Source: Deltaproteobacteria bacterium (GTDB lineage Bacteria; Myxococcota_A; UBA9160; UBA4427). From it: a stretch of DNA of 64,000 nt. How positions within the stretch are numbered: the stretch's first letter is position 1; each line of letters opens with the position of its first letter. The notes beneath the pieces were generated by a model that saw nothing but the letters and a program-made list of their open reading frames with translations, did no database searches and was not told the DNA's origin. Positions 1 to 64,000 of this stretch are shown here, in pieces. The DNA is taken from positions 1-64,000 of the forward strand of contig PBFW01000036.1 in the NCBI GenBank assembly GCA_002719955.1, written 5' to 3'. Made by a program: the position numbers and the translations under genes.

Positions 1-339
1 CGTGATCCCGCCCGCGCCTTGTGGATCCGACCCCGCGGCGTGATTCCGGATGACCCGGATCTGCATACGGCGATCCTCGTCTACGCGACCGACCGGACAT
101 TGATGTCGACGGCGATCCTCGGATCCGGAGGGATCCCGGGAAAGACCTTCATGGGTGCGAGCCTCGACCACGCGGTCTGGCTACACCGACCGATTCGCCT
201 CGACGATTGGCTCCTTTTCTCGTCGGTGAGCCCGGTGGCCAACGCGGCGCGCGCATTGATCTTCGGCGCACTCTACCGGCCGGACGGGGTCCAACTCGCG
301 TCGGTCGCCCAGGAAGCTCTGATTCGCAACAGACGTTAG
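1..339 (+). CDS. tesB: acyl-CoA thioesterase II, C-terminal part (5' end outside window)
   Basis: The frame is open from base 1 and ends at 337-339, so only the last 112 codons are present. The product is the second hot-dog domain of a TesB-type thioesterase, which hydrolyses acyl-CoA to free fatty acid and CoA in the cytoplasm. The diagnostic run is SLDHAVWLHRPIRLDDW with the conserved Asp-His pair, followed by a typical C-terminal beta strand region. The N-terminal hot-dog domain must lie upstream. It converges on valS with about 67 bp between the stops and no clear terminator. The family call is firm; substrate length cannot be told. Confidence 0.85.
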   Translation, partial: RDPARALWIRPRGVIPDDPDLHTAILVYATDRTLMSTAILGSGGIPGKTFMGASLDHAVWLHRPIRLDDWLLFSSVSPVANAARALIFGALYRPDGVQLASVAQEALIRNRR

Positions 340-406
340 GCGTTCACGACCAAAAAGATCGCGACTCGCCAGAGCAAGTCCAATCGCCGCCCGAGCGGAG
401 CGCCAC

Positions 407-3136
407 TCAGCGTTTCGGGGCCTTCTGGGGCTTCGGACCAAAAACGACCGACTCGATTTCGAAGGCATGAGCTTCAAGGCTCTCCCTGGGCACGAACTCG
501 TGGGACACGATACGCGCAGCCGAGAACACGTCGCTGGCCACGATTTCGAGAATCCCGAGTGTCGCCGGTGTGGCTGCCAGAGAAATCGACTCGACATCCC
601 GCCCCATCGACACCTCGGCGTCGGCTTTCGCCTTGTTGATCGCCGCCAGAGCAGCGACCGCAATCTCGAAGCTCTCGCCGTGGGCCGGAGCTTCGATCCC
701 GTCGAAGTCACCCTCCGCCGGCCAGGCCGCTGCGTGAATACTCCGAGTCGCTTCATCGACCCCGGAAAACGCCTCGTCCGCGAAAGCCCAGCTCCAGATC
801 TCTTCCGTGATATAGGGAAGCGTCGGCGCGAAGAGGCGCAGCAGGACCGAGAGTCCGAGCCGCAGAGAGGCCAGCGCCGAGCCGCTCGCGGCGGCCTCTG
901 CGCCCGTAGCGCCATCCGCGAACCCACGCGCCCGAACCTTCGCGAGTTCGAGATAGGTGTCGGTGAAATGCGTCCAGAAGAAACTCTCGATCTCCTGAAG
1001 CGCATGTGCGTATTGATAGGCGTCGAAGTTCTTCGTAGAGTCGCGGGTCAGCTTCCTCAATTTTGCGACGAAGGCACGGTCGAGTTCCTGCGTGATCGGT
1101 TTCGTCTCGCCGGTCTGGGAAAGAACGAATTTGGCGGCGTTGAACAACTTCGTCACGAGTCGCTTGCCGATCTTCCAGATGTTCTCGTCAAAGGCCGTAT
1201 CCGCGCCGGGCCGTGCGCTCGCCGCCCAGTAGCGAGCCGCATCCGCTGAATATTTCTCGATCAAGGGGAGTGGTGTCGTCACGTTCCCCTTGCTCTTCGA
1301 CATCTTCTTGCGATCGGGATCGAGAATCCAACCGGAGATGAGCGCGTTATGCCACGGCACTTCGTCCTCGTGAAGCATCGCCTTGGCAATCGTGTAGAAC
1401 GCCCAGGTTCGAATGATATCGTGCCCCTGTGGTCGCAGATCCGCAGGAAAGAGACGTGCGTGGCGCTCTTCGTCCTCACCCCAATGCGAACTGATCTGCG
1501 GTGTCATCGAACTCGTGAACCAGGTATCGAAGATATCCGGATCTCCCGTAAATCCGCCGGGCTGCGCACGCTGCGCCTCTTCGAACCCCTCGGGCGACTC
1601 CGTGGTCGGATCGACCGGCATCGCCGCGAGCTCCGCAACGATCGGATGGTCGTAGTCCGGGCAACCCGCGTCATCGAGCGGATACCAGACCGGAATCGGC
1701 ACACCAAAATAGCGTTGGCGGCTTAGGCACCAATCGAGGGAGAGATTCTGAGTCCAATCTCGATAGCGGGCCCACATATGGGGCGGATGCCATTGCAGTT
1801 CCTGCCCCTTGGCCAGGAGTTCGACCTTCTTGTCCATCAAACCGCAGAACCATTGGCGCGTCGGCAACAACTCGAGGGGCCGATCGCCCTTCTCGAAGAA
1901 CTTGACCGCATGCTGGATCGCTTCGGGCTCCTCCTGAAGTGGCGCGCCTCTCCCCGTCGCGCTGTGCCCGGTTTCGCTCAGGAGTTCGACCATGCGCGCC
2001 TGAGCCTGCTTGATGTTCTTGCCCGCAATCTCCGCGTAGGCCGCGTTCGCCTTCTCGGGCGCGAGACTCTCGAAGGGCGCCACCCCGAAATCGATTTCTT
2101 CGAGCCGTCCATGGGGTCCGATGATCTGGCGCAGGGCGAGGCCCTCTTCGCGCCACCATTGGACATCGGTCTGGTCGCCGAAAGTACACACCATCAAGAT
2201 GCCTGTTCCCTTGTCGGGATCCGCCAGCTCACTCGGGAAAATCGGAACCGGCGCGTGGAAAACCGGTGTGACCGCGCGCTTACCGAAAAAGGGCTTGAAG
2301 CGATCATCGTCCGGATGAGCGGTGACCCCGACGCACGCCGCCAACAACTCGGGCCGCGTCGTCGCGATCACGAAGGATGATTCCTCGCCTTCGATGGCAA
2401 ATTCGATCTGATGAAATGCGCCCGGCAGCTCGCGATCCTCGACCTCCGCCTGAGCGACGGCACATTGGAAGTCGACGTCCCACATCGTCGGGGCATCCGA
2501 CGTGTAGACATGCCCTTTCTCCCAGAGGTCACGGAAGGAACGCTGGGCCGTACGACGGCAATGGTCATCGATCGTCTGATATTCCTGGCGCCAATCGACC
2601 GAGAGACCCAGACGGTGCCAGAGCAGGCTGAAGGCGTCTTCGTCTTCCCGGATGAGGTCGTAACAAGCCTCGATGAAATTGGGACGCGAAACGAGCCGGG
2701 CCGGCTTCTTGCGCGTTTTCGCCGACGCCTGTTCGAAAACGAGCCCCGCTTCATAGGGCGTATTCGGATCGCAACGAATATGGAAATAGTTCTGGACGCG
2801 GCGCTCCGTGGGGAGACCGTTGTCGTCCCAACCCATGGGATAGAAGATATTCATGCCCCTCATGCGCTTGTAGCGCACGACGACATCCGCATGGGTATAG
2901 GAGAAGACATGTCCGATATGCAGCGATCCCGAGGCGGTCGGCGGCGGGGTGTCGACGACAAAGGTCTCTTCGCGCGATCGGGAGGGGTCGTAGTGATAGA
3001 CACCATTGCGCTGCCACTCGGCATCCCAGCGGGCTTCGACAGCGACGGCCTCGAAATGCTTCGGAAGGCGGGCGGGATCGATCGATCGCACGGGGATTCG
3101 CGGCGAAGCGCCGCCGGGCGTCTGGGGCTCACTCAT
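407..3136 (-). CDS. valS: valyl-tRNA synthetase
   Basis: A 909-residue class Ia aminoacyl-tRNA synthetase that charges tRNA-Val. The HIGH motif is at residues 73-76 and KMSKS at 611-615, with the CP1 editing domain between them. The segment WDDNGLPTERRVQNYF after HIGH is characteristic of the actinobacterial/archaeal-like ValRS branch. The C-terminus carries the anticodon-binding helical domain and ends without the long coiled coil of E. coli ValRS. The ATG at 3136 is preceded by a GAGAG-type ribosome site and keeps the usual short N-terminus. It appears monocistronic. Confidence 0.95.
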   Translation of the reverse strand: MSEPQTPGGASPRIPVRSIDPARLPKHFEAVAVEARWDAEWQRNGVYHYDPSRSREETFVVDTPPPTASGSLHIGHVFSYTHADVVVRYKRMRGMNIFYPMGWDDNGLPTERRVQNYFHIRCDPNTPYEAGLVFEQASAKTRKKPARLVSRPNFIEACYDLIREDEDAFSLLWHRLGLSVDWRQEYQTIDDHCRRTAQRSFRDLWEKGHVYTSDAPTMWDVDFQCAVAQAEVEDRELPGAFHQIEFAIEGEESSFVIATTRPELLAACVGVTAHPDDDRFKPFFGKRAVTPVFHAPVPIFPSELADPDKGTGILMVCTFGDQTDVQWWREEGLALRQIIGPHGRLEEIDFGVAPFESLAPEKANAAYAEIAGKNIKQAQARMVELLSETGHSATGRGAPLQEEPEAIQHAVKFFEKGDRPLELLPTRQWFCGLMDKKVELLAKGQELQWHPPHMWARYRDWTQNLSLDWCLSRQRYFGVPIPVWYPLDDAGCPDYDHPIVAELAAMPVDPTTESPEGFEEAQRAQPGGFTGDPDIFDTWFTSSMTPQISSHWGEDEERHARLFPADLRPQGHDIIRTWAFYTIAKAMLHEDEVPWHNALISGWILDPDRKKMSKSKGNVTTPLPLIEKYSADAARYWAASARPGADTAFDENIWKIGKRLVTKLFNAAKFVLSQTGETKPITQELDRAFVAKLRKLTRDSTKNFDAYQYAHALQEIESFFWTHFTDTYLELAKVRARGFADGATGAEAAASGSALASLRLGLSVLLRLFAPTLPYITEEIWSWAFADEAFSGVDEATRSIHAAAWPAEGDFDGIEAPAHGESFEIAVAALAAINKAKADAEVSMGRDVESISLAATPATLGILEIVASDVFSAARIVSHEFVPRESLEAHAFEIESVVFGPKPQKAPKR

Positions 3137-3367
3137 CGGATTCTCTCGGGATGCGGCGCCGAATCGGTTAGAGCACGTGCGCGCGGCGGGGAAGGTGGGT
3201 GAAGGGAGCAGGATCGAAAACGCGCGAGCATAGTCCAGCTCGCCCCCGGGTCGCTCGTCCGACGTTCACCGAGAGCGATTCGGGCTTCCACCGGGAATCC
3301 GACCCACACCGGAAGCGTGGGCATCCGCGGGCTCGGGTCACCTCCTCGTCCGACCGACAAGCTCGTC

Positions 3368-4137
3368 ATGCTCTTCGGAAAACGCAAGAAGAAGGCGCCC
3401 GCGAACCCGACGGGCGAGGACACACCGACGCGCGAGGCGTCGAACGCTGAATCCGCAGACATCATTCTGGCGGATCGCGCACTCGATTTCATGGCGGAGC
3501 TACTGCGCATCTTGGGCGAGCACGCCTTCGACATCAACGGGATGAGCGCCGAGAAGATCGAGGCCTATTTCAAGACCTGGCGCGGCACCTCCTTGTGGGC
3601 GTCCCCCCGCCAAACCGAGATTCTGGAAAGGACGAGGAGGGCGAGCAGGAGAGCGCCTCCACCAAACGCGATCTTCCCGGCTTGCGCCGGGCTTTCCTCG
3701 AACACCGAGAATGCGAGGCCGAATACGTCACGAACTCACTCGGCAGCTTCCGCGATGCCGCGTGGGCCTTCATCTCCGGCCTGCGCCGCTCCCTCAGCGT
3801 CGAACAGAACGCGGATCGCCGAATCGGTCATCGCATGCGCCGGCTCGAGGGTGCGGTTCGAGGCGGCGCGGAATTCGCGATTGTCCTGCGCGACATCACC
3901 CCGCCCGTCGCCACCGACCCGGCCAAACGCGGCATGATGGCGATCCGCAACCTCGGGGCTCCCTACGAGGGCCTCGACGAACCAGTCCGGATCACAATCT
4001 CGATGGGAATCGCGCGACTCCGGCCGGGCGAATCCGCCTCTTCCTGGATCGAGCGTGCGGGCCGGGCGCTCTACCAGGCCAAGGAGGGCGGGCGGGGCCG
4101 AATCGAGGTCGACCCGATCGACCTCGACGAGTCCTAG
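3368..4137 (+). pseudogene. broken GGDEF (diguanylate cyclase-type) gene: frameshift plus internal deletion
   Basis: Two frames together give a recognisable protein. The first (from ATG 3368) encodes about 70 residues ending ...EAYFKTW. The second carries HLLVGVPPPNRD, an N-terminal regulatory region, and then the second half of a GGDEF domain ([35 protein letters not shown]). Restoring one G at 3580/3581 (tgg-cgc to tgg-gcg-cgg) joins them as TWARHLLVG, which reads naturally for this family. A second lesion removes about 120 residues between RRLEGAV and RGGAEF, including the DxLTxLxNR half of the cyclase domain, and the signature itself is GGAEF instead of GG(D/E)EF. It cannot make c-di-GMP. 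Confidence 0.85.
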
Positions 4138-4342
4138 GCCTCGTCGAGCCCCTCCCATCGCGCATGGGAAACCCATACCCCCCGGGATACACCCGGAATC
4201 AAAAACGAATCGGCGGGGTTTCTCCGGCGGCATCTTGCCACGGGCGGATGCGCCCCGTACTCTTCTGCGCCTCTTGAGCCCTATAGCCTTTGACAGCCCT
4301 TCCGCCTCGTCCGCGGCGGTCTGGGCGGAGCAATGCCTTCGA

Positions 4343-4648
4343 ATGGCGAAGAAATCCCAAATCAACCGAGACAACCGACGGCACGAACTGATCGCAAAAT
4401 ACGCCGATCGGCGCGACGCGCTGCGCAAGATCCTCAAGGATCCGAACGCATCGATCGAGGATAAGCTCGAAGCCCAGAACGGTTTCGCGAAGCTACCCCG
4501 CAACTCCTGCTCGACCCGCAAGAATAATCGCTGCGCGATCTCGGGTCGATCGAAGGCCTATTACAACAAGTTCGGAATCTCCCGCATCGCCCTGCGCGAG
4601 CTCGCCCTTCGTGGACAGCTCCCCGGCGTGCGCAAGTCGAGCTGGTAA
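4343..4648 (+). CDS. rpsN: 30S ribosomal protein S14, zinc-free (C-) type
   Basis: A 101-residue S14 of the long form. The C-terminal signature [20 protein letters not shown]...LPGVRKSSW is diagnostic. The paired CxxC motifs of the short zinc-binding S14 are absent, so this is the cysteine-poor type. It sits outside the main ribosomal protein operon and 14 bp before an L31 type B gene, a pairing seen in zinc-limitation (Zur) ribosome-remodelling loci. I saw no obvious Zur box upstream. Start at ATG 4343 gives the family-typical MAKKS N-terminus. Confidence 0.93.
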
Positions 4649-4662
4649 GAAGACGAACCCTC

Positions 4663-4908
4663 ATGAAACCTGAAATTCATCCCGACTATCACAAGGTGAT
4701 CTTCATCGACTCCGCCACGGGCAATGAGTGGACCAGCCGCTCGACCGTGACCTCGAAGGAGACGCGCGAACTCGACGGTGAAGACGTACCGGTCGTCCGT
4801 CTCGAGATCTCCTCCGTCAGCCACCCCTTCTGGACCGGCAAGATGCGCGAACTCGATGCCGATGGGAAGATCGACCGCTTCCGCAAGCGCTACGGGACCA
4901 AGAAGTAG
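4663..4908 (+). CDS. rpmE2: 50S ribosomal protein L31 type B
   Basis: An 81-residue L31 of the type B class. MKPEIHPDYHKVIFIDSATG, VRLEISSVSHPFWTGK and the basic tail RFRKRYGTKK match the family. It has no cysteine at all, so it is the zinc-independent paralogue that can replace the zinc-binding L31. It lies 14 bp after rpsN, almost certainly in one transcript, which ends at the strong hairpin just downstream. Confidence 0.94.
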   Translation: MKPEIHPDYHKVIFIDSATGNEWTSRSTVTSKETRELDGEDVPVVRLEISSVSHPFWTGKMRELDADGKIDRFRKRYGTKK

Positions 4909-4947
4909 CGAGCGCCAGCCACTTCTCTTCGGTGACCGATTCGAGGA

Positions 4948-4980
4948 CGAGGGATCCCAATCGTGGGATCCCTCGTTTTC
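4948..4980 (+). terminator. Rho-independent terminator of rpsN-rpmE2
   Basis: A perfect 12-bp stem (CGAGGGATCCCA at 4948-4959 against 4964-4975) with a four-base loop ATCG, followed directly by TTTTC. It is about 40 bp past the rpmE2 stop and ends the ribosomal-protein transcript before the DUF3604 gene. Confidence 0.9.
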
Positions 4981-5127
4981 CTTTGGGACCCCGACCGGCG
5001 GCTCGCACGGATCCGGCGCCGCCCGTGACCTTCGCGTATCGTCCTGAAACCGGGTGGAGCGAGCGAGTCTCGTCCTGACGGCCGAGATCGGTGACGCACT
5101 TCGGTGGCCCACCACGAGGGAAACTCC

Positions 5128-7167
5128 ATGTCGATCCGCACCGCCACGTCCCTGGTCTCGATCTCGCTATTGCTTGCGATCGCCTGTGGCCACCTGATCT
5201 TGATGCGCCCGGCCGCGGAGGATTGGGAGCCCGATGTCGCGGTCGCGGAACGAAGGAGCGCGCCTGCAAGGGCCACCTGCGCGAATTCGAACCCACTCCG
5301 ACAGGCTTTCTTCGGCGACCTGCATATCCACACCAAACACTCGATGGACGCGCGTGCGCGCGACATGCTCGGTACGCCTAACGATGCGCTCCGCTTCGCC
5401 CGCGGCGAAGCGATCGGCTTCGGACCCTTCGACGCCGCAAACAAGGGCTCCCGCCGCGCCCAGCTCGAACGCCCACTCGATTTCGCGGCCGTAACGGATC
5501 ACGCCGAATGGATCGGAGAGATCGGGCTCTGCACGACCCCGGGCTCCGCCTCCTACGATTCTGAGAGCTGCCGGGGCTTCCGGGGCGAGATCGAGGTCAG
5601 GCCCCCGATCCCCGGCCTGAAGGGGCACGGAACCATGACGGCGATCATCGGCCTCTTCGATCGCAAAAGGGACATCTGTGGCAGCGACGGCGCGCTTTGT
5701 CGCGAGTCGCTGCTCGACGCGTGGCGCAGCACCCAACGTGCGACGGAGCGCTGGAATGACACGACGGAGAGCTGCTCGTTCACGACTTTCCATGGCTGGG
5801 AACACAGCTATTCCGTCAACATGTCCAAGGTCCATCGCAATATCATCTTCCGAAACGCGAGCGTCCCCGAAATCCCGATCTCATCGCTCGAAGCACCCGA
5901 TGCGATCGATCTCTGGGATCGACTGGACGCCCTCTGCACGAATGCCGGCAGCGGTTGTGAAGCCCTCACCATCCCCCACAACCCGAATGTCTCGAATGGC
6001 CGAATCTTCGAGATCTCCTGGAAACGGGAATCGCGAGGGGAGCAGCGGCGACAGGCGAATATTCGCGCGCGCATGGATCGCGTCGTCGAGATCATGCAAG
6101 TGAAAGGCGAGTCCGAGTGCCAGAACGGGATGTTCGGCGTCGTCGGAGCGGAGGACGAGCTCTGTGATTTCGAGAAGCTTCGGGCCTTCAAGCAGGAACG
6201 CCCCGAAGATTGCGAGGAGGGGATCGGTTCCGGCGCCCTGAACGGAAAGGGCTGTCAGTCACGTGTCGATTTCGCGCGCTACGCGCTGATCGAGGGTCTG
6301 AGAGAGGCGGAGCGGATCGGCATCAATCCCTTTCGATTCGGCTTTATCGGAAGTACGGATGGCCACAATGCCAATCCAGGGGACGTCGAGGAAAGCGACT
6401 GGCAGGGCTGCTGCGCGAACAAGGATGCGTCGGTTGAAAAGCGCCTCGACACGACACCGAGCTTCGGCGGGGCGGGCCCGATCGGCCGCAACCCGGGCGG
6501 GCTCATCGGCGTCTGGTCCGAGGAGAACACCCGCGACTCGATCTTCGATGCAATTCAGCGACGGGAGACCTTCGCCACGAGCGGCACGCGCATGACACCG
6601 CGCTTTTTCGGCGGTTGGGATCTTCCCGAAGACCTCTGCGAACGGGGCGACCTCGTCCGAGCCGGGTACGAGATGGGGGTGCCGATGGGAGAATTACTGA
6701 AATCGCCCGATCAATCCGGACTGGCGCCCACCTTCGCCGCGAGCGTCGCCCGTGATCCGGGCACCCCCGAACATCCCGGCGGCCTTCTCGATCGTCTCCA
6801 GATCATCAAGGTCTGGCATGGCCAGGATGGCCAATTCCATCAGTCCGTCCATGATCTCGCCGGCCGACTCGCCGGCACCGAGAGTCGCGAGCCCGCATCC
6901 GTCGATCTCTCCAGCTGTAGGCCCCAGGGAGCGGGGCACGACCAGCTCTGTGCCGTGTGGACGGATCCCGCATTCGACGCGGAGCGCGCTGCCGCCTACT
7001 ACGTTCGCGCCGTGGAAAATCCGAGCTGTCGTTGGAGTTGGCGCAGCTGCCTCGAGATTCCCGATGGCGAACGGCCGGTGGGATGCAGCGACCCGGAGAT
7101 CCCCCGCGTCATCCAAGAACGGGTCTGGACTTCACCGATCTGGTTCGAGCCGGCGCAAGCTTCCTGA
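5128..7167 (+). CDS. DUF3604 family protein, exported
   Basis: A 679-residue protein of the DUF3604 family, whose function is not established. It has a metal-hydrolase (PHP-like) look: FFGDLHIHTKHSMDA near the N-terminus, AAVTDHAEWIGE, and GFIGSTDGHNANPG provide the His/Asp pattern expected for metal ligands. The first 25 residues form a hydrophobic signal ending LLLAIACG, possibly a non-canonical lipobox. There are many cysteines in the mature part, consistent with export. The ATG at 5128 is preferred over one 24 bp upstream because GAGGG lies 8 bp before it. It stands alone, after the rpmE2 terminator. Confidence 0.85.
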   Translation: MSIRTATSLVSISLLLAIACGHLILMRPAAEDWEPDVAVAERRSAPARATCANSNPLRQAFFGDLHIHTKHSMDARARDMLGTPNDALRFARGEAIGFGPFDAANKGSRRAQLERPLDFAAVTDHAEWIGEIGLCTTPGSASYDSESCRGFRGEIEVRPPIPGLKGHGTMTAIIGLFDRKRDICGSDGALCRESLLDAWRSTQRATERWNDTTESCSFTTFHGWEHSYSVNMSKVHRNIIFRNASVPEIPISSLEAPDAIDLWDRLDALCTNAGSGCEALTIPHNPNVSNGRIFEISWKRESRGEQRRQANIRARMDRVVEIMQVKGESECQNGMFGVVGAEDELCDFEKLRAFKQERPEDCEEGIGSGALNGKGCQSRVDFARYALIEGLREAERIGINPFRFGFIGSTDGHNANPGDVEESDWQGCCANKDASVEKRLDTTPSFGGAGPIGRNPGGLIGVWSEENTRDSIFDAIQRRETFATSGTRMTPRFFGGWDLPEDLCERGDLVRAGYEMGVPMGELLKSPDQSGLAPTFAASVARDPGTPEHPGGLLDRLQIIKVWHGQDGQFHQSVHDLAGRLAGTESREPASVDLSSCRPQGAGHDQLCAVWTDPAFDAERAAAYYVRAVENPSCRWSWRSCLEIPDGERPVGCSDPEIPRVIQERVWTSPIWFEPAQAS

Positions 7168-7210
7168 GCGGCAAGCCTTCGGCCGAGACCGATCGCGAAA
7201 ACGAAAATCG

Positions 7211-7246
7211 GCGGCTGGGGCGGCTGGGGCGGCTGGGGCGGCTGGG
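7211..7246. repeat. 9-bp tandem repeat, four perfect copies
   Basis: Four exact copies of GCGGCTGGG in the 85-bp gap between the convergent DUF3604 and rpmB genes. The unit is a multiple of three but the array is not translated in either neighbour. It is probably a slippage-prone simple repeat. Confidence 0.9.
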
Positions 7247-7252
7247 AAAAGA

Positions 7253-7540
7253 CTAACGTCCCGACAGCTTGCGACGGATCTTGTTCTTGATGCTCAGCGC
7301 CCGGGGCTGCAGCTTGCTGTCGTCCGTGTCGAGAAGGAAGCTGTCGAGGCCCCCCTTCTTCTGCACGGTGCGCAGGGTGCGCGTGGCGATATTCAGCGAG
7401 ATGCGCTGACCGAGGGTCTCGGACTGAAGCCTGACCTTCTGGATATTCGGTTCGAATCGGCGATTGGTCGCGCGCTTGGAGTGGGACACGTTGTGTCCGT
7501 ACTGAACCTTCTTGCCTGTCAATGCACACACGCGAGCCAT
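7253..7540 (-). CDS. rpmB: 50S ribosomal protein L28, zinc-free (C-) type
   Basis: A 95-residue L28. MARVCALTGKKVQYGHNVSHSKRATNRRFEPN is the conserved N-terminus (read as shorter motifs: TGKK, NVSHS, RRFEPN). Only one cysteine is present where the zinc-binding form has CxxC, so this is the zinc-independent type, like the S14 and L31B encoded 2.4 kb away on the other strand. The ATG at 7540 gives the standard start. No L33 gene is adjacent. Confidence 0.93.
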   Translation of the reverse strand: MARVCALTGKKVQYGHNVSHSKRATNRRFEPNIQKVRLQSETLGQRISLNIATRTLRTVQKKGGLDSFLLDTDDSKLQPRALSIKNKIRRKLSGR

Positions 7541-7663
7541 GCCATCACTCCGCCGGATCTCACCGCTCCGGCCCTTCGGGGCCCGCTCGGGTGACTGATT
7601 CGGCTTGAATCGAGAGGGGCGCGAGGCCTTCACGGCCTTGCGGGAGCGCAGTTTTTAGCGAGA

Positions 7664-7691
7664 GGCCGCCACGGGGTCAACCGTGGCGGCC
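7664..7691. other. 11-bp inverted repeat between the PspA-like gene and rpmB
   Basis: GGCCGCCACGG and its exact complement are separated by six bases. It lies 44 bp past the stop of the PspA-like gene and upstream of rpmB on the same strand. Read in the minus direction there is no U run after the stem, so it is not a canonical intrinsic terminator. It may still stabilise the 3' end or terminate weakly. Confidence 0.5.
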
Positions 7692-7734
7692 CTGGAAGTC
7701 GCCTTCCCCAGGGGCAGGGCGGGGAAGTTACCCC

Positions 7735-8487
7735 TCAGCGGGCCGCTGGAACCGACTCGTGCGCAGTCTGAATCAGCGAGGCGGGAATCGAGGACGTCGC
7801 GAGTTCCTGTTTCAGGCTCGCCAGTTCGGCGCGAGCAGATTCACTGCGGGCCTCATCCCGAAAGCTTCGCAGCCTCACGCGAAAGGCGTCGCCCTCCTCG
7901 CCGAGTTCCCTGTTCACCTCGCCCTCCAGCACCGCCCGGGAGATGTGTTCACGCACGTTCTCAAGGGCATCCATCTCCGCATCGATCGAGAGGCCCTCGA
8001 TCGCCGACTGGAGCCGCCGCCGGGCGCGGGCGTTCGCCAGGGTCGCGAGCATCCGGCCCTTCTCCCGCACCAGCGATCGGATCTCTTCACGAAAACGCAC
8101 GAGATTGGTCTTGGCCTCCTCGGCCTGGGCGCGCACCTGGTCGAGCTCCTGCTCGGCCCGTTCGAGATCCTCGAAGAGCGCCTGCTTGCGGGAGATGAGT
8201 GTGAGCGAAGTCTCCTCCTCGCCCCGGCGAACGGAACGACGCACATCATCGTGCAGCCGGGCGATCTCCGCGCGACGATCGGCGATCTCACTCTCGAGCT
8301 TGTTGCGCATGTAGAGAATGCCGGCGACGGCGTCCTTCAACTCGCGGTATTGGCGCACACGCTCGGCGATCGCCTGTTCGTAGACGACGTCCGGTGCCTG
8401 CTGTTCCCGATCGCGCACCCAAGAGCCGAAGAGGCCCCCGAAGAGACTGCGCATTCGGGCGAACATGCCGGGTTTCTGATGGGACAT
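7735..8487 (-). CDS. PspA/IM30 (Vipp1)-like coiled-coil protein
   Basis: A 250-residue protein, almost entirely predicted coiled coil. It starts with an amphipathic segment (MFARMRSLFGGLFGSWV) like the membrane-binding helix of PspA. Long heptad-rich helices full of Glu, Arg and Leu follow, similar in length and layout to PspA/IM30 (about 220 residues), the ESCRT-III-like envelope-stress proteins of the inner membrane. It has a strong ribosome site, GGAGG, 6 bp before ATG 8487, and lies 26 bp after the NtrC-type regulator gene, so it is probably the last gene of the kinase-kinase-regulator operon. Sequence identity to PspA is low, so PspA-like is the safe call. Confidence 0.6.
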   Translation of the reverse strand: MSHQKPGMFARMRSLFGGLFGSWVRDREQQAPDVVYEQAIAERVRQYRELKDAVAGILYMRNKLESEIADRRAEIARLHDDVRRSVRRGEEETSLTLISRKQALFEDLERAEQELDQVRAQAEEAKTNLVRFREEIRSLVREKGRMLATLANARARRRLQSAIEGLSIDAEMDALENVREHISRAVLEGEVNRELGEEGDAFRVRLRSFRDEARSESARAELASLKQELATSSIPASLIQTAHESVPAAR

Positions 8488-8513
8488 CTTTCCTCCTTCG
8501 CCGGATGAACCGG

Positions 8514-9914
8514 CTAGTCGCGGGCGCGACGGCGAAACTCGTCGGCCCGGAGGCCGAGCTCTCGAATCTTTTGCTGCAGGCTCTGCCGCACCATGCCGAT
8601 CGCATTGGCCGTCCGGCTCACGTTCCCCTCGTGTTCCCGCAGCGCCTGCGAGAGAAACTGGCGCTCGAAGCCCTCGACCGCCTGTCGCTTGGCGTCCGCG
8701 AATGGGAGATCGAGATCGGGCGTGGGGGTCTGAACGTCTCCGATGGACGCATCGAGCTGGAGGTCGCATTCACGAATCTCCGGCCCCGACGCGAGGACCG
8801 CGGATCGTTCGAGAACGTTTCGTAACTCACGCACGTTGCCCGGCCAGCCATGCCGAGAGAGTCGCGCGAGTGCACCCGCGTCGATCGTCTTCTTTTCGCG
8901 ATCGAGTCGTTCTGCGACTTGACCCAGGAAGCGCTCGGTGAGCGCAGCGAGATCTTCGATTCGCTCACGCAGAGCAGGCAATTCGATCTCGATGACCTTG
9001 AGGCGATAATAGAGGTCCTCACGAAACTCTTTGGCCCGCGACGCCCCCTCCAAATCGCGGTGGGTCGCCGAAACGACGCGCACATCGACCTCGATCGTCG
9101 TGGTCGAGCCAACCCGTTCCAGCTTCCGCTCCTCGAGCACGCGCAGCACCTTGGCCTGGGTTTCGAGCGCCATATCGCCGATTTCATCGAGAAAGATCGT
9201 CCCGCCGTGGGCCGCTTCGAAGCGACCGATCCGCCTCGCGTCCGCGCCGGTGAACGCGCCCTTTTCGTGTCCGAAGAGTTCGCTCTCGACGAGCTCGCGA
9301 TTGATCGCAGCACAATTGACCGCGACGAAGGGGCGGGAACGGCGGGAGCTCGCCGAATGGAGCGCCTGCGCAACGAGTTCCTTCCCCGTCCCACTCTCGC
9401 CACGAATCAGGACCGATAGATCCGTTTCCGCCACCTTCTGAATCGTTTCGAAGACCCGTCGCATCGGCGCGCCCGAGCCGATCAGCTGATCGAACCCATA
9501 ATCGCGCTGAAGTTGCTCACGAAGCAAACGATTCTCGCGCTCGAGGCGATGTCGCTCGAGGGAGCGCGCCACGACCACCCGAAGTTCGTCATTGTCGAAG
9601 GGCTTCGGTACATAGTCGTCCGCGCCGCTCTTCATGGCCTCGACCGCGATCTTCTCGCTGCCGTGGGCGGTGATCATGACGACGGCCGTCTCGGGCCCTT
9701 CTTCCTTGGCGGCGCACAGCACGTCCATGCCGCTCGCCCCACGACCGAGGGCCAGGTCGGTGATCACGAGATCGAAGACTTCATTTCGAATTCGCTCCGT
9801 CGCGATCTCTCCGTTCTCTGCCAGCTCGACGTCGTGTCCCTCGCGCGTGAGCAATCCCTTGAGTGCGAGGCGAATCGCATGTTCGTCTTCGACCACGAGG
9901 ATCTTCGCACTCAT
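8514..9914 (-). CDS. NtrC-family sigma-54-dependent response regulator
   Basis: A 466-residue regulator with three domains. The receiver domain (1-120) has phospho-acceptor Asp53 in LVITDLALG and Lys104 in YVPKPF. The AAA+ domain (about 145-375) has Walker A GESGTGKE at 172-179 and the sigma-54 contact loop GAFTGA at 219-224. A Fis-type helix-turn-helix closes the C-terminus (GNVSRTANAIGMVRQSLQQK). It should activate -24/-12 promoters when phosphorylated. Its ATG overlaps the stop of the upstream histidine kinase by 4 bp (ATGA), so the two are translationally coupled; both kinases of this operon are likely phospho-donors. Confidence 0.95.
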   Translation of the reverse strand: MSAKILVVEDEHAIRLALKGLLTREGHDVELAENGEIATERIRNEVFDLVITDLALGRGASGMDVLCAAKEEGPETAVVMITAHGSEKIAVEAMKSGADDYVPKPFDNDELRVVVARSLERHRLERENRLLREQLQRDYGFDQLIGSGAPMRRVFETIQKVAETDLSVLIRGESGTGKELVAQALHSASSRRSRPFVAVNCAAINRELVESELFGHEKGAFTGADARRIGRFEAAHGGTIFLDEIGDMALETQAKVLRVLEERKLERVGSTTTIEVDVRVVSATHRDLEGASRAKEFREDLYYRLKVIEIELPALRERIEDLAALTERFLGQVAERLDREKKTIDAGALARLSRHGWPGNVRELRNVLERSAVLASGPEIRECDLQLDASIGDVQTPTPDLDLPFADAKRQAVEGFERQFLSQALREHEGNVSRTANAIGMVRQSLQQKIRELGLRADEFRRRARD

Positions 9915-11185
9915 GAGCCCGCCTCCCCCGGCGAGGACACCCGGCGGTGCCGCGGAAAGGTCATCACGAATTCAGTCCCGCGCCCCCCTCCGATCGGAGG
10001 GGATTCGAGGCCGATGGTTCCCTGGTGGTTATCGACAATCTTGCGGCAGAGCGCGAGGCCCAGACCGGTCCCGTTCTCTCGCGATGTGTAGAAGGGATCG
10101 AAGATGCGACTGCTCTGATCGGGATCGATCCCGAGACCGTTATCCGCGATTCGCACCCAGACTTCGGTCCCTGCCAGGTTCTCGCCCATCGTTACCCGAA
10201 TTTCGGGTCCCTCGATCTCGCCCCCTTCGAGCACATCGATCGCATTGGTCACAAGATTGATCACGACGCGCCGGAGCTGCTCGGGATCCCCCTCGAGTCG
10301 TCCCTCCGCATCGTATTGTCGGACGATTTCGATCCCACCACGGCTCGCCCGGTCGCGAAAGGTTTCGATGGCGGACTCGAGGATGTCTTCCATCACGACC
10401 GGCACGACGCGAGTCTCCTCCTCGCGGGCATATCGGAGCAGATGCGAGATCGACCGCTCGACACGCTCCAGCTCCGCGACGGCGACCCGGGCGAATTCTT
10501 CCTGGTCGACATCCCCCGCGTCCTCGCCCAATTGCTGAACAAGACTCTTGGCCGCGGTGATCGGATTACGGATCTCGTGAGCGATCGAGGCGGAGAGCTG
10601 TTCGAGGGAGCGATGGTGCTCGCCCTCGAGATTGCGCCGTTCGCTCGTCACCCGTGTGCGCACCTGACGATGGATCTCTTCCTGCACGAAGCGCTCGTGG
10701 AGCTGGGGTTCGTAGAAGACCTTGAATGCGCGGCGCCCCAGGCTGACGGCGAAGTAGATCAGCGAGATCACCCCGAAAAAGGGTACGAAGATCAGCATCG
10801 GGATCGTGATCGCCGCCGCGCGCAGGGCCTTGCGCGAGAGCGCCAACTTCTTGTCCGCCAGACGCCGAGCCAAACGGTAGGCGCGTTCGTCTTCCGAAAG
10901 CAGCGACTCGTCGATCGCTTCGCCCCCTTCCTGCGAAAAGGCCTCATCATCGTCCAACCAGAGGTCCTCGCCCCACCATCGCCCTCGTTGGCTACCCCGG
11001 CGACCGCTACGATGGTGCCACCTCCGGGATTTCTTCTCGTCCTCGAGCATCCACCCCTCCTCACGGCACCTCCCCCGGTGCCTAGCCTCGCCTACCGGAT
11101 CGAATACAGCGTCCGCGTCACGATCCCGACCGTAGTCGAGCCACATCGCTTCCTCCTGATCCGCCAAGAGGTTAGTGCTCATCAT
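9911..11185 (-). CDS. sensor histidine kinase (second of pair)
   Basis: A 424-residue membrane histidine kinase. The N-terminal 100 residues are charged and low-complexity. A hydrophobic segment follows (AAITIPMLIFVPFFGVISLIYFAVSLG), then the HisKA domain with H-box SASIAHEIRNPITAAKS, and an HATPase domain with N box NLVTNAID, G1 DNGLGID and G2 TGLGLAL. There is no PAS or periplasmic sensor domain. The start at 11185 has AGGAG 6 bp upstream and overlaps the stop of the first kinase; a second in-frame ATG follows at once. It is clearly paralogous to the kinase just upstream, from which it differs mainly in the N-terminus. Confidence 0.9.
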   Translation of the reverse strand: MMSTNLLADQEEAMWLDYGRDRDADAVFDPVGEARHRGRCREEGWMLEDEKKSRRWHHRSGRRGSQRGRWWGEDLWLDDDEAFSQEGGEAIDESLLSEDERAYRLARRLADKKLALSRKALRAAAITIPMLIFVPFFGVISLIYFAVSLGRRAFKVFYEPQLHERFVQEEIHRQVRTRVTSERRNLEGEHHRSLEQLSASIAHEIRNPITAAKSLVQQLGEDAGDVDQEEFARVAVAELERVERSISHLLRYAREEETRVVPVVMEDILESAIETFRDRASRGGIEIVRQYDAEGRLEGDPEQLRRVVINLVTNAIDVLEGGEIEGPEIRVTMGENLAGTEVWVRIADNGLGIDPDQSSRIFDPFYTSRENGTGLGLALCRKIVDNHQGTIGLESPPIGGGRGTEFVMTFPRHRRVSSPGEAGS

Positions 11186-12437
11186 CAGCGGCTCCTGCCG
11201 GGCGAAATTCTGCGTTCGGGTCCTTCGGAAACGAAAGGATGAATTCGCTTCCCTGGCGCTCATCGGTCAGCAATTCGATGCGACCGCCATGGGCCTCGAT
11301 CGTCTTACGAGAGAGCGCCAGCCCGAGTCCGGTTCCGGCGTCCTTCGTCGTATAGAAAGGACTCCAGATCCGCTCTCGATCCTCGCTGGAAATCCCGGAG
11401 CCATTATCCACGACGCGTAGCCAGATCTCGTTCCCGGCCAGGTTCTCGCCGCCGATCACATCGACCCTACCGAGCGCCGTTCCGACTTCTCGAACCGCGT
11501 CGATCGCGTTGGAAATCAGATTCTCGATCACGCGTCGAAGCTTTTCCCGATCGCCCCGCATTTCGCCGGCCCCATCACAGTCGAGCACCAACTCGACACC
11601 CCGCGAGGTCGCTCGGTCTCGCAATCCCTCAACGGCCGTGCGCACAATTTCGGCCAACACGATGGACTCGAAATGCGGCTCCTCGTCCCGCGCATAACGC
11701 AACAGATGGGAGATCGACCTTTCGACGCGGTCGAGCTCGGAGAGCGCAAGACTGGCGTATTCGAGGTTCTCGTCCGCCGCGGGATCTTCGCCCATCTGCT
11801 GGACCAGGCTCTTGGCGGCGGTGATCGGATTGCGGATCTCGTGGGCGATCGAGGCGGAAAGATCCTCGAGGGAACGTCGGCTACGCGTCTCGACCTCGCG
11901 ACGCTCCGTCTTGACGCCTCGGGCGGATCGGGTGCCGACCTCCTCTTCGACCCATCGATCGCGCAGCCGCGGTGCGGCCAACGCGACGAGGTAGTGGCAG
12001 AAGACGGCAATGCCCCAACCCAGGGCGACCAGTATCGCGACCCGCAGGCTGCGGGTCGCGACAAGAACGATCCCGATCGTCGCGGCGTAGACCCCGAAAT
12101 GGCTCAGGAAACCCAGACGCTGATTCGCCCGGCGGCGAGCGAGGCGCAGCCGGTGGCGATGCTCCCTTTCCTCGGGGCCGAGATCCGACGCGTGGCGACG
12201 GCGGTGCCCCCCACGACAAAATCTGCGCGCGCGACGGCGGACCTTTCGCTCGCTGCGTCTAGGCCGTCGCGCTTCAGGCTCCGTCTCCCATTCGACCTTT
12301 GGATCGACCCCGCCCGTCCCGAGCCCCCCCCCGCTAGGTAGTCGACCGAGCCCCCGCGAACCGGACGCTTCGAGACCGTCGATCCCGTCGCGCAAGAGGT
12401 CGCGCAGGGCGTCGAGCATCCTACGGCCATCGCTCAT
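11172..12437 (-). CDS. sensor histidine kinase with 2TM-like membrane domain (first of pair)
   Basis: A 421-residue kinase. After a basic N-terminal stretch it has a two-helix membrane hairpin (RLGFLSHFGVYAATIGIVLV ... LGWGIAVFCHYLVAL) resembling the 2TM domain (PF13239). HisKA follows (SASIAHEIRNPITAAKS) and HATPase (NLISNAIDAV, DNGSGIS, TGLGLALS). The ATG at 12437 is chosen because GGAGGA lies 7 bp upstream; longer in-frame versions start without a ribosome site. First gene of a four-gene operon: kinase, kinase, NtrC-type regulator, PspA-like. Confidence 0.9.
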   Translation of the reverse strand: MSDGRRMLDALRDLLRDGIDGLEASGSRGLGRLPSGGGLGTGGVDPKVEWETEPEARRPRRSERKVRRRARRFCRGGHRRRHASDLGPEEREHRHRLRLARRRANQRLGFLSHFGVYAATIGIVLVATRSLRVAILVALGWGIAVFCHYLVALAAPRLRDRWVEEEVGTRSARGVKTERREVETRSRRSLEDLSASIAHEIRNPITAAKSLVQQMGEDPAADENLEYASLALSELDRVERSISHLLRYARDEEPHFESIVLAEIVRTAVEGLRDRATSRGVELVLDCDGAGEMRGDREKLRRVIENLISNAIDAVREVGTALGRVDVIGGENLAGNEIWLRVVDNGSGISSEDRERIWSPFYTTKDAGTGLGLALSRKTIEAHGGRIELLTDERQGSEFILSFPKDPNAEFRPAGAADDEH

Positions 12438-12954
12438 GGCAGGTCCTCCGAGGGGCTCATCGCAAAGCGCGCCGGCCCGGGCGGGCGGGCGCGCGGACTC
12501 GAAATGATGGAGGGACCGGTTCATGCCCATCCCCTAGAGCAATCGCCGTGCCCGATCCGGAATCGGCTCTGCAGACGCTGATCCCGGTGAGGCCTCCCGA
12601 AAGGGGGCAATGATATGCAGCAAGAATACTGCACTGCCGGACGAAGACTGCACCCCGCGCACTGCGCCGAGGATCCGTCCGGCACAGAGCAGCGATCTCC
12701 CCGAGGGCGAGTCGAATTTCGAGGGTTCGAGCATCGAAGCGGTCCTCCATCCCGAAACCGTCCCGCTATGCTCGCCGACCCCGTGCTCGCGTGGAGAGAT
12801 CTGTGATCACGATCGACAGGAACGGTTTCGTCCCTCCCGGCGAAAAACAGATCTTCGGGGGGCCTCGAAGAAAGTCACCGACAGGGATGTACTCGTCCTC
12901 GTCGCTGGCCGGCCGACGATGACGACCTATCCACACAACTGATTCGGAGCCTTC
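12438..12954. promoter_or_regulatory. 517-bp divergent intergenic region with a weak -24/-12-like site
   Basis: It separates the kinase operon (minus) from the DUF2889 gene (plus). Open frames here look non-coding. On the minus strand at 12634-12619 the sequence GTGCAGTATTCTTGCT matches 8 of 12 positions of the sigma-54 consensus (TGGCACGN4TTGCW) but has TG for the -24 GG. This could allow autoregulation of the kinase operon, but the match is poor. No hairpin with a T run was seen. Confidence 0.25.
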
Positions 12955-14049
12955 GTGCCGCCCCCCAAATCCTTCTCCCCCGCTCCACGATTGCCCACTC
13001 TCGAGGGTCTGCCCCTTCACACACGTTCGCTCACGGTCGCGGTCAAGCGCCTCTCCGAAAGGCTTTGGCAGGCCCGTGGCGACGTGATCGACCTGCGAAA
13101 AAATGGCTTCGTCCCCTCGAATCACGATCTCCAACCCTCGGGCGTCATCCACATGATGAGTATCGAGCTCGATTTTGATCCCGATACGCTGACGATCGAA
13201 GAAATCAGGATCGACCAGCCCTTCGTCGCGGTCGAAGCGTCCAAGGCCACGAAGGGCGAATGTTGTCGCGACCCCGCGCCGCGCCTACTCGACCTCAGGG
13301 GAGAGAAACTCGACCCGGGATTTGCGAAGAAGCTGGGAATCCTGTTCGGTGGCGCGATCGGCTGCTCCCACCTCCTGACGCTCTTCCAGCTGATGGCCTC
13401 GACTCTCCCTCGCGCGGTCGAGCTCGAACGCGCACGCAGCGAACGAGAGAATTCCATCCCCGAATTGGGCGCGCGCTTCTTCCGTCGCAGCGTATTCATC
13501 GACGGACACGAACGAAGCGCCGAACTCCTCGATGTCGTCATCCAACTCGCCGATACACATGCACGTCCCCTGATAGCGGGGTCGCGAGTCACCGAACGGC
13601 TGGCCCTCTCCCACGAGGTCAAGACTTTCGCATCGATCGACCGCAAACGATTCACCCTCGTCCGCCTCGAGATTCGCGAGCGTGAGCGAAACCATGAAGA
13701 CGTCGGTCACGCCCAGTGGATCGATCGGACCGAGCTCGTTTCCTCGCTCACCGGCGCCCGTATTATTCCCGGAATGGCGGGACGAGTCTTCAAGCTCTTG
13801 GGCGGAGAGACCCGATATCGGCCGATTCTGGACAACCTGCTGATGTTCGCTCCGGCCTTCCTCCAGGTCACCGCCGCCTTGATGGACGAGTATTTCGAGA
13901 ATCGGGAGAAGGCCGGCAACCGGAAGGCGGGAATCAAACCTGCGGTCACAGACCTCGGTGGGAATTCCGATAGCTGTTATATGTGGCGAAGCGGAGGCCC
14001 GATCCAGCGCGCCTGGGCCTCGGGAAGAACCGGCGAGACCAAAACCTAG
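12955..14049 (+). CDS. DUF2889 domain-containing protein
   Basis: A 364-residue protein. The N-terminal two thirds fit DUF2889: LTVAVKRL...VIDLRKNGFV, SIELDFDPDTLTIEEI and the diagnostic GCSHLLTLFQLMASTLP. The family is uncharacterised and often found near acyl-CoA or steroid-type catabolic genes. No signal peptide or membrane span. The C-terminal 100 residues have no recognised domain. GTG 12955 is taken as start because GGAG lies 6 bp upstream; it converges with the DUF938 gene 11 bp after its stop. Confidence 0.7.
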   Translation: MPPPKSFSPAPRLPTLEGLPLHTRSLTVAVKRLSERLWQARGDVIDLRKNGFVPSNHDLQPSGVIHMMSIELDFDPDTLTIEEIRIDQPFVAVEASKATKGECCRDPAPRLLDLRGEKLDPGFAKKLGILFGGAIGCSHLLTLFQLMASTLPRAVELERARSERENSIPELGARFFRRSVFIDGHERSAELLDVVIQLADTHARPLIAGSRVTERLALSHEVKTFASIDRKRFTLVRLEIRERERNHEDVGHAQWIDRTELVSSLTGARIIPGMAGRVFKLLGGETRYRPILDNLLMFAPAFLQVTAALMDEYFENREKAGNRKAGIKPAVTDLGGNSDSCYMWRSGGPIQRAWASGRTGETKT

Positions 14050-14060
14050 TCGGCGCCGAA

Positions 14061-14663
14061 TCAGAGCCGACGAAAGACGAGCAACTTGTTATTGGCCGGC
14101 AGGTCGTTCGTCTCGACATGCGTCAGGCCATGGCGGCCAGCGGTCTCGATTACCGCCTCGAGATCGCGCACGCCCCAGGCCGGGTCGCGCCGGGCGAGAC
14201 TCAAGTCGAAGGCCGCGTTGCTTGGCGAGATATGCTCGCCAGCGACCTTGAATGGACCGTAGAGAAAGAACAATCCATCCTTCCGCAGCACCTGAGCCGT
14301 CCCGCGGAAGAGACCGAGCCCGACGCTCCAGGGCGAAATATGGATCATGTTCGCGTTGAAGACCGCATCGACCCCAGCTGCGTCGACCGGCCAATCCCGG
14401 AGACAGGCATCGAGCGCCACGGGCCCAGCGATATTGAGGAGCCCAGACTCCGCGACCCAGCTCGCGACCGAGTCGAGCCCGGACGGATCGCGATCCGTCG
14501 GCAGCCATTCGAGATGGGGCATCTGCGCCGCAAAAAAGACGGCGTGCTGACCCGTCCCACTCGCGACCTCGAGCACTCGCGCCGGATCGACGAGCCAACG
14601 ACGAAGCACTTCGAGAATCGGCCCACGATTTCGATGGGTCGCCGGGGCATCTCGTTTGGACAT
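14061..14663 (-). CDS. DUF938 (UPF0585) SAM-dependent methyltransferase-like protein
   Basis: A 200-residue protein of the UPF0585/DUF938 family. It has a class I methyltransferase fold signature, VLEVASGTGQHAVFFA (motif I), then WLPTDRD and FNANMIHISPW, which is typical of the family. The substrate is unknown. It lies 103 bp downstream of a small exported-protein gene on the same strand and is probably a separate unit or the end of the RND-transporter transcript. Confidence 0.85.
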   Translation of the reverse strand: MSKRDAPATHRNRGPILEVLRRWLVDPARVLEVASGTGQHAVFFAAQMPHLEWLPTDRDPSGLDSVASWVAESGLLNIAGPVALDACLRDWPVDAAGVDAVFNANMIHISPWSVGLGLFRGTAQVLRKDGLFFLYGPFKVAGEHISPSNAAFDLSLARRDPAWGVRDLEAVIETAGRHGLTHVETNDLPANNKLLVFRRL

Positions 14664-14766
14664 CTGCGCCCCTTCGCCCCCGGACTCGGACTTCGAGCGC
14701 GCAACCCTGCGCGCGGAACGACGGCCCTACCGAATCGAGGCGCTCACTCGAGCCTCGGGCAGCGAA

Positions 14767-15108
14767 TCAGTCCGAGTTCAGTTCGTCCCCGAAATATCCG
14801 TTGCCCTCGACGAAATCACTTCCGATCGGAATCTGACGCGTGTTGCCCCAGTTCTCATCCACACCGGATTGCCCGATCTCGCCGCCCGAACAACGGATGA
14901 AGGGGTATTTGATCCGGACCAGTCGCGAACACTCGCCCCCGATGGTCGACTGCTCTGGGGGGGAACTCAGATCGATTCCCTCGAGCGCAGCGGCCGGGGA
15001 CGGGACGGCGAAAGAGGCGAAAAAAGAGGCGAATAGGGTGGCAGCGAGAAGGCGCGGTGCGCGCTTCCAGACAGGGCGTTCCAGTCGCGCAGCAACATGA
15101 TTCAGCAT
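14767..15108 (-). CDS. small exported hypothetical protein
   Basis: A 113-residue protein with a basic N-terminus and a hydrophobic stretch (LLAATLFASFFASFAVPSPAAA) ending in an AxA cleavage pattern, so it is probably exported. The mature part (about 75 residues) contains two cysteines (GGECSRL, PFIRCSGG) that could form a disulfide. I do not recognise the family. It follows the MMPL/RND transporter gene by 64 bp on the same strand, so it may be an accessory factor of that transporter. ATG 15108 has AAGGG about 9 bp upstream. Confidence 0.55.
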   Translation of the reverse strand: MLNHVAARLERPVWKRAPRLLAATLFASFFASFAVPSPAAALEGIDLSSPPEQSTIGGECSRLVRIKYPFIRCSGGEIGQSGVDENWGNTRQIPIGSDFVEGNGYFGDELNSD

Positions 15109-15172
15109 CGGTGTGATCCCTTGCGTCCTTCCCCTCCCCCGATCCCATTCTCGCACGCCCGGTGATCAAAAC

Positions 15173-17566
15173 TCAACTCCTCTCTTCGAGCGATCGGGCC
15201 CCGGAGGATTCGAGTGGCGCTGCGGCGGAGGAACCGACCTTCCGGTGGGTCAGCATGAGCAGCGCAGGCGTCACCGTCACATCGAGCACGAAAGCCAGGC
15301 CGATTGCATAGGCCGTCGTCAGGCCGAGATACCCCAGATTCGCCATCGAGGAGAATCCGAGCACCGCAAAGCCTGCGACCAGCACGACCGACGTGAAGAG
15401 CAGCGCCCGCCCGGTCGACTCCATCGTCAGCTCCACCGCGCGCTCGGGGTCTCCCGTCTGCACGAGATGCCTGCGAAACCCCGATATGAAATGGATGCTG
15501 TCGTCCACGGCGAGGCCGATCGCAATACAGGCGCCGAGAATCGTAAACATGTCGAGTTCGATTCCAACGACGACCATCAGGGCGAGCGAGGACAGGATCG
15601 GAATCAGGTTCGGCACCATGCTCACGAGGCCCGCTCGCAGGCTACCGATCAGGATGATCATGATCGGCGTGATCAGGGCGAGAGCGAGCGAATAGCTCTG
15701 AAGCAGGCTCTCGGAGCTCGCGGAAGCGACGCGCGCAATCATTGCGACGGCTCCCGTGAGCGTCACCTCCGCCGTGTCACCCATCGTGGCCACGATCCGA
15801 TCGCCGACCCGGTCGATGAAGCGCTGCTTCTCGACACCATCCTCCCATTTGGTCAGGATGATCATCCGGCCCTTGCTGAACTCGGTATCGACTAGATTCC
15901 CGAGGTCGTCCGCACCACTATTCTCGAAGAGCAAGAGTTCTTGTGCGACCAGCGCAGGGTCCCCTGGGATCGCATAATGGTCCACTCGGTTCTCGTTGAG
16001 CGCCTGGTGGGTCTCCTTCAGAATCGACAGGAGCGACCAGGTCCGCGTCACGAGTTCTCCCTCGGAACGAAGCGTCTGGACGAGTTCGTCCATCTCCTCG
16101 ATTCGCTCGAGGACCTCGATCTCGTGCAGGCCGTTCACTCTGCCGGTGTCGATGACGACCTCGAGTGACTGCATCCCACCCAGCTCTCGATCCGTATAGA
16201 AAGTCCCCATCCGCAGCCAATGATCCGCTGGGAAATAGCTCATCGGATCCGCGGAATAATCGAGTCGCGGCAAGAGCGCGAGAGAGACCACGGCCAACAG
16301 GACGGCGGCCCCCATGAGTTTCTTTGGATGACGAATCGAGGCCCGAGCGCAAGCCGAAAGAAGAGGATTTCCACTTTCGACCCCCGACCGGGCACGTGCA
16401 GCGCTCAGCGGAAGGAGTGACAAGCATGCAGGAAGAAAGATGAGTGTGTTAAGGACCGTCACCGCGACCCCAATCGCACCGGTGATCCCCAATTGATAGG
16501 CCTGTTCCATTTCGGCGGCGACAAAGGACACGAGGCCCGCGATGGTCGTGAGAGCGGTCATCAGAATGGGCAGGCCTACATGCCTGAGAGCGATTTCGAG
16601 TGCACTGCTTCGGTCGTCGACCACCGCGAGCGCGCGAAAGAAGATCGTGAGCAGATGGACGGCATAGCCCACCCCCACCGCGAGCATGAAAGAGGGCAGA
16701 ATCTGGGTTGGCAGACTGATGGGAAAACCCATGAGCTGAGCGAGACCGAGCGTCGAGATCAGCGAGAGAACGACGACGGCCGAGGACAGGAAGAGCGGCG
16801 CCAACCGGCGAAAAAGGGCGACGATCATCAGACCGACGAGTGTGAGTGCCCCTCCGAAGATTAGCGGGATATCCTCCGCCATCGAACGCGTCAACGCGAA
16901 GGCGACCAGGGGCTGTCCGGTCAGATGAATCGTCGCGCCCTCGCGACGATAGCGATCGACGACCTCCATCAGGGCACGACTGAACTCAGAGTTTTCGCGC
17001 GCGCTGAGAAATTCACGCGGCGCGGGATCTTCCGCCTCTGCGAAACCCACGAGTTCGCCGCCACCCTCCTCGTCGGCTTTGGCCGTCGAGTAGGCGAAGG
17101 ATTTCACCTGCAACGCCGTCACCCGCCCGTCGGCAGAAATGACCGAATCGATATAGGAGGGCGTCGAGAGTACGCGAGTGCGAAGCGCAGCGAGTTCGAC
17201 CGCGTCCCTGGGCATTTCCTCCAACAGATCGTCGACGACGAGTTCGTTCCCTCGCCCGTAGACCGAACGAATATTCACGAGGCTATTCACCTCGTCGAGA
17301 TGGGGGACCGAATCCTCGATGTCGCGATGAAGCGCCTCGAGCCAGGCGAGAAATTCGAGATCGAAGACTTCCTGCGGTTCGATAACGATCAGGATCAGCT
17401 GATCCCGGCCGAACTGATCGCGGAACGCATCGTATGCGGTCTTCGTGGGATCGCCGTCGAAGAGATAGTCTTCGCTCGACGTCTCGATTTCCATCAAGGG
17501 GATGCGGGTCGCGAGGACCGCCGTCGTCGCCAGGACCAATACGATCCAGATCCAGCGGTATCGCAC
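15173..17566 (-). CDS. MMPL/RND-superfamily transporter
   Basis: At least 797 residues with the two-fold RND layout: a transmembrane helix, a large periplasmic loop, then a membrane bundle (ALTLVGLMIVALFRRLAP, LPTQILPSFMLAVGVGYAVHL, GLPILMTALTTIAGLVSF), repeated in the second half (AVDDSIHFISGFRRHL, SVVLVAGFAVLGFSSM). Such MMPL-type proteins export lipids, hopanoids or other hydrophobic compounds from the inner membrane. The GTG at 17566 is the first conventional start, but in-frame codons upstream to about 17630 read LVADIREKIEDGFCWWSGIVV, which resembles the natural N-terminus of the family. No ATG is available there, so the true start is uncertain or damaged. Confidence 0.85.
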   Translation of the reverse strand: MRYRWIWIVLVLATTAVLATRIPLMEIETSSEDYLFDGDPTKTAYDAFRDQFGRDQLILIVIEPQEVFDLEFLAWLEALHRDIEDSVPHLDEVNSLVNIRSVYGRGNELVVDDLLEEMPRDAVELAALRTRVLSTPSYIDSVISADGRVTALQVKSFAYSTAKADEEGGGELVGFAEAEDPAPREFLSARENSEFSRALMEVVDRYRREGATIHLTGQPLVAFALTRSMAEDIPLIFGGALTLVGLMIVALFRRLAPLFLSSAVVVLSLISTLGLAQLMGFPISLPTQILPSFMLAVGVGYAVHLLTIFFRALAVVDDRSSALEIALRHVGLPILMTALTTIAGLVSFVAAEMEQAYQLGITGAIGVAVTVLNTLIFLPACLSLLPLSAARARSGVESGNPLLSACARASIRHPKKLMGAAVLLAVVSLALLPRLDYSADPMSYFPADHWLRMGTFYTDRELGGMQSLEVVIDTGRVNGLHEIEVLERIEEMDELVQTLRSEGELVTRTWSLLSILKETHQALNENRVDHYAIPGDPALVAQELLLFENSGADDLGNLVDTEFSKGRMIILTKWEDGVEKQRFIDRVGDRIVATMGDTAEVTLTGAVAMIARVASASSESLLQSYSLALALITPIMIILIGSLRAGLVSMVPNLIPILSSLALMVVVGIELDMFTILGACIAIGLAVDDSIHFISGFRRHLVQTGDPERAVELTMESTGRALLFTSVVLVAGFAVLGFSSMANLGYLGLTTAYAIGLAFVLDVTVTPALLMLTHRKVGSSAAAPLESSGARSLEERS

Positions 17567-17804
17567 GACGATGCCGGACCACCAACAAAAACCGTCTTCG
17601 ATTTTTTCGCGGATATCTGCGACGAGCCGGGTACCTCGTGCGGTAGCCCATGATGTGTAGCAAGCCCGGCAATCGAATGCGCGTGAAACCAGAAGTTCAC
17701 GTTAGTCGGGAATAGAGCACTGAACGAATCAATTTCGGTCGGAATCCACGTCCTGGAACACATTGCTCGACCGAGATGTGCGAGGGAGATCGCCTCTGGG
17801 GAGA

Positions 17805-18935
17805 TCAACTCGCTGGCGAGGGCTCGCCGTCTACAGATTGGAGCAACGGCTCAAAGCGTGCCTTGTCCGTCGCCTTGATATAGGCGTCTTGAGGCGTGAC
17901 CTTGCCCTCTTTGGCGAAGGCGAAGAGCACATCGTCCATCGACTGCATGCCCTGGCTCTTCCCCGCCTGGATGATCTGGCTGAGCATGGGGGTGTTGCCA
18001 TCCCGAATAATGTTTGGGAGACCGGGTGATTTCAGCAAGATCTCATTCGCCGCGATTCGCCCTCCCGTGTCGGCGCGGGGGAGCAGGAGCTGTGACACGA
18101 CGCCCGCGAGTGACTCCGAGAGTGACAGGCGAATCATGTTCTGTTCTTCCGCGGGGAAGGCGTCGATGATGCGATCGATCGTCTTGGCGGCATTGTTCGT
18201 GTGCAGCGTCCCGAACACGAGCATCCCCATCTCGGCGGCCGTCACAGCAAGACTGATCGTTTCCATCTCCCGCATCTCACCGACGAGGATCACATCGGCG
18301 TCTTGACGGATCGCTGATTTGAGCGCAGGCCCGAAGCCCTGCGTATGCAAGCCGACCTCCCGATGAGAAAACAGACAGTTGCGATTCTGGTGGACGAACT
18401 CGACGGGATCCTCGATCGTCACGACGTGTCGCGAATAGGTCTTGTTGATCTTGTCGATGATCGCTGCAAGGGTCGTGGACTTTCCCGAACCGGTCGGACC
18501 GGTCACGAGGACGAGCCCTTCCTCGAGGTCGGCGAGATCGCAGATCGCCTGCGCCAGATTCAGGTCTTCGAGCGAAATGATCTCTTCGGGAATGAGCCGA
18601 AAAACACAGGCGGCACCGGTCTGCTGGACGAAATAATTGGCGCGAAAGCGCGCCACGCCATCGAGGCTGAACGCGAAGTCGAGATCCCCCGTCGCCTCGT
18701 ACTCCTCCCAGCCCCGTCCCGAGGCCACTTCCCGCATCATCGCGCGCAGCGAACCATTAGGCAGAATGTCTTGCCCCTCAATGATCCGAACGGCGCCTTT
18801 TGCGCGAAAGCGCGGTGGCTCTTCGGCGACGAGGTGAAGGTCGGAACCATCGTTCTGCTTGATATGAATGAGCAAGGGATCGATTGCAGCCACTGCGTTT
18901 CCTTCGTTGAGATGCGTTTCCTCGAGAGGACCCAT
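17805..18935 (-). CDS. pilT: PilT/PilU-type twitching motility ATPase
   Basis: A 376-residue type IV pilus retraction ATPase of the secretion-ATPase superfamily. Walker A is GPTGSGKS (146-153), the Asp box is VVTIEDPVEFVH, Walker B is DADVILVGEMRE, and the AIRQD-type motif (SAIRQDADVILVGEMR) and His box (GTLHTNNAAKTIDRI) are intact. It should be a cytoplasmic hexamer at the pilus base. Length is normal for PilT/PilU. It lies just after a second, longer PilT paralogue on the same strand (54 bp apart), so the two are probably co-transcribed. Confidence 0.92.
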   Translation of the reverse strand: MGPLEETHLNEGNAVAAIDPLLIHIKQNDGSDLHLVAEEPPRFRAKGAVRIIEGQDILPNGSLRAMMREVASGRGWEEYEATGDLDFAFSLDGVARFRANYFVQQTGAACVFRLIPEEIISLEDLNLAQAICDLADLEEGLVLVTGPTGSGKSTTLAAIIDKINKTYSRHVVTIEDPVEFVHQNRNCLFSHREVGLHTQGFGPALKSAIRQDADVILVGEMREMETISLAVTAAEMGMLVFGTLHTNNAAKTIDRIIDAFPAEEQNMIRLSLSESLAGVVSQLLLPRADTGGRIAANEILLKSPGLPNIIRDGNTPMLSQIIQAGKSQGMQSMDDVLFAFAKEGKVTPQDAYIKATDKARFEPLLQSVDGEPSPAS

Positions 18936-18989
18936 CCTCTCGTTCGTCGGGGAGATAGCTGGACGGCCCAGAGTCGTCCGTCTCGACCC

Positions 18990-20615
18990 TCACGCTCCGG
19001 CGGTGATCAACTTTTCTTCCTCGGCGAGCGAAAGCGCGACATCTCGCGTGACCCGACCCTCGGTAACGAGCTCATTCAGGGACTGCTCGAGCAGATACAT
19101 GCCATGGGCTCGACCCGTCTGCATCGACGAACGGATCTGGACGGTTTTCTCGTCGCGGATCAGGTTTCCGATCGCGCGGTTGATCACCAGAAGCTCGAGG
19201 GCGGGAATCCGGCCGCCGCCGTCGGCGGAGGGCACCAGCCGCTGAGAAATGACCGCCCGCAAGGACTCCGACAGCATGGCGCGCACCTGATCCTGTTCGT
19301 TCGAAGGAAAGGCCCCGATCATGCGATTCACGGTCCGTACCGCATTGGCCGTATGCAGGGTCGCCAACACGAAATGACCGGTTTCGGCGGCTGTCATCGC
19401 CAGACTGATCGTTTCCAGATCGCGCAACTCGCCGATCACGATGATGTCGGGGTCCTCTCGCAGAGCACCGCGAAGCGCGCGGGAGAAGCTCGCCGTATGA
19501 CTGCCCGCGTGGCGCTGATTCACGAGACAGCGTTTCGAGGAATGGATGATCTCGATCGGATCTTCGACGGTCAGGATATGATCGTCTCGGCTCTCGTTGA
19601 TGTGGTTCACCAATGCGGCGAGCGTCGAAGACTTTCCACACCCGGCCGGGCCGGTGATCAAGACCATGCCCTGGTGATAGTCGGTAAATTTCTTCAGTTC
19701 CTCGGGCAGGCCGAGTTCTGCGAGGGTCGGCGGCTTTTCGGAGATCGTGCGAAAGACCACGTCGAGCCCGCGCTGCTGGCGATAGGCGTTCGCTCGAAAC
19801 CGACCGATGCCGGGCAGATCCAGACAGAAATCGATCTCGCCCTCGTCCCCGAGGATGCGTCGTTGCTCGGGCGTGAGGGCGGACGACACCATCCGCTCGA
19901 CGAGCGCGGGATCGATGGATCCCTCGGTCGAGATCAGCTCACCGTTCACCCGCTGCTTGAGAGCGCCGCCGGCGTGAAAATGGAGATCGGACGCGTTCGC
20001 CTGAACCCCGGCCTGGAGCGTGGCTTCGAGCTTGTCCCGATCCGGGCCCCCGGGCTCCGGAATCGCCAATTCGAGTGACACGCGACCGTCTTCGGTGACC
20101 GCAGGTGCTGTCACGGGCTCGGGTGGGGCCGGCGGCGCGGCCTCGCCGACGGGGGGTGCCGCCGGGATCGGAACCGGCGGCTCGATCGCGGGCGGGGAGG
20201 GAACGACCCGTTCCGGTATCGCAGCAGGGGAGGCGGCCGCCGGGAGGCCCGCGCCCTGGGAGGGGGGTGCGACGTGTAATCGCTCTACATCCCGTGAGGT
20301 CATCGGCGCGTCCACGGTCGCGGCATGTTCGGCCGCGTTGTGGATCTCGGCGGGGCTTGGACCGGACGCGGGCATCGGCTCGGGAACGGGCGCCGCCTTC
20401 TTGGCGCGATGCTTCTCGACGAGGTCCTTCTGGATCTTCTGGAGTTTGGCCAGTTGCTCACGATCGAGGAGGCCCGTCTGCAGGAAAACCTGCGCGAGCC
20501 CCGAGTTCCCAGAAGAGGCGCTCTCGACGATCGCTCGAGCCACCTCGCCGGGGGTCAACATCTTGAGCTGGATCGCGAGGCGTCCCACCAACGGTATCGG
20601 CTTCTTGTCGGTCAT
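18990..20615 (-). CDS. PilT-like ATPase with an N-terminal extra domain and Pro/Ala-rich linker
   Basis: A 541-residue protein. The C-terminal 350 residues are a complete PilT-type ATPase: GPAGCGKS, ILTVEDPIEIIH, ALREDPDIIVIGELRDLET, TLHTANAVRTVNRM. Before it are about 65 residues (LVGRLAIQLKMLTPGEVARA...GLLDREQLAKLQKIQK) that look like the helical phospho-relay or docking domains of GspE/MshE N-termini. A roughly 110-residue Pro/Ala-rich linker joins the two. The start at 20615 has GGAG 6 bp upstream; 20633 is an alternative. It is upstream of pilT in the same direction and may be a PilU-like accessory retraction motor. Confidence 0.88.
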   Translation of the reverse strand: MTDKKPIPLVGRLAIQLKMLTPGEVARAIVESASSGNSGLAQVFLQTGLLDREQLAKLQKIQKDLVEKHRAKKAAPVPEPMPASGPSPAEIHNAAEHAATVDAPMTSRDVERLHVAPPSQGAGLPAAASPAAIPERVVPSPPAIEPPVPIPAAPPVGEAAPPAPPEPVTAPAVTEDGRVSLELAIPEPGGPDRDKLEATLQAGVQANASDLHFHAGGALKQRVNGELISTEGSIDPALVERMVSSALTPEQRRILGDEGEIDFCLDLPGIGRFRANAYRQQRGLDVVFRTISEKPPTLAELGLPEELKKFTDYHQGMVLITGPAGCGKSSTLAALVNHINESRDDHILTVEDPIEIIHSSKRCLVNQRHAGSHTASFSRALRGALREDPDIIVIGELRDLETISLAMTAAETGHFVLATLHTANAVRTVNRMIGAFPSNEQDQVRAMLSESLRAVISQRLVPSADGGGRIPALELLVINRAIGNLIRDEKTVQIRSSMQTGRAHGMYLLEQSLNELVTEGRVTRDVALSLAEEEKLITAGA

Positions 20616-20807
20616 CGGAGTCTCCATCGGCATCCCCGATGGTCCCCCTGAGTCTCGTTCCTAGGCTTCCGCAGGCCCCGAGCCCCTCCAGATCGTCCTA
20701 GATCGCTCGCAGCGGTACGAGAAGTCCATTCCAACGTCTAGGTCGGAAGAGTGGGCTACGGTCGCGCCCGCCTCGGCGCCCAGCGCGCCCCTGATCTCGG
20801 AGACCCC

Positions 20808-21131
20808 GTGCCCGGCCATCCCAATAATCCGGCCCCCACCCTCGACGGCGGCCAGCGCCGCCATCTGCGCGGCCTCGCCCATCGGCTCAAACCGATCGTC
20901 TTCATCGGCGAGGGCGGAATCAGCCCGGCGGTGCTCAAGGCCCTCGACGAAGCCCTGACGAGCCACGAACTCGTCAAGATCCGCCTGCGCCAACCCCAGA
21001 ACAAGAAGGAGGCCGCGAGAGAGCTCGCCGACGCCACCTCGGCGGGGCTCTGCGGGGTCGTCGGCCACACGGTCGTCCTCTACCGACCCCATCCCGAGGA
21101 ACCGAAAATCGAATTGCCGCAGCGCGGATGA
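20808..21131 (+). CDS. yhbY: YhbY-type CRM-domain RNA-binding protein
   Basis: A 107-residue protein made of one CRM (CRS1/YhbY) domain: RRHLRGLAHRLKPIVFIGEGGISPAVLKALDEAL (seen as RGLAHRLKPIV, GEGG, ALDEAL), then ELVKIRL, and GLCGVVGHTVVLYRP. Family members bind 50S ribosomal precursors. The loop GEGG replaces the usual GxxG. GTG 20808 is preferred because GGAG lies 5 bp upstream and it gives the normal length of about 100 residues; an earlier in-frame start would add a non-conserved stretch. Confidence 0.88.
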   Translation: MPGHPNNPAPTLDGGQRRHLRGLAHRLKPIVFIGEGGISPAVLKALDEALTSHELVKIRLRQPQNKKEAARELADATSAGLCGVVGHTVVLYRPHPEEPKIELPQRG

Positions 21132-21249
21132 GTCCGGCGAACCCGGGAGAGGCGCGCGGATCACGGGCGCGGGCGACATGACATCCGCCCCGCCCCGTAC
21201 GAGCGGGATTGCCCCTCGGCGCCCATCCCGAGCGTGATAGTCTTCCTGC

Positions 21250-22104
21250 ATGACCCCGACCTCCCATCGCGTCAAAGCCAGCCACGGCCTCGAACTCCAT
21301 GTCCTCGAGTGGAGCGGCGAAGGCGTCCCCCTCGTCCTCCTCCACGGGCACGGCAACGAGGCCCATCTCTGGGACGATTTCGTACCGAGCGTGGCGGAGC
21401 ATTACCGCGTCCTCGCCGTCGACCAGCGCGGGCACGGTGACTCCGACTGGGATGTCGAAGGGCGCTACGACGCCGAGACGATGGCCGACGATCTCGAGGC
21501 CCTCCTCGATCATTTCGGGATCGATCGATTCGTGTTGATCGGTTTCTCGATGGGCGGCCGGGTGTCCATGACCTTCGGGGGTCGCCATCCCGAACGCCTA
21601 GCGGGCCTCGTGCTCGTCGATATCGCCCCGGAACTCGACGCCCGTGGAATCGCGCGAATCGGAAACGAGATGTCCGAGCAACGCGCTCCGGTCTTCACGA
21701 GCATCGAAGAGTATGCGCGGATGCTCTCGCTCAACTACCCGGCCGGGCAACCCGCGGCGCTGCATCGCATGGCGCAATTCGGCCTTCGACAACGCGACGA
21801 CGGGCTCTTCGAACTGAAGATGGATCCGAAACTTCGGAGCGAACGGCCCGACGACAAAGCGGCCAGGACGCAGGAAGAGCTCTTCGCCCAACGGCAGTGG
21901 GACGCGCTCGCGAAACTCCCCTGCCCAACCCTCGTCATACGCGGCGCGGCCTCAGACATCCTCTCCCCGGATATCGCCGATCGCATGGTCGATGAAGTCC
22001 TCCAGAAGGGGACACTCGCCGTCGTCGCCCAGGCCGCCCATTCCGTTGCGACCGATAATCCCGAGGGCTTTCGGGAGGCGGTCTGCGCCTTTGTCCTCGG
22101 ATAA
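21250..22104 (+). CDS. alpha/beta hydrolase
   Basis: A 284-residue alpha/beta-hydrolase fold protein. The oxyanion region is LLHGHGNEAHLWDD, the nucleophile elbow GFSMGG (Ser100), the acid Asp is in GAASDILSPD and the His in AQAAHSVATDNP. The overall pattern (VDQRGHGDSD) is that of small-molecule esterases or haloperoxidase-like hydrolases. The substrate is unknown. Its last three codons and stop lie inside a 17-bp tandem repeat, so the C-terminus has probably been formed or altered by repeat expansion. Confidence 0.85.
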   Translation: MTPTSHRVKASHGLELHVLEWSGEGVPLVLLHGHGNEAHLWDDFVPSVAEHYRVLAVDQRGHGDSDWDVEGRYDAETMADDLEALLDHFGIDRFVLIGFSMGGRVSMTFGGRHPERLAGLVLVDIAPELDARGIARIGNEMSEQRAPVFTSIEEYARMLSLNYPAGQPAALHRMAQFGLRQRDDGLFELKMDPKLRSERPDDKAARTQEELFAQRQWDALAKLPCPTLVIRGAASDILSPDIADRMVDEVLQKGTLAVVAQAAHSVATDNPEGFREAVCAFVLG

Positions 22105-22160
22105 AGAGCGTCCTCGGATAAAGAGCGTCCTCGGATAAAGAGCGCCCTCGGATAGAAAAA
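22093..22160. repeat. 17-bp tandem repeat across the stop of the hydrolase gene
   Basis: Three exact copies of GTCCTCGGATAAAGAGC (22093-22109, 22110-22126, 22127-22143) are followed by a diverging partial copy at 22144-22157. The first copy supplies the codons Val-Leu-Gly and the TAA stop of the alpha/beta hydrolase. The later copies are non-coding. This looks like recent slippage or unequal recombination. Confidence 0.95.
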
Positions 22161-22208
22161 GGGGCCTCCGAAATGGCGAGCCTCGACCGGGGTGCCACAG
22201 GGGTTCGG

Positions 22209-22940
22209 CTAGGCGGGGGGGGCACTCGAGGCACATCCGCCGCAGATCGCGATCTCTGTCAGACCGGTCTTCGCGATCCCGAGGAACGCACTCTCGCCAG
22301 CCCCGAGCGCGCGCTCACAACGGCCGCAGGCAGAGTCACGGTTGAGAACGAGCGGCTGCCAGCCGAGAATCTCCGGGAAGAGGTCGGCCGCTCGAGGGCG
22401 CCGGGCATGCTCCGCCTTCGGTCCCGAGCGCCCGTCCGCAGGCGTGGGAGCCTCCCCGTCCTCGACATCCCCTCGTCGGCTCCTCTCCGGATCACGGGCG
22501 GTTGCTTCTGCGGCCTCGTCCCGGCGAAACTCCTCCTCGACGTCGGCCTCGCGGACGCCGCGCCGGCGCGCAGAATTTCTGCGTGACCGCATGGGCCGAC
22601 GCTCTCGTCGGGCGCGGATCTGGCGACGAACGCGCTCGCGTACCCCTTCCGCCTCGTCGATCAGCTCATCCATCATTCCGCCCATATCATCCGAGACGCT
22701 ATCGACCATCGTAAACACCTCTTCAAGGACGTTTCGAACGAGGTTCGAGGCGGGTACGCGGAGATCATCGGCGAAAATTCGGATGTCCTCGGCGAGTTGC
22801 TCGGAGATCCGCGTGTGAAGGACACGCTCCTTGCGAGCGCCTCGACCCCGTGGTCTCGCCCCCCGTCGGCCGGCGCCGTCATCGTCGTTCTGGGTTTCGT
22901 CTGGACCGCAACCGGGTTTTCGTATCGTCATGTAATACAT
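22209..22940 (-). CDS. ribbon-helix-helix protein with C-terminal zinc-ribbon-like motif
   Basis: A 243-residue protein. Residues about 40-80 look like a ribbon-helix-helix DNA-binding unit (VLHTRISEQLAEDIRIFADD ... PASNLVRNVLEEVF). A long Arg/Glu-rich, probably disordered or helical middle follows. The C-terminus has ACGRCERALGAGESAFLGI...AICGGCASS, two CxxC pairs suggesting a zinc ribbon. I know of no named function; a transcription regulator or DNA-bound adaptor is the natural inference. ATG 22940 is chosen because GAGG lies 7 bp upstream. Three 10-bp direct repeats cover this start, suggesting autoregulation. Divergent from the decayed sthA. Confidence 0.65.
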   Translation of the reverse strand: MYYMTIRKPGCGPDETQNDDDGAGRRGARPRGRGARKERVLHTRISEQLAEDIRIFADDLRVPASNLVRNVLEEVFTMVDSVSDDMGGMMDELIDEAEGVRERVRRQIRARRERRPMRSRRNSARRRGVREADVEEEFRRDEAAEATARDPERSRRGDVEDGEAPTPADGRSGPKAEHARRPRAADLFPEILGWQPLVLNRDSACGRCERALGAGESAFLGIAKTGLTEIAICGGCASSAPPA

Positions 22941-22960
22941 TGTGATACCTCGTGATGCAT
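22931..22960. promoter_or_regulatory. three 10-bp direct repeats at the RHH gene start (possible operator)
   Basis: On the plus strand TGTAATACAT, TGTGATACCT and CGTGATGCAT follow one another with exactly 10-bp phasing (consensus YGTRATRCMT). They span the ribosome site and both candidate start codons of the RHH gene. Ribbon-helix-helix dimers typically bind short direct or inverted repeats on one helix face, so this fits an autoregulatory operator. This is inferred from arrangement only. Confidence 0.45.
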
Positions 22961-23194
22961 TCTCCAATGCCATGGGTTTCCTGCACCCCAATCCCCGCAG
23001 AGCCGACCCCAAAAGATTTCCCCGCGGGGCTCCGGCTTTCTGATGCAATCTTCGCGGGCAATCCGGAAGAAAAAGAAGCGAGTCCGATGGGGAAGCGCTC
23101 TCTGATTTCGCCCTGGCCGTCAAACCACATCGAAGCCGCTCCGATGATGGGGAGGCATCGGCGGGGTTCCATGACGACCGCTCTGGAGGATTCA

Positions 23195-24390
23195 ATGCGC
23201 TTCGACCTCACCGCAATCGGCGCCGGCCCAGCCAGATGGCCCGCGGCCCTTCAAGGGGTCAAGCTCGGAATGAGCGGCAGCGTGATCGAGAAGGGGCTCA
23301 TGCTAGGCGGAGCCTACGTTCGTACGGGCACGCTACCGAGCAAGACATTGCGACATACGGCCCTCGAGTTGGCGAATAGCCGACGTGCGGTCCAGCTCGG
23401 CATCCACACCACCCATCTTCGCCCGCTCGCCATTCAGGACCTGCGCGGCCCTCGCAACCAATCGGTTGCGAGCCATCAACAGACCGTTCGATCCTTCTTC
23501 GAGCGAAACAAGGTCCAGGTTCTGACGGGGTCGGCCTCCTTCATCGACCCAAATCATGTCCGCATCTCCGATCGGCTCGGCGAAGAAATCGTCGAAGCGA
23601 AACACCTGATCATCGCGACAGGCAGCCGCCCGCGACGGCCGCGAAGTGCTGCCGAGATTCCTCGACACTCGCTGCCACGCGATGCGCAACACGGGAATTC
23701 GCGTCATGCAGGAAGAGGAAATCAGCGGGCACCGCATCGAAAAACAGATGCGGAACCAAGAGGACGTCACCTACCTCGAGAGCGGACTGATCAAGGTCGA
23801 CGAAACCTATCGAACCCCCGGCGATCATGTTTACGTGATTGGCGATGTGGTCAGCTTCCCTGCACTTGCCTCTACGAGCATGCATCGGGGTCGAATTGCC
23901 GTATTGCATATTGCGGGAGAAGAGATCCCGCCCCCCCGCCCCGCTTCCGATGGCCATCTTCACGATCCCCGAGACCTCCTCCGTCGGTCTGACCGAAGAG
24001 GAGTGTAGAGAACGCGGCTTACCCTATGAAGTCGGCATCGCCCGTGCCGGAGAAACGCCGTGAGGCCAGATCGTCCGGGACGAAGGGCCCGTCAAATTGG
24101 CCTTTCGGCGTGATACCCGGATCACCCTGGGTGTCCACATGATCGGCGTCGCTGCGAGCGAACTAATCCATATCGGCATGATGCTGCTCCATACGGACTC
24201 CACGCTCGATCAGATCCTGAGCGCAGTCTTCAACCACCCGACCCTCTCCGAGATCTACCGGGTCGCAGCACTCGACGGCATCAATCGGCTCTTGAGGAGC
24301 GGATTGCAGAAAGCCGCAGACGGTCGGTCGGTGGAACGAGTCGATGGAGCGCTTCGGGGAGGCTACAAGAAGGTGCGCCAATGGTCGTAG
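23195..24390 (+). pseudogene. sthA: decayed soluble pyridine nucleotide transhydrogenase gene
   Basis: Pieces in three frames assemble into an SthA-like flavoprotein. Frame 2 gives FDLTAIGAGPA..., GTLPSKTLRHTALELA and HLIIATGSRP. Frame 3 gives DGREVLPRFLDT and VDETYRT...VYVIGDVVSFPALASTS. Frame 1 gives MAIFTIPETSSVGLTEEE and, after an in-frame TGA at 24061, GQIVRDEGPVKLAFRRD...HPTLSEIYRVAALDGINRL. The NAD-binding Rossmann segment after ATGSRP and a second stretch before VDETYRT are missing. The TGA is one base from CGA, giving the family PRGQI. The original would have balanced NADH and NADPH in the cytoplasm. It has a good ribosome site (GGAGGA) but cannot make a functional enzyme. Confidence 0.92.
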
Positions 24391-25298
24391 CGGGCGTCAG
24401 CACCTGTCACGATCTCGAAGAAGGCCGTCTGCAATTCTTCGGTGATCGGTCCGCGCTTGCCCTCGCCGATCTGGCGGTGATCGATCTCGCGGATCGGCGT
24501 GACCTCGGCGGCAGTTCCTGTCAGAAAAATCTCGTCCGCAACATAGAGATCATCGCGGGTGATCTGCGTTTCTTCGACGGAGTAGCCAGAGCGACGCGCC
24601 ACTTCGATCATCGAATCGCGGGTGATCCCGTCGAGGACGCTGTAGAGCGGCGGCGTCTTGATCTGGCCATTTCGAACGACAAAGATATTCTCGCCGGTAC
24701 ATTCCGAGACGAGGCCCTGCGTATCGAGCATGACGGCTTCGTCGAACCCGTCCAGGAGAGCCTCACGCTTCGCCAGGATCGAGTTGACGTAATCGCCACA
24801 GGTCTTGCCGTTGGTCATCTTCGCGTTGACGTGGTGTCGCGAGAAGGTTGAAACCTTGGCCCGGATGCCCCTGGCCATTCCTTCGTCGCCGAGATATTTG
24901 CCCCATTCCCAGGCGATCACCGCCACACGGACTGGATTGTCCCCGGGATGGAGCCCCATCGCACCATCGCCGATGAAGACGAGCGGACGAATATAGCCCT
25001 CGGTCAGGCCGTTTCGCCGCAACGACTCGAGCGTGGCCTCCACCAACTCAGCGGAAGAAAAAGGAATCTCCATCAAGTTGATCTTGGCGGAATCGAAGAG
25101 ACGATCAATATGCTCTGGCAGTCGAAAGATCGATGATCGTCCGTCGACTCCCGCATAACAACGAATACCCTCGAAGACACCGAGCCCATAGTGAAGTGTA
25201 TGCGTGAGGATATGGATATTCGCATCCGCCCATTTGACGAACTTCCCGTCGAGCCAGATCTCTTCTCCGCTGACACCCTTCGCCGCGTTCTTTCCCAT
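24363..25298 (-). CDS. ilvE: branched-chain amino acid aminotransferase
   Basis: A 311-residue fold-type IV PLP aminotransferase. HYGLGVFEGIRCY, YIRPLVFIGDGAMG, the PLP lysine region NGKTCGDYVNSILAKREAL and GLVSECTGENIFVV are characteristic of IlvE, which makes Val, Leu and Ile from their keto acids. ATG 25298 gives the usual length; an upstream GTG at 25322 would add eight residues. Its 3' end runs into the tail of the decayed sthA on the other strand. It lies 35 bp after the REC-DUF4388-J protein gene, probably in the same transcript. Confidence 0.94.
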   Translation of the reverse strand: MGKNAAKGVSGEEIWLDGKFVKWADANIHILTHTLHYGLGVFEGIRCYAGVDGRSSIFRLPEHIDRLFDSAKINLMEIPFSSAELVEATLESLRRNGLTEGYIRPLVFIGDGAMGLHPGDNPVRVAVIAWEWGKYLGDEGMARGIRAKVSTFSRHHVNAKMTNGKTCGDYVNSILAKREALLDGFDEAVMLDTQGLVSECTGENIFVVRNGQIKTPPLYSVLDGITRDSMIEVARRSGYSVEETQITRDDLYVADEIFLTGTAAEVTPIREIDHRQIGEGKRGPITEELQTAFFEIVTGADARYDHWRTFL

Positions 25299-25333
25299 CG
25301 CCTGTTCAGGCCCCTCTGCCACTGTTCATCGCA

Positions 25334-27271
25334 TCAGCGCCGGAAGATCCGCTTGAGTACGCCCTCGCTCATTCCTTGGACGATCCCTTGAGCGATTCCC
25401 TGCGATTTGTTGCGACGCATATTCATGATCCGCAATTCGCGCATCGCCTCGACAGATTGCGGTCTGATTTCGACTGCGCGTGAGAACATATTCTTGGCCG
25501 CACCCATCTTGCCCATGACCTTATAGAGTCGGCCCAACAAGAGGTAGGGCTTCTCCCGACCCTTCGCCAGTTTGACGCCCTCGCGGCAATGCTCGACGGC
25601 CTCCCCGAGCATCAAATCGTTGTCGGGATAGCAGAGGTGGAGGCACCATCCATAATACGAACGGTATTCACCCTCACTGGAAAAATTCTCCGTCGCACGG
25701 CCAAAGCAGAGCAGCGCCCCCTGGTAGTCGCGTTCGACCATCTTCACCGCGCCCTTCTGGAATTCCGTTTCTGCCAACAGGGCGCGACGCCCCTCGTCCT
25801 CGACCGCCTCGAGCCGTCGGCCCTGTGCGAGTTCTTCCGCATAGACTCGCCGCACGTCGGCGGTCGCGATCGCCTCATGCGCCATCGCGATGCGATCGAA
25901 GACCTTCGAGGCGAGCTGACGCACGGAGCTGCTCGATCCATGGAAACGATCGGGATGGATCTGCTTGGCAAGGCATGCAAAGGCAATACGAATCTCGTCG
26001 TCATCGGCCGTGGGCGGCACGTCCAGAACGCCGAAACAATCCCTGTCCTGAATCCGACTTGCGAGATCCGCGAGTTCGATACGCACGGCCTCATCTCCAT
26101 TCGGCGCCGACGCTTCGCGCCCCCGAGCGACACGTCCAACGATTCCTCTCGCGTCGCGCTGATCATCAGCTATGGCCTCGACCGAGAGAAACTCGATCGA
26201 GATGAATCCGAATGCGAGGCGCTTGACCCATTCCGGTGCTGCACTCAGATCGCCCAAGGTCGTCGAACCATCCAGCCCCGCCACCCACTCCAACTCGCGA
26301 GCGTCGAGCCCGATTTCAGTGACATACTCTTCGCCCGAAGTGACCGGCACAACGCATTGGTCCATGTGTGCGGCAAGGTACCGATCGATCAGCTTCAAGG
26401 GATAATTTCGCTTGACGCCTTCGATGATCAGCTTCTCCGGATGTCCCTCGATCGCGATCGTGGATCCGCCCTGAATATGCGCGCAGTGGCGGATACTGAA
26501 ATTTCCATCGCGCCAGCCGAAGAGCTCAAAAAATTTCTCGAGCGCGTGTTGGTGGAGCGCCTCGGCCATCGCCGCTTCGTCGAGCACCTCCATCGCGACG
26601 AGGATCTGCCCCTGCATCCCCTCTCCCGCCTGCAAACGTGAAATGGATTCGTCGAGTTCTTCTTGTCCGCAGAGTCGGTTCCGAAGCAGATAGCGGCCCA
26701 GGCATTCCGAGACCAGATTCGACTTGACGGAGATCGGCCATCCCTCGCTGAATTCAGCGGCCTTCTTCTTCTTGCCGTGTTCGAAGAGCACCACGCCGGT
26801 ATGACGCTCGAGACGAAGTCCGTGCAGAATTTCGGGCAGTGGCATCTCACACAGGCTCCCGGATATGGGAAGGGCGGATTCGGGCTCCACGGCCCCCTCG
26901 CTCCTCTTCACGAACTCCGCAACCCGAGCGACGAGTCGGTCCATCGGGAGGGGCGAGGATTCGATACCGATCGCACCCAGATCTGCGACGCGTTGCGAGA
27001 TCTCGGGAGTGATATCGCCTTCGCTCAGCATGAGGACCGGAGTCAAGCGAAGGGCTTCGAGCTTGCGTATCTCTGCGAGGATCTCGAAACCGTCCTGTCT
27101 GGGGAGATAGGCGTCGAGGACGATGAAATCAGGATGTCGACTGCGCAGAATTTCAGAGGTCTGGCGGCCGTCGTGGGCGCAGATGACTTCGAAGCCTTCG
27201 GCTTCGAGCGTCTCGGCGTGGACCCGAGCGAGCTCGCGGTCTTCATAGACACAGAGAATGCTGACGGACAT
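25334..27271 (-). CDS. receiver - DUF4388 - J domain - TPR fusion protein
   Basis: A 645-residue cytoplasmic protein with four modules. Residues 1-125 are a response-regulator receiver (FIVLDAYLPRQDGFEIL gives the phospho-Asp). About 135-300 match DUF4388 (SGSLCEMPLPEILHGLRLERHTGVVLFEHG). About 410-480 are a J domain with the Hsp70-activating HPD motif (LAKQIHPDRFHG). The C-terminus has TPR-like helices (YQGALLCFGRATENF, KPYLLLGRLYKVMGKMGAAKNMFSRAVE). DUF4388/receiver proteins are common in myxobacteria, often linked to motility or development. The J domain suggests that a phosphorylation signal is passed to DnaK. Function is inferred only. Confidence 0.85.
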   Translation of the reverse strand: MSVSILCVYEDRELARVHAETLEAEGFEVICAHDGRQTSEILRSRHPDFIVLDAYLPRQDGFEILAEIRKLEALRLTPVLMLSEGDITPEISQRVADLGAIGIESSPLPMDRLVARVAEFVKRSEGAVEPESALPISGSLCEMPLPEILHGLRLERHTGVVLFEHGKKKKAAEFSEGWPISVKSNLVSECLGRYLLRNRLCGQEELDESISRLQAGEGMQGQILVAMEVLDEAAMAEALHQHALEKFFELFGWRDGNFSIRHCAHIQGGSTIAIEGHPEKLIIEGVKRNYPLKLIDRYLAAHMDQCVVPVTSGEEYVTEIGLDARELEWVAGLDGSTTLGDLSAAPEWVKRLAFGFISIEFLSVEAIADDQRDARGIVGRVARGREASAPNGDEAVRIELADLASRIQDRDCFGVLDVPPTADDDEIRIAFACLAKQIHPDRFHGSSSSVRQLASKVFDRIAMAHEAIATADVRRVYAEELAQGRRLEAVEDEGRRALLAETEFQKGAVKMVERDYQGALLCFGRATENFSSEGEYRSYYGWCLHLCYPDNDLMLGEAVEHCREGVKLAKGREKPYLLLGRLYKVMGKMGAAKNMFSRAVEIRPQSVEAMRELRIMNMRRNKSQGIAQGIVQGMSEGVLKRIFRR

Positions 27272-27434
27272 AGAGGGCTCCCTGCCTTCCGTATCGGCTT
27301 CTTTCCCAATGGGATTAGGCCCCGCCTCAAGATCGGAGAGTCCCCATCCTATGCTGGGCGAAGGGTGTGATCCGGGTCACGGGAGCGAACGGGCAAGGTG
27401 GAGTCCGCTGCAGAAGCTACACGTTCGTTGCCAA

Positions 27435-30400
27435 TCATTTGCCGCTGCCGAGAACGCGATCGAGCACCTTTCCGACGCCCTTGCCGATTCCGAGCGTAAT
27501 GGTGTCGATCCCGGTCGCCTGGAGGAGGAGCTTCGGAACGGCCGCCAGCGTCTCCTTCGTCATCACGACCTTCGGGTCATCGAGCGTATTCGTGACCCGC
27601 GCGAGGGGGATCCGAATCGGCTTGCGACCTTCGATCTCCGCCCCGGCCAAACCACCGAGCGCCGAAACGAGATCACCCTTGAGCAGCACCTCCCCGCTCA
27701 TGTCGATCTGCAGATTTCGAAGCTGCATCGGTCCGCTGAGACGCGCCTCGTAACCGGGATAGGCCAGCCGCAGCGAGCGGGCCTCGACCTTTCCGCGACC
27801 GAGTTCGAAATCTCCTTCGATGACGTCGAAGCGCTGGACAAAATAGTCACCGACCGATCGGCCGCCCCGAAAGGGACGGGAAAGCCGCGCCGCCCCCCCG
27901 AGGAGCGGAATCTGGTCGAGAATCGCCTGCAGCAACGAAACGCCGCGCAACTCCCCGCCCCCCCGCTCGCCGATGCTGAAACGAAGCTCGCCGGCCAGGG
28001 AATCGGTCAGGCTCTCCCCTGTCCCCCATATCCCGTGGACCTTTCCCTTGAGGTCGAGAAGACCGAAGACCGTCCCGCCCGACGCAGCCAACTCGGTCAG
28101 CAGATCGTTCACCTCGGCTTCGCCGATCGTCTGAATCGCGAGATCGAATCGCCCCTCGCCGATGGGATCCTCGACGGTGCCCTCTATCCCGATCGTGGCT
28201 CCCGCCAAGTGAGCCTTCAGGCCCTTCGTCCGGATCCGTGTTCCCTCCCCCAGAATCGAGCCGCGCAAGCGAACACGCCCCGCGTCCGGCACGCTCAACC
28301 CAACGCCACGCAACGAGATCCGACCCCCAAATCGAGTCGCCACACCGTCGATCAGCTCGACCCCAACGCCATCGAAAGCGATGACTCCGTCGGCCTCGTA
28401 TTCCGCGAGAACGGGAAGCACCTCCGACCAACCCTTCAGATTGAAATCGGTCGTCGTCACGGCGATCGAGGTCGTCTCGCCGAGCGCGCCCTGGAGCAGG
28501 ATCTCCTCGATGTTGCGGAGCTTGAGCTGGCTCTCGAATACGATCTCCCCGGACTCTTCGGGGACGAAGCGCGTCGTCATCTCCGCGCGCATCCCCGCGC
28601 GTTTCGTGAACTGATCGAGAACCCCGACCCGTGCCGCGGTCAGATCCAGATCGACTCGGCCACGCGGTCGCGAAAACGGTTCTTTGACCTTCGCGGCAAC
28701 CAGGAAGGGCCCCTCGAGGGCATAGTCCGTCGTCTGGATGAATCCTTTGTCGACCCCGACGTCCAACGACAGGAACTCGGGCGCCGACACATCCCCGATG
28801 AAACGTCCGCTTCCACTCACCCAACCCACGAGCTGCATCTCGGGATCGGGCAAGAAGGACCTCAGGATCGCCAGATCGAAGCTCGCGAGCTCCGCCTCAA
28901 GATCGACGATTCCGTCGATGGTCGAGGTTCCCTCGACGCTGATCCGGCTTCCATCCTCGAGGATGAGGCCCGCGTCGAGTTCGATCGAACCCTCAGGCTG
29001 CAGACCGATCTCGAGATCGAATGCACCGGAAGCCCCCACCCGGTCCCTCGCGATCCGCGCCGAATCGATTCTCATCCTGGCCGCGAGTCGCTCGACCCTC
29101 TGCTCGGCCGTCACACGAAATTCGGCATCGCCGGTCAGTCTTCCTCCGATCTCCGTTCCCTCCGGTACCCAGGGCGCCACGCGAGAAAGGTCGATCTCCC
29201 CCAATATGACCTTCGCGTCGATCGCCCCCGCCAATGTCGCCACGCCCTCTGCATCGACCCGCCCGCCGCCGTCGAGCGCCATGGCCACGTCGAACCGAAC
29301 GGGATCGTCTTCGGCCAATCCCTCGAGATCGAGTACGAGATCGAGTGCCCCACCCACGTCGACCGTGGCATCCGCATAACGCGCGTCTACGATATTCAGA
29401 TCGGTCGTCAAATGGGACAAGCCGCGACCAGCACTCGCCTCGAGATCGACACGACCCGACGCTCGCCCCGAGATCGCCACATGGTCACCCGCCAGCTGAG
29501 CGTAGGGTTCGAGTTCGAGCGAGGTCAAGAAGACGCCTGCGTCGACGGCGCCGTCCAGGCTCATCGACCCCGCGATGACCGCCTTGCCCCCCAGCCCCAG
29601 GTCGAGCCCTGCCTCGAACTCGATCGGGTCTCCGCGGGTCTGGCGCGCTTCGAGATCCAAACGACCCATGAGGTCGAGCCCGAAGGTCTTGACCGCCATG
29701 TCTTCGACCCTGAGATCGGTCTCGACCTTCGACACCACGTCGCTCGCACCTTCGATCGACACTTGACCAGAAAGCGTTCCGGCCAGGGTGGCGTCGGCAA
29801 CATAGGCTTGAAGTTCGGCAAGCAGCACCTCCTCGAGCCCGACCTCGAGATCGTAGACACCCGTGAAAGAGATCTCGCCAGTCGTAGTGAGAGCCCCGAT
29901 TTCGCGCGCTTCCTTGACCAGACGTGAAGAGAATTCGATGGCCAGGGGCTCCTCGATCGAATCGCCCTTCGCTTCGAGTCGAAGGTCCTCGAAATGCCAT
30001 TCGATCGGACGGGGCAACATGCGGTCGTGAATGATCAGGCGGCTCTCCTCGATGAGAATCCTACGCACCGCAAGTTCGAACTCTCCCTCGGAACCCTCCT
30101 CTGGTGGAACGCCAGCCCCCGCTTCTCTCGGGTCGTCGCTCGGCCCGAATGGCGATGGGGCCGCATCTGCATCGGGGCCAGCCGCAGCGTCAGCCTTCTC
30201 GATCGGCAGCACGAAGCCATCGGCCCTTCGCGTGACGACGAGCTCGAGACCGTGCACGATGAGGGAATCAACCTGGAGCCGCCGATCCATCATCGCCAGC
30301 GCGGAGAGATGCAGCTCAAGGGACTCCGCCCTGAGTCGCGCATCCTCGCGTTTCGAGGCCTCCGCCAGGAGTACCGGCTCGTGGACGGTCAATCGCAGGG

Positions 30401-30587
30401 GAACGAGGCCGGCCTCGATGCTCGTCCATTCGACGGGGGTACCGAGCGCTTCCGCCGCACGCCCGTGAAGCGCGACACGGAACTCCTCCCGATTAACGAG
30501 GCGGGGAAGGGAAACCGCAATCACCCCGATCAGGAGAAGAGCGATTGCCACGAGCGCGGCGAGGAGCTTCGGAATCAGTCTGAGCAC
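27435..30587 (-). CDS. AsmA-like (DUF748-type) envelope protein
   Basis: A 1050-residue protein with one N-terminal membrane helix (LLAALVAIALLLIGVIAVSLP) followed by LVNREEFRVALHGRAAEALGTPVEW, the AsmA entry motif. A very long run of beta-rich repeats with alternating Gly, Asp and Leu follows. The C-terminus (RPFRGGRSVGDYFVQRFDVIEGDFEL, IDMSGEVLLKGDL) matches AsmA/TamB-like bridge proteins, which span the periplasm and move phospholipids to the outer membrane. It lies 45 bp after gatB on the same strand. Confidence 0.82.
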   Translation of the reverse strand: MLRLIPKLLAALVAIALLLIGVIAVSLPRLVNREEFRVALHGRAAEALGTPVEWTSIEAGLVPLRLTVHEPVLLAEASKREDARLRAESLELHLSALAMMDRRLQVDSLIVHGLELVVTRRADGFVLPIEKADAAAGPDADAAPSPFGPSDDPREAGAGVPPEEGSEGEFELAVRRILIEESRLIIHDRMLPRPIEWHFEDLRLEAKGDSIEEPLAIEFSSRLVKEAREIGALTTTGEISFTGVYDLEVGLEEVLLAELQAYVADATLAGTLSGQVSIEGASDVVSKVETDLRVEDMAVKTFGLDLMGRLDLEARQTRGDPIEFEAGLDLGLGGKAVIAGSMSLDGAVDAGVFLTSLELEPYAQLAGDHVAISGRASGRVDLEASAGRGLSHLTTDLNIVDARYADATVDVGGALDLVLDLEGLAEDDPVRFDVAMALDGGGRVDAEGVATLAGAIDAKVILGEIDLSRVAPWVPEGTEIGGRLTGDAEFRVTAEQRVERLAARMRIDSARIARDRVGASGAFDLEIGLQPEGSIELDAGLILEDGSRISVEGTSTIDGIVDLEAELASFDLAILRSFLPDPEMQLVGWVSGSGRFIGDVSAPEFLSLDVGVDKGFIQTTDYALEGPFLVAAKVKEPFSRPRGRVDLDLTAARVGVLDQFTKRAGMRAEMTTRFVPEESGEIVFESQLKLRNIEEILLQGALGETTSIAVTTTDFNLKGWSEVLPVLAEYEADGVIAFDGVGVELIDGVATRFGGRISLRGVGLSVPDAGRVRLRGSILGEGTRIRTKGLKAHLAGATIGIEGTVEDPIGEGRFDLAIQTIGEAEVNDLLTELAASGGTVFGLLDLKGKVHGIWGTGESLTDSLAGELRFSIGERGGGELRGVSLLQAILDQIPLLGGAARLSRPFRGGRSVGDYFVQRFDVIEGDFELGRGKVEARSLRLAYPGYEARLSGPMQLRNLQIDMSGEVLLKGDLVSALGGLAGAEIEGRKPIRIPLARVTNTLDDPKVVMTKETLAAVPKLLLQATGIDTITLGIGKGVGKVLDRVLGSGK

Positions 30588-30632
30588 TGTCCCCCCATTG
30601 GCGCCCCGGAGAAGGATCGACCCGAATCCGTG

Positions 30633-32156
30633 TCAGCCGCGAATCTTCTTTGCGAGTGCCTTGCGCACATGACCGGGTTCCGCCTTTCCCTGGCTGGTTT
30701 TCATGACCTGCCCCATCAGGAAATTGAGCGGTTTGTCATCCCCGTCGCGCACCTGCTGGACGACCTCGGGGTTGCTCCCGATGACCTCGTCGACGAAACC
30801 CTCGATCGCACCCGCGTCCGAGACCGCCTCGAGCCCGCGTTCGATCATCATCGCCTCCGGGTCCCCCCCGTCGGCAACCAGATCCGGGAAGAGTTCCGCC
30901 GCGCTACGCGCAGTCAGTCGCCCCTCCTCCATCAATGCGATCAAGGCAGCGAGCATCGTCGGCGTCAGAGCGAGATCTTCGAGTTCGCATTCGCGTTCTT
31001 TGAGTTCGCGCAGAACATCTCGCGTCATCCAATTCGCGGCGGCCTTGGGTACCCCGCAGTCCTTCGCCGCCTCCTCGAAAAAATCGGCGAGCTTCCTGCT
31101 CGCGGTGAGCACCCCGGCATCATAGGCCGAGAGCCCGTATTCCGACTCGAATCGCACGCGCTTCTCTTCGGGGAGCTCGGGAAGTTCCGCTCGAATTACC
31201 TCGATTCGGGCGGGATCGATTCGCAACGGGATCAGATCCGGGTCCGGAAAATAGCGATAATCGTCCGAATTCTCCTTCAGACGCTGAACGCTGGTGCGAC
31301 GTCGTTCGGTGTCGTAGCCCATCGTCGCCTGAACGACTTCACCCCCCTCTTCGATCAGCTCTACCTGGCGAATGGCCTCGGCCTCGATCGCGCCCTCGAC
31401 GTGGGTGAAGGAATTGAGATTCTTGATCTCGGTGCGCGTTCCCAATTCCGCAGCGCCCTTCTCGCGAATCGAAACGTTGGCGTCACAGCGAAATTGCCCC
31501 TTTTCCATATCCGCGTCCGAAACACCGATGTAGCGGAGGATCGACCTCAGCGCGCGCAGATAGGCCGTCGCTTCCTCAGCCGACCGCAGGTCGGGCTCGG
31601 AGACGATCTCGAGGAGCGGAACGCCCGCGCGATTCAAGTCGATGCAGGAAGCATCGCTCCCGGCGATCGCGATGTCGTGAATCGATTTGCCCGCGTCTTC
31701 CTCGATATGTGCACGGGTGATGCCGATCCGTTTGCGTGCAACCCCGGCCCCATCCGCCCCCGCAGCGCCCTTCTTCTTTCGACGCGTCCCGCACGAATCG
31801 CCACCGCGACTTTCCAACTCGATCTCGAGCCAACCCCCGGAGACGATGGGCTCCTCGAATTGCGAGATCTGATAGCCCTTCGGCAAGTCGGGGTAGAAAT
31901 AATTCTTACGTGCAAAAACCGAGTATGGGTTCACCGTCGCGTGAATCGAAAGCCCGAGACGGATCGCCAAGTCGACGACGTGCTCGTTGAGGACCGGCAG
32001 AACACCGGGCAGCGCGAGATCGATCGGATGCACCGAATGATTGGGTTCCATCCCGTATTGGACCGGCGCCGGGCTGAATAGCTTGGAGCGGGTCTTGAGG
32101 TGGGTGTGCACCTCGAGCCCGATCACCGTCTCGTATCGATCCTTCCAGTCCGACAT
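30633..32156 (-). CDS. gatB: Asp/Glu-tRNA amidotransferase subunit B
   Basis: A 507-residue kinase/tRNA-binding subunit of GatCAB, which converts Glu-tRNA-Gln or Asp-tRNA-Asn to the correct species. YETVIGLEVH, the YFYPDLPKGYQISQF motif, IEEDAGKS, DLNRAGVPLLEIVSEPD and the YqeY-like tail are all present. It carries a basic, low-complexity insertion of about 25 residues (115-140, with RRKKKGAAGADGAG) before RKRIGITRAHIEEDAGK. Its ATG shares one base with the gatA stop (TGATG). Confidence 0.97.
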   Translation of the reverse strand: MSDWKDRYETVIGLEVHTHLKTRSKLFSPAPVQYGMEPNHSVHPIDLALPGVLPVLNEHVVDLAIRLGLSIHATVNPYSVFARKNYFYPDLPKGYQISQFEEPIVSGGWLEIELESRGGDSCGTRRKKKGAAGADGAGVARKRIGITRAHIEEDAGKSIHDIAIAGSDASCIDLNRAGVPLLEIVSEPDLRSAEEATAYLRALRSILRYIGVSDADMEKGQFRCDANVSIREKGAAELGTRTEIKNLNSFTHVEGAIEAEAIRQVELIEEGGEVVQATMGYDTERRRTSVQRLKENSDDYRYFPDPDLIPLRIDPARIEVIRAELPELPEEKRVRFESEYGLSAYDAGVLTASRKLADFFEEAAKDCGVPKAAANWMTRDVLRELKERECELEDLALTPTMLAALIALMEEGRLTARSAAELFPDLVADGGDPEAMMIERGLEAVSDAGAIEGFVDEVIGSNPEVVQQVRDGDDKPLNFLMGQVMKTSQGKAEPGHVRKALAKKIRG

Positions 32157-33649
32157 CAGCTCGACGACTCCGACCTGAAAAATACTGGGGGATGCTCGAG
32201 ATGATGGGGTGTCCGCATTTCGAAGGCATGACCCGCACGAAGAATCGTGGCCTCATCCAGCGGCTTTCCAATCAGCTGGAGCCCGACCGGCATTCCCTTG
32301 CTCTGCCCACAGGGCATCGACAACGCCGGGAGGCCCGCCAGGTTGGCCGACACCGTATAGACGTCGGAGAGGTACATCGAGAGGGGGTCCCCAACCTTTG
32401 CGCCCAACGAGAAAGCCGTCTCGGGGGCCGTCGGTGTCAGGATCAGGTCACAATTCGCAAAAGCCGCATCAAAGTCGCGCCGGATCAGGGTACGAACGCG
32501 CTGTGCCTTGGCATAGTAGGCGTCATAATAACCCGCTGAAAGGACATAGGTCCCGAGCAAGATCCGACGCTTCACCTCGGCTCCGAATCCCTCCGAGCGC
32601 GAGCGCTGATAGAGGTCTGCTAGGTCTTGGGCCTTGTCCGCGCGGCGCCCGTATCGAACGCCATCGAAACGCGCCAGATTGCTCGAAGCCTCGGCGGTAG
32701 CGATCAGATAATAGGTCGCGATCGTGTATTCGGTATGCGGCAAGGATACCTCGTCGACGCGCGCGCCGGCATCCTCGAGTTCCGCGACCGCCTCCCGAAC
32801 CCGCGCGAGAACGCCGTGATCGACCCCCTCCTCGACGAAATACTCGCGGGGCAACCCGATCGTCAGCCCTTCTACATTCCCATCGATGGATCCGCCTAAC
32901 GCCGGAATCGATTCTGGAACACTGGTCGAATCGCGTTCATCGTGTCCGGCGATCGTGTCGAAGATCGTCGCGCAATCCTTGATGGTGCGTCCGAAGGGCC
33001 CGATCTGGTCGAGGGAAGACGCAAAGGCCACCAGGCCCCAGCGAGAAATGCGCCCGTAGGTCGGCTTCAATCCCACGACACCACAAAAGCTCGCCGGTTG
33101 CCGGATCGACCCACCCGTATCCGAACCGAGCGCGAGCGGAACAAGGCCCGCCGCGACCGCGGCTGCACTTCCGCCAGAACTTCCGCCACACGCACGCGTC
33201 GTGTCCCAGGGGTTATGACTCGGCCCGTGGATCGAGTTTTCCGTCGACGAGCCCATCGCGAACTCGTCCATATTCGTGCGGCCGACGATCACCGCCCCGG
33301 CGACCTTGAGTTTCTCGGTCACGCCCGCGTCGTAGGGCGAAACGAAGTTCTCGAGGATGCGCGACGCGCAGGTCGCGGGCTCCCCCGCCTGGACGATATT
33401 GTCCTTGAGCAGTATCGGAACTCCGTCGAGCGCGGAAAGCGGCTTGCCCTCTGCGATCCGCTTCGACGCGGCCTCGGCCTCCGCCCGTGCCGCGGTGTCT
33501 CGAGTCGAGACGACAGCGGCGAGGTCTTCGCACGCCGCGATTCGCGCAAGGCTTGCATCGATCAATTCGGATGCACTGATATCACCGCGGTCCAGACCCT
33601 CCCGCTGATCGGAGAGGTTGCCCGCAAGAAGGGTCTCGGCCTGGCTCAT
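32156..33649 (-). CDS. gatA: Asp/Glu-tRNA amidotransferase subunit A
   Basis: A 497-residue amidase-signature enzyme that releases ammonia from glutamine for GatB. The Ser-cisSer-Lys triad motifs are visible: GVPILLKDN (Lys), [16 protein letters not shown] and [16 protein letters not shown] (Ser pair). ATG 33649 gives the normal MSQAETLL start; the longer frame upstream is not family-like. It lies 4 bp after gatC and overlaps gatB. Confidence 0.97.
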
Positions 33650-33653
33650 ATCG

Positions 33654-33953
33654 CTAGCCCTCCTCCTCGAGCACTTTCGGCACGAGGAAGGCGGTGCCCT
33701 GCCGTTCGGGCGCATTCGACACGGCAAGCTCCGGGTCGAAGGGGGGGACGGGGTGATCGGGCCTCAACGGGGTAGCCAGCTCGAAGCCGTGGGCCGTGGG
33801 CGGCACCCCCTCGGTGTCCAGCGCGTCCAGGGAGCGGACGTGCTCCAGAATCTGCTCGAGATCCCGCGCCATCGCCTCGGCCTCTTTCTCCGAGAAAGCG
33901 AGCCGGGCGAGGGCGGCCACATGGGCCACATCCGAGAGTCCGATTCCTGACAT
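33654..33953 (-). CDS. gatC: Asp/Glu-tRNA amidotransferase subunit C
   Basis: A 99-residue GatC that holds GatA and GatB together. LSDVAHVAALARLAFSEKEA, LEQILEHVRSLDALDTEGVPPTAH and the Pro-rich middle PLRPDHPVPPFD are typical. It starts the gatC-gatA-gatB operon. The promoter must lie in the 133-bp gap shared with the divergent DEAD-box helicase gene. Confidence 0.95.
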   Translation of the reverse strand: MSGIGLSDVAHVAALARLAFSEKEAEAMARDLEQILEHVRSLDALDTEGVPPTAHGFELATPLRPDHPVPPFDPELAVSNAPERQGTAFLVPKVLEEEG

Positions 33954-34086
33954 TCGGGCGACATTAGCACGGCCTCCGGGGACACCGGCCCCAGCGGCGG
34001 CACTTCGGACCCGAGCCCCCGCATTGACCGGTCCGGCCCGCTTCCGTTGCGCCCATCCCGCACCGGGGGTAGCGTGCCGCCCGCAT

Positions 34087-35646
34087 ATGATTGAACTATC
34101 TGAGCTTTTTGCCGACGTCGCCGCCGATATCCAACAATCCATCCGCGACCTCGGCTGGCAAACCCCGACCCCCGTCCAGGCCGCGGCCATCCCGAAAATG
34201 CGCGCCGGGGGCGACCTGATCGTCCAGGCGATGACCGGCAGCGGCAAGACCGGCGCGTTCGGAATCCCCCTCGTCGAGGCGATCGACACGAGCCTGAAGA
34301 AGACCCAGGCGATCGTGCTCTTGCCGACCCGCGAACTCGCGAACCAGGTTGCCGTCGAACTCGACCAGCTCGGGCAATACCGAGGCGTGAACACGCTCCC
34401 GATCTACGGGGGTGTCGCCTATGGCCCCCAGCTGGAGGGACTCGAAAAGGGCGCACATATCATCGTCGGCACACCGGGCCGAATCCTCGATCACCTCAAG
34501 AATGATCGCATGGACCTCGGGTCGACCAAGGTTTTCGTGCTCGACGAGGCGGACGAGATGCTCTCCCTCGGTTTCTGGCCTGACATGAAGGAGATCGCGG
34601 CCTACCTCCCCCGCAAGCGGCAGTCGCACCTCTTCTCCGCGACGATGCCCGAGAAGGTCCGATCACTCTCCCGCTTTTTCCTCAACGATCCGGAAGACGT
34701 CACGATCGAAGCGGAGGGCGGCCCTCAGCAAATCGAACATTTCTACTACGTGTGCCCCGCAGCGGACAAGGAGGCGATTCTCGCTCGGATCCTCAAATAT
34801 GAAGATCCGGACAGTGCGATCATCTTCTGCAATACGAAGGCCGATGTCCGTTTCATCACCGCCTACCTCTCGAAGCGTGGCTTCAACATCGACCAGATTT
34901 CCGGCGACCTGCAGCAGTCGGCGAGAGAGAAGGCCATCAAGAGGATCAAGTCGGGCAAGTTGCGCTTCCTGGTCGCGACCGATGTCGCTGCGCGTGGAAT
35001 CGACATCAGCGACCTCGCTTATGTCATCAACTACACCACCTCCGACACACCGGAAATCTACGTGCACCGAACCGGCCGAACCGGTCGCGCTGGCAAATCG
35101 GGCGTCGCGATCTCCCTGATCTCCGGCCTGGACATCGGCAACTTCAAGTTCATGCAGACCGTCATCGGAATCGAGATCCAGGAGAAGAAGCCGCCGACGG
35201 ACCGCGCCGTGGCTCGACGAGCCGAGAAGCGTCAGAAGGAAGAAGACGCGCGGGCCGCGGAGAGCGAGAAGGAAGCCGAACTGAATTCGCTCAAGCAGAA
35301 GGCCAATGCGGATCTCGCAGCCCTCCCGGAGGAGGAGGCCAAAGCCCGTGTCGAACGGATCTTGCCTTTCGTGAAGACGCTCGCCGAAAACACCGAGGGG
35401 CTCGAGGAGCTCGCTCGCGTGGCGGCCGCCTATCTCCTGAAAGGGCCGACCGAAACATTCGAGGCCGAAGCCCCAGAACCGGAAGACGATCAGGACCTGG
35501 GTCCCAGTGTCGAAACCCGAGACGAAGAGATCGCGCGGCTCGACCGCGAAGCCGGCAGGGATCCCGCGGATCGCCCCCCGCGACGCCGAAGTCGAAATGG
35601 TCGAGGCGGCGGGTCGGGCGGCGGGTCACGACGGCGCCGAGGTTAG
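34087..35646 (+). CDS. DEAD-box ATP-dependent RNA helicase
   Basis: A 519-residue helicase. It has the Q motif region (GWQTPTPVQAAAIP), motif I AMTGSGKT, Ia LPTRELA, GTPGRIL, II DEAD, III SAT, and VI HRTGRTGRAG. After the two RecA domains come a charged helix (RRAEKRQKEEDARAAESEKEAE), a folded helical segment and an Arg/Gly-rich tail (RRRSRNGRGGGSGGGSRRRRG), like the RNA-binding tails of CsdA/RhlE-type helicases. Roles in ribosome assembly or RNA decay are likely; the exact subfamily is not clear. ATG 34087 is the natural start. Confidence 0.95.
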   Translation: MIELSELFADVAADIQQSIRDLGWQTPTPVQAAAIPKMRAGGDLIVQAMTGSGKTGAFGIPLVEAIDTSLKKTQAIVLLPTRELANQVAVELDQLGQYRGVNTLPIYGGVAYGPQLEGLEKGAHIIVGTPGRILDHLKNDRMDLGSTKVFVLDEADEMLSLGFWPDMKEIAAYLPRKRQSHLFSATMPEKVRSLSRFFLNDPEDVTIEAEGGPQQIEHFYYVCPAADKEAILARILKYEDPDSAIIFCNTKADVRFITAYLSKRGFNIDQISGDLQQSAREKAIKRIKSGKLRFLVATDVAARGIDISDLAYVINYTTSDTPEIYVHRTGRTGRAGKSGVAISLISGLDIGNFKFMQTVIGIEIQEKKPPTDRAVARRAEKRQKEEDARAAESEKEAELNSLKQKANADLAALPEEEAKARVERILPFVKTLAENTEGLEELARVAAAYLLKGPTETFEAEAPEPEDDQDLGPSVETRDEEIARLDREAGRDPADRPPRRRSRNGRGGGSGGGSRRRRG

Positions 35647-35780
35647 GCCCCCTTCCCTGTCCAATGATTCCTGGCGATGCACCCGACGTGTCGCCCGTCC
35701 CTGGAAACGACCGGACATCGCCCCTCGATCCCAGGCGATGGCGCATCGCCACCGGACGCCGGCGCCACTAGACTGCCGCC

Positions 35781-37112
35781 ATGTATCGCCTCTTCTCCTG
35801 GGAACACAGCTATTTCTCGGGCAAGGTCCGCGCCTATCTCCGGTACAAGGAACGCAGCGGCGCCCTCGGCCCGGGTTACGAAGATATCCTCGCCACCCCG
35901 GAAATCATCGCTGGATTGCTCGCACCCCGATCCGGCAGTGGCGCAATTCCCCAGCTCGAGGCGCCCGACGGCACCTGGATCCAGGACTCGAGCGAGATCC
36001 TCGACTACTGCGAAATGGCGCACCCGAACGCAGCCATCGTTCCGGACGCGGAGACGTGCCCCCGCCAACGACTCGCTGCCTACCTGATCGAGCTGCTCGC
36101 CGACGAATGGGTCGTCGTGCCCGCCTTCTGGCAACGCTGGTATTTCAGCGAGGACGGGCGCGAGCCCAGCCACCGAGGCTTCAACGAACAGCAATGGGGC
36201 GCCGTGCTGGCCGCCGGCAAGAAGGGAGCGACTCGGCGAAGGGCCGGGGCGGGCTTCTTCGAAGCGGCCTTCGGGATCTCCGACACGCGCGTCTCGCCCA
36301 AGGGTGTCTACGCGGGACTGGTCCACCTCGGCTGCAACACGCGTACCGAGCGAGCCTGGCAGGCGAGTCAGCACCGAATCCTGACTCTCCTCGAAGCGCA
36401 TTTCGCTCATCACGACTACCTGCTTGGCGGACGTCCGAGCCTCGCCGACTTCGGGCTGCTCGGCCCCCTCTACGCGCACCTCTATCGAGATGCGGTCCCG
36501 GGCTTCGCGCTTCGCATCCATTTCCCGCTCGTCTGCGAGTGGGTCGAGCGCACGAATGGCGAAGGCGCCTTGAACGCTCGCCGATACGGACAGAAACTCT
36601 ACGCGCTCGACGCGTCCGGGGCGCTCGTCGGGCGAATTGCCAATCGCGATGGCGGCGAGTGGCTACCCGACGACGCGATCCCCGAGACCCTCCTCCCCCT
36701 ATTGGGTGTGTTCTTCGAAGAGATGTGGCCGGTCCTGCGAAGCAGCGCGCACCAACTGCGCGCCTTTATTGCCAGCGACTCACACGAGACCGGCGGCGAG
36801 CTTCCCGGGAAGACATTCTCGGCGACCCCCGACTTCTTCGAATACCAGACGCAGGGGGGCGCCCTGACTCATCGCTTCGAAATCGGAGGCATCGAATCGG
36901 AGCGGATGGTCGTGCCCTACCAAATGTGGATGCTCGGAAGGATCGAAGAGGCGATGGCTCCGGCGATGGCTGGCGCGAAAGGGCGAAGCAAACTCGAGGC
37001 GCTGGTCGGCGGCTTCCATGGGGGCAGTGGCATTCTTGACCTCACAAACCTGCTCGATGGCTGCCGCGTTCGGAAGACGCAGGCGCGGCTCTTTTCGATC
37101 CGAGAACCCTGA
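35781..37112 (+). CDS. glutathione S-transferase-like protein, long two-part form
   Basis: A 443-residue protein beginning with a thioredoxin-like GST N-domain (RLFSWEHSYFSGKVRAYLRY, GAIPQLEAPDGTWIQDSSEILDYCE). An alpha-helical GST C-domain follows (LLEAHFAHHDYLLGGRPSLADFGLLGPLYAHLYRD). Another 200 residues after that have no named domain that I recognise (LLPLLGVFFEEMWPVLRSSAHQL, PYQMWMLGRIEEAM). Typical GSTs are about 210 residues, so this is roughly twice the usual size. Long GST-like proteins of this kind occur in marine and soil proteobacteria; substrate unknown. Confidence 0.8.
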   Translation: MYRLFSWEHSYFSGKVRAYLRYKERSGALGPGYEDILATPEIIAGLLAPRSGSGAIPQLEAPDGTWIQDSSEILDYCEMAHPNAAIVPDAETCPRQRLAAYLIELLADEWVVVPAFWQRWYFSEDGREPSHRGFNEQQWGAVLAAGKKGATRRRAGAGFFEAAFGISDTRVSPKGVYAGLVHLGCNTRTERAWQASQHRILTLLEAHFAHHDYLLGGRPSLADFGLLGPLYAHLYRDAVPGFALRIHFPLVCEWVERTNGEGALNARRYGQKLYALDASGALVGRIANRDGGEWLPDDAIPETLLPLLGVFFEEMWPVLRSSAHQLRAFIASDSHETGGELPGKTFSATPDFFEYQTQGGALTHRFEIGGIESERMVVPYQMWMLGRIEEAMAPAMAGAKGRSKLEALVGGFHGGSGILDLTNLLDGCRVRKTQARLFSIREP

Positions 37113-37119
37113 ACGGCAA

Positions 37120-37152
37120 GACAGCCGGCGGCACCGGCGTTGGCAGGCTGTC
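37120..37152. other. 7-bp inverted repeat after the GST-like gene
   Basis: GACAGCC at 37120-37126 pairs with GGCTGTC at 37146-37152, 7 bp after the stop of the GST-like gene, with a smaller complementary pair inside the loop. There is no T run, so termination by this hairpin alone is doubtful. Confidence 0.35.
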
Positions 37153-37249
37153 TGGGAACAGCCACGATGAGCTACGCCTCGATCGGTGCGAGCCCGTGTG
37201 TAATGCCAGATGCAGAATTTCGAGCCGTGGCCAGCTCCTTGGGATTGCC

Positions 37250-37535
37250 TGCCGGCGCGTCGCTCCGGACCAACGCGCGCGGCGATCATCGGGTCACATT
37301 GCGTGAGGACCTCGCAGATGATCTCGGCCAGTTCGCTGGAAGCGATCCCGAGTTTGTCGAGAACCATCGAATCGACCGGGTAGACGAGCGCATCCGCCGC
37401 AGTATCACCGCCCACCAACGCTCGCACGGCGTCGGCCACATGCACGATCTCGACGACGAGACGATGTTCGCAGGCCGCCTCGGCCGGCAGGTGGTGGGGA
37501 TCCGGAGAGATGACGCTCCTCAGCGCAAAGTTGGA
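37250..37535 (-). pseudogene. HDOD-domain remnant
   Basis: An 80-95 codon stretch without a usable start. It reads SVISPDPHHLPAEAA, VVEIVHVADAVRALVGG, ALVYPVDSMVLDKLGIASSE and LAEIICEVL. This is the C-terminal part of an HDOD domain (HHxP, then VHxAD, then the LDxxxLxxLGL...ELxEIxxEV tail) as found in deltaproteobacterial HDOD signalling proteins. The first two thirds of the domain and the N-terminus are gone. The remnant overlaps the end of the neighbouring C45-like gene by a few bases, so it marks a deletion junction. It fills what would otherwise be a 400-bp gap. Confidence 0.7.
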
Positions 37536-38458
37536 ATAGACACGGCCGATTCGTCGCCCAACTCGACCTCGATCCTCGAGCCCACCAACTCGACCCGGAG
37601 CCGCTTCCCGCGCGGATCGAGCCAGACTCGATCCGCAGCGTCACTCGTCTGCGACGCAAGGGCGCCCTCGCTTTCCGAAAGCTCCCCGCTTTCGAGGTGG
37701 AGTTCGCCCTCCCCCCATTGGGCGCGACGTTCCCGCCCGCTCGAGACCACGGTCGCAACATTTCCCGAAGCGTCCGCGAGGACCAGGGATTGCTCGCCCT
37801 CGACGGGCCGCTTGCAACACCAGTCGATCGCGCCATCGAGATCTTCGAATCGCTGAAGACATTCCTGGACCAGAAGAAGCGAAGTCGGGCAACCCTCGCG
37901 ACCCGGCGCACCCCAAAGCAGAGGTCCGGCGACGACCGCGAGCCCGGCTTCGTTCAAACCCGCCACCGAGGAGACGAGCCAAGGCAATCCGATTTCGATC
38001 GACCGAAATCCGACCTCCGGACGGCTCTCACGCAGGATCCAGCCGACTTCGTCCGCAAATGCACGCGGCAGACTTCGTTCTAGCAGCAAGCGTTTTTCAT
38101 CCTTCGGTCCGCCGACCGTCCTCGCGCGCACCTCCGATCGACGCGCGAGCAACCCTCCCTGCTCACCCCCCGCGCGGATGCGCAGGTGGAGTTCCAGGAT
38201 CGAATCCACCGGGAGCTGTGCGGAGCACGCCAGCCCTTCGAGCCGCTCGGCCTGATGAGCAAATTGGCGAAACCATTCGCGGCCAGCCCCGAAACCGCGC
38301 AGTGCACCGACCGTCAGCGCCGCCAGGTTCGGAATCCGGGAACGCTGCTCGGGCAAGCCGAGGCGCGCGACCTCTGCCCGAATCGCGGTTCGTGCGGCAG
38401 CACCCTGAGCCAGGCCCATATCGCGCGGATGCCCCGCACATTCGATCGACATCAACAT
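37520..38458 (-). CDS. C45 (acyl-CoA:6-APA acyltransferase)-like protein, apparently lacking the nucleophile
   Basis: A 312-residue protein with the outline of the C45 Ntn-hydrolase family. It has the N-terminal GHPRDMGLAQGAA (GxxxxxGxxxG entry motif), a helical region, and VSSVAGLNEAGLAVVAG, the conserved GxNxxGL strand. The family cuts itself before a cysteine in a GC(T/S) motif after the helical region; here the equivalent stretch (LHLRIRAGGEQGGLLARRSE) has no cysteine. It may be an inactive homologue or a degenerating gene. Its 3' end abuts an HDOD remnant, so the C-terminus could be altered by the same deletion. Confidence 0.5.
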   Translation of the reverse strand: MLMSIECAGHPRDMGLAQGAAARTAIRAEVARLGLPEQRSRIPNLAALTVGALRGFGAGREWFRQFAHQAERLEGLACSAQLPVDSILELHLRIRAGGEQGGLLARRSEVRARTVGGPKDEKRLLLERSLPRAFADEVGWILRESRPEVGFRSIEIGLPWLVSSVAGLNEAGLAVVAGPLLWGAPGREGCPTSLLLVQECLQRFEDLDGAIDWCCKRPVEGEQSLVLADASGNVATVVSSGRERRAQWGEGELHLESGELSESEGALASQTSDAADRVWLDPRGKRLRVELVGSRIEVELGDESAVSIPTLR

Positions 38459-38534
38459 TGGCTGGAGGGTCTCGAGGTTGGAGATTGAAGGTGGACGAGA
38501 GGGAACACGAACGTCGCGGATGGCCGCGCGACCC

Positions 38535-39473
38535 TCAGCGAATCGGTTCTGCCTGGATCTGCAGGACCTCGTTCAACGAGCCCGTTCGATAGCCCTCGAG
38601 GTCGAGCGATACATAACGAAAGCCGAGGGGCTTGATCGCCTCGACGATCCGCCTGGCCATCTCGGATTCCAGCGCGCGCGGGAGTTCGGCGGGGTCGATC
38701 TCGACCCGCGCCAACTCCCCATGGTGTCGCAAGCGCAGCTGCTTGAAACCGAGATCGCGAAGTGCCTGTTCACCTCTTTCCACCTGACGGAGGCGCTCGG
38801 TCGTCACCTCGGTGCCATAGGGGAGTCGCGACGAGAGGCAAGCGGATGCGGGCAGGTCGGCGGTCGGAAGACCCGCCGCGCGAGAAAGATCGCGAATCTC
38901 CGCTTTCGAAAGCCCGACCTCCAGAAAGGGTGCCATCACGCCGTGTTCATTGGCGGCGCGGTGTCCCGGCCGAAAATCTGCCGTGTCGTCGGTGTTGACA
39001 CCATAGGAAACGCGATCGAAGCCGAGCTGCCCACATAATCGGTCCATCGTGTCGAAGAGTTCGGATTTGCAGTGGTAACAGCGATCCGACGCATTCGCCC
39101 GGTACTCGTCGCGTTCCATTTCGTGGGTGTCGACGAAGCGATGCGCCAGCTCGAAACGTTCGACGAGGTCTTCCGCGACACGGCGATGGCTCTCTGGATA
39201 GGAGGGCGAAAGCGCGGTCACCGCCAATGCGTCGGAACCGAGGGCGCGATCGGCTGCCCAGGCCAGATAACTCGAATCGACCCCTCCCGAGAAGGCGACC
39301 ATCACCCTGCCCGCCTCCAAGAAGCGCGCCCTCAGTGCGGCTTCCTTCGCGCGCAGCGAGCCGGGCAGCGATGCGGCGGGGGGAGAAAGGGCGGACCGCA
39401 CGCCGGATTCGGACGCGACGGCCCGGGTGGAGAGCCCTCGCTGGGGCAGATTCTGGTCGGCGGCGGGGGACAC
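38535..39473 (-). CDS. larE: ATP-dependent sacrificial sulfur transferase LarE
   Basis: A 312-residue PP-loop protein. SGGVDSS (62-68) is the ATP pyrophosphatase loop, followed by SPSYP, RCYHCKSELFD and LPASACLSSRLPYG, the motif carrying the cysteine that donates sulfur during synthesis of the nickel-pincer nucleotide cofactor of lactate racemase-type enzymes. The GTG at 39473 is the first start; about 40 N-terminal residues are not conserved. No larA, larB or larC is adjacent, so the partner genes must be elsewhere or absent. Confidence 0.88.
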   Translation of the reverse strand: MSPAADQNLPQRGLSTRAVASESGVRSALSPPAASLPGSLRAKEAALRARFLEAGRVMVAFSGGVDSSYLAWAADRALGSDALAVTALSPSYPESHRRVAEDLVERFELAHRFVDTHEMERDEYRANASDRCYHCKSELFDTMDRLCGQLGFDRVSYGVNTDDTADFRPGHRAANEHGVMAPFLEVGLSKAEIRDLSRAAGLPTADLPASACLSSRLPYGTEVTTERLRQVERGEQALRDLGFKQLRLRHHGELARVEIDPAELPRALESEMARRIVEAIKPLGFRYVSLDLEGYRTGSLNEVLQIQAEPIR

Positions 39474-39603
39474 GGGGCGAGCTTACGGAGGCACTCCCCT
39501 ACGGTCAAGCGAGGGTCAAGCGGCGGAGAGAGCCCGGGCGTATCATCGGACTCGTCGAACCCGGAGGTGCGATTCGGTGCCCCATGGAGTCGATGGGGGG
39601 AAC

Positions 39604-40791
39604 ATGGAAAAGTTGCGGGTCGGATTGCTCTTTGGTGGACCCTCGGTCGAGCATGAGGTGTCGATCGTTTCAGCGACATCGATCCTCGGGGCGCTCGACC
39701 GGACCCGCTACGACGTCTCCCTCGTGGGGGTCGACTCCGAGGGCGGCTGGCACCTGATCGCCGCCGAGGTCTTCGAAGCCATTCCTTCCTCGAAAGAGGG
39801 CGGCGATGCCGATGCGGGGCTTGCAAGAGTCATCAATGAGCCGGGCGTCTTTCTTCCTGCGACCTCGGGCCCGACGGCCCTGCGATCCGCAAACGAAGAA
39901 ATACCGAATCTCGCGACGATCGAAGCCGGTCGACTCGACGTCGTCTTCCCCATCATCCACGGTCGCGGCGGTGAAGACGGCGCGCTCCAGGGACTTCTCG
40001 AGTCCGCCGACCTCGCCTATGTCGGATCCGGAGTCCTCAGCTCGGCGGTCCAGATGGACAAGGATTTTGCCAAGCGGTTATTGGCCCAGGCCGGTCTTCC
40101 CGTCACCCCCTGGATCACTTTCTCCGGGGCAGAACTCGATCGCAACGGGATCCCTGCGGCCGCGAGTCAGGCGGAGGCCGAGATCGGATTCCCGGCCTAC
40201 GTGAAGCCCGCGAACTCGGGTTCATCGATCGGCATCGCACGCGTCGAAACGCTCGCGGAGCTGGTCGCCGCGATCACAGAGGCCCAGCGCTACGACCGAA
40301 AGGTCCTCGTCGAAGTCTCGGTCGATGCGCGAGAGATCGAGATCGCCGTTCTCGGAAACGACGAACCGCGGGCTTCCGTTCCGGGCGAGATCCGCACGAC
40401 CCAGACCTTCTACGACTACGACGCAAAATATCGCGACGATTCGACAGAGCTGATCATCCCGGCGGAGCTCGACGCCGGACTCTGCGAGACGATTCGAGCC
40501 TCGGCGATCGAGGCGTTCCGCGCATTGGGCGCCGAGGGCATGGCGCGCGTCGACTTCCTGCTCGAGCGCGGAACGGATCGTTTCTACATCAACGAGCTGA
40601 ATAGCCTGCCCGGTTTCACGAACGTCTCGATGTATCCCAAACTCTGGGAATCAACGGGCCTCTCCTATCCAAAGCTCCTCGACCGATTGATCGAGCTCGC
40701 GCTCGAACGACACGACCGCCAATCGAAACTCGAAACCCACGCGCCCCCATCGGTCGTGGAGCGAGAGCAGCCGGAGCGGGACGCGCCGTGA
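39604..40791 (+). CDS. ddl: D-alanine-D-alanine ligase
   Basis: A 395-residue ATP-grasp ligase that makes D-Ala-D-Ala for peptidoglycan. LLFGGPSVEHEVSIVSA at the start, IHGRGGEDGALQGLLE, YVGSGVLSSAVQMDK, YVKPANSGSSIGI and FYINELNSLPGFTNVSMYP are the family signatures, with the YDYDAKYRDD omega-loop. The Tyr-containing loop is of the D-Ala type rather than D-lactate type as far as I can judge. ATG 39604 follows a G-rich ribosome site. The stop overlaps the start of the broken aldolase gene (GTGA). Confidence 0.95.
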   Translation: MEKLRVGLLFGGPSVEHEVSIVSATSILGALDRTRYDVSLVGVDSEGGWHLIAAEVFEAIPSSKEGGDADAGLARVINEPGVFLPATSGPTALRSANEEIPNLATIEAGRLDVVFPIIHGRGGEDGALQGLLESADLAYVGSGVLSSAVQMDKDFAKRLLAQAGLPVTPWITFSGAELDRNGIPAAASQAEAEIGFPAYVKPANSGSSIGIARVETLAELVAAITEAQRYDRKVLVEVSVDAREIEIAVLGNDEPRASVPGEIRTTQTFYDYDAKYRDDSTELIIPAELDAGLCETIRASAIEAFRALGAEGMARVDFLLERGTDRFYINELNSLPGFTNVSMYPKLWESTGLSYPKLLDRLIELALERHDRQSKLETHAPPSVVEREQPERDAP

Positions 40792-41354
40792 GCGCGTCTT
40801 CGGACCTCGCCCACTCCGAGGAGTTCGAGCAGATCAAGGGCAGCGTGGTCGATGTCGTTCACGACATGGACCGAGCGGGTTTGACGGGGGGAATGGCCGG
40901 AAACGTGTCTGTGCACTGCGTCACCGAAGCGGTGGTCCTCACGCCAACAGCCATGTGATGTCCCGAAATGTCCGTCGACGATCTCGACGGTCAGGTCATC
41001 GCGGGGACTCGTGCGACCACGACCGAGATCGATCTTCATCTGGCCTGCCTTCGCCGATATCCGGAGATCGGAGCCGTCCTTCACACACACGCAGTCCATG
41101 CATCGATCTTCGCCGTCACCCAGAAACCGATCCCCTGTGTGCTCGAGGAGTTCGAATACTACGTGGGATGCGACGTGCCCGTCGCGCCCTATCACGGAAC
41201 GGGAAGCGGAGAACTCGGCGAATCCGTCGCTGCCCTGCTGGGCGACCGAGCGGCCACCCTGATCGCCAATCACGGACTGGTCGTCGTGGGCCGCAGCCCA
41301 GAAGAGGCGCTCCGACTCATCAATCTCGTCGAGAGAGCCGCGCGAGGCCACTGA
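40788..41354 (+). pseudogene. class II aldolase/adducin-type gene with in-frame stop
   Basis: From GTG 40788 the frame gives DMDRAGLTGGMAGNVSVH...VVLTPTAM and then TGA at 40956-40958. The same frame continues CPEMSVDDLDGQVIAG, EIDLHLACLRRYPEIGAVLHTHAVHAS and LIANHGLVVVG. These are the expected parts of a class II aldolase (L-fuculose-phosphate aldolase-like) with its zinc ligands HTH and NHG. The segment around the stop should read PYxxM...DLVxVDLDG; four residues are missing there too, and the C-terminal helix is short. It is coupled to ddl by a 4-bp overlap. Probably inactive. Confidence 0.8.
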
Positions 41355-41378
41355 AACGCAATCCGCGGGCGGCCCCGC

Positions 41379-42335
41379 TCAGCCGAGTTCAGCTTCGAGC
41401 GCCGAGCCGATCGTGCGATGAGCGTAAACGAATCCCGTCTCTTCGAGCCGGGCCGGCACCACACGGCGACTTCCGAGCAGCTCCCCCGAAATCGGACCGA
41501 GCAGCGTCTTCAAAACGAAGGCAGGCATCGGGATCGACGCCGGACAGCCCAACACGTCGCCCAGGGCCCGGGTAAAATCGGCGTTGCGAATCGCTTCGGG
41601 CGCGACGGCGTTGATCGCACCCTCGATCGGCCCTTCGACACACCAGAGGATCGATCGCACGAGATCCCCGATCTGAATCCACGGGAAGAATTGCCGACCC
41701 TTTCCCAGGCGGCCTCCGAGGCCCAGACGAAACGGGGTCTTCATCAAGCCGAGCGCACCGCCCTCCGCCGCGAGGACGACGCCGATCCGCATTCGGACGA
41801 CGCGAATCCCGCCACCCCGTGCTCGTTCGGCTTCCGCTTCCCAATCGCGACAGACCTCGGCGAGAAATCCACTCCCGACCGACGAAGATTCATCGAGTGG
41901 CTCTTCCCCGCGGTCGCCATAGATCCCGACGGCCGAGGCGGATACGAATCTCGCAGGTCGATCTCCGACGGGGCGTTCCAGGAAGCGATCCACGAGCCAC
42001 CTCGTCGAATCGATGCGGCTCGCACGGATGCGGGATAGCCGCGCGGCGGTCGGGAGGCCTCCGAAGATCGGCTCTCCCGCGAGGTGGATCACCGTGTCGA
42101 CCCCCTCGAGCGCCGATGCCCCGGGATCGACACCGTCCCAAGGGCGGACATCCACCCAAAAATCCGAATGTGCTCCAGTGTCCGTGGCGGGACGGTGTCT
42201 CGACGTCGATCGCGAGAGGACCCTAATCTGCGCGAATCGCTCCGCGAGCACCGGTAGCAACCGGGCCCCGACAAGCCCCGTTGCCCCCGTCACGAGCACA
42301 CTGGTCAACGAAGGGTGGTCGGAGCAATGATCCAT
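41379..42335 (-). CDS. TIGR01777 family NAD(P)-dependent epimerase-like protein
   Basis: A 318-residue extended short-chain dehydrogenase. The nucleotide loop GATGLVG is at 17-23. VIHLAGEPIFGG, RPARFVSASAVGIYGDRG, FLAEVCRDWEAEA and the C-terminal PAFVLKTLLGPISGELLGSRRVVPARL are diagnostic of TIGR01777 (YfcH/SulA-like cell-division-associated epimerases, enzymatic role unclear). It lies 96 bp after an enoyl-CoA hydratase on the same strand. Confidence 0.92.
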   Translation of the reverse strand: MDHCSDHPSLTSVLVTGATGLVGARLLPVLAERFAQIRVLSRSTSRHRPATDTGAHSDFWVDVRPWDGVDPGASALEGVDTVIHLAGEPIFGGLPTAARLSRIRASRIDSTRWLVDRFLERPVGDRPARFVSASAVGIYGDRGEEPLDESSSVGSGFLAEVCRDWEAEAERARGGGIRVVRMRIGVVLAAEGGALGLMKTPFRLGLGGRLGKGRQFFPWIQIGDLVRSILWCVEGPIEGAINAVAPEAIRNADFTRALGDVLGCPASIPMPAFVLKTLLGPISGELLGSRRVVPARLEETGFVYAHRTIGSALEAELG

Positions 42336-42431
42336 CGTACTCCACTCCGATCGAAAGTCGGGCCCTATCCGTCCGTATCGAGCATATCGAGGCTGCGAAG
42401 GACGACGCCCATAGGTACGCGTATCGAGGCG

Positions 42432-43202
42432 CTAGGCGGACGACCCGTGACGGCCGGCCCCCTTCGCGAAGCGGGTCGCGCCCTCCTGAGTCTCGCCCGA
42501 ACGAATGACTTCGATCCCGAGGCGGGTCTCCTCGCGAAGGGCATCGTCGAGTTCCATTCCCCATTGCGTGAGCACCGACCGTCGATCGGAGCGCATGCAC
42601 CGCTGCGGGAACTCGCCGATCTCCTGGGCCAGCGCGACCGAAGCCTCGAGCGCGCCTCCCTTCTCGACCATGCGATTGACCAGGCCGATCGATAGGGCCT
42701 CCTCCCCGAACACACCGCGACCGGTTAGGATCATGTCCATCGCGCGGCTCTGCCCGATCAGTCGCGGCAACCGGATCGTCCCACCATCCACGAGGGGAAC
42801 TCCCCAACGCCGGCAATAGACACCGAAGACGGCATCGCTCGCGGCCACCCGAAGGTCACACCAAAGCGCCAGCTCGAGCCCCCCCGCCACTGCATATCCT
42901 TCGACCGCGGCGATCACGGGCTTCTCGAGCAACATCCGAGTGGGCCCCATCGGCCCATCACCCTCTTCGAGAACCTTGTTCGCACGCGCGCCGCCGACGC
43001 TCGCCTCTTTCAGGTCGGCGCCCGCGCAGAAGCAGCCACCCTCGCCCTGCAGGATCGCCACCCGCAAGGAGTCGTCCTCGGCGAAGAGGCGAAAGGCCTC
43101 CCCGAGCGCTTCGGCGGTCTCGCGATCAACGCAGTTGCGGACTTCGGGGCGCGCGATCGTGACCACGAGAACACCATCACGCACTTCGCTGCGAAGTTTC
43201 AT
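42432..43202 (-). CDS. enoyl-CoA hydratase/isomerase family protein
   Basis: A 256-residue crotonase-fold protein. GGCFCAGADLKEA provides the first oxyanion residue and EKPVIAAVEGYAVAGGLELALWCDLRVA the second. The region FGVYCRRWGVPLVDGGTIRLPRLIG is that of the crotonase subgroup with Asp in place of the second catalytic Glu. It probably acts on an acyl-CoA thioester; hydratase or isomerase activity cannot be decided. Possibly co-transcribed with pcrA/uvrD 73 bp upstream. Confidence 0.9.
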   Translation of the reverse strand: MKLRSEVRDGVLVVTIARPEVRNCVDRETAEALGEAFRLFAEDDSLRVAILQGEGGCFCAGADLKEASVGGARANKVLEEGDGPMGPTRMLLEKPVIAAVEGYAVAGGLELALWCDLRVAASDAVFGVYCRRWGVPLVDGGTIRLPRLIGQSRAMDMILTGRGVFGEEALSIGLVNRMVEKGGALEASVALAQEIGEFPQRCMRSDRRSVLTQWGMELDDALREETRLGIEVIRSGETQEGATRFAKGAGRHGSSA

Positions 43203-43275
43203 CGGAACCTCGTCTCAGACCAGGGGCAATGACATTGCCCTGCAAGGGCAGACCTCGATTCGGCGAATCGCGAAA

Positions 43276-45549
43276 TCAGGCGAGCTCGAGGTTTGCATAT
43301 CGAACCATCACGGTCTTCACACCAGCGCGTTCGAATTTGATTCGAAGTTTCTGGTTGAGATCGCTCCCCAGAACAGCGAGCACCTCACCGCGACCGAAGA
43401 CGGGGTGTCGCACACGCGTACCCAGTGCAATCCCCTCGCTCGCTTCGCCCTGCGCGTAGGAATAGTCGAAGCGTGAGCTCGACCCGCCCGCACTCGAGAC
43501 GCGCGACCGAGCGCTACGGCTCGCGGATCCCAGTGTCTCGATCAATTCGTCCGGGATCTCCTGGAGAAACCGACTCGGGGATTGGTAGGTACGATCGCCG
43601 TACCTGAAACGCTCCGCCGCACAGGTCAAGAAGAGATGCTCCATCGCGCGGGTCATCGCCACATAACAGAGACGACGCTCCTCTTCGAGGCCCGTCTCGT
43701 CGCGAATAGAGGACGCGTGGGGGAAAATCCGCTCCTCCATCCCGACGAGGAATACGATCGGAAACTCGAGCCCCTTCGCCGAGTGAACGGTCATCAACGA
43801 GACACGATCTTCCCGATCTTCGTAGCTGTCGAGATCCGAAATCAGCGCCACCTGGTCCAGATAGAGTTCGAGCTCGCTGCGCTCCTCACCCTCCAGCTCC
43901 TCCTCGTTCACGACGTGGAAATCGCGCGCGCTCGACAGCAGCTCTCGCAAGTTGTCGAGACGCGCTTCCGAATCGGGCGTGTCCTCCTTCTCGAGAGCCC
44001 GGATATAGCCAGTGCCGTCCATCACCCGGGCGATCATGTCATCCAGCGCCAAACCATCGAGGCTGCCGCCGACTGCGAGACCCCCTGCCGGCGAAGAGCT
44101 GAAGCCATCCATCATGTCCAGAAAGGCGGCCAACTTCCCCGTCGAGCGCCCCACCAACTTGGTTTCGACGGCGATGCGCATCGCTTCCATCAGCGGAACC
44201 CCCCGACCCGCCGCGAGACTCTCGACCTTTTCGAAACTGGCCTTTCCGATTCCGCGGGTGGGCTTGTTGACAATCCGACGGATGGCCTGATCATCGCGCG
44301 GATTCACGAGCAGCCGCAGGTAACACATGATGTCTTTGATCTCGGCACGATCGTAGAAGCGTTGTCCACCGACGATCGTGTAGGGCACGTCGTATTTGAG
44401 CAGCTCCTCTTCGAATGAACGCGACTGCGCGTTCGTACGATAAAGAATCGCGACATGCCGAAAGGGCACATCCTCGCGGCGATTTGCGTTCAGGAGTTTA
44501 TCGATGACGAATCGGGACTCTTCCCGATCGTCCTCCGCCTCGAAGAAGCGAATCGGCGAACCGCCCTCACGATCGGTAAAGAGATCCTTGTCCTTGCGGT
44601 CGAAATTATTCGAGATGACCGCGCTCGCACCGGAGAGGATCGGCTGGGTCGAGCGGTAATTCTGCTCGAGTTTGATCACCTTGACCGCAGTCTCGGAGTC
44701 GGCGTAATCCTGCTCGAAGTCGAGGATGTTCCGGATATCCGCGCCACGCCACGCGTAGATCGACTGATCAGGATCCCCGACCACGCAGAGATTGCGATGG
44801 ACCTGGGCGAGCTGACCGATCAGGCCGTATTGGACACCGTTCGTATCCTGATATTCGTCGACGAGGATATAGTTGTATCTGTTGCGGTAGTAGTCGAGCA
44901 CGCGGGGATGTTTGCGAAAGAGTTCGACGGTCAGGAGCAGAAGGTCGCCAAAGTCGAGGGCTTCGGCATCAGCGAGCTTGCGCTGGTATTTGGCGTAGAG
45001 CGAGGCAATGAGTTCTTCGTCGAGATCCCGGGCGCGATCTGCAGCGGCCGGCGGCAAGAGGCCCGCATTCTTCCACTGATCGATCTGCCAGCGAATGCGG
45101 CGAGGCTCATGGACCTTGGGATCGAGTCCCTCCCCTTTCAGCACATCCTTGATCACACCGATCGAATCGGCGTCGTCGTAGATCACGAATCCGCGGTTTC
45201 GAGCGAGGTGCCCGATATCGCGCCGCAGGATGCGCACGCCGATCGAATGAAAGGTGCCGATCGAGACCTCGCTCGCCGCCGGGCCGAGGAGCTTCTCGAC
45301 GCGTTCTTTCATCTCGCCCGCGGCCTTGTTCGTAAAGGTCACGGCGAGAATCTGTTCGGCCGGGATCCCGAGTACACCGATCAGATAGGCGATCCGCGCA
45401 GTGAGCACGCGTGTCTTGCCCGAACCGGCACCGGCGAGCACGAGCAGCGGGCCCTCGGTCGTCTCGACCGCCTTCCGCTGCGCAGGATTCAGCCCCTCGA
45501 AAATCGAGTCGGCGAGTGCGTCCTGATCGAGAGGGTCACTTTGGGTCAT
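43276..45549 (-). CDS. pcrA: UvrD/PcrA-type superfamily 1 DNA helicase
   Basis: A 757-residue 3'-5' helicase. Walker A GAGSGKT (40-46), AVTFTNKAAGEMKER, DEYQDTN, GDPDQSIYAWRGAD, LEQNYRST, VSLMTVHSAKGLEFPIVFLVGMEE and RLCYVAMTRA are intact. The C-terminal GTRVRHPVFGRGEVLAVLG...KFERAGVKTVMVRYANLE is the RNA-polymerase-binding Tudor-like module of PcrA/UvrD. ATG 45549 is taken because the longer frame adds a non-conserved stretch. It lies 118 bp after glmS. Confidence 0.96.
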   Translation of the reverse strand: MTQSDPLDQDALADSIFEGLNPAQRKAVETTEGPLLVLAGAGSGKTRVLTARIAYLIGVLGIPAEQILAVTFTNKAAGEMKERVEKLLGPAASEVSIGTFHSIGVRILRRDIGHLARNRGFVIYDDADSIGVIKDVLKGEGLDPKVHEPRRIRWQIDQWKNAGLLPPAAADRARDLDEELIASLYAKYQRKLADAEALDFGDLLLLTVELFRKHPRVLDYYRNRYNYILVDEYQDTNGVQYGLIGQLAQVHRNLCVVGDPDQSIYAWRGADIRNILDFEQDYADSETAVKVIKLEQNYRSTQPILSGASAVISNNFDRKDKDLFTDREGGSPIRFFEAEDDREESRFVIDKLLNANRREDVPFRHVAILYRTNAQSRSFEEELLKYDVPYTIVGGQRFYDRAEIKDIMCYLRLLVNPRDDQAIRRIVNKPTRGIGKASFEKVESLAAGRGVPLMEAMRIAVETKLVGRSTGKLAAFLDMMDGFSSSPAGGLAVGGSLDGLALDDMIARVMDGTGYIRALEKEDTPDSEARLDNLRELLSSARDFHVVNEEELEGEERSELELYLDQVALISDLDSYEDREDRVSLMTVHSAKGLEFPIVFLVGMEERIFPHASSIRDETGLEEERRLCYVAMTRAMEHLFLTCAAERFRYGDRTYQSPSRFLQEIPDELIETLGSASRSARSRVSSAGGSSSRFDYSYAQGEASEGIALGTRVRHPVFGRGEVLAVLGSDLNQKLRIKFERAGVKTVMVRYANLELA

Positions 45550-45667
45550 TCGGGGGCGTGGCTCATCCGGTGAGCGCGCGAGAACTCGACACCGCCTCCC
45601 GCCGGTGAAATTCACCCGAGTCGGTCGAGCGCGTTGGTCCGCGACGCAGCAATAGGAATGTCGAAAC

Positions 45668-47503
45668 TTACTCGACGGTCACGCTCTTTGCGAGGTTCCT
45701 CGGCTGATCGACGTCCGTACCCTTGAGCGTCGCGATGTGATACGCGAGGAGCTGCAGCGGAACAACCGCCAGGATCGAAGTCAGGAATTCACCGAGATCA
45801 TCGATATAGATCACCTCGTTGGCCTTCTCCGCGATTTCCTCGTCTCCGGTGGAAGCGATCGCGAGCACCTGACCATCACGCGCGCGAACCTGCTCGAGAT
45901 TCGAGAGGAGCTTGTCATGGAGTTCACCCTTCGTGGCGATCACGACCACCGGCATATTCTCGTCGATCAGCGCGATCGGGCCGTGCTTCATCTCACCCGC
46001 CGCATATCCCTCGGCGTGGATATACGAGATCTCCTTGAGCTTGAGCGCACCCTCCATCGCGATCGGGAACATGATTCCACGCCCCAAAAAGAGAAAATCC
46101 TGCACCTTGAAATAGCGCCGCGCGATCTTCTCGATCGATCGATCGAGGGCGAGGACGCTCTCGAGCATACGCGGCAGACGCATCGCATCGTGCAAGCGAT
46201 CGCGGATCTCGCTCTTCCCGAGTCGCTGCCGGACGATCCCGAGCTTGAGTGCGATCAGGTAGAGCGCCACGGCCTGGGTCACGAAGGCCTTCGTCGAGGC
46301 GACACCGATCTCGGGGCCCGCATGGGTATAAAGAACATCATCGCTGGCACGCGAGATCGTGGATTCGCGAACATTGCAGATCGAGAGAACCCGCGCGCCC
46401 TGCCGCTTCGCCTCCTGCAGCGCGGCCAGCGTATCCGCGGTCTCCCCGGATTGTGAGACCGGGATCACGATGCGCTTCGATCCCACGATCGGTTTGCGGT
46501 ACCGGAACTCGCTCGCCAAATCGACCTCGCAGGGAATCCCCGCAAGCTGCTCGATCATATATTTGCCGAGCTGCGATGCGTAGTAGGACGTCCCACAAGC
46601 GACCAGTGTGACGCCTTGACATCCGTCGAGCTCATCCTTCGAGAATTCGATCCCGTCGAGATCGACATCGAGCTCGACCTCGTTGATTCGCGTGCCGATC
46701 GTATCGGTGATCGCGCGGGGCTGCTCGAAGATCTCCTTCTGCATGAAATGGTCGTAACCGCCCTTCTCCGCGGAGACGGGGTCCCACTGAATCATCGTGA
46801 ACTCGCGCTCGATCGGACGCCCTTCGATATCGACGATCTGAATCCCTTCCTCTGAAAGAAGGGCGAAATCACCATCGTGGAGCGAAATGATGTCGCGGGT
46901 ATAGGGCAGGACGGCTGGAATATCGCTCGCCAGAAAGGCCTGTTTCTCTCCCTGACCGACGATGATCGGACTCCCACCATTTTTGGCGGTCACGAGCAGG
47001 TCGGGCTCTCGCTCGCAGAGGGCCCCCAACGCATAGGAACCGGTGAGCTGGGCGCAGGCTTCGCGTACGGCGGTGAGTAGATCGCGGCCCTGCTCCACGG
47101 CTTCTTCGATCAGATGGGCGATCAGCTCGGTGTCCGTGTCGGAGCGAATCACGGCCCCGCGTCCTTCAAGGGCGGCGCGCAGCTCGCGATAATTCTCGAT
47201 GATACCGTTGTGGACGATCACGATCGATCCCGCACGATGGGGATGTGCATTTCGTTCCGAGGGCTTGCCATGGGTCGCCCATCGGGTGTGACCAATTCCG
47301 AGATGTCCCTGAAGCGGACGTTCTCGCAGATTGCCTTCGAGGTTGATCAGCTTGCCCTTCGCTCGCCGCACCTCGAGGGAATCCCCCTCGAGAATCGCGA
47401 CGCCAGCGGAGTCGTAGCCGCGATATTCGAGGCGGCGCAGTCCGTCCATCAAAACGTCCACCGCGCAGACTTCGCGCCCCACATAACCGACGATTCCACA
47501 CAT
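45668..47503 (-). CDS. glmS: glucosamine-fructose-6-phosphate aminotransferase (isomerizing)
   Basis: A 611-residue enzyme that makes glucosamine-6-phosphate from fructose-6-phosphate and glutamine. The N-terminal nucleophile is Cys2 (MCGIVGYVG), followed by the glutaminase motifs RLEYRGYDSAG and HTRWATHG. Two SIS domains follow (VACGTSYYAS, VSQSGETADTLAAL, LGRGIMFPIAMEGALKLKEISYIHAE). The tail PRNLAKSVTVE is standard. ATG 47503 has GGAGAG upstream. It is 11 bp after glmU, forming an amino-sugar operon; no glmS ribozyme-like leader is present between them. Confidence 0.98.
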   Translation of the reverse strand: MCGIVGYVGREVCAVDVLMDGLRRLEYRGYDSAGVAILEGDSLEVRRAKGKLINLEGNLRERPLQGHLGIGHTRWATHGKPSERNAHPHRAGSIVIVHNGIIENYRELRAALEGRGAVIRSDTDTELIAHLIEEAVEQGRDLLTAVREACAQLTGSYALGALCEREPDLLVTAKNGGSPIIVGQGEKQAFLASDIPAVLPYTRDIISLHDGDFALLSEEGIQIVDIEGRPIEREFTMIQWDPVSAEKGGYDHFMQKEIFEQPRAITDTIGTRINEVELDVDLDGIEFSKDELDGCQGVTLVACGTSYYASQLGKYMIEQLAGIPCEVDLASEFRYRKPIVGSKRIVIPVSQSGETADTLAALQEAKRQGARVLSICNVRESTISRASDDVLYTHAGPEIGVASTKAFVTQAVALYLIALKLGIVRQRLGKSEIRDRLHDAMRLPRMLESVLALDRSIEKIARRYFKVQDFLFLGRGIMFPIAMEGALKLKEISYIHAEGYAAGEMKHGPIALIDENMPVVVIATKGELHDKLLSNLEQVRARDGQVLAIASTGDEEIAEKANEVIYIDDLGEFLTSILAVVPLQLLAYHIATLKGTDVDQPRNLAKSVTVE

Positions 47504-47514
47504 GAGATCTCTCC

Positions 47515-49011
47515 CTAGCGACTTCGCCGCTTCGAAGTGCTCTTCTTGGCGGCTTTTTTCTTGGTGACCTTTTTTCTGCCCGTCCTCTTCTTCGTGGCCT
47601 TCTTCCGGGCCGCCTTTCGCACACGGGTTGCTTTCTTGGCGGCCGAAGAGGACTTCGCACCAGACTCTGCAGGTCGAGATGCGGTTCCGGACGAGGCGCG
47701 GCCCTCTCTTCGAGCCACCCAACCCTCGATATTTCGCTGCTTGTCCCGGGCGACCGCGAGGGCGTCTTCGGGAACGTCTTTCGTGATCGTCGAACCCGCC
47801 GCAATGAATGCCCGCGCTGCGATCTCGACGGGAGAAACGAGGTTGGCGTTACAGCCGACGAAGGCGCCGTCTCCGATCGCGCTGCGAGTCTTCTTGTAGC
47901 CGTCGTAGTTCACCACGATCGCGCCACAGCTGAAATTCACCCCAGCACCGACGTCGGCATCACCGATATAACCCAGATGGGCTGCCTTCGAGCCCGGACC
48001 CAGCGTCGAATTCTTGATCTCGACGTAGTTGCCGATCTTCACGCCGACGCCGAGATGACTGCCGGGTCGCAGGTGCGCGGACGGACCGATCGTCACGTCA
48101 TCCTCGAGCTGACTCTCCTCGATGACGCAGCCGGATTTTACATGAACACCTTCGCCCAGCGTCGAAGCACCCGTGATCACGACGCCGGGCTCGATGATCG
48201 AGTCCTGTCCGATCCGAACATCCGCATCGATATAAACGCTTGTGGGATCGATGAAGGTGACTCCCCCCTCCATGAACTCCCGGGTGATCCGGCGGCGCAG
48301 GTAGGCCGTCGCGTCCGCGAGCTCACTGCGCGTATTGATCCCCATACATTCATCGGGATCTTCGATCTCGACACCTTCGACCCGAAGTCCTCGAGCGACG
48401 GCGAAGCCGACAATGTCCGTGATGTAGAGTTCGCCCTGGGCGTTATCGGCGCGCAACGATGCCAGGCCTTCGCGCAGCAGGTCTGCACTGAACAGGTAGA
48501 CACCGGTGTTGCGCTCCTCGAGTTCGAGCTCTGCGGGCGTCGCGTCCTGGGCTTCGATGATGCGGGAGACGCGACCCTCGGCACCGCGCTCGACGCGTCC
48601 CGGAATATTCCGGGTCCTCGCGGTCAGGACCGCGAGATCGGCGCCGCGCTCGCGCTTGACCGCGCTCATCTGCGCGAGTGTCGCTGCAGACAAGAGCGGC
48701 GTATCCCCATAAAGAACCAACACATCGCCCGAAACGTCGCCCAGGGCCGGCTGGGCGACCAATACCGCGTGCCCGGTCCCCTTCTGTTCGGCCTGCAGAA
48801 CGAACTCGGCCTCGCCTTCGAAACGAGCCTCGACCTCGCCCGCGTCCTTCCCCACCACGACGAGCAGCCGGCTGGGCGAGAGCGCCTTCGCCGAACGCAG
48901 AACGTGCCCGAGCATCGGTACGCCACACAGCTCATGCAGCACCTTGGCCCGCCGCGATTTCATTCGCGTCCCTTGGCCTGCCGCCAGAATGATGACCGTC
49001 GTGTCGCTCAA
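47515..49011 (-). CDS. glmU: bifunctional GlmU with a lysine-rich C-terminal tail
   Basis: A 498-residue enzyme making UDP-GlcNAc from GlcN-1-P. The N-terminal pyrophosphorylase has VIILAAGQGTRMKS, QKGTGHAV and YGDTPLL. The C-terminal left-handed beta helix acetyltransferase has the hexapeptide repeats (NYVEIKNSTLGPGSKAAHLGYIGDADVG, VNYDGYKKT). The last 40 residues (459-498) are unusual: repeats of KKAT, RKK, KKK and TSKRR, resembling a histone H1-like nucleic-acid-binding tail. TTG 49011 is chosen because AAGGAG lies 8 bp upstream; no ATG fits the conserved start. Confidence 0.95.
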   Translation of the reverse strand: MSDTTVIILAAGQGTRMKSRRAKVLHELCGVPMLGHVLRSAKALSPSRLLVVVGKDAGEVEARFEGEAEFVLQAEQKGTGHAVLVAQPALGDVSGDVLVLYGDTPLLSAATLAQMSAVKRERGADLAVLTARTRNIPGRVERGAEGRVSRIIEAQDATPAELELEERNTGVYLFSADLLREGLASLRADNAQGELYITDIVGFAVARGLRVEGVEIEDPDECMGINTRSELADATAYLRRRITREFMEGGVTFIDPTSVYIDADVRIGQDSIIEPGVVITGASTLGEGVHVKSGCVIEESQLEDDVTIGPSAHLRPGSHLGVGVKIGNYVEIKNSTLGPGSKAAHLGYIGDADVGAGVNFSCGAIVVNYDGYKKTRSAIGDGAFVGCNANLVSPVEIAARAFIAAGSTITKDVPEDALAVARDKQRNIEGWVARREGRASSGTASRPAESGAKSSSAAKKATRVRKAARKKATKKRTGRKKVTKKKAAKKSTSKRRSR

Positions 49012-49282
49012 CTCGAAACTCCTTCCGTCACGCGCTTTCCGGATCGACTCGTTACGCGGGACGGCACCTGAGTGAGTGCCCCATCTGACCAAGAGGACGC
49101 AGGGGTTCTCGGCCTTCTCGTATCGGCCGATCCGGCCTCGATCTTGCCCATGCTTTGCCCGCGCAGGGCCCATGCAATCCGCAGGCAGGGCGAGCCCCGC
49201 GCCAACGGCTCCAGAAAGCGGAGGGTATTGCGAATGAAGCCGCCCGGCCCCCGCAGCCGAGTCCCCACGCCGCCCGGGTTGG

Positions 49283-51211
49283 ATGTCAGACCCCTCGATT
49301 CCTCCGGGGCATCTCGATCACGAGGGGTGCCCGAGAATCGGATTGGCCGCGTGCTCTGTTCGCCACCCGCCGGCTCCCCTACCCTTACGGGAGCCGATCG
49401 CCGCACCCACGCGTGCGAACGGACCCCGAACCGATGAATCCCGGAGTTCCCCGGGAACCCTAGAACCAATCGAACCCGCGATTCGACGGGTTCCTCCCCA
49501 TTCCGAACCCGTCCCGGAGAGCTTCGCCATTCACGTTCACGGCAATACGACCGGCCTCAAGTCGAGCCAGGTCAAGGCGCTCGAGCGGCTCGGACGACGT
49601 CGGCTCTCGGAGGACCGGGTCATCACAAACGACCTCGCCCGCGAGCTGACCTCATTGTCGAATGACATCCGCCGCCAAGTGGGGGTTCTGCTCGATCGCA
49701 CGGGCAACGTCCAGCACGTCATGCTCGGCAGCCAGTCGGGCACCGAGCTGCCGGATTGGGGGCGCCTGCGCGCGGGACGCGGCCGACTGCGCGGACTTCG
49801 GCTGGTACACACCCACCTCGCCGCGGAGGGGCTCACCCGGGACGATGAAACCGACCTGGCGTTGCTGCGCCTCGATGCGGTCGTGTCCATCGAGGTCGGT
49901 GAGGATGGATTGCCCGGGCTCGCCCACGCCGCCTCGCTGTGTGCGGCGAACGACGAGGGGCGATCGATCGAGAAGCTGCCGCCCTGCCACCCGGCGGACT
50001 TCGATTTCGATTTCAGCCTCTGGATACGCGACCTCGAGAACGAGCTCGCCCAGTCGACCTCGACCCGGGACACGGAGGCGGGCGAACGCGCGATTCTCGT
50101 TTCCGTCACCGCGGGACGCGATCGCGAAACCCTCGAGATGCATGTCGAGGAGCTGCGAGAGCTCGCGCGCGCCGCGGGCGTCCAGGTCGTCGATGTCGTG
50201 ACCCAGTCCCGACCCAAGGTCGATCCACGGACGGTGCTCGGCTCCGGAAAGCTCTCGGATCTCGTGATTCGATGTTTCCAGAGCAATATCGATCTGGTCA
50301 TCTTCGACCAGGACATGGCCCCCGCTCAGGCTCGCAATCTCTCCGAGCGAATGGAGCTGCGGGTCATCGACCGCACCCAGCTGATCCTCGACATCTTCGC
50401 CCAGCGCGCCAGCACCGGAGACGGGAAACTCCAGGTCGAACTCGCCCAGTTGCGATATCGCTTGCCCCGCCTGGCCCAAAGGGCCGATCTATCCCTCTCG
50501 CGACTCGCCGGTGGAATCGGCGGGCGCGGCCCCGGCGAGACGAAGCTCGAGAGTGATCGACGTCGGGTCCGCGATCGCATCACCCGCCTCGAGCGCGAAA
50601 CCAAGCGGCTCACCAAGCAGCGCGAGGGGCGGAGACGCAGGCGCGACCGCCGCAATGTGCCGGTGCTCTCGATCGTCGGCTACACGAATGCGGGCAAGAG
50701 CACGCTCCTGCGTGCGCTGACCCAGAGCGACGTGCATATCGAGGACAAGATGTTCGCCACCCTCGACCCCGTCTCGCGTCGCTTGCGCTTCCCCCGCGAA
50801 CGCGAAGTGATCATCACCGACACGGTCGGTTTCATCCGTGATCTGCCCGAAGACTTGATCGCCGCATTCCATGCGACGCTCGAGGAACTGCGCGATGCCA
50901 GCCTGCTCTTCCACGTGGTCGACGCCGCGAGCCCCGACATGGATCGCCGCATCAAGGCGGTCCGCGAGGTACTCGGCGAACTCGGATTGGACCAGAAACC
51001 CGAGCTGCTCGTCTTCAATCAGATCGACCGGCTGCCCGAGGCCGAAATCGAAGCGCTTGCCCGGCGCTACCAGGCGATCCCGATCTCGGCGCTCGAGGGC
51101 CGAGGACTGCGTGAGCTCCTGACCCACGCAGAGGACATCCTCTGGGACGACGACGCCCATCATCCGGGCGAGAAAAATGGCTTCGTCGACCTGGCCGCGC
51201 GAAGCGGATAG
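49283..51211 (+). CDS. hflX: GTPase HflX with long N-terminal region
   Basis: Up to 642 residues. From about residue 85 (HVHGNTTGLKSSQVKALERL) the sequence matches the extended HflX of deltaproteobacteria. The canonical HflX core has GSGKLSDL, DQDMAPAQARNL, IDRTQLILDIFAQRA, GGRGPGETKLESDRR and the G domain GYTNAGKST, DTVGFIRDLP. HflX rescues or splits stalled ribosomes. ATG 49283 is the first in-frame start, but the 80 residues before HVHGNTTGL are Pro/Arg-rich and not conserved-looking. The only site with a GGAG nearby is an ATT about 5 codons before HGNTTG, so the real start is unsettled. Confidence 0.93.
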   Translation: MSDPSIPPGHLDHEGCPRIGLAACSVRHPPAPLPLREPIAAPTRANGPRTDESRSSPGTLEPIEPAIRRVPPHSEPVPESFAIHVHGNTTGLKSSQVKALERLGRRRLSEDRVITNDLARELTSLSNDIRRQVGVLLDRTGNVQHVMLGSQSGTELPDWGRLRAGRGRLRGLRLVHTHLAAEGLTRDDETDLALLRLDAVVSIEVGEDGLPGLAHAASLCAANDEGRSIEKLPPCHPADFDFDFSLWIRDLENELAQSTSTRDTEAGERAILVSVTAGRDRETLEMHVEELRELARAAGVQVVDVVTQSRPKVDPRTVLGSGKLSDLVIRCFQSNIDLVIFDQDMAPAQARNLSERMELRVIDRTQLILDIFAQRASTGDGKLQVELAQLRYRLPRLAQRADLSLSRLAGGIGGRGPGETKLESDRRRVRDRITRLERETKRLTKQREGRRRRRDRRNVPVLSIVGYTNAGKSTLLRALTQSDVHIEDKMFATLDPVSRRLRFPREREVIITDTVGFIRDLPEDLIAAFHATLEELRDASLLFHVVDAASPDMDRRIKAVREVLGELGLDQKPELLVFNQIDRLPEAEIEALARRYQAIPISALEGRGLRELLTHAEDILWDDDAHHPGEKNGFVDLAARSG

Positions 51212-51276
51212 TCGACCGACCGGCGCTGAAGAAGGCATTCAGCCCGAATGAGCCCGGGAGGGACAGGAGGAAGATC

Positions 51277-52281
51277 ATGGCTCTACGTTCACGCATCGTC
51301 GGCACGGGAATGAGCGTGCCGGAACGGGTCGTCACCAACCTGGATTTGACCCAATGGATGGACACGACCGAGGAATGGATCGAGCAGCGCACCGGAATCC
51401 TCGAGCGCCGTTGGATCGAAGAGGGCCAGAAGCCGTCCGATCTCGCGCGACAGGCCGTGCTCGCCGCCCTCGAGGAGGCGGAGCTCGATGTGTCGGACAT
51501 CGGCTGCATCCTCCTGGCAACGCTCTCCGGGGAGCACGAATTCCCCGGCACCTCCTTCTTTCTTCACGAAGCAATCGACGCCGGCGAAATCCCCTGTATC
51601 GATCTCCGTGCACAATGCAGCGGCTTTCTCTACGCGCTTCAGATCGCCGACGCGCTGATCGTGGCGGGCCGGCACGAACGCGTGCTCGTCGTCGGGTGCG
51701 AAGTCCACTCGACCGGACTCGACGTGAGTACGGCTGGTCGCGACGTGACCGTGATCTTTGGCGACGGGTCCGGGGCGGTCCTGCTCGAAGCGGTCGACGC
51801 AGACGCCGGGCCGGGGCTGATCGAAGTGCGCGTCCACGCCGAGGGCAAACACGCGCGCAGGCTGTGGACCGAGGGACCGGGGGCCGCCTTGTCCCCGCGC
51901 ATCGACGCGGCGACGATCGAAGCGCGCAAGCATTTCCCCTACATGGATGGCCGTTTCGTTTTCAAACACGCCGTAACCCGAATGCCCGAGGTGCTGCTCG
52001 AGACCCTCAGCGCGGCCAGCCTGAAGCTCGAGGACATCGACCTCTTCCTCTTTCACCAGGCGAATCTCCGGATCAATGAATTCATCGCGCACAAGCTCGA
52101 GATCCCGAAGGAGAAGATCCTCAACAACATCCAGCGGCTGGGCAATTGTTCCGCCGCGGCGCTCCCGATCCTGCTCGCCGAAGCCTCCCGGGAGGGTGCG
52201 CTCGAGCCTGGAAAGCTCGTCTCCTTGACCGCATTTGGCTCGGGCTTCACATGGGGATCCGCGGTTCTGCGTTGGGGTTGA
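51277..52281 (+). CDS. FabH-like 3-oxoacyl-ACP synthase III
   Basis: A 334-residue thiolase-fold condensing enzyme. The triad is complete: Cys114 in RAQCSGFLYAL, His260 in LFHQANLRI and Asn290 in QRLGNCSAAALP. The N-terminal GTGMSVPERVVTNLDL and WIEQRTGILERR are FabH-like. It may start fatty-acid synthesis, or make another acyl condensation; the CSAA (not TSAA) after Asn290 is a slight deviation. A strong ribosome site AGGAGG lies 7 bp before ATG 51277. It follows hflX by 65 bp. Confidence 0.9.
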   Translation: MALRSRIVGTGMSVPERVVTNLDLTQWMDTTEEWIEQRTGILERRWIEEGQKPSDLARQAVLAALEEAELDVSDIGCILLATLSGEHEFPGTSFFLHEAIDAGEIPCIDLRAQCSGFLYALQIADALIVAGRHERVLVVGCEVHSTGLDVSTAGRDVTVIFGDGSGAVLLEAVDADAGPGLIEVRVHAEGKHARRLWTEGPGAALSPRIDAATIEARKHFPYMDGRFVFKHAVTRMPEVLLETLSAASLKLEDIDLFLFHQANLRINEFIAHKLEIPKEKILNNIQRLGNCSAAALPILLAEASREGALEPGKLVSLTAFGSGFTWGSAVLRWG

Positions 52282-52593
52282 TACGCTGTACGACGCGTCG
52301 CGACATGATCGCCAAGAGCCCGCGCGCGCTCGCAAACCCAGAATTGCCGCACCGCATCACCTGCAAATAGCTGTATTTCCACGTGTTTTATATTTTTCAT
52401 GAAGCACTATTGACGAATGACGCACAGTGTCTAAACCTTCGGATACCGCAGGGAACCCCTGGAAGCGGCTCAGAGGCGAACTTAGACGCAGCGCGTCAGC
52501 CGCATGCCAGCCTCTAGCGAACCAACCGGGAAGCCAAACTCGACGGCGCTTCGAGAGAGCCCCCGAAGAGGCCCCAGGAAAGGAGACGAAGAG
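52282..52593 (+). promoter_or_regulatory. 312-bp intergenic region with an AT-rich patch
   Basis: No open frame here looks coding. Bases 52371-52440 are strikingly AT-rich for this genome (runs such as GTTTTATATTTTTCAT). TTGACG at 52410-52415 followed 16 bp later by TAAACC could be a weak housekeeping promoter for the coiled-coil gene at 52594. The -10 match is poor, so this is only a candidate. Confidence 0.3.
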
Positions 52594-53004
52594 ATGACGA
52601 GGAAGACCACGTCCAGGAAGAAGAGCAGCCGGAGCGATTTCAACTGGGACGAGTTCCGACCCGGGTGGGCAAGCGAAGGGATCGAGAAGATCAGCGCCGA
52701 GCTCGAAAAATGGAACGACGAGCTCCAGACCCGCAGCAAGAAATTTCGCAGCGAGAGCCAGAAGCGAATCGAGAAGGGCGTCCAGCAGGTGCAGGACGAG
52801 CTTCGCAAGGTCCCGGGCGTCAAGCGCGCCGAAGAGCTTCGCCACGAGCTCGGTGAGCGTGTCGAAAGGAACCTCGAAGAGGGCGCCGATCGTGTCTACA
52901 CGAGCCTCAAGCTCGCTCGACTCGATGAAGTCAAGAGGCTCGAGCGCAAGATCGCCCAACTGAACAAGAAGCTCCGCACCCTCGAGAAGCAGCAGGCGGC
53001 CTGA
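52594..53004 (+). CDS. lysine-rich coiled-coil protein, phasin-like
   Basis: A 136-residue hydrophilic protein. It starts with a basic stretch (TRKTTSRKKSSRSDFNWDEF), then long charged helices with heptad pattern (ISAELEKWNDELQTRSKKF, VQQVQDELRKVPGVKRAEEL) and a terminal leucine coiled coil (LERKIAQLNKKLRTLEKQQAA). The layout resembles phasins or poly-hydroxyalkanoate granule proteins, but no PHA synthase is nearby, so the function is open. AAGGAG lies 8 bp before ATG 52594. It ends at a strong terminator. Confidence 0.6.
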   Translation: MTRKTTSRKKSSRSDFNWDEFRPGWASEGIEKISAELEKWNDELQTRSKKFRSESQKRIEKGVQQVQDELRKVPGVKRAEELRHELGERVERNLEEGADRVYTSLKLARLDEVKRLERKIAQLNKKLRTLEKQQAA

Positions 53005-53123
53005 TCAGGCCTGCGGCGCCGCAAGCGAGCCCGAGCTCGACCCACCGCGACGCCCGCCCCCGCTCTCGATACTCCGGCTTCGTCGAAGGTGAATCAGACA
53101 TCTCCGGAGCCGTGAGACATGAA

Positions 53124-53163
53124 GAGGCCCAAGCGGTGACCCGCTCGGGCCTCTTTTCTTTTT
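53124..53163 (+). terminator. Rho-independent terminator, possibly bidirectional
   Basis: GAGGCCC at 53124-53130 pairs with GGGCCTC at 53147-53153, with an inner AGCGG/CCGCT pairing, followed by TTTTCTTTTT. It ends the coiled-coil gene transcript and lies just past the stop of murQ on the opposite strand. Confidence 0.92.
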
Positions 53164-53179
53164 CGCGTGAGCGGAGCGC

Positions 53180-54022
53180 TCAGGCCCGAGCCGCGCGGCG
53201 TCGTTCGCTTTCGACCAATTGCAGCGCCGCCTCGACCGAACCCTCGGTCGTGCGGAGCAGATCCCGAGCGCGCTCGGGGTCGATCTTCCCGACCTCCATC
53301 AAGATCCGTAGGGCACGACCCCGTAATTTGCTCGAGCCGGGCGAGATATGCGTCATGTGATGACCCCGGACTCGGCCCATCCGCACCATTACGGCCGTCG
53401 AGAGGGCGGTCAGGATCATCTTCTGGGCGAGGCCGCCCTTCATGCGCGTCGAGCCCGTCACGACCTCCGGCCCGACCCGCGGCGCGATCGAGATCTCGAC
53501 GAATTCCGCGAGCGGCGAATCGGGATCACAAGTGATCGCGACGGTCCGCGCCCCGAGTCTTCCCGCGGCGTCAATTGCACCCAACACATAGGGCGTCGTC
53601 CCGCTCGCCGAGAGCCCGACGACGACGTCGCCCAGGGTGATGCCTCTTTCCTCGAGTTCGAGCGCGCCGGCTTCCGGATCGTCCTCCGCCCCCTCGATCG
53701 CGCAGCGCAGTGCCCGATCCCCGCCCGCCATGATTCCCTGCACGTAGCGCGGCGGGAGTCCGTAGGTCGGAGGAATCTCGGAGGCGTCGAGCACCCCGAG
53801 CCGTCCACTCGTTCCAGCCCCGATGTTGAACCAGCGGCCGCCGCCCGTCAGGGCGCAGGCGAGCACATCCACCGCTTCTGCCATGTGCGGCAACACCTCC
53901 GCAACCGCTGCGTGGGCGATCGCATCCTCGCTGTGGATCAGCCGCAGAATCTCGTCCGAATCACACTCGTCGAGGCGATCGGAGCGCTCGAGCGCTGCTT
54001 CGGTTGGACGTCGTTTAGCCAT
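53180..54022 (-). CDS. murQ: N-acetylmuramic acid 6-phosphate etherase
   Basis: A 280-residue SIS-domain enzyme that splits the lactyl ether of MurNAc-6-P to GlcNAc-6-P in cell-wall recycling. NIGAGTSGRLGVLDASEIPPTYG holds the sugar-phosphate loop and catalytic Glu; VVGLSASGTTPYVLGA and GPEVVTGSTRMKGGLAQKMILTALST are the other family signatures. ATG 54022 follows a G-rich ribosome site and gives the expected PTE start. It is divergent from mutS2 with 81 bp between starts; no anmK or MurNAc transporter is adjacent. Confidence 0.95.
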   Translation of the reverse strand: MAKRRPTEAALERSDRLDECDSDEILRLIHSEDAIAHAAVAEVLPHMAEAVDVLACALTGGGRWFNIGAGTSGRLGVLDASEIPPTYGLPPRYVQGIMAGGDRALRCAIEGAEDDPEAGALELEERGITLGDVVVGLSASGTTPYVLGAIDAAGRLGARTVAITCDPDSPLAEFVEISIAPRVGPEVVTGSTRMKGGLAQKMILTALSTAVMVRMGRVRGHHMTHISPGSSKLRGRALRILMEVGKIDPERARDLLRTTEGSVEAALQLVESERRRAARA

Positions 54023-54103
54023 CCCCCTTCGTTTCGGTCCTTCCCGGCCCAACTGAAGCGGACCCGCGCGGCGTCCGACCACACGGCCCTCTAGACTCCC
54101 CCA

Positions 54104-56515
54104 ATGCCCTTCGAAGTCGCCGAATCAACGCTCGAGAGCCTCGAATGGGAGCGAGTGACCGACGCGTTGCGCACCTGTTGCCGCACGCCGCTCGGTGTTC
54201 TCCTGGTATCGGGGGCTTCCGCAGCCAGCCTCTTCGAGGGCTCCGAGCAGGGCGCACGGGCGCGACTCGGCGAAACCAGCGAGGCCCGCGCTCTTCTCGA
54301 CGCGGATGCGATCCCACCGCTGGGCGGCTGCGCCGACATCGCCTCGGCGCTGGCCCAGGCCGAAAAGGGGGGGGGCCTCGAAGCCACTCAGTTGATCGAT
54401 GTGCGAGCCACGCTGGAGGCGATGCATGCGACCCTGCATTTCTTCGAGCGCCGGCGCGAGGAATCTCCGGGCCTGGCCGAACTCGCAAACCACATCGAAG
54501 AGGCGCCCGGCCTCGTGGCCGAGATCGCGCGATGTCTCGATTCCAGCGGCGAGATTCGCGACATGGCTTCGGCGGCGCTGGCGAACGCGCGCCGCGACGC
54601 GCGCCGACTCGCAGGTGATCTCAAGACCCGGATCGAGCGCAGTCTGCAACACGCCGACATCAAGCCGCATCTCTCGGATCAGTACTACACCGTGCGCAGC
54701 GGCCGCTTCGTTCTTCCCGTCAAGGCGGACGCCAAGGGGCAGGTCCGCGGGATCGTCCACGATGCCTCGCGCTCCGGCACCACCCTCTTCGTCGAGCCCG
54801 ACGCGATGGTGGAGCTGAACAACCGCCATCGGCAGGCGGAGCTGACCGTCGAGCGGGAAATCCTACGCGTCATGCGAGATCTGTCCGCGGCGGTCGCGCA
54901 CCACAGCGGAGCGATCCGGGCGAGCCTCGAATGGCTCGCGCGACTGGATCTCGCCATCGCGCGAGGCCTGCTCTCGCGCGAAATGGACGGGATCGAACCC
55001 GAGGTCGGCCGCGAGGGCATCTTCGAGCTACCCGGCATTCGACACCCGCTGATCACGCCGGACCAATGCGTCGCCAACGACCTTCGCCTCGGCCGGGATT
55101 TCTCGGTCCTGCTGCTCTCGGGACCGAATGCCGGGGGCAAGACCGTTGCCCTCAAATCTCTCGCACTCGCCGCACTCATGGTGCGTGCCGGCCTGCATGT
55201 CCCAGCGGATCCCGGCGCGAGGGTCGACCTGGTCGATCGGGTGCTCGCGGATATCGGTGACCATCAGGATATCCGGGAGAGCCTGTCCACCTTTTCCGCT
55301 GCGATGGCCACCCTCGCCGGGATCCTACGCTCCGCTGGCCCCGACACCCTCGTGTGTCTCGACGAAATCGGAGTCGGAACCGATCCCTCCGAAGGGGCCG
55401 CAATCGCGCAATCGACCCTCGAGGCCCTCGCGGACGCGGGGGCCCGGGTCGTCACCACGACCCATTATAATCTCCTGAAGGAAATGGCCGAAGTCGACGA
55501 CCGCTTCAAGAACGCGAGCGTCGAATTCGACCCGGAAACCTACGCGCCGACCTATCGCGTACGCATCGGTGCACCGGGTGCCTCCTCCGCAACGACGGTC
55601 GCCGCTCGCATGGGGATGCCCCAGGGCGTACTGGATCGAGCATCTGGACTGCTCGACCGGGAGGATCGGCGACTCGATCGGATGTTGTCCGAGCTCGCAG
55701 CGAACCGCGCGCTGCTTGAATCGGAGCAGGCCGCAGCGACCGCGCTCCGCGTCGAGAGCGAAGAGTCGCGCGAAGAGTATCGGACGAAGCTTGCGCGGCT
55801 CCAGGAACGACGCGACAAGCTCTTCGCTGATATGCGGCGCGAACTCGACAACTCGTTCCGAACCGCTCACTCGGAGGTCGCGCGCATCATCGCCGAACTC
55901 CAGCGAGCCCCCTCCTCCCGGCACGCAGCCGGCGCCCGCGAGCAACTCGAATCACTCCGCGAACGGACCGAAAAGGCCCAGAGCGAGGGCGGACTCGAAC
56001 CGAAACACATCCCCGCGACCTCCGAGGCCGAAGCCATCGATTGGCCGCATGCGAGAATCGGCGACCTCGTTCGTACACCGGGTGGAGGCCAGGGCACACT
56101 GCTCTCGCTTCCGGATCGCAAGGGACGCGTATCCGTTCAGGTCGCGGGGGCGAAGCTCAGCGTGGGGCGCGACCAACTGGCCGCCCACTCAACGCGCCCT
56201 TCGCCCCCTCCGAGAGAGGGGGCCCGCAGGGAAGCAAACGATCCGCTCCCGCCCATTCGAATCGGAGGGATCACCGAAGTGGATCTCCGCGGCCTACGCG
56301 TCGACGAAGCACAGGACCGGCTGGAGGCCGCACTCGACCTGGCGGCGGCCGAAGGACGGGACGAGATGCGAATCATCCATGGCATCGGAACCGGCGCACT
56401 CCGAAAATCCGTCCGCGAATTCTTGCCGCAATCCCGCTACGTCGTCGAGTGCATCGAAGCCGGTCGCGAGGAGGGGGGGGCCGGCGCGATCCGCGCGATC
56501 CTCAGAAAGGACTGA
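54104..56515 (+). CDS. mutS2: MutS2 (endonuclease/ribosome-splitting ATPase)
   Basis: An 803-residue MutS2. The core and lever domains (QYYTVRSGRFVLPVKAD, GIVHDASRSGTTLFVEP) precede the ABC-type ATPase with Walker A GPNAGGKT (340-347), Walker B LVCLDEIGVGTDP and TTHYNLLKEMAE. A coiled-coil arm, a KOW-like segment (IGDLVRTPGGGQGTLLSL) and a C-terminal Smr domain (VDLRGLRVDEAQDRLEAAL, IIHGIGTGALRKSVREFL) follow. Family members suppress homologous recombination or split collided ribosomes. The next gene begins 4 bp after its stop. Confidence 0.96.
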   Translation: MPFEVAESTLESLEWERVTDALRTCCRTPLGVLLVSGASAASLFEGSEQGARARLGETSEARALLDADAIPPLGGCADIASALAQAEKGGGLEATQLIDVRATLEAMHATLHFFERRREESPGLAELANHIEEAPGLVAEIARCLDSSGEIRDMASAALANARRDARRLAGDLKTRIERSLQHADIKPHLSDQYYTVRSGRFVLPVKADAKGQVRGIVHDASRSGTTLFVEPDAMVELNNRHRQAELTVEREILRVMRDLSAAVAHHSGAIRASLEWLARLDLAIARGLLSREMDGIEPEVGREGIFELPGIRHPLITPDQCVANDLRLGRDFSVLLLSGPNAGGKTVALKSLALAALMVRAGLHVPADPGARVDLVDRVLADIGDHQDIRESLSTFSAAMATLAGILRSAGPDTLVCLDEIGVGTDPSEGAAIAQSTLEALADAGARVVTTTHYNLLKEMAEVDDRFKNASVEFDPETYAPTYRVRIGAPGASSATTVAARMGMPQGVLDRASGLLDREDRRLDRMLSELAANRALLESEQAAATALRVESEESREEYRTKLARLQERRDKLFADMRRELDNSFRTAHSEVARIIAELQRAPSSRHAAGAREQLESLRERTEKAQSEGGLEPKHIPATSEAEAIDWPHARIGDLVRTPGGGQGTLLSLPDRKGRVSVQVAGAKLSVGRDQLAAHSTRPSPPPREGARREANDPLPPIRIGGITEVDLRGLRVDEAQDRLEAALDLAAAEGRDEMRIIHGIGTGALRKSVREFLPQSRYVVECIEAGREEGGAGAIRAILRKD

Positions 56516-56519
56516 TCTC

Positions 56520-56876
56520 TTGAGTGACCAGGAAGATCGGGAACCCGACCCCCGCGAAGAAGACGGCGACGCGTTCCCGGGCGTCGACGAATTGCTCGCA
56601 AGTTTTCTCTCGGAGGGCTCACTCCTGCCCGTCCTGATCGTCGCGCTCGGAAGCGGCGGCGCGTTCGGGGCGGCCCTGTTGATCCTCACGATCGTCGATC
56701 GCAACCCCTTCGCGGGTGTCGCGCTCCTCCTGGTCGCCGGGATGACGGTCGACGTGAGCCTGCGCGCTCGCCGCGAGGAGGGCTTTCGAAATATCAAGAA
56801 GTTCGTCGGGCTCCTCTGGGCATCCTCCCTCGCCTTCTCGGCGCTCGCCCTGTGGACGGGGATCGCGTTCAGATGA
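56520..56876 (+). CDS. small integral membrane protein
   Basis: A 118-residue protein starting at TTG 56520, with AAGGA 8 bp upstream and only 4 bp after the mutS2 stop. An acidic N-terminus (DQEDREPDPREEDGD) is followed by hydrophobic spans around LLPVLIVALGSGGAFGAALLILTIV, FAGVALLLVAGMTV and VGLLWASSLAFSALALWTGI (each written here in part). I do not recognise a family. The spacing and coupling suggest a real gene in the mutS2 operon. Its last 8 bp overlap the convergent FAD oxidoreductase. Confidence 0.6.
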   Translation: MSDQEDREPDPREEDGDAFPGVDELLASFLSEGSLLPVLIVALGSGGAFGAALLILTIVDRNPFAGVALLLVAGMTVDVSLRARREEGFRNIKKFVGLLWASSLAFSALALWTGIAFR

Positions 56877-58275
56877 AGACCGGGCGGCCGTGAGAGGATG
56901 ATTCTTCGAGGGCCAGATCGGCTACGAGCGCCTGGGCGGCCCTCAGGCCGGATCGCGTAGACGACTCGAAGGAGGGGCCGGCGAGATAGTCGCCCGCCCA
57001 GTAGAGCCTGCGACCGGCACCGCGGCGATCGACCTGGACCTTCTGAAAATTAGCCAGACGCCGATAGCTCCCGACCGCGAAGAAGGGTTGCATCGATCGG
57101 CCGAGATGGGTCGTCAGGACCCGGTCACCCATTCGCGGCAGGGCGAGCTCGAGCGAGCTCAACATATTCTTCGCGACGACGTCACGGGCCATCTCGCTCC
57201 AGCGCTCTGCAAAGGCATCCCGTGCGCGCGCGATGAGCTGACTCCTGCCTTCCGGTGCGCGCCCCCCCGGCTGGCCCGGTTCGATCACGATCGACGAGAT
57301 TGCCGACCCCTCGCGCCGGGGAATCCGTATTTCCTGGGGAAGGCCCGTGTGGACCCCTTCGAGGGCGATCGAAAGATTCACAACGGGTCGCTCTCGAACA
57401 TCACGAAAGAAGTCGCGCTCGGCGGCGGTCAGCAGCGACGACGTGATCCTTGATGCTTCGCCTGGTCCGAGGGCGCATAGGACCGCGTCGAAGTGTTCGG
57501 GATCGCGGGGCCCATCGGCATCGATCGCTTCGACCCCGAAGCCGCCGGCGGGCAGCTCGTCGATTCGCTGCACCACCGTCGCTCGGCGGATCTCCAATCC
57601 CTCGGCCGCGGTCTGGGCCAACTCGAGCAAGGGCCTGCGCGGCAACCCGGGCAGGCCGGGCCTGCGATCCCCGACTCCGAGCGACTTCGCGTGCAGCAGC
57701 AATGCAACCCGAGAGAGTTCATCCACGCCGTCGCCATAAACGCCCTGGATTTCAGGCGTCAGCCAGAACTCGAGCGCGCCGCGCCCGAAATAGAGCGCGA
57801 CATGGTCCCGTGCGCTTCGGTAGTCGAGGTCCGCCGCGAGCTCGGGAAGGCTCGGGTCGAGTTTTTCCGCATAACGCCCCAAGAGTCGGCCCCAACGCAG
57901 CAGCTTGGCGCGTTCCCATAGAGGCGGTCCAGGAATTCGCGCGGCACCGCGCAGGGTCAGACCGTCGACAGGGATCGCCTCACCGGCCCGCAACAAGGTC
58001 GTCTGGACCGGTCGGAGTGGAGATAGAAGATCACCCAACTCGACTTCACGCGCCCAACGCGCGAGCGCGACGTCGCACCCGGCGAGAACGGGCCAGGCGG
58101 AATCCATCCAATGACCGGCGCACCATTCGCCGCGAACTCGCCCCCCGACCCGGGTGCGCGCTTCGTACACGCGCACTTCGAGTCCGGATCGCGCGAGTTC
58201 CGTCGCCGCACGCAGCCCCGCGAGCCCCGCACCCAGCACCGCGACACGTCGATTCGAAAGGGGCGATGAGGTCAT
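56869..58275 (-). CDS. FAD-dependent amine oxidase/protoporphyrinogen oxidase-like protein
   Basis: A 468-residue flavoprotein. The dinucleotide loop VAVLGAGLAGLRAATELA (GAGLAG at 15-20) with YEARTRVGGRVR is the amine-oxidase/HemY/desaturase signature. The C-terminal YWAGDYLAGPSFESSTRSGLRAA binds the other side of FAD. The middle resembles protoporphyrinogen oxidase (HemY)-like proteins, but heme genes are not adjacent, so the substrate is uncertain. Its ATG overlaps the stop of the HAD phosphatase gene by 4 bp (ATGA), so the pair is coupled. Confidence 0.85.
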   Translation of the reverse strand: MTSSPLSNRRVAVLGAGLAGLRAATELARSGLEVRVYEARTRVGGRVRGEWCAGHWMDSAWPVLAGCDVALARWAREVELGDLLSPLRPVQTTLLRAGEAIPVDGLTLRGAARIPGPPLWERAKLLRWGRLLGRYAEKLDPSLPELAADLDYRSARDHVALYFGRGALEFWLTPEIQGVYGDGVDELSRVALLLHAKSLGVGDRRPGLPGLPRRPLLELAQTAAEGLEIRRATVVQRIDELPAGGFGVEAIDADGPRDPEHFDAVLCALGPGEASRITSSLLTAAERDFFRDVRERPVVNLSIALEGVHTGLPQEIRIPRREGSAISSIVIEPGQPGGRAPEGRSQLIARARDAFAERWSEMARDVVAKNMLSSLELALPRMGDRVLTTHLGRSMQPFFAVGSYRRLANFQKVQVDRRGAGRRLYWAGDYLAGPSFESSTRSGLRAAQALVADLALEESSSHGRPVFI

Positions 58276-58955
58276 CGAGCGCTATCGGGCACTTCGCGCG
58301 CGCGCAGAAAATCGAGCACGTCATGCAGCGTATCGAAGGGAACGAACTCTTCGCCCAGCTCTTCGAGCGCGGGGGCGAGCGTGTCCTTCGCAAAGGCGAG
58401 GTCCGCCTCGAGTGCGCCGCAGAGATCCGAAACGCGTCCATTCCCGATGTGGATACAGAAGGCATCGGGATTCTCGGCGCGATAGCTCGAGATCAATCCG
58501 CGTTTGCAGCTCCCGGTCCCGCAACCACAGGCCTCGTTGGGTCGGCCGGGAGCGAGGCGCCATCGATCGCCCTCATAGTCCAGATGGTTTGCGTTGTATT
58601 CGAACTGCACATTGTTCATCGTCTGCAGTCGCTCGAGATTCCAATCGAAGCCATCGGACAGGATTCGAAACGGGACCTCCTCGGCCTCACACCATTCGAC
58701 CATGGTCTCGGCGCCGGGGTCGAGGTCGATCGTCTCGAGGAATTCGTCGAGCCTCTTCTCGGAGAGTTCGAGCCCATCCAGCAGCGCCATCGCGTAGGAC
58801 CAGGCCGTGAATTCCCCGTCGACGAAGCGGCTCCAGAGTCGGGCCCGCTTTTCCGGAAGCAATTGTTGAGCGAGAGTCGAGCCCACGTCCTGGACCGAAA
58901 AAGTCCCATCGAAATCACAGAAGATCGCGAGCGGTCGATGCTGGGGGATCGCCAT
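58272..58955 (-). CDS. HAD-superfamily phosphatase (MtnX/phosphoserine phosphatase-like)
   Basis: A 227-residue HAD hydrolase. Asp14 and Asp16 in FCDFDGTFSVQD are the nucleophile and acid. The cap contains WCEAEEVPFRILSDGFDWNLERL and the third motif is IHIGNGRVSDLCGA. This pattern matches the HAD-IB group including MtnX and phosphoserine phosphatase. A Cys-rich loop (EACGCGTGSCKRGL) is typical of the MtnX-like branch. ATG 58955 gives the standard length. It is upstream of and coupled to the FAD oxidoreductase. Confidence 0.85.
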   Translation of the reverse strand: MAIPQHRPLAIFCDFDGTFSVQDVGSTLAQQLLPEKRARLWSRFVDGEFTAWSYAMALLDGLELSEKRLDEFLETIDLDPGAETMVEWCEAEEVPFRILSDGFDWNLERLQTMNNVQFEYNANHLDYEGDRWRLAPGRPNEACGCGTGSCKRGLISSYRAENPDAFCIHIGNGRVSDLCGALEADLAFAKDTLAPALEELGEEFVPFDTLHDVLDFLRAREVPDSAR

Positions 58956-59331
58956 TTTATCCTGCACTTTCGCGGGTTTTGGTGAGTGATCGGATCGGCC
59001 TTCTCGCCGGACGGGTGGGTAGCGCATCCTCGCTTCGGCGGGAATGCGCTACGCCCCACTGCCCCACGCGGTGGCGCTCAGGCGACCCGGAGAGGGCACC
59101 TCGCGAGCGCGATTGCATGGGACCCGACATCGCTGGGGGGGAAGAATCCTCCGGCGAGGCGGGACCGACGACCCGGAACGCCACAGATCGTCACACACGT
59201 GCCCCTTTTTGCGTCACCTGCCAGGGATCCCTACCGGCTTCTCGCCCTGCCGATGCACCTCCTCTTCCGAATGCAGCGACCCCGATGCCCTCTCGCTCTA
59301 CCAAAAGCACCGAGGGCTTTACGCCCCCACT
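58956..59331. promoter_or_regulatory. intergenic region upstream of the sigma-54 promoter
   Basis: The frames here do not look coding. Two copies of CGTCAC at 59189-59194 and 59212-59217, 23 bp apart, lie about 115-145 bp before the -24/-12 element, where enhancer sites for NtrC-type activators usually sit. That is suggestive only. The promoter of the HAD gene must also be here, on the other strand. Confidence 0.25.
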
Positions 59332-59347
59332 TGGCATGGCCCTTGCT
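59332..59347 (+). promoter_or_regulatory. sigma-54 (-24/-12) promoter
   Basis: TGGCATGGCCCTTGCT matches the sigma-54 consensus TGGCACGNNNNTTGCW at every defined position except one (T for C). The invariant GG (59333-59334) and GC (59345-59346) are separated by exactly 10 bp. It is intergenic and points toward the structured RNA and the GH20 gene. The expected transcription start is about 12 bp after the GC, near 59358. Confidence 0.8.
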
Positions 59348-59357
59348 TTACTCCTAG

Positions 59358-59468
59358 ACGAAATCAATGGGGCGCTTTTCGAGGAGCGGGCCCCCATTTC
59401 TGCGCCCGGGCTGGCTACCCCTCCCTTCGCACAATTTGTGCGAGAAGCCGGTTCGGGCGCTTTTTTTC
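59358..59468 (+). ncRNA. predicted sigma-54-dependent small RNA (or leader attenuator) with intrinsic terminator
   Basis: From the expected start the roughly 110-nt RNA has two adjacent stem-loops. Stem 1: AAUGGGG (59366-59372) with CCCCAUU (59392-59398), and an inner CGCU/AGCG (59373-59376 with 59385-59388), leaving loop UUUCGAGG. Stem 2 starts three bases later: 59402-59416 pairs with 59446-59460 in a continuous 15-bp helix (GCGCCCG with CGGGCGC at the base, three G-U pairs inside). Its loop holds a smaller hairpin (UCGCACA with UGUGCGA) and the unpaired stretch ACCCCUCCCU. Seven T (59461-59467) follow the stem directly, a strong Rho-independent terminator. GH20 starts 89 bp later, so an attenuating leader is the alternative to a free sRNA. 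Confidence 0.65.
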
Positions 59469-59556
59469 GCCCCATTTGCGACTTTCTGTTCGAAATCCAG
59501 GTTTGCTCTCGCCTTCGGCGCGCGGCCCGCTCGCGGCGTCGTACACTCCGGGTGCG

Positions 59557-61590
59557 ATGGGGGCACGCCGATCCAGAAAAAGTCCGAGTCGAGGTTGCGC
59601 GGCGGTCCCGCTCCTCCCGAAGCCAAAGCAGCTCTCCCGCCGACGGGGCGAGTTCCAACTCGGACCCGAAACCGCCATCCTCCTGCCCCCTTCGAAAGGG
59701 CCCCTCGATCAACGCCTCCTGCTCGCTGCGAGAACGGCACAGGCCGAGTTGCGTGCGAAGACCGGATGCGACCTCGGGGTCGATCGACCGCATTCCCAGA
59801 CCGGGAAGAAACACACCATCCGCTGTGTGCTCGATCGATCCGCTGCCATCGCCCCCCGCCTCGCGACGGCGCGGGATGCATATCGGCTCACCGTTCGCGC
59901 AAACGAGATCGAGATCGCCGCGCCTTCGATCGACGGGCTCAGGTACGGACTTCAGACGCTCTGCCAGCTCGTGAGCGCGCGCGGTCGCATCGCGGCGGTT
60001 CGGATCCTCGACCAACCGGATTTCCGCGATCGCGGCATCATGCTCGACGTCTCACGCGGCAAGGTCCCTTCACGCCACACAGTGGAAGAGCTGATCGACC
60101 TCTGTTCCCGTCTGCGCCTGAATGTGTTGATGCTTTACGTCGAACACACTTTCGATTTTCGCGCGCACCCGGAGGTCGGTGCCGGCGCGAGCCCGCTCGA
60201 CGCGCAAACGATCCTCGCAATCGATACCTACGCGGCGGAACGTGGCGTCGAGTTGATTCCCTGCTTGCAGTCTCTCGGCCATATGGAACATGTGCTCTCG
60301 CTCGATCGCTATGCGAAGCTCGCTGAGAGCGATCGGCTCTGGTCTCTTTCACCGAGTCGGAGCGAAACCTACGATTTTCTGGGCGATCTCTATGATGAGT
60401 TCCTGCCGCTCTTCCGTTCGGCTCGCTTCAACGCGAACTGCGACGAGCCCTTCGATCTCGGCCGAGGACAATCCGCAGAGCGCTTCCCCCGCAAGTCACC
60501 GGGGCGCCTCTTCGCGGATCACGTGTCCAGACTCCGACGCCTGGCCGGACGCCACGAGAAGAAGCTGATGATCTGGGCCGACTTCGCGCTCGGCCATCCC
60601 GACCAGATCGATCGGATCGAACGCGACGTGGTCCTGATGGATTGGTGGTACGAAGCGAATTTCGACTTCGATCGCATCCAGAAACTTCGTCGCTCGGGCT
60701 TCGAAGTCTGGGCCTGCCCCGGCACATCGAGCTGGAATAGCCTCTTTCCGCGAGTCGCGAACAGCTGTGAGAACATCACAGGCTGGGCCGATGCCGGACG
60801 AAGACATGGCGCGACGGGCCTCCTCAATACGGATTGGGGCGATTTCGGTCACTACAACGCGATCGGCGTTTCTCTCCACAGCTATGCCTGGGGCGCTCAA
60901 CAGGCCTGGTCCGGTGAACTCGACGCGAACGCCTTCGACCGGGCCTTCGCGCGGCACGTCTTCGGCGAAAAGAGCGCGCGGCTCGGACGACTCTATCGCC
61001 GACTCGGAGCCATCCACGCGACCGGTTTCAACGTCGTCAACGGTTCAGCGCTTCAATATCTCTATTTCGACGCACTCGACAGAAGTTTCTTCCTTCAACA
61101 CGGTGGACGGCGTGCACTCGAGTCGAGCGCGCGCAAGCTCGATGTCGTTCGCCGTGAAGTCGAGAGGCTCACCCTCGCGGAAGCCGGGGACGATTTCACG
61201 GGACTGGCCCGACGGGAGATCGCCTGGGCGACCGAAGCGACCGATCTTTCGATCGAGAAGGGGCTCGCAGCGATCGAATATAATGCCTGGCGTGAAGACC
61301 CGACCCGACTGAAGACACGCGCCCGAAAGGGACTCGCCCGGCGACTCGAGGCGCTCGCGGACCGACAGCGCGAGCAATTCGACTCCCTCCGGGCGCTCTG
61401 GCTCGCACGCAATTCGATCTCCGAGTTTCACAAGACGAGCCGGCGAATCAAGCGTTCGATCTCGAGCCTTCGTCGGGGTGCCCGACGGCTCCAGGAGAAT
61501 CGCCCACCGCGCCCGCCGCAAAAAAGCGAGCTGACGATGCTCGAGATCTTCAACGAGATTCGCAGCGAATTCGGGATGGCGCGCCGCTGA
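59557..61590 (+). CDS. glycoside hydrolase family 20 beta-N-acetylhexosaminidase-like protein
   Basis: A 677-residue protein. An N-terminal GH20b-type domain (LLPKPKQLSRRRGEFQL...AIDGLRYGLQTLCQL-like region) leads into a TIM barrel starting RDRGIMLDVSRGKVPSRHTVEELIDLCSRLRLN. The catalytic Asp-Glu pair is D296-E297 in NANCDEPFDLG. Further barrel motifs are IWADFALGHPDQI and WACPGTSSWNSLFP. GH20 enzymes remove terminal GlcNAc or GalNAc; this branch lacks a signal peptide, so a cytoplasmic role, for example in recycling, is possible. The start at ATG 59557 lies after the sigma-54 promoter and terminator hairpin. Confidence 0.88.
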   Translation: MGARRSRKSPSRGCAAVPLLPKPKQLSRRRGEFQLGPETAILLPPSKGPLDQRLLLAARTAQAELRAKTGCDLGVDRPHSQTGKKHTIRCVLDRSAAIAPRLATARDAYRLTVRANEIEIAAPSIDGLRYGLQTLCQLVSARGRIAAVRILDQPDFRDRGIMLDVSRGKVPSRHTVEELIDLCSRLRLNVLMLYVEHTFDFRAHPEVGAGASPLDAQTILAIDTYAAERGVELIPCLQSLGHMEHVLSLDRYAKLAESDRLWSLSPSRSETYDFLGDLYDEFLPLFRSARFNANCDEPFDLGRGQSAERFPRKSPGRLFADHVSRLRRLAGRHEKKLMIWADFALGHPDQIDRIERDVVLMDWWYEANFDFDRIQKLRRSGFEVWACPGTSSWNSLFPRVANSCENITGWADAGRRHGATGLLNTDWGDFGHYNAIGVSLHSYAWGAQQAWSGELDANAFDRAFARHVFGEKSARLGRLYRRLGAIHATGFNVVNGSALQYLYFDALDRSFFLQHGGRRALESSARKLDVVRREVERLTLAEAGDDFTGLARREIAWATEATDLSIEKGLAAIEYNAWREDPTRLKTRARKGLARRLEALADRQREQFDSLRALWLARNSISEFHKTSRRIKRSISSLRRGARRLQENRPPRPPQKSELTMLEIFNEIRSEFGMARR

Positions 61591-61660
61591 AGGCACGACC
61601 CGATGTGGCCATCGATTTCGGGTCTCAACGACGCCTCTATCGTGGCCAGATCGATTTCGA

Positions 61661-63055
61661 TCATTCCAGACGGAGGCGCTCCGCGATGGCGATTTCGCTC
61701 GCGCCGAGAACCCGCCGGGCGAGACCCGCCAGATAGACCGAGCCCGCGGCACAAAGATGACGGTCCGGATCGAGCGCTCGGCGTGCACGAATCGTCGCCC
61801 GAGCGGGATCCGGCTCGCTCTCGACCGCGATCGCGAGACGCATGGAGTGCGCCTTGGACGCGACGAGTTTCGCAAGAACATCCGCCTCCACGGAACGAAT
61901 CGGCTCTGCGCACGTCGTCCACACCCGACCCACCCGCGGCAGGAGCACTTCGAGCATGGCCTCGAGATTCTTGTCACTGGAAACGGAGAGCAGCAGGTCG
62001 AAGCCCCCCGGTGCCAGGTCGACCATCGCCCCGGCGAGGGCACGCGCCGACTCGACCGTGTGGGCGGCATCGATGATCACCGCAGGGTCGACCTCGAGCA
62101 CCTCGATCCGAGCGGGCAATCGACAGCCAGGCAAGCCGCGGGTCGCCGCGTCCGCGATCACGTCGGCTTCATAGACACCCAGAGCTCGAACACACTCGAC
62201 CGCAAGGGTCGCGTTCAGACGTGCCGCCTCGCCGGGCATGGCCAACTCGACATCGAGCTCGAATGCGGTCGACACTTCCTTCCCCTCGTTGGGTGGACCG
62301 AAATCCTCACCGAATCTCGTCACCGGCGCACCGACCTCCGCCGCCCGCGCACAGATCACGCCGGACGCCTCGTTGCGCAGGGGGCCGAGCACGGCCGGAA
62401 CACCCGGCTTCAAGATTCCGGCCTTCTCTCCGGCGATCTCGGCCTCCACCTCGCCAAGCTTGTCGGTGTGCTCGAGTTCGATGCTCGTAATACAGGTGAC
62501 CGCGGGCTGGACGATATTCGTCGAGTCGAGCCGCCCGCCCAGCCCGACTTCGATCAGCGCCCGATCCACCCCCGCCTCCGCAAAGAGGAGGAAGGCCACC
62601 GCCGTCGTCGCATCGAAGAAACTCGGCAGCGTCTCAGGAGGTCCCGCGCGCAATACCTCGACCACCGGTCGCACGCGATCCACCGCAGCAGCCAGCTGCG
62701 CTTCGTCGACGGGTTCACCATCGATTCGAAAGCGTTCGATCCAACTCTCGAGATGGGGGGAAGTAAATGTGCCGACGCACTCGCCCAGGGCGAGAAGAAC
62801 CGACTCCGCGAACAGGCAAGTCGACCCCTTGCCCTTCGAACCAGCCACGTGGATGACCGAGAGTTCGCGATCCGGGCGACCGATACCGTCGAGCAGTGCG
62901 CGAATCGGATTCAGATCGAGCCGTTCGTAGGCGTAGTCCACGCGCCGCTCTCGATTGATCAGGCCCTCGAGATAGGCGGTCGCCTGCTCGAGGGTCGAGA
63001 GGGTCGAATCGAGCGGTGCTTCGACCGCCGTGTTCGGTCTGGGGGATTCATGCAT
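61661..63055 (-). CDS. folC: dihydrofolate synthase/folylpolyglutamate synthase
   Basis: A 464-residue Mur-ligase-type enzyme adding glutamate to dihydropteroate and folates. The ATP loop is HVAGSKGKGST (72-79 for the loop), followed by FTSPHLESWIERFRIDGEP, LIEVGLGGRLDSTNIV, SIELEHTDKLG, AGEKAGILKPGVP and the C-domain IDAAHTVESARAL. ATG 63055 or an ATG nine codons upstream (63082) could be used; neither has a strong ribosome site. A terminator for the preceding minus-strand gene ends just before it. Confidence 0.95.
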   Translation of the reverse strand: MHESPRPNTAVEAPLDSTLSTLEQATAYLEGLINRERRVDYAYERLDLNPIRALLDGIGRPDRELSVIHVAGSKGKGSTCLFAESVLLALGECVGTFTSPHLESWIERFRIDGEPVDEAQLAAAVDRVRPVVEVLRAGPPETLPSFFDATTAVAFLLFAEAGVDRALIEVGLGGRLDSTNIVQPAVTCITSIELEHTDKLGEVEAEIAGEKAGILKPGVPAVLGPLRNEASGVICARAAEVGAPVTRFGEDFGPPNEGKEVSTAFELDVELAMPGEAARLNATLAVECVRALGVYEADVIADAATRGLPGCRLPARIEVLEVDPAVIIDAAHTVESARALAGAMVDLAPGGFDLLLSVSSDKNLEAMLEVLLPRVGRVWTTCAEPIRSVEADVLAKLVASKAHSMRLAIAVESEPDPARATIRARRALDPDRHLCAAGSVYLAGLARRVLGASEIAIAERLRLE

Positions 63056-63083
63056 GGAGCGACTCGCACTCGGTTGGAGCATC

Positions 63084-63123
63084 TCGAAAAAAGAAGAAGG
63101 CGGCCAATTCCTTGACCGCCTTC
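63084..63123 (-). terminator. Rho-independent terminator between the small Cys-rich gene and folC
   Basis: On the minus strand GAAGGCGG (63123-63116) pairs with CCGCCTTC (63103-63096), and the stem is followed by TTCTTTTTTCG (63095-63085). It terminates transcription coming from the small cysteine-rich gene and lies immediately before folC. Confidence 0.85.
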
Positions 63124-63260
63124 AATCTTTTCATGTGCCACATCTTCATCGAATCAGGGCGACACTTCGTCCGGTGCAATCACTCGTTCGGCTCCGAAGG
63201 AACACCGAACGACTCGCCTGGCGAGATCTGCGCACGATCCTGAAAGAGAGGCAATCCAGA

Positions 63261-63587
63261 CTACTGAAGCATGTATTTCTGGCGCTCGCGGTAGGCCTTG
63301 AGCGCAGAACTCGTCGACTCGATCGACGGGTAGAAATACTTGACCGCATGACCACATTCCTGGCAAACGCGATAACAGAACTTGAAGCCCTCCACCTCGC
63401 GAACCGAACCCACGTCGAGGCGGCTCCCGTCCGTGCAGCAGCTCGAAGCACGTGGCGGCGAGATGATCTTTCGGGGGTAATCGTTCTTGGGAGTTTCCGA
63501 ATCCGAATACTGGATGATGCTCTTGGTCAAGCGGTGGGACCGCTCCTCTGAACTCTTCTTTCGGATATTGCTACCAATTCTTCTCAA
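63261..63587 (-). CDS. small cysteine-rich (probable zinc-binding) hypothetical protein
   Basis: A 108-residue protein. The N-terminal 40 residues are basic and polar. The second part has SSCCTDGSRLDVGSVREVEGF followed by FCYRVCQECGHAVKYFYP, so CC and CxxxCxxC cysteines could bind zinc or iron. It ends with a short basic helix (LKAYRERQKYMLQ). I do not recognise the family, but the composition and spacing look protein-like. TTG 63587 is chosen because GAGGAAG lies 6 bp upstream; no ATG fits. It is 44 bp after the TANGO2/NRDE-like gene and ends before a terminator. Confidence 0.55.
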   Translation of the reverse strand: MRRIGSNIRKKSSEERSHRLTKSIIQYSDSETPKNDYPRKIISPPRASSCCTDGSRLDVGSVREVEGFKFCYRVCQECGHAVKYFYPSIESTSSALKAYRERQKYMLQ

Positions 63588-63631
63588 CGGTTCTTCCTCG
63601 CATCGTTTCGGTCTTCCATCAAGACCGGGTC

Positions 63632-64000
63632 TCACGCCCTCTTCTGTTCGAACAGATCCTTCAAGAGAGGCGATCGATTATCGAAGGGTCGCTCACACGG
63701 CGGCCCATCCGTCGTCCACATTCGACTCGCATCCGGTTGCTCCGACAGCTCCAGCAGAAGAGAACTGCGCGTCCCATAGCGATCCGCGATATGGACACAC
63801 GTCGCTTCCAAGGGGTTCTGTATTCCCTCGTCGTCCACGTGTTCGCGACAGACCCGGGCCAATCCCTCGAATAGATCGATCCCCGGTTCCGTCACCATCT
63901 TCTCCACGCGCTCTCGGATGCGCGTCAGCTTGAGTACCCTCGGTTCCTCCGAGTCGATCAAACCCTCGACTCCTTCGAAGCCCGGGAACTCCGTCCCTCC
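63632..64000 (-). CDS. TANGO2/NRDE-like protein, C-terminal part (5' end outside window)
   Basis: The frame is open to the window edge, so 122 codons of the C-terminus are seen. GIDLFEGLARVCREHVDD and CVHIADRYGTRSSLLLELSE fit the C-terminal region of NRDE/TANGO2 proteins, where YGTRSS followed by hydrophobic strands is typical. The product then runs RMWTTDGPPCERPFDNRSPLLKDLF. NRDE proteins are thought to be involved in heme handling or lipid homeostasis. With only the tail visible the assignment is moderate. Confidence 0.55.
   Translation of the reverse strand, partial: GGTEFPGFEGVEGLIDSEEPRVLKLTRIRERVEKMVTEPGIDLFEGLARVCREHVDDEGIQNPLEATCVHIADRYGTRSSLLLELSEQPDASRMWTTDGPPCERPFDNRSPLLKDLFEQKRA

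Follow-up and report, generated by a model that had tools for sequence, protein, structure and literature searches.

Repressors of the ribbon-helix-helix (RHH) fold that control their own genes, such as CopG, Arc, MetJ and Omega, are generally known to bind tandem pseudo-palindromic units over a promoter as stacked dimers, with operator units of 8 bp for MetJ, 7 bp for Omega and about 11 bp for Arc. NikR, a nickel-dependent repressor, joins an RHH domain to a metal-binding C-terminal domain, MatP has many target sites (matS) in the terminus region, and antitoxins of RHH fold repress their own genes. Within the Myxococcota, CdbA of Myxococcus xanthus is a 67-aa, c-di-GMP-binding RHH protein whose hundreds of chromosomal sites are direct repeats one helical turn apart (PMC7156744). 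The gene described here, from a window of 64,000 nt (the whole stretch of DNA that was analysed), resembles the CopG/Arc/MetJ/Omega group in its predicted RHH fold and in helically phased tandem units over its own predicted core promoter, and differs in its 10-bp unit, long linker, C-terminal ribbon and conserved chromosomal synteny. The mechanism would thus be of a known kind, with a new architecture and a promoter that is probably leaderless.

The coding sequence (22209–22931, minus strand, stop at 22209) specifies 240 aa (MTIRKPG...SSAPPA); the nearest relative is 69% identical over the full length. The open frame itself is longer and contains two in-frame ATGs, at 22940 and 22931. The upstream ATG (22938–22940, minus strand, giving MYYMTIR) lies inside the repeat array, formed where one repeat unit abuts the next (CACAATG), and several relatives do not have it, while the ATG 9 nt further on (22931–22929) is kept in relatives, at a conserved position relative to the array; for this reason the gene most likely starts at 22931, where the array stops exactly at the ATG. 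The protein has three parts, all encoded on the minus strand: an RHH domain (residues about 33–72, 22716–22835), a long charged linker, helical and disordered (residues about 73–187, 22371–22715), with an acidic stretch conserved within the order and a variable Arg/Glu-rich remainder, and a small C-terminal beta module bearing CxxC...CxxC (residues about 188–235, 22227–22370). The RHH-like N-terminus and the two CxxC motifs had already been recognized in an initial annotation, as had the lack of a characterised regulator with this combination; we found no named family of this architecture in Pfam, NCBIfam, PHROGs or PADLOC, and no description of a self-regulated RHH and zinc-ribbon family in open papers.

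The window protein's own Pfam RHH matches fall below gathering scores, and its relatives match RHH_1, RHH_3 (best 4.5e-6), RHH_5, CopG_antitoxin, NikA-like and FitA-like families. The RHH region was poorly resolved in the full-length structure prediction, and the domain was predicted alone instead; the resulting model fits the strand-helix-helix domain of about 45 residues that defines the superfamily, with an extended start, a helix at 13–26 and another from 30. The monomer models do not assign the strand as strand, though the domain-alone model shows that stretch as extended and has both helices in position. The 50 solved structures that align best with it are nearly all RHH proteins (Z 4.2–7.2), the fold matches including KacA, TacA, PutA, NikR, AmrZ, CopG, Omega, Arc, CdbA and MatP. 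Foldseek on the domain gave E about 0.3 at best, and a PDB sequence search returned weak RHH matches alone (NikA, AvtR, DinJ, VapB26). The evidence for the RHH assignment is weak but many-sided, and the pseudo-palindromic unit described below agrees with an RHH dimer as the binder. The RHH part is also the most conserved region among homologues, with invariant LHTR.S..L, P.SNLVR.VL and F. The protein was found in 35 of the 60 relatives searched, in 42/64 genomes of a wider draw of the order and, by profile search, in 101/283 genomes sampled phylum-wide, an unnamed regulator family present in roughly one third of the Myxococcota genomes sampled. Several genomes of the window's own genus do without the gene, which is therefore not essential everywhere. 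Some genomes carry paralogues, second RHH-ribbon genes of the RKDRLIQTRVP type.

The three repeats at exact 10-bp intervals reported by the initial annotation were confirmed at 22931–22960, where putative operator units TGTAATACAT (22931–22940), TGTGATACCT (22941–22950) and CGTGATGCAT (22951–22960), listed on the plus strand, run head to tail. Each unit consists of a pseudo-palindrome of 9 bp, TGTRWYACA, and one further base; the three copies match this palindrome at 9/9 (in the gene-strand reading), 8/9 and 7/9; a 10-bp unit is consistent with one RHH dimer per helical turn. With up to 3 mismatches allowed, the 5.85-Mb genome contains a single copy of the triplet and none of a reversed-pattern control. 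Each of the 36 close homologues has a two-unit site over its start or upstream of it, and 34 of them score above the best of 720 shuffles, though the matrix was trained on these sequences and this count is not independent. A distant set, outside the matrix training, comprised 20 homologues from other parts of the class and phylum; of these, 16 beat the same shuffle maximum, and at least two units stand in 10-bp register in 20/20 against 11.5% of shuffles. The repeats are thus not missing upstream of orthologues, a result that the initial annotation had named as one that would refute it: the array is kept in 36/36 close and 20/20 distant homologues, counts that are not fully independent given shared ancestry.

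Spacing was counted for pairs of units each matching TGTRWYACA at 7/9 or better. Exact 10-bp pairs occur at 11/20 distant loci, 9/18 paralogues and 30/36 close loci, the last against a shuffle mean of 0.11, a conservation that excludes chance as the origin of the array. Other spacings are mostly near zero, with smaller peaks at 8 and 12 bp, as a near-palindromic unit would give, and one at 20 bp due to the third unit. In two paralogues that belong to one family (L139 and L140), the arrays ahead of the RHH gene have turned to GTATAC-type units near 10-bp phase, possibly through co-evolution of site and protein; altered paralogue sites such as these make a data set for RHH recognition rules.

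The array overlaps the predicted core promoter, with units inside the −35/−10 spacer and over the −10. On the minus strand, a predicted −10 box CACAAT (22939–22944) lies 7 nt before the ATG at 22931, with the same box and distance in L003, L005, L006, L020 and L039, and follows, after a 17-bp spacer, a predicted −35 box TTGGAG (22962–22967) that is weak in the window and a perfect TTGACA in L009, L023, L034, L036–L039 and L042. In 27 of the 36 close homologues the ATG comes 18–30 nt after the site start; the −35 of these is often perfect TTGACA, the spacer is mostly 16–17 bp, the −10 is TACATT, TACAAT or CACAAT, and the ATG is often 6–8 nt further on. A Shine-Dalgarno motif precedes the gene in 3/27 homologues whose ATG is within 30 nt of the site start and in 7/9 of those where it is more than 40 nt away. 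The initial annotation had placed the repeats over a ribosome site; this part did not hold up, the GAGG before the ATG at 22940 not being kept in relatives and most short-spacing homologues having no Shine-Dalgarno motif. Since the predicted −10 ends 6–8 nt before the ATG and a Shine-Dalgarno motif is mostly absent there, we infer that the mRNA is probably leaderless. A search of open papers found no description of leaderless genes in Myxococcota. A leaderless promoter with its operator inside the spacer would, if true, be a compact self-limiting switch.

Genome-wide, a strict site (the two-unit pattern with at most 1 mismatch) was found in 18/20 genomes with the gene and in 0/20 genomes without it; the reversed control pattern gave none. 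G002 and G012, the genomes with the gene and no strict site, have weaker sites there. Nearly all strict sites lie at the RHH-ribbon gene or at a paralogue (G015:C225, G057:C12, G038:C25). One exception (G011:C253) is a copy of the G011 site sequence on another contig. The other, in G070:C16 (L125, 70071–70090), is a 20-bp site flanked by genes for an alpha/beta hydrolase and a small membrane protein; it is identical to a site at the paralogue operon of G057 and is a candidate target in trans of the paralogue. With 2 mismatches allowed and the array removed, the window's genome has 10 sites at 10-bp spacing and 8 at a 13-bp control spacing. A regulon built on these two-mismatch sites was rejected, their frequency being near that of the controls; three were inspected, two of them within coding sequence (of NUDIX hydrolase and amidohydrolase genes) and the third in or by a multihaem-cytochrome-like gene. 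The scans do not point to a large regulon of strong sites, because the 10-bp excess largely vanishes once the array is removed; weaker sites may exist.

The locus is very probably explained by cooperative self-repression, the work of an uncharacterised RHH family that spans the phylum. Autorepression through cooperative binding was also what the initial annotation proposed, and it gains support from the conservation of the array and the lack of strict sites in genomes without the gene. The gene product would be a dimeric RHH protein acting on its own promoter, each 10-bp unit taking one dimer, with two to four dimers stacking cooperatively along the same face of the DNA at intervals of one helical turn. 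The transcript would begin at or beside the ATG, and the bound protein, covering the −10 box and the spacer that separates it from the −35, would block RNA polymerase and so steady its own level. We infer self-binding, cooperativity and the sign of the effect from sequence; the protein may activate rather than repress. The operator is simple enough for one gel shift.

The C-terminal part would be dispensable for site recognition. In the full-length prediction the module is a compact fold with pLDDT about 96, and all four of its cysteines are found in 23/36 close and 10/20 distant homologues and in 13/18 paralogues. Eight close homologues have the module without CxxC; in three related ones (L015, L038, L039), which retain the RHH domain and the operator, a GYF_2 domain (E 1.3e-17) stands in place of the ribbon; L042 carries neither ribbon nor GYF_2, and L021 is apparently frameshifted. 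All of these, L021 included, retain an operator site, from which it appears that operator recognition belongs to the RHH part; across these homologues the zinc module varies independently of the operator. The window protein is like NikR in having an RHH domain followed by a C-terminal domain with a putative metal site (CxxC), and unlike it in that the ACT-like fold of NikR is replaced by an apparently unrelated small CxxC beta module whose cysteines are not universal. Pfam searches gave no match to the NikR C-terminal domain; Foldseek on the module returned matches to PARP-type zinc fingers (zf-PARP) and to C1, none with E below 0.3 and too weak for the module to be named after either.

The ribbon, or GYF_2 in its place, is more likely a signal receiver or a partner binder. 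One version, which would add to self-repression rather than replace it, makes the CxxC module a zinc or redox switch whose metal loading controls operator binding. The share of four-cysteine members and the compact, confident fold speak for such a switch, and the cysteine-free, GYF_2 and ribbonless homologues with intact operators speak against it; on balance we think it unlikely, and possible as a property limited to four-cysteine members. Somewhat less doubtful, and still tentative, is the idea that the family's only strong target is its own leaderless promoter, the RHH domain serving as a homeostat for a non-regulatory protein whose main job is done by a swappable C-terminal domain, be it CxxC ribbon, cysteine-free ribbon or GYF_2.

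Among the alternatives to self-repression, the one that survives best makes the product a nucleoid-associated or chromosome-organising RHH protein in the manner of CdbA or MatP, with many weaker sites of which the array is the strongest. The gene is phylum-wide and in conserved synteny, a long helix follows the RHH domain, and the predicted fold matches both CdbA (Z about 4.9) and MatP (Z about 5.4), which has long helices as well; CdbA is moreover a Myxococcota RHH protein whose sites are likewise direct repeats set one helical turn apart (PMC7156744). No sequence match between CdbA and the window protein was found, however, and where CdbA and CdbB are small stand-alone RHH proteins with no C-terminal domain, the window protein has 240 aa with a linker and a C-terminal module. 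CdbA has hundreds of sites and MatP many, whereas strict sites of the window family are almost confined to its own promoter, its one strong self-site; the near parity of 10-bp and control two-mismatch sites, two of those inspected being in coding sequence, and the absence of the gene from several relatives also count against an organising role, which we regard as distinctly improbable.

The array could instead be the operator of a different regulator, of CRP/FNR or MerR type for example, that controls this gene. The letters TGTGA/TCACA resemble CRP half-sites, but CRP sites are TGTGA-N6-TCACA, unlike two to four units at strict 10-bp phase, and a global regulator would have many other targets. 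Because strict sites co-occur with the gene, almost confined to the family and its paralogues and with none in genomes without it, this reading is very unlikely. A stray type II antitoxin repressing its own operon is scarcely credible: CopG_antitoxin is the commonest weak Pfam match, but plasmids, phages and PADLOC gave no match to the protein, and beside the gene there is no cognate toxin gene or conserved small toxin partner, the conserved neighbours being metabolic and housekeeping genes (ilvE, hspQ, and sthA-like, D-threonine-aldolase-like and alpha/beta hydrolase genes).

Of these neighbours, ilvE is within the fetched neighbourhood at 17/20 loci, and hspQ (YccV-like), which encodes a Lon-related factor, is often divergent from the RHH gene (e.g. 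L104, L118–L121). A D-threonine-aldolase-like gene follows in many loci, its place taken by the alpha/beta hydrolase in the window's genus, and the sthA-like gene also recurs. Paralogues of the RKDRLIQTRVP type have other company: at L124, L126, L127, L128, L130, L132 and L141 they sit beside a conserved 90-aa helical protein (MSDERVLTELVEDAVDKGATTVEEIHRAI...) with no Pfam match, some of these loci also carry a lipase-like hydrolase, and an ABC1/AarF kinase adjoins other paralogues; these neighbourhoods are possibly a lipid-related module.

We also note two features of the window near the gene. (i) At 23171–24291 on the plus strand lies a remnant resembling soluble transhydrogenase/lipoamide dehydrogenase, in which each of three homologous segments is in a different frame and about 50 codons are lacking; the gene is intact in L103, L104 and L122, and the remnant reflects either decay or an assembly error. 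(ii) Four near-perfect 17-bp tandem copies (GTCCTCGGATAAAGAGC) at about 22090–22160 on the plus strand span and follow the stop codon of the alpha/beta hydrolase gene.
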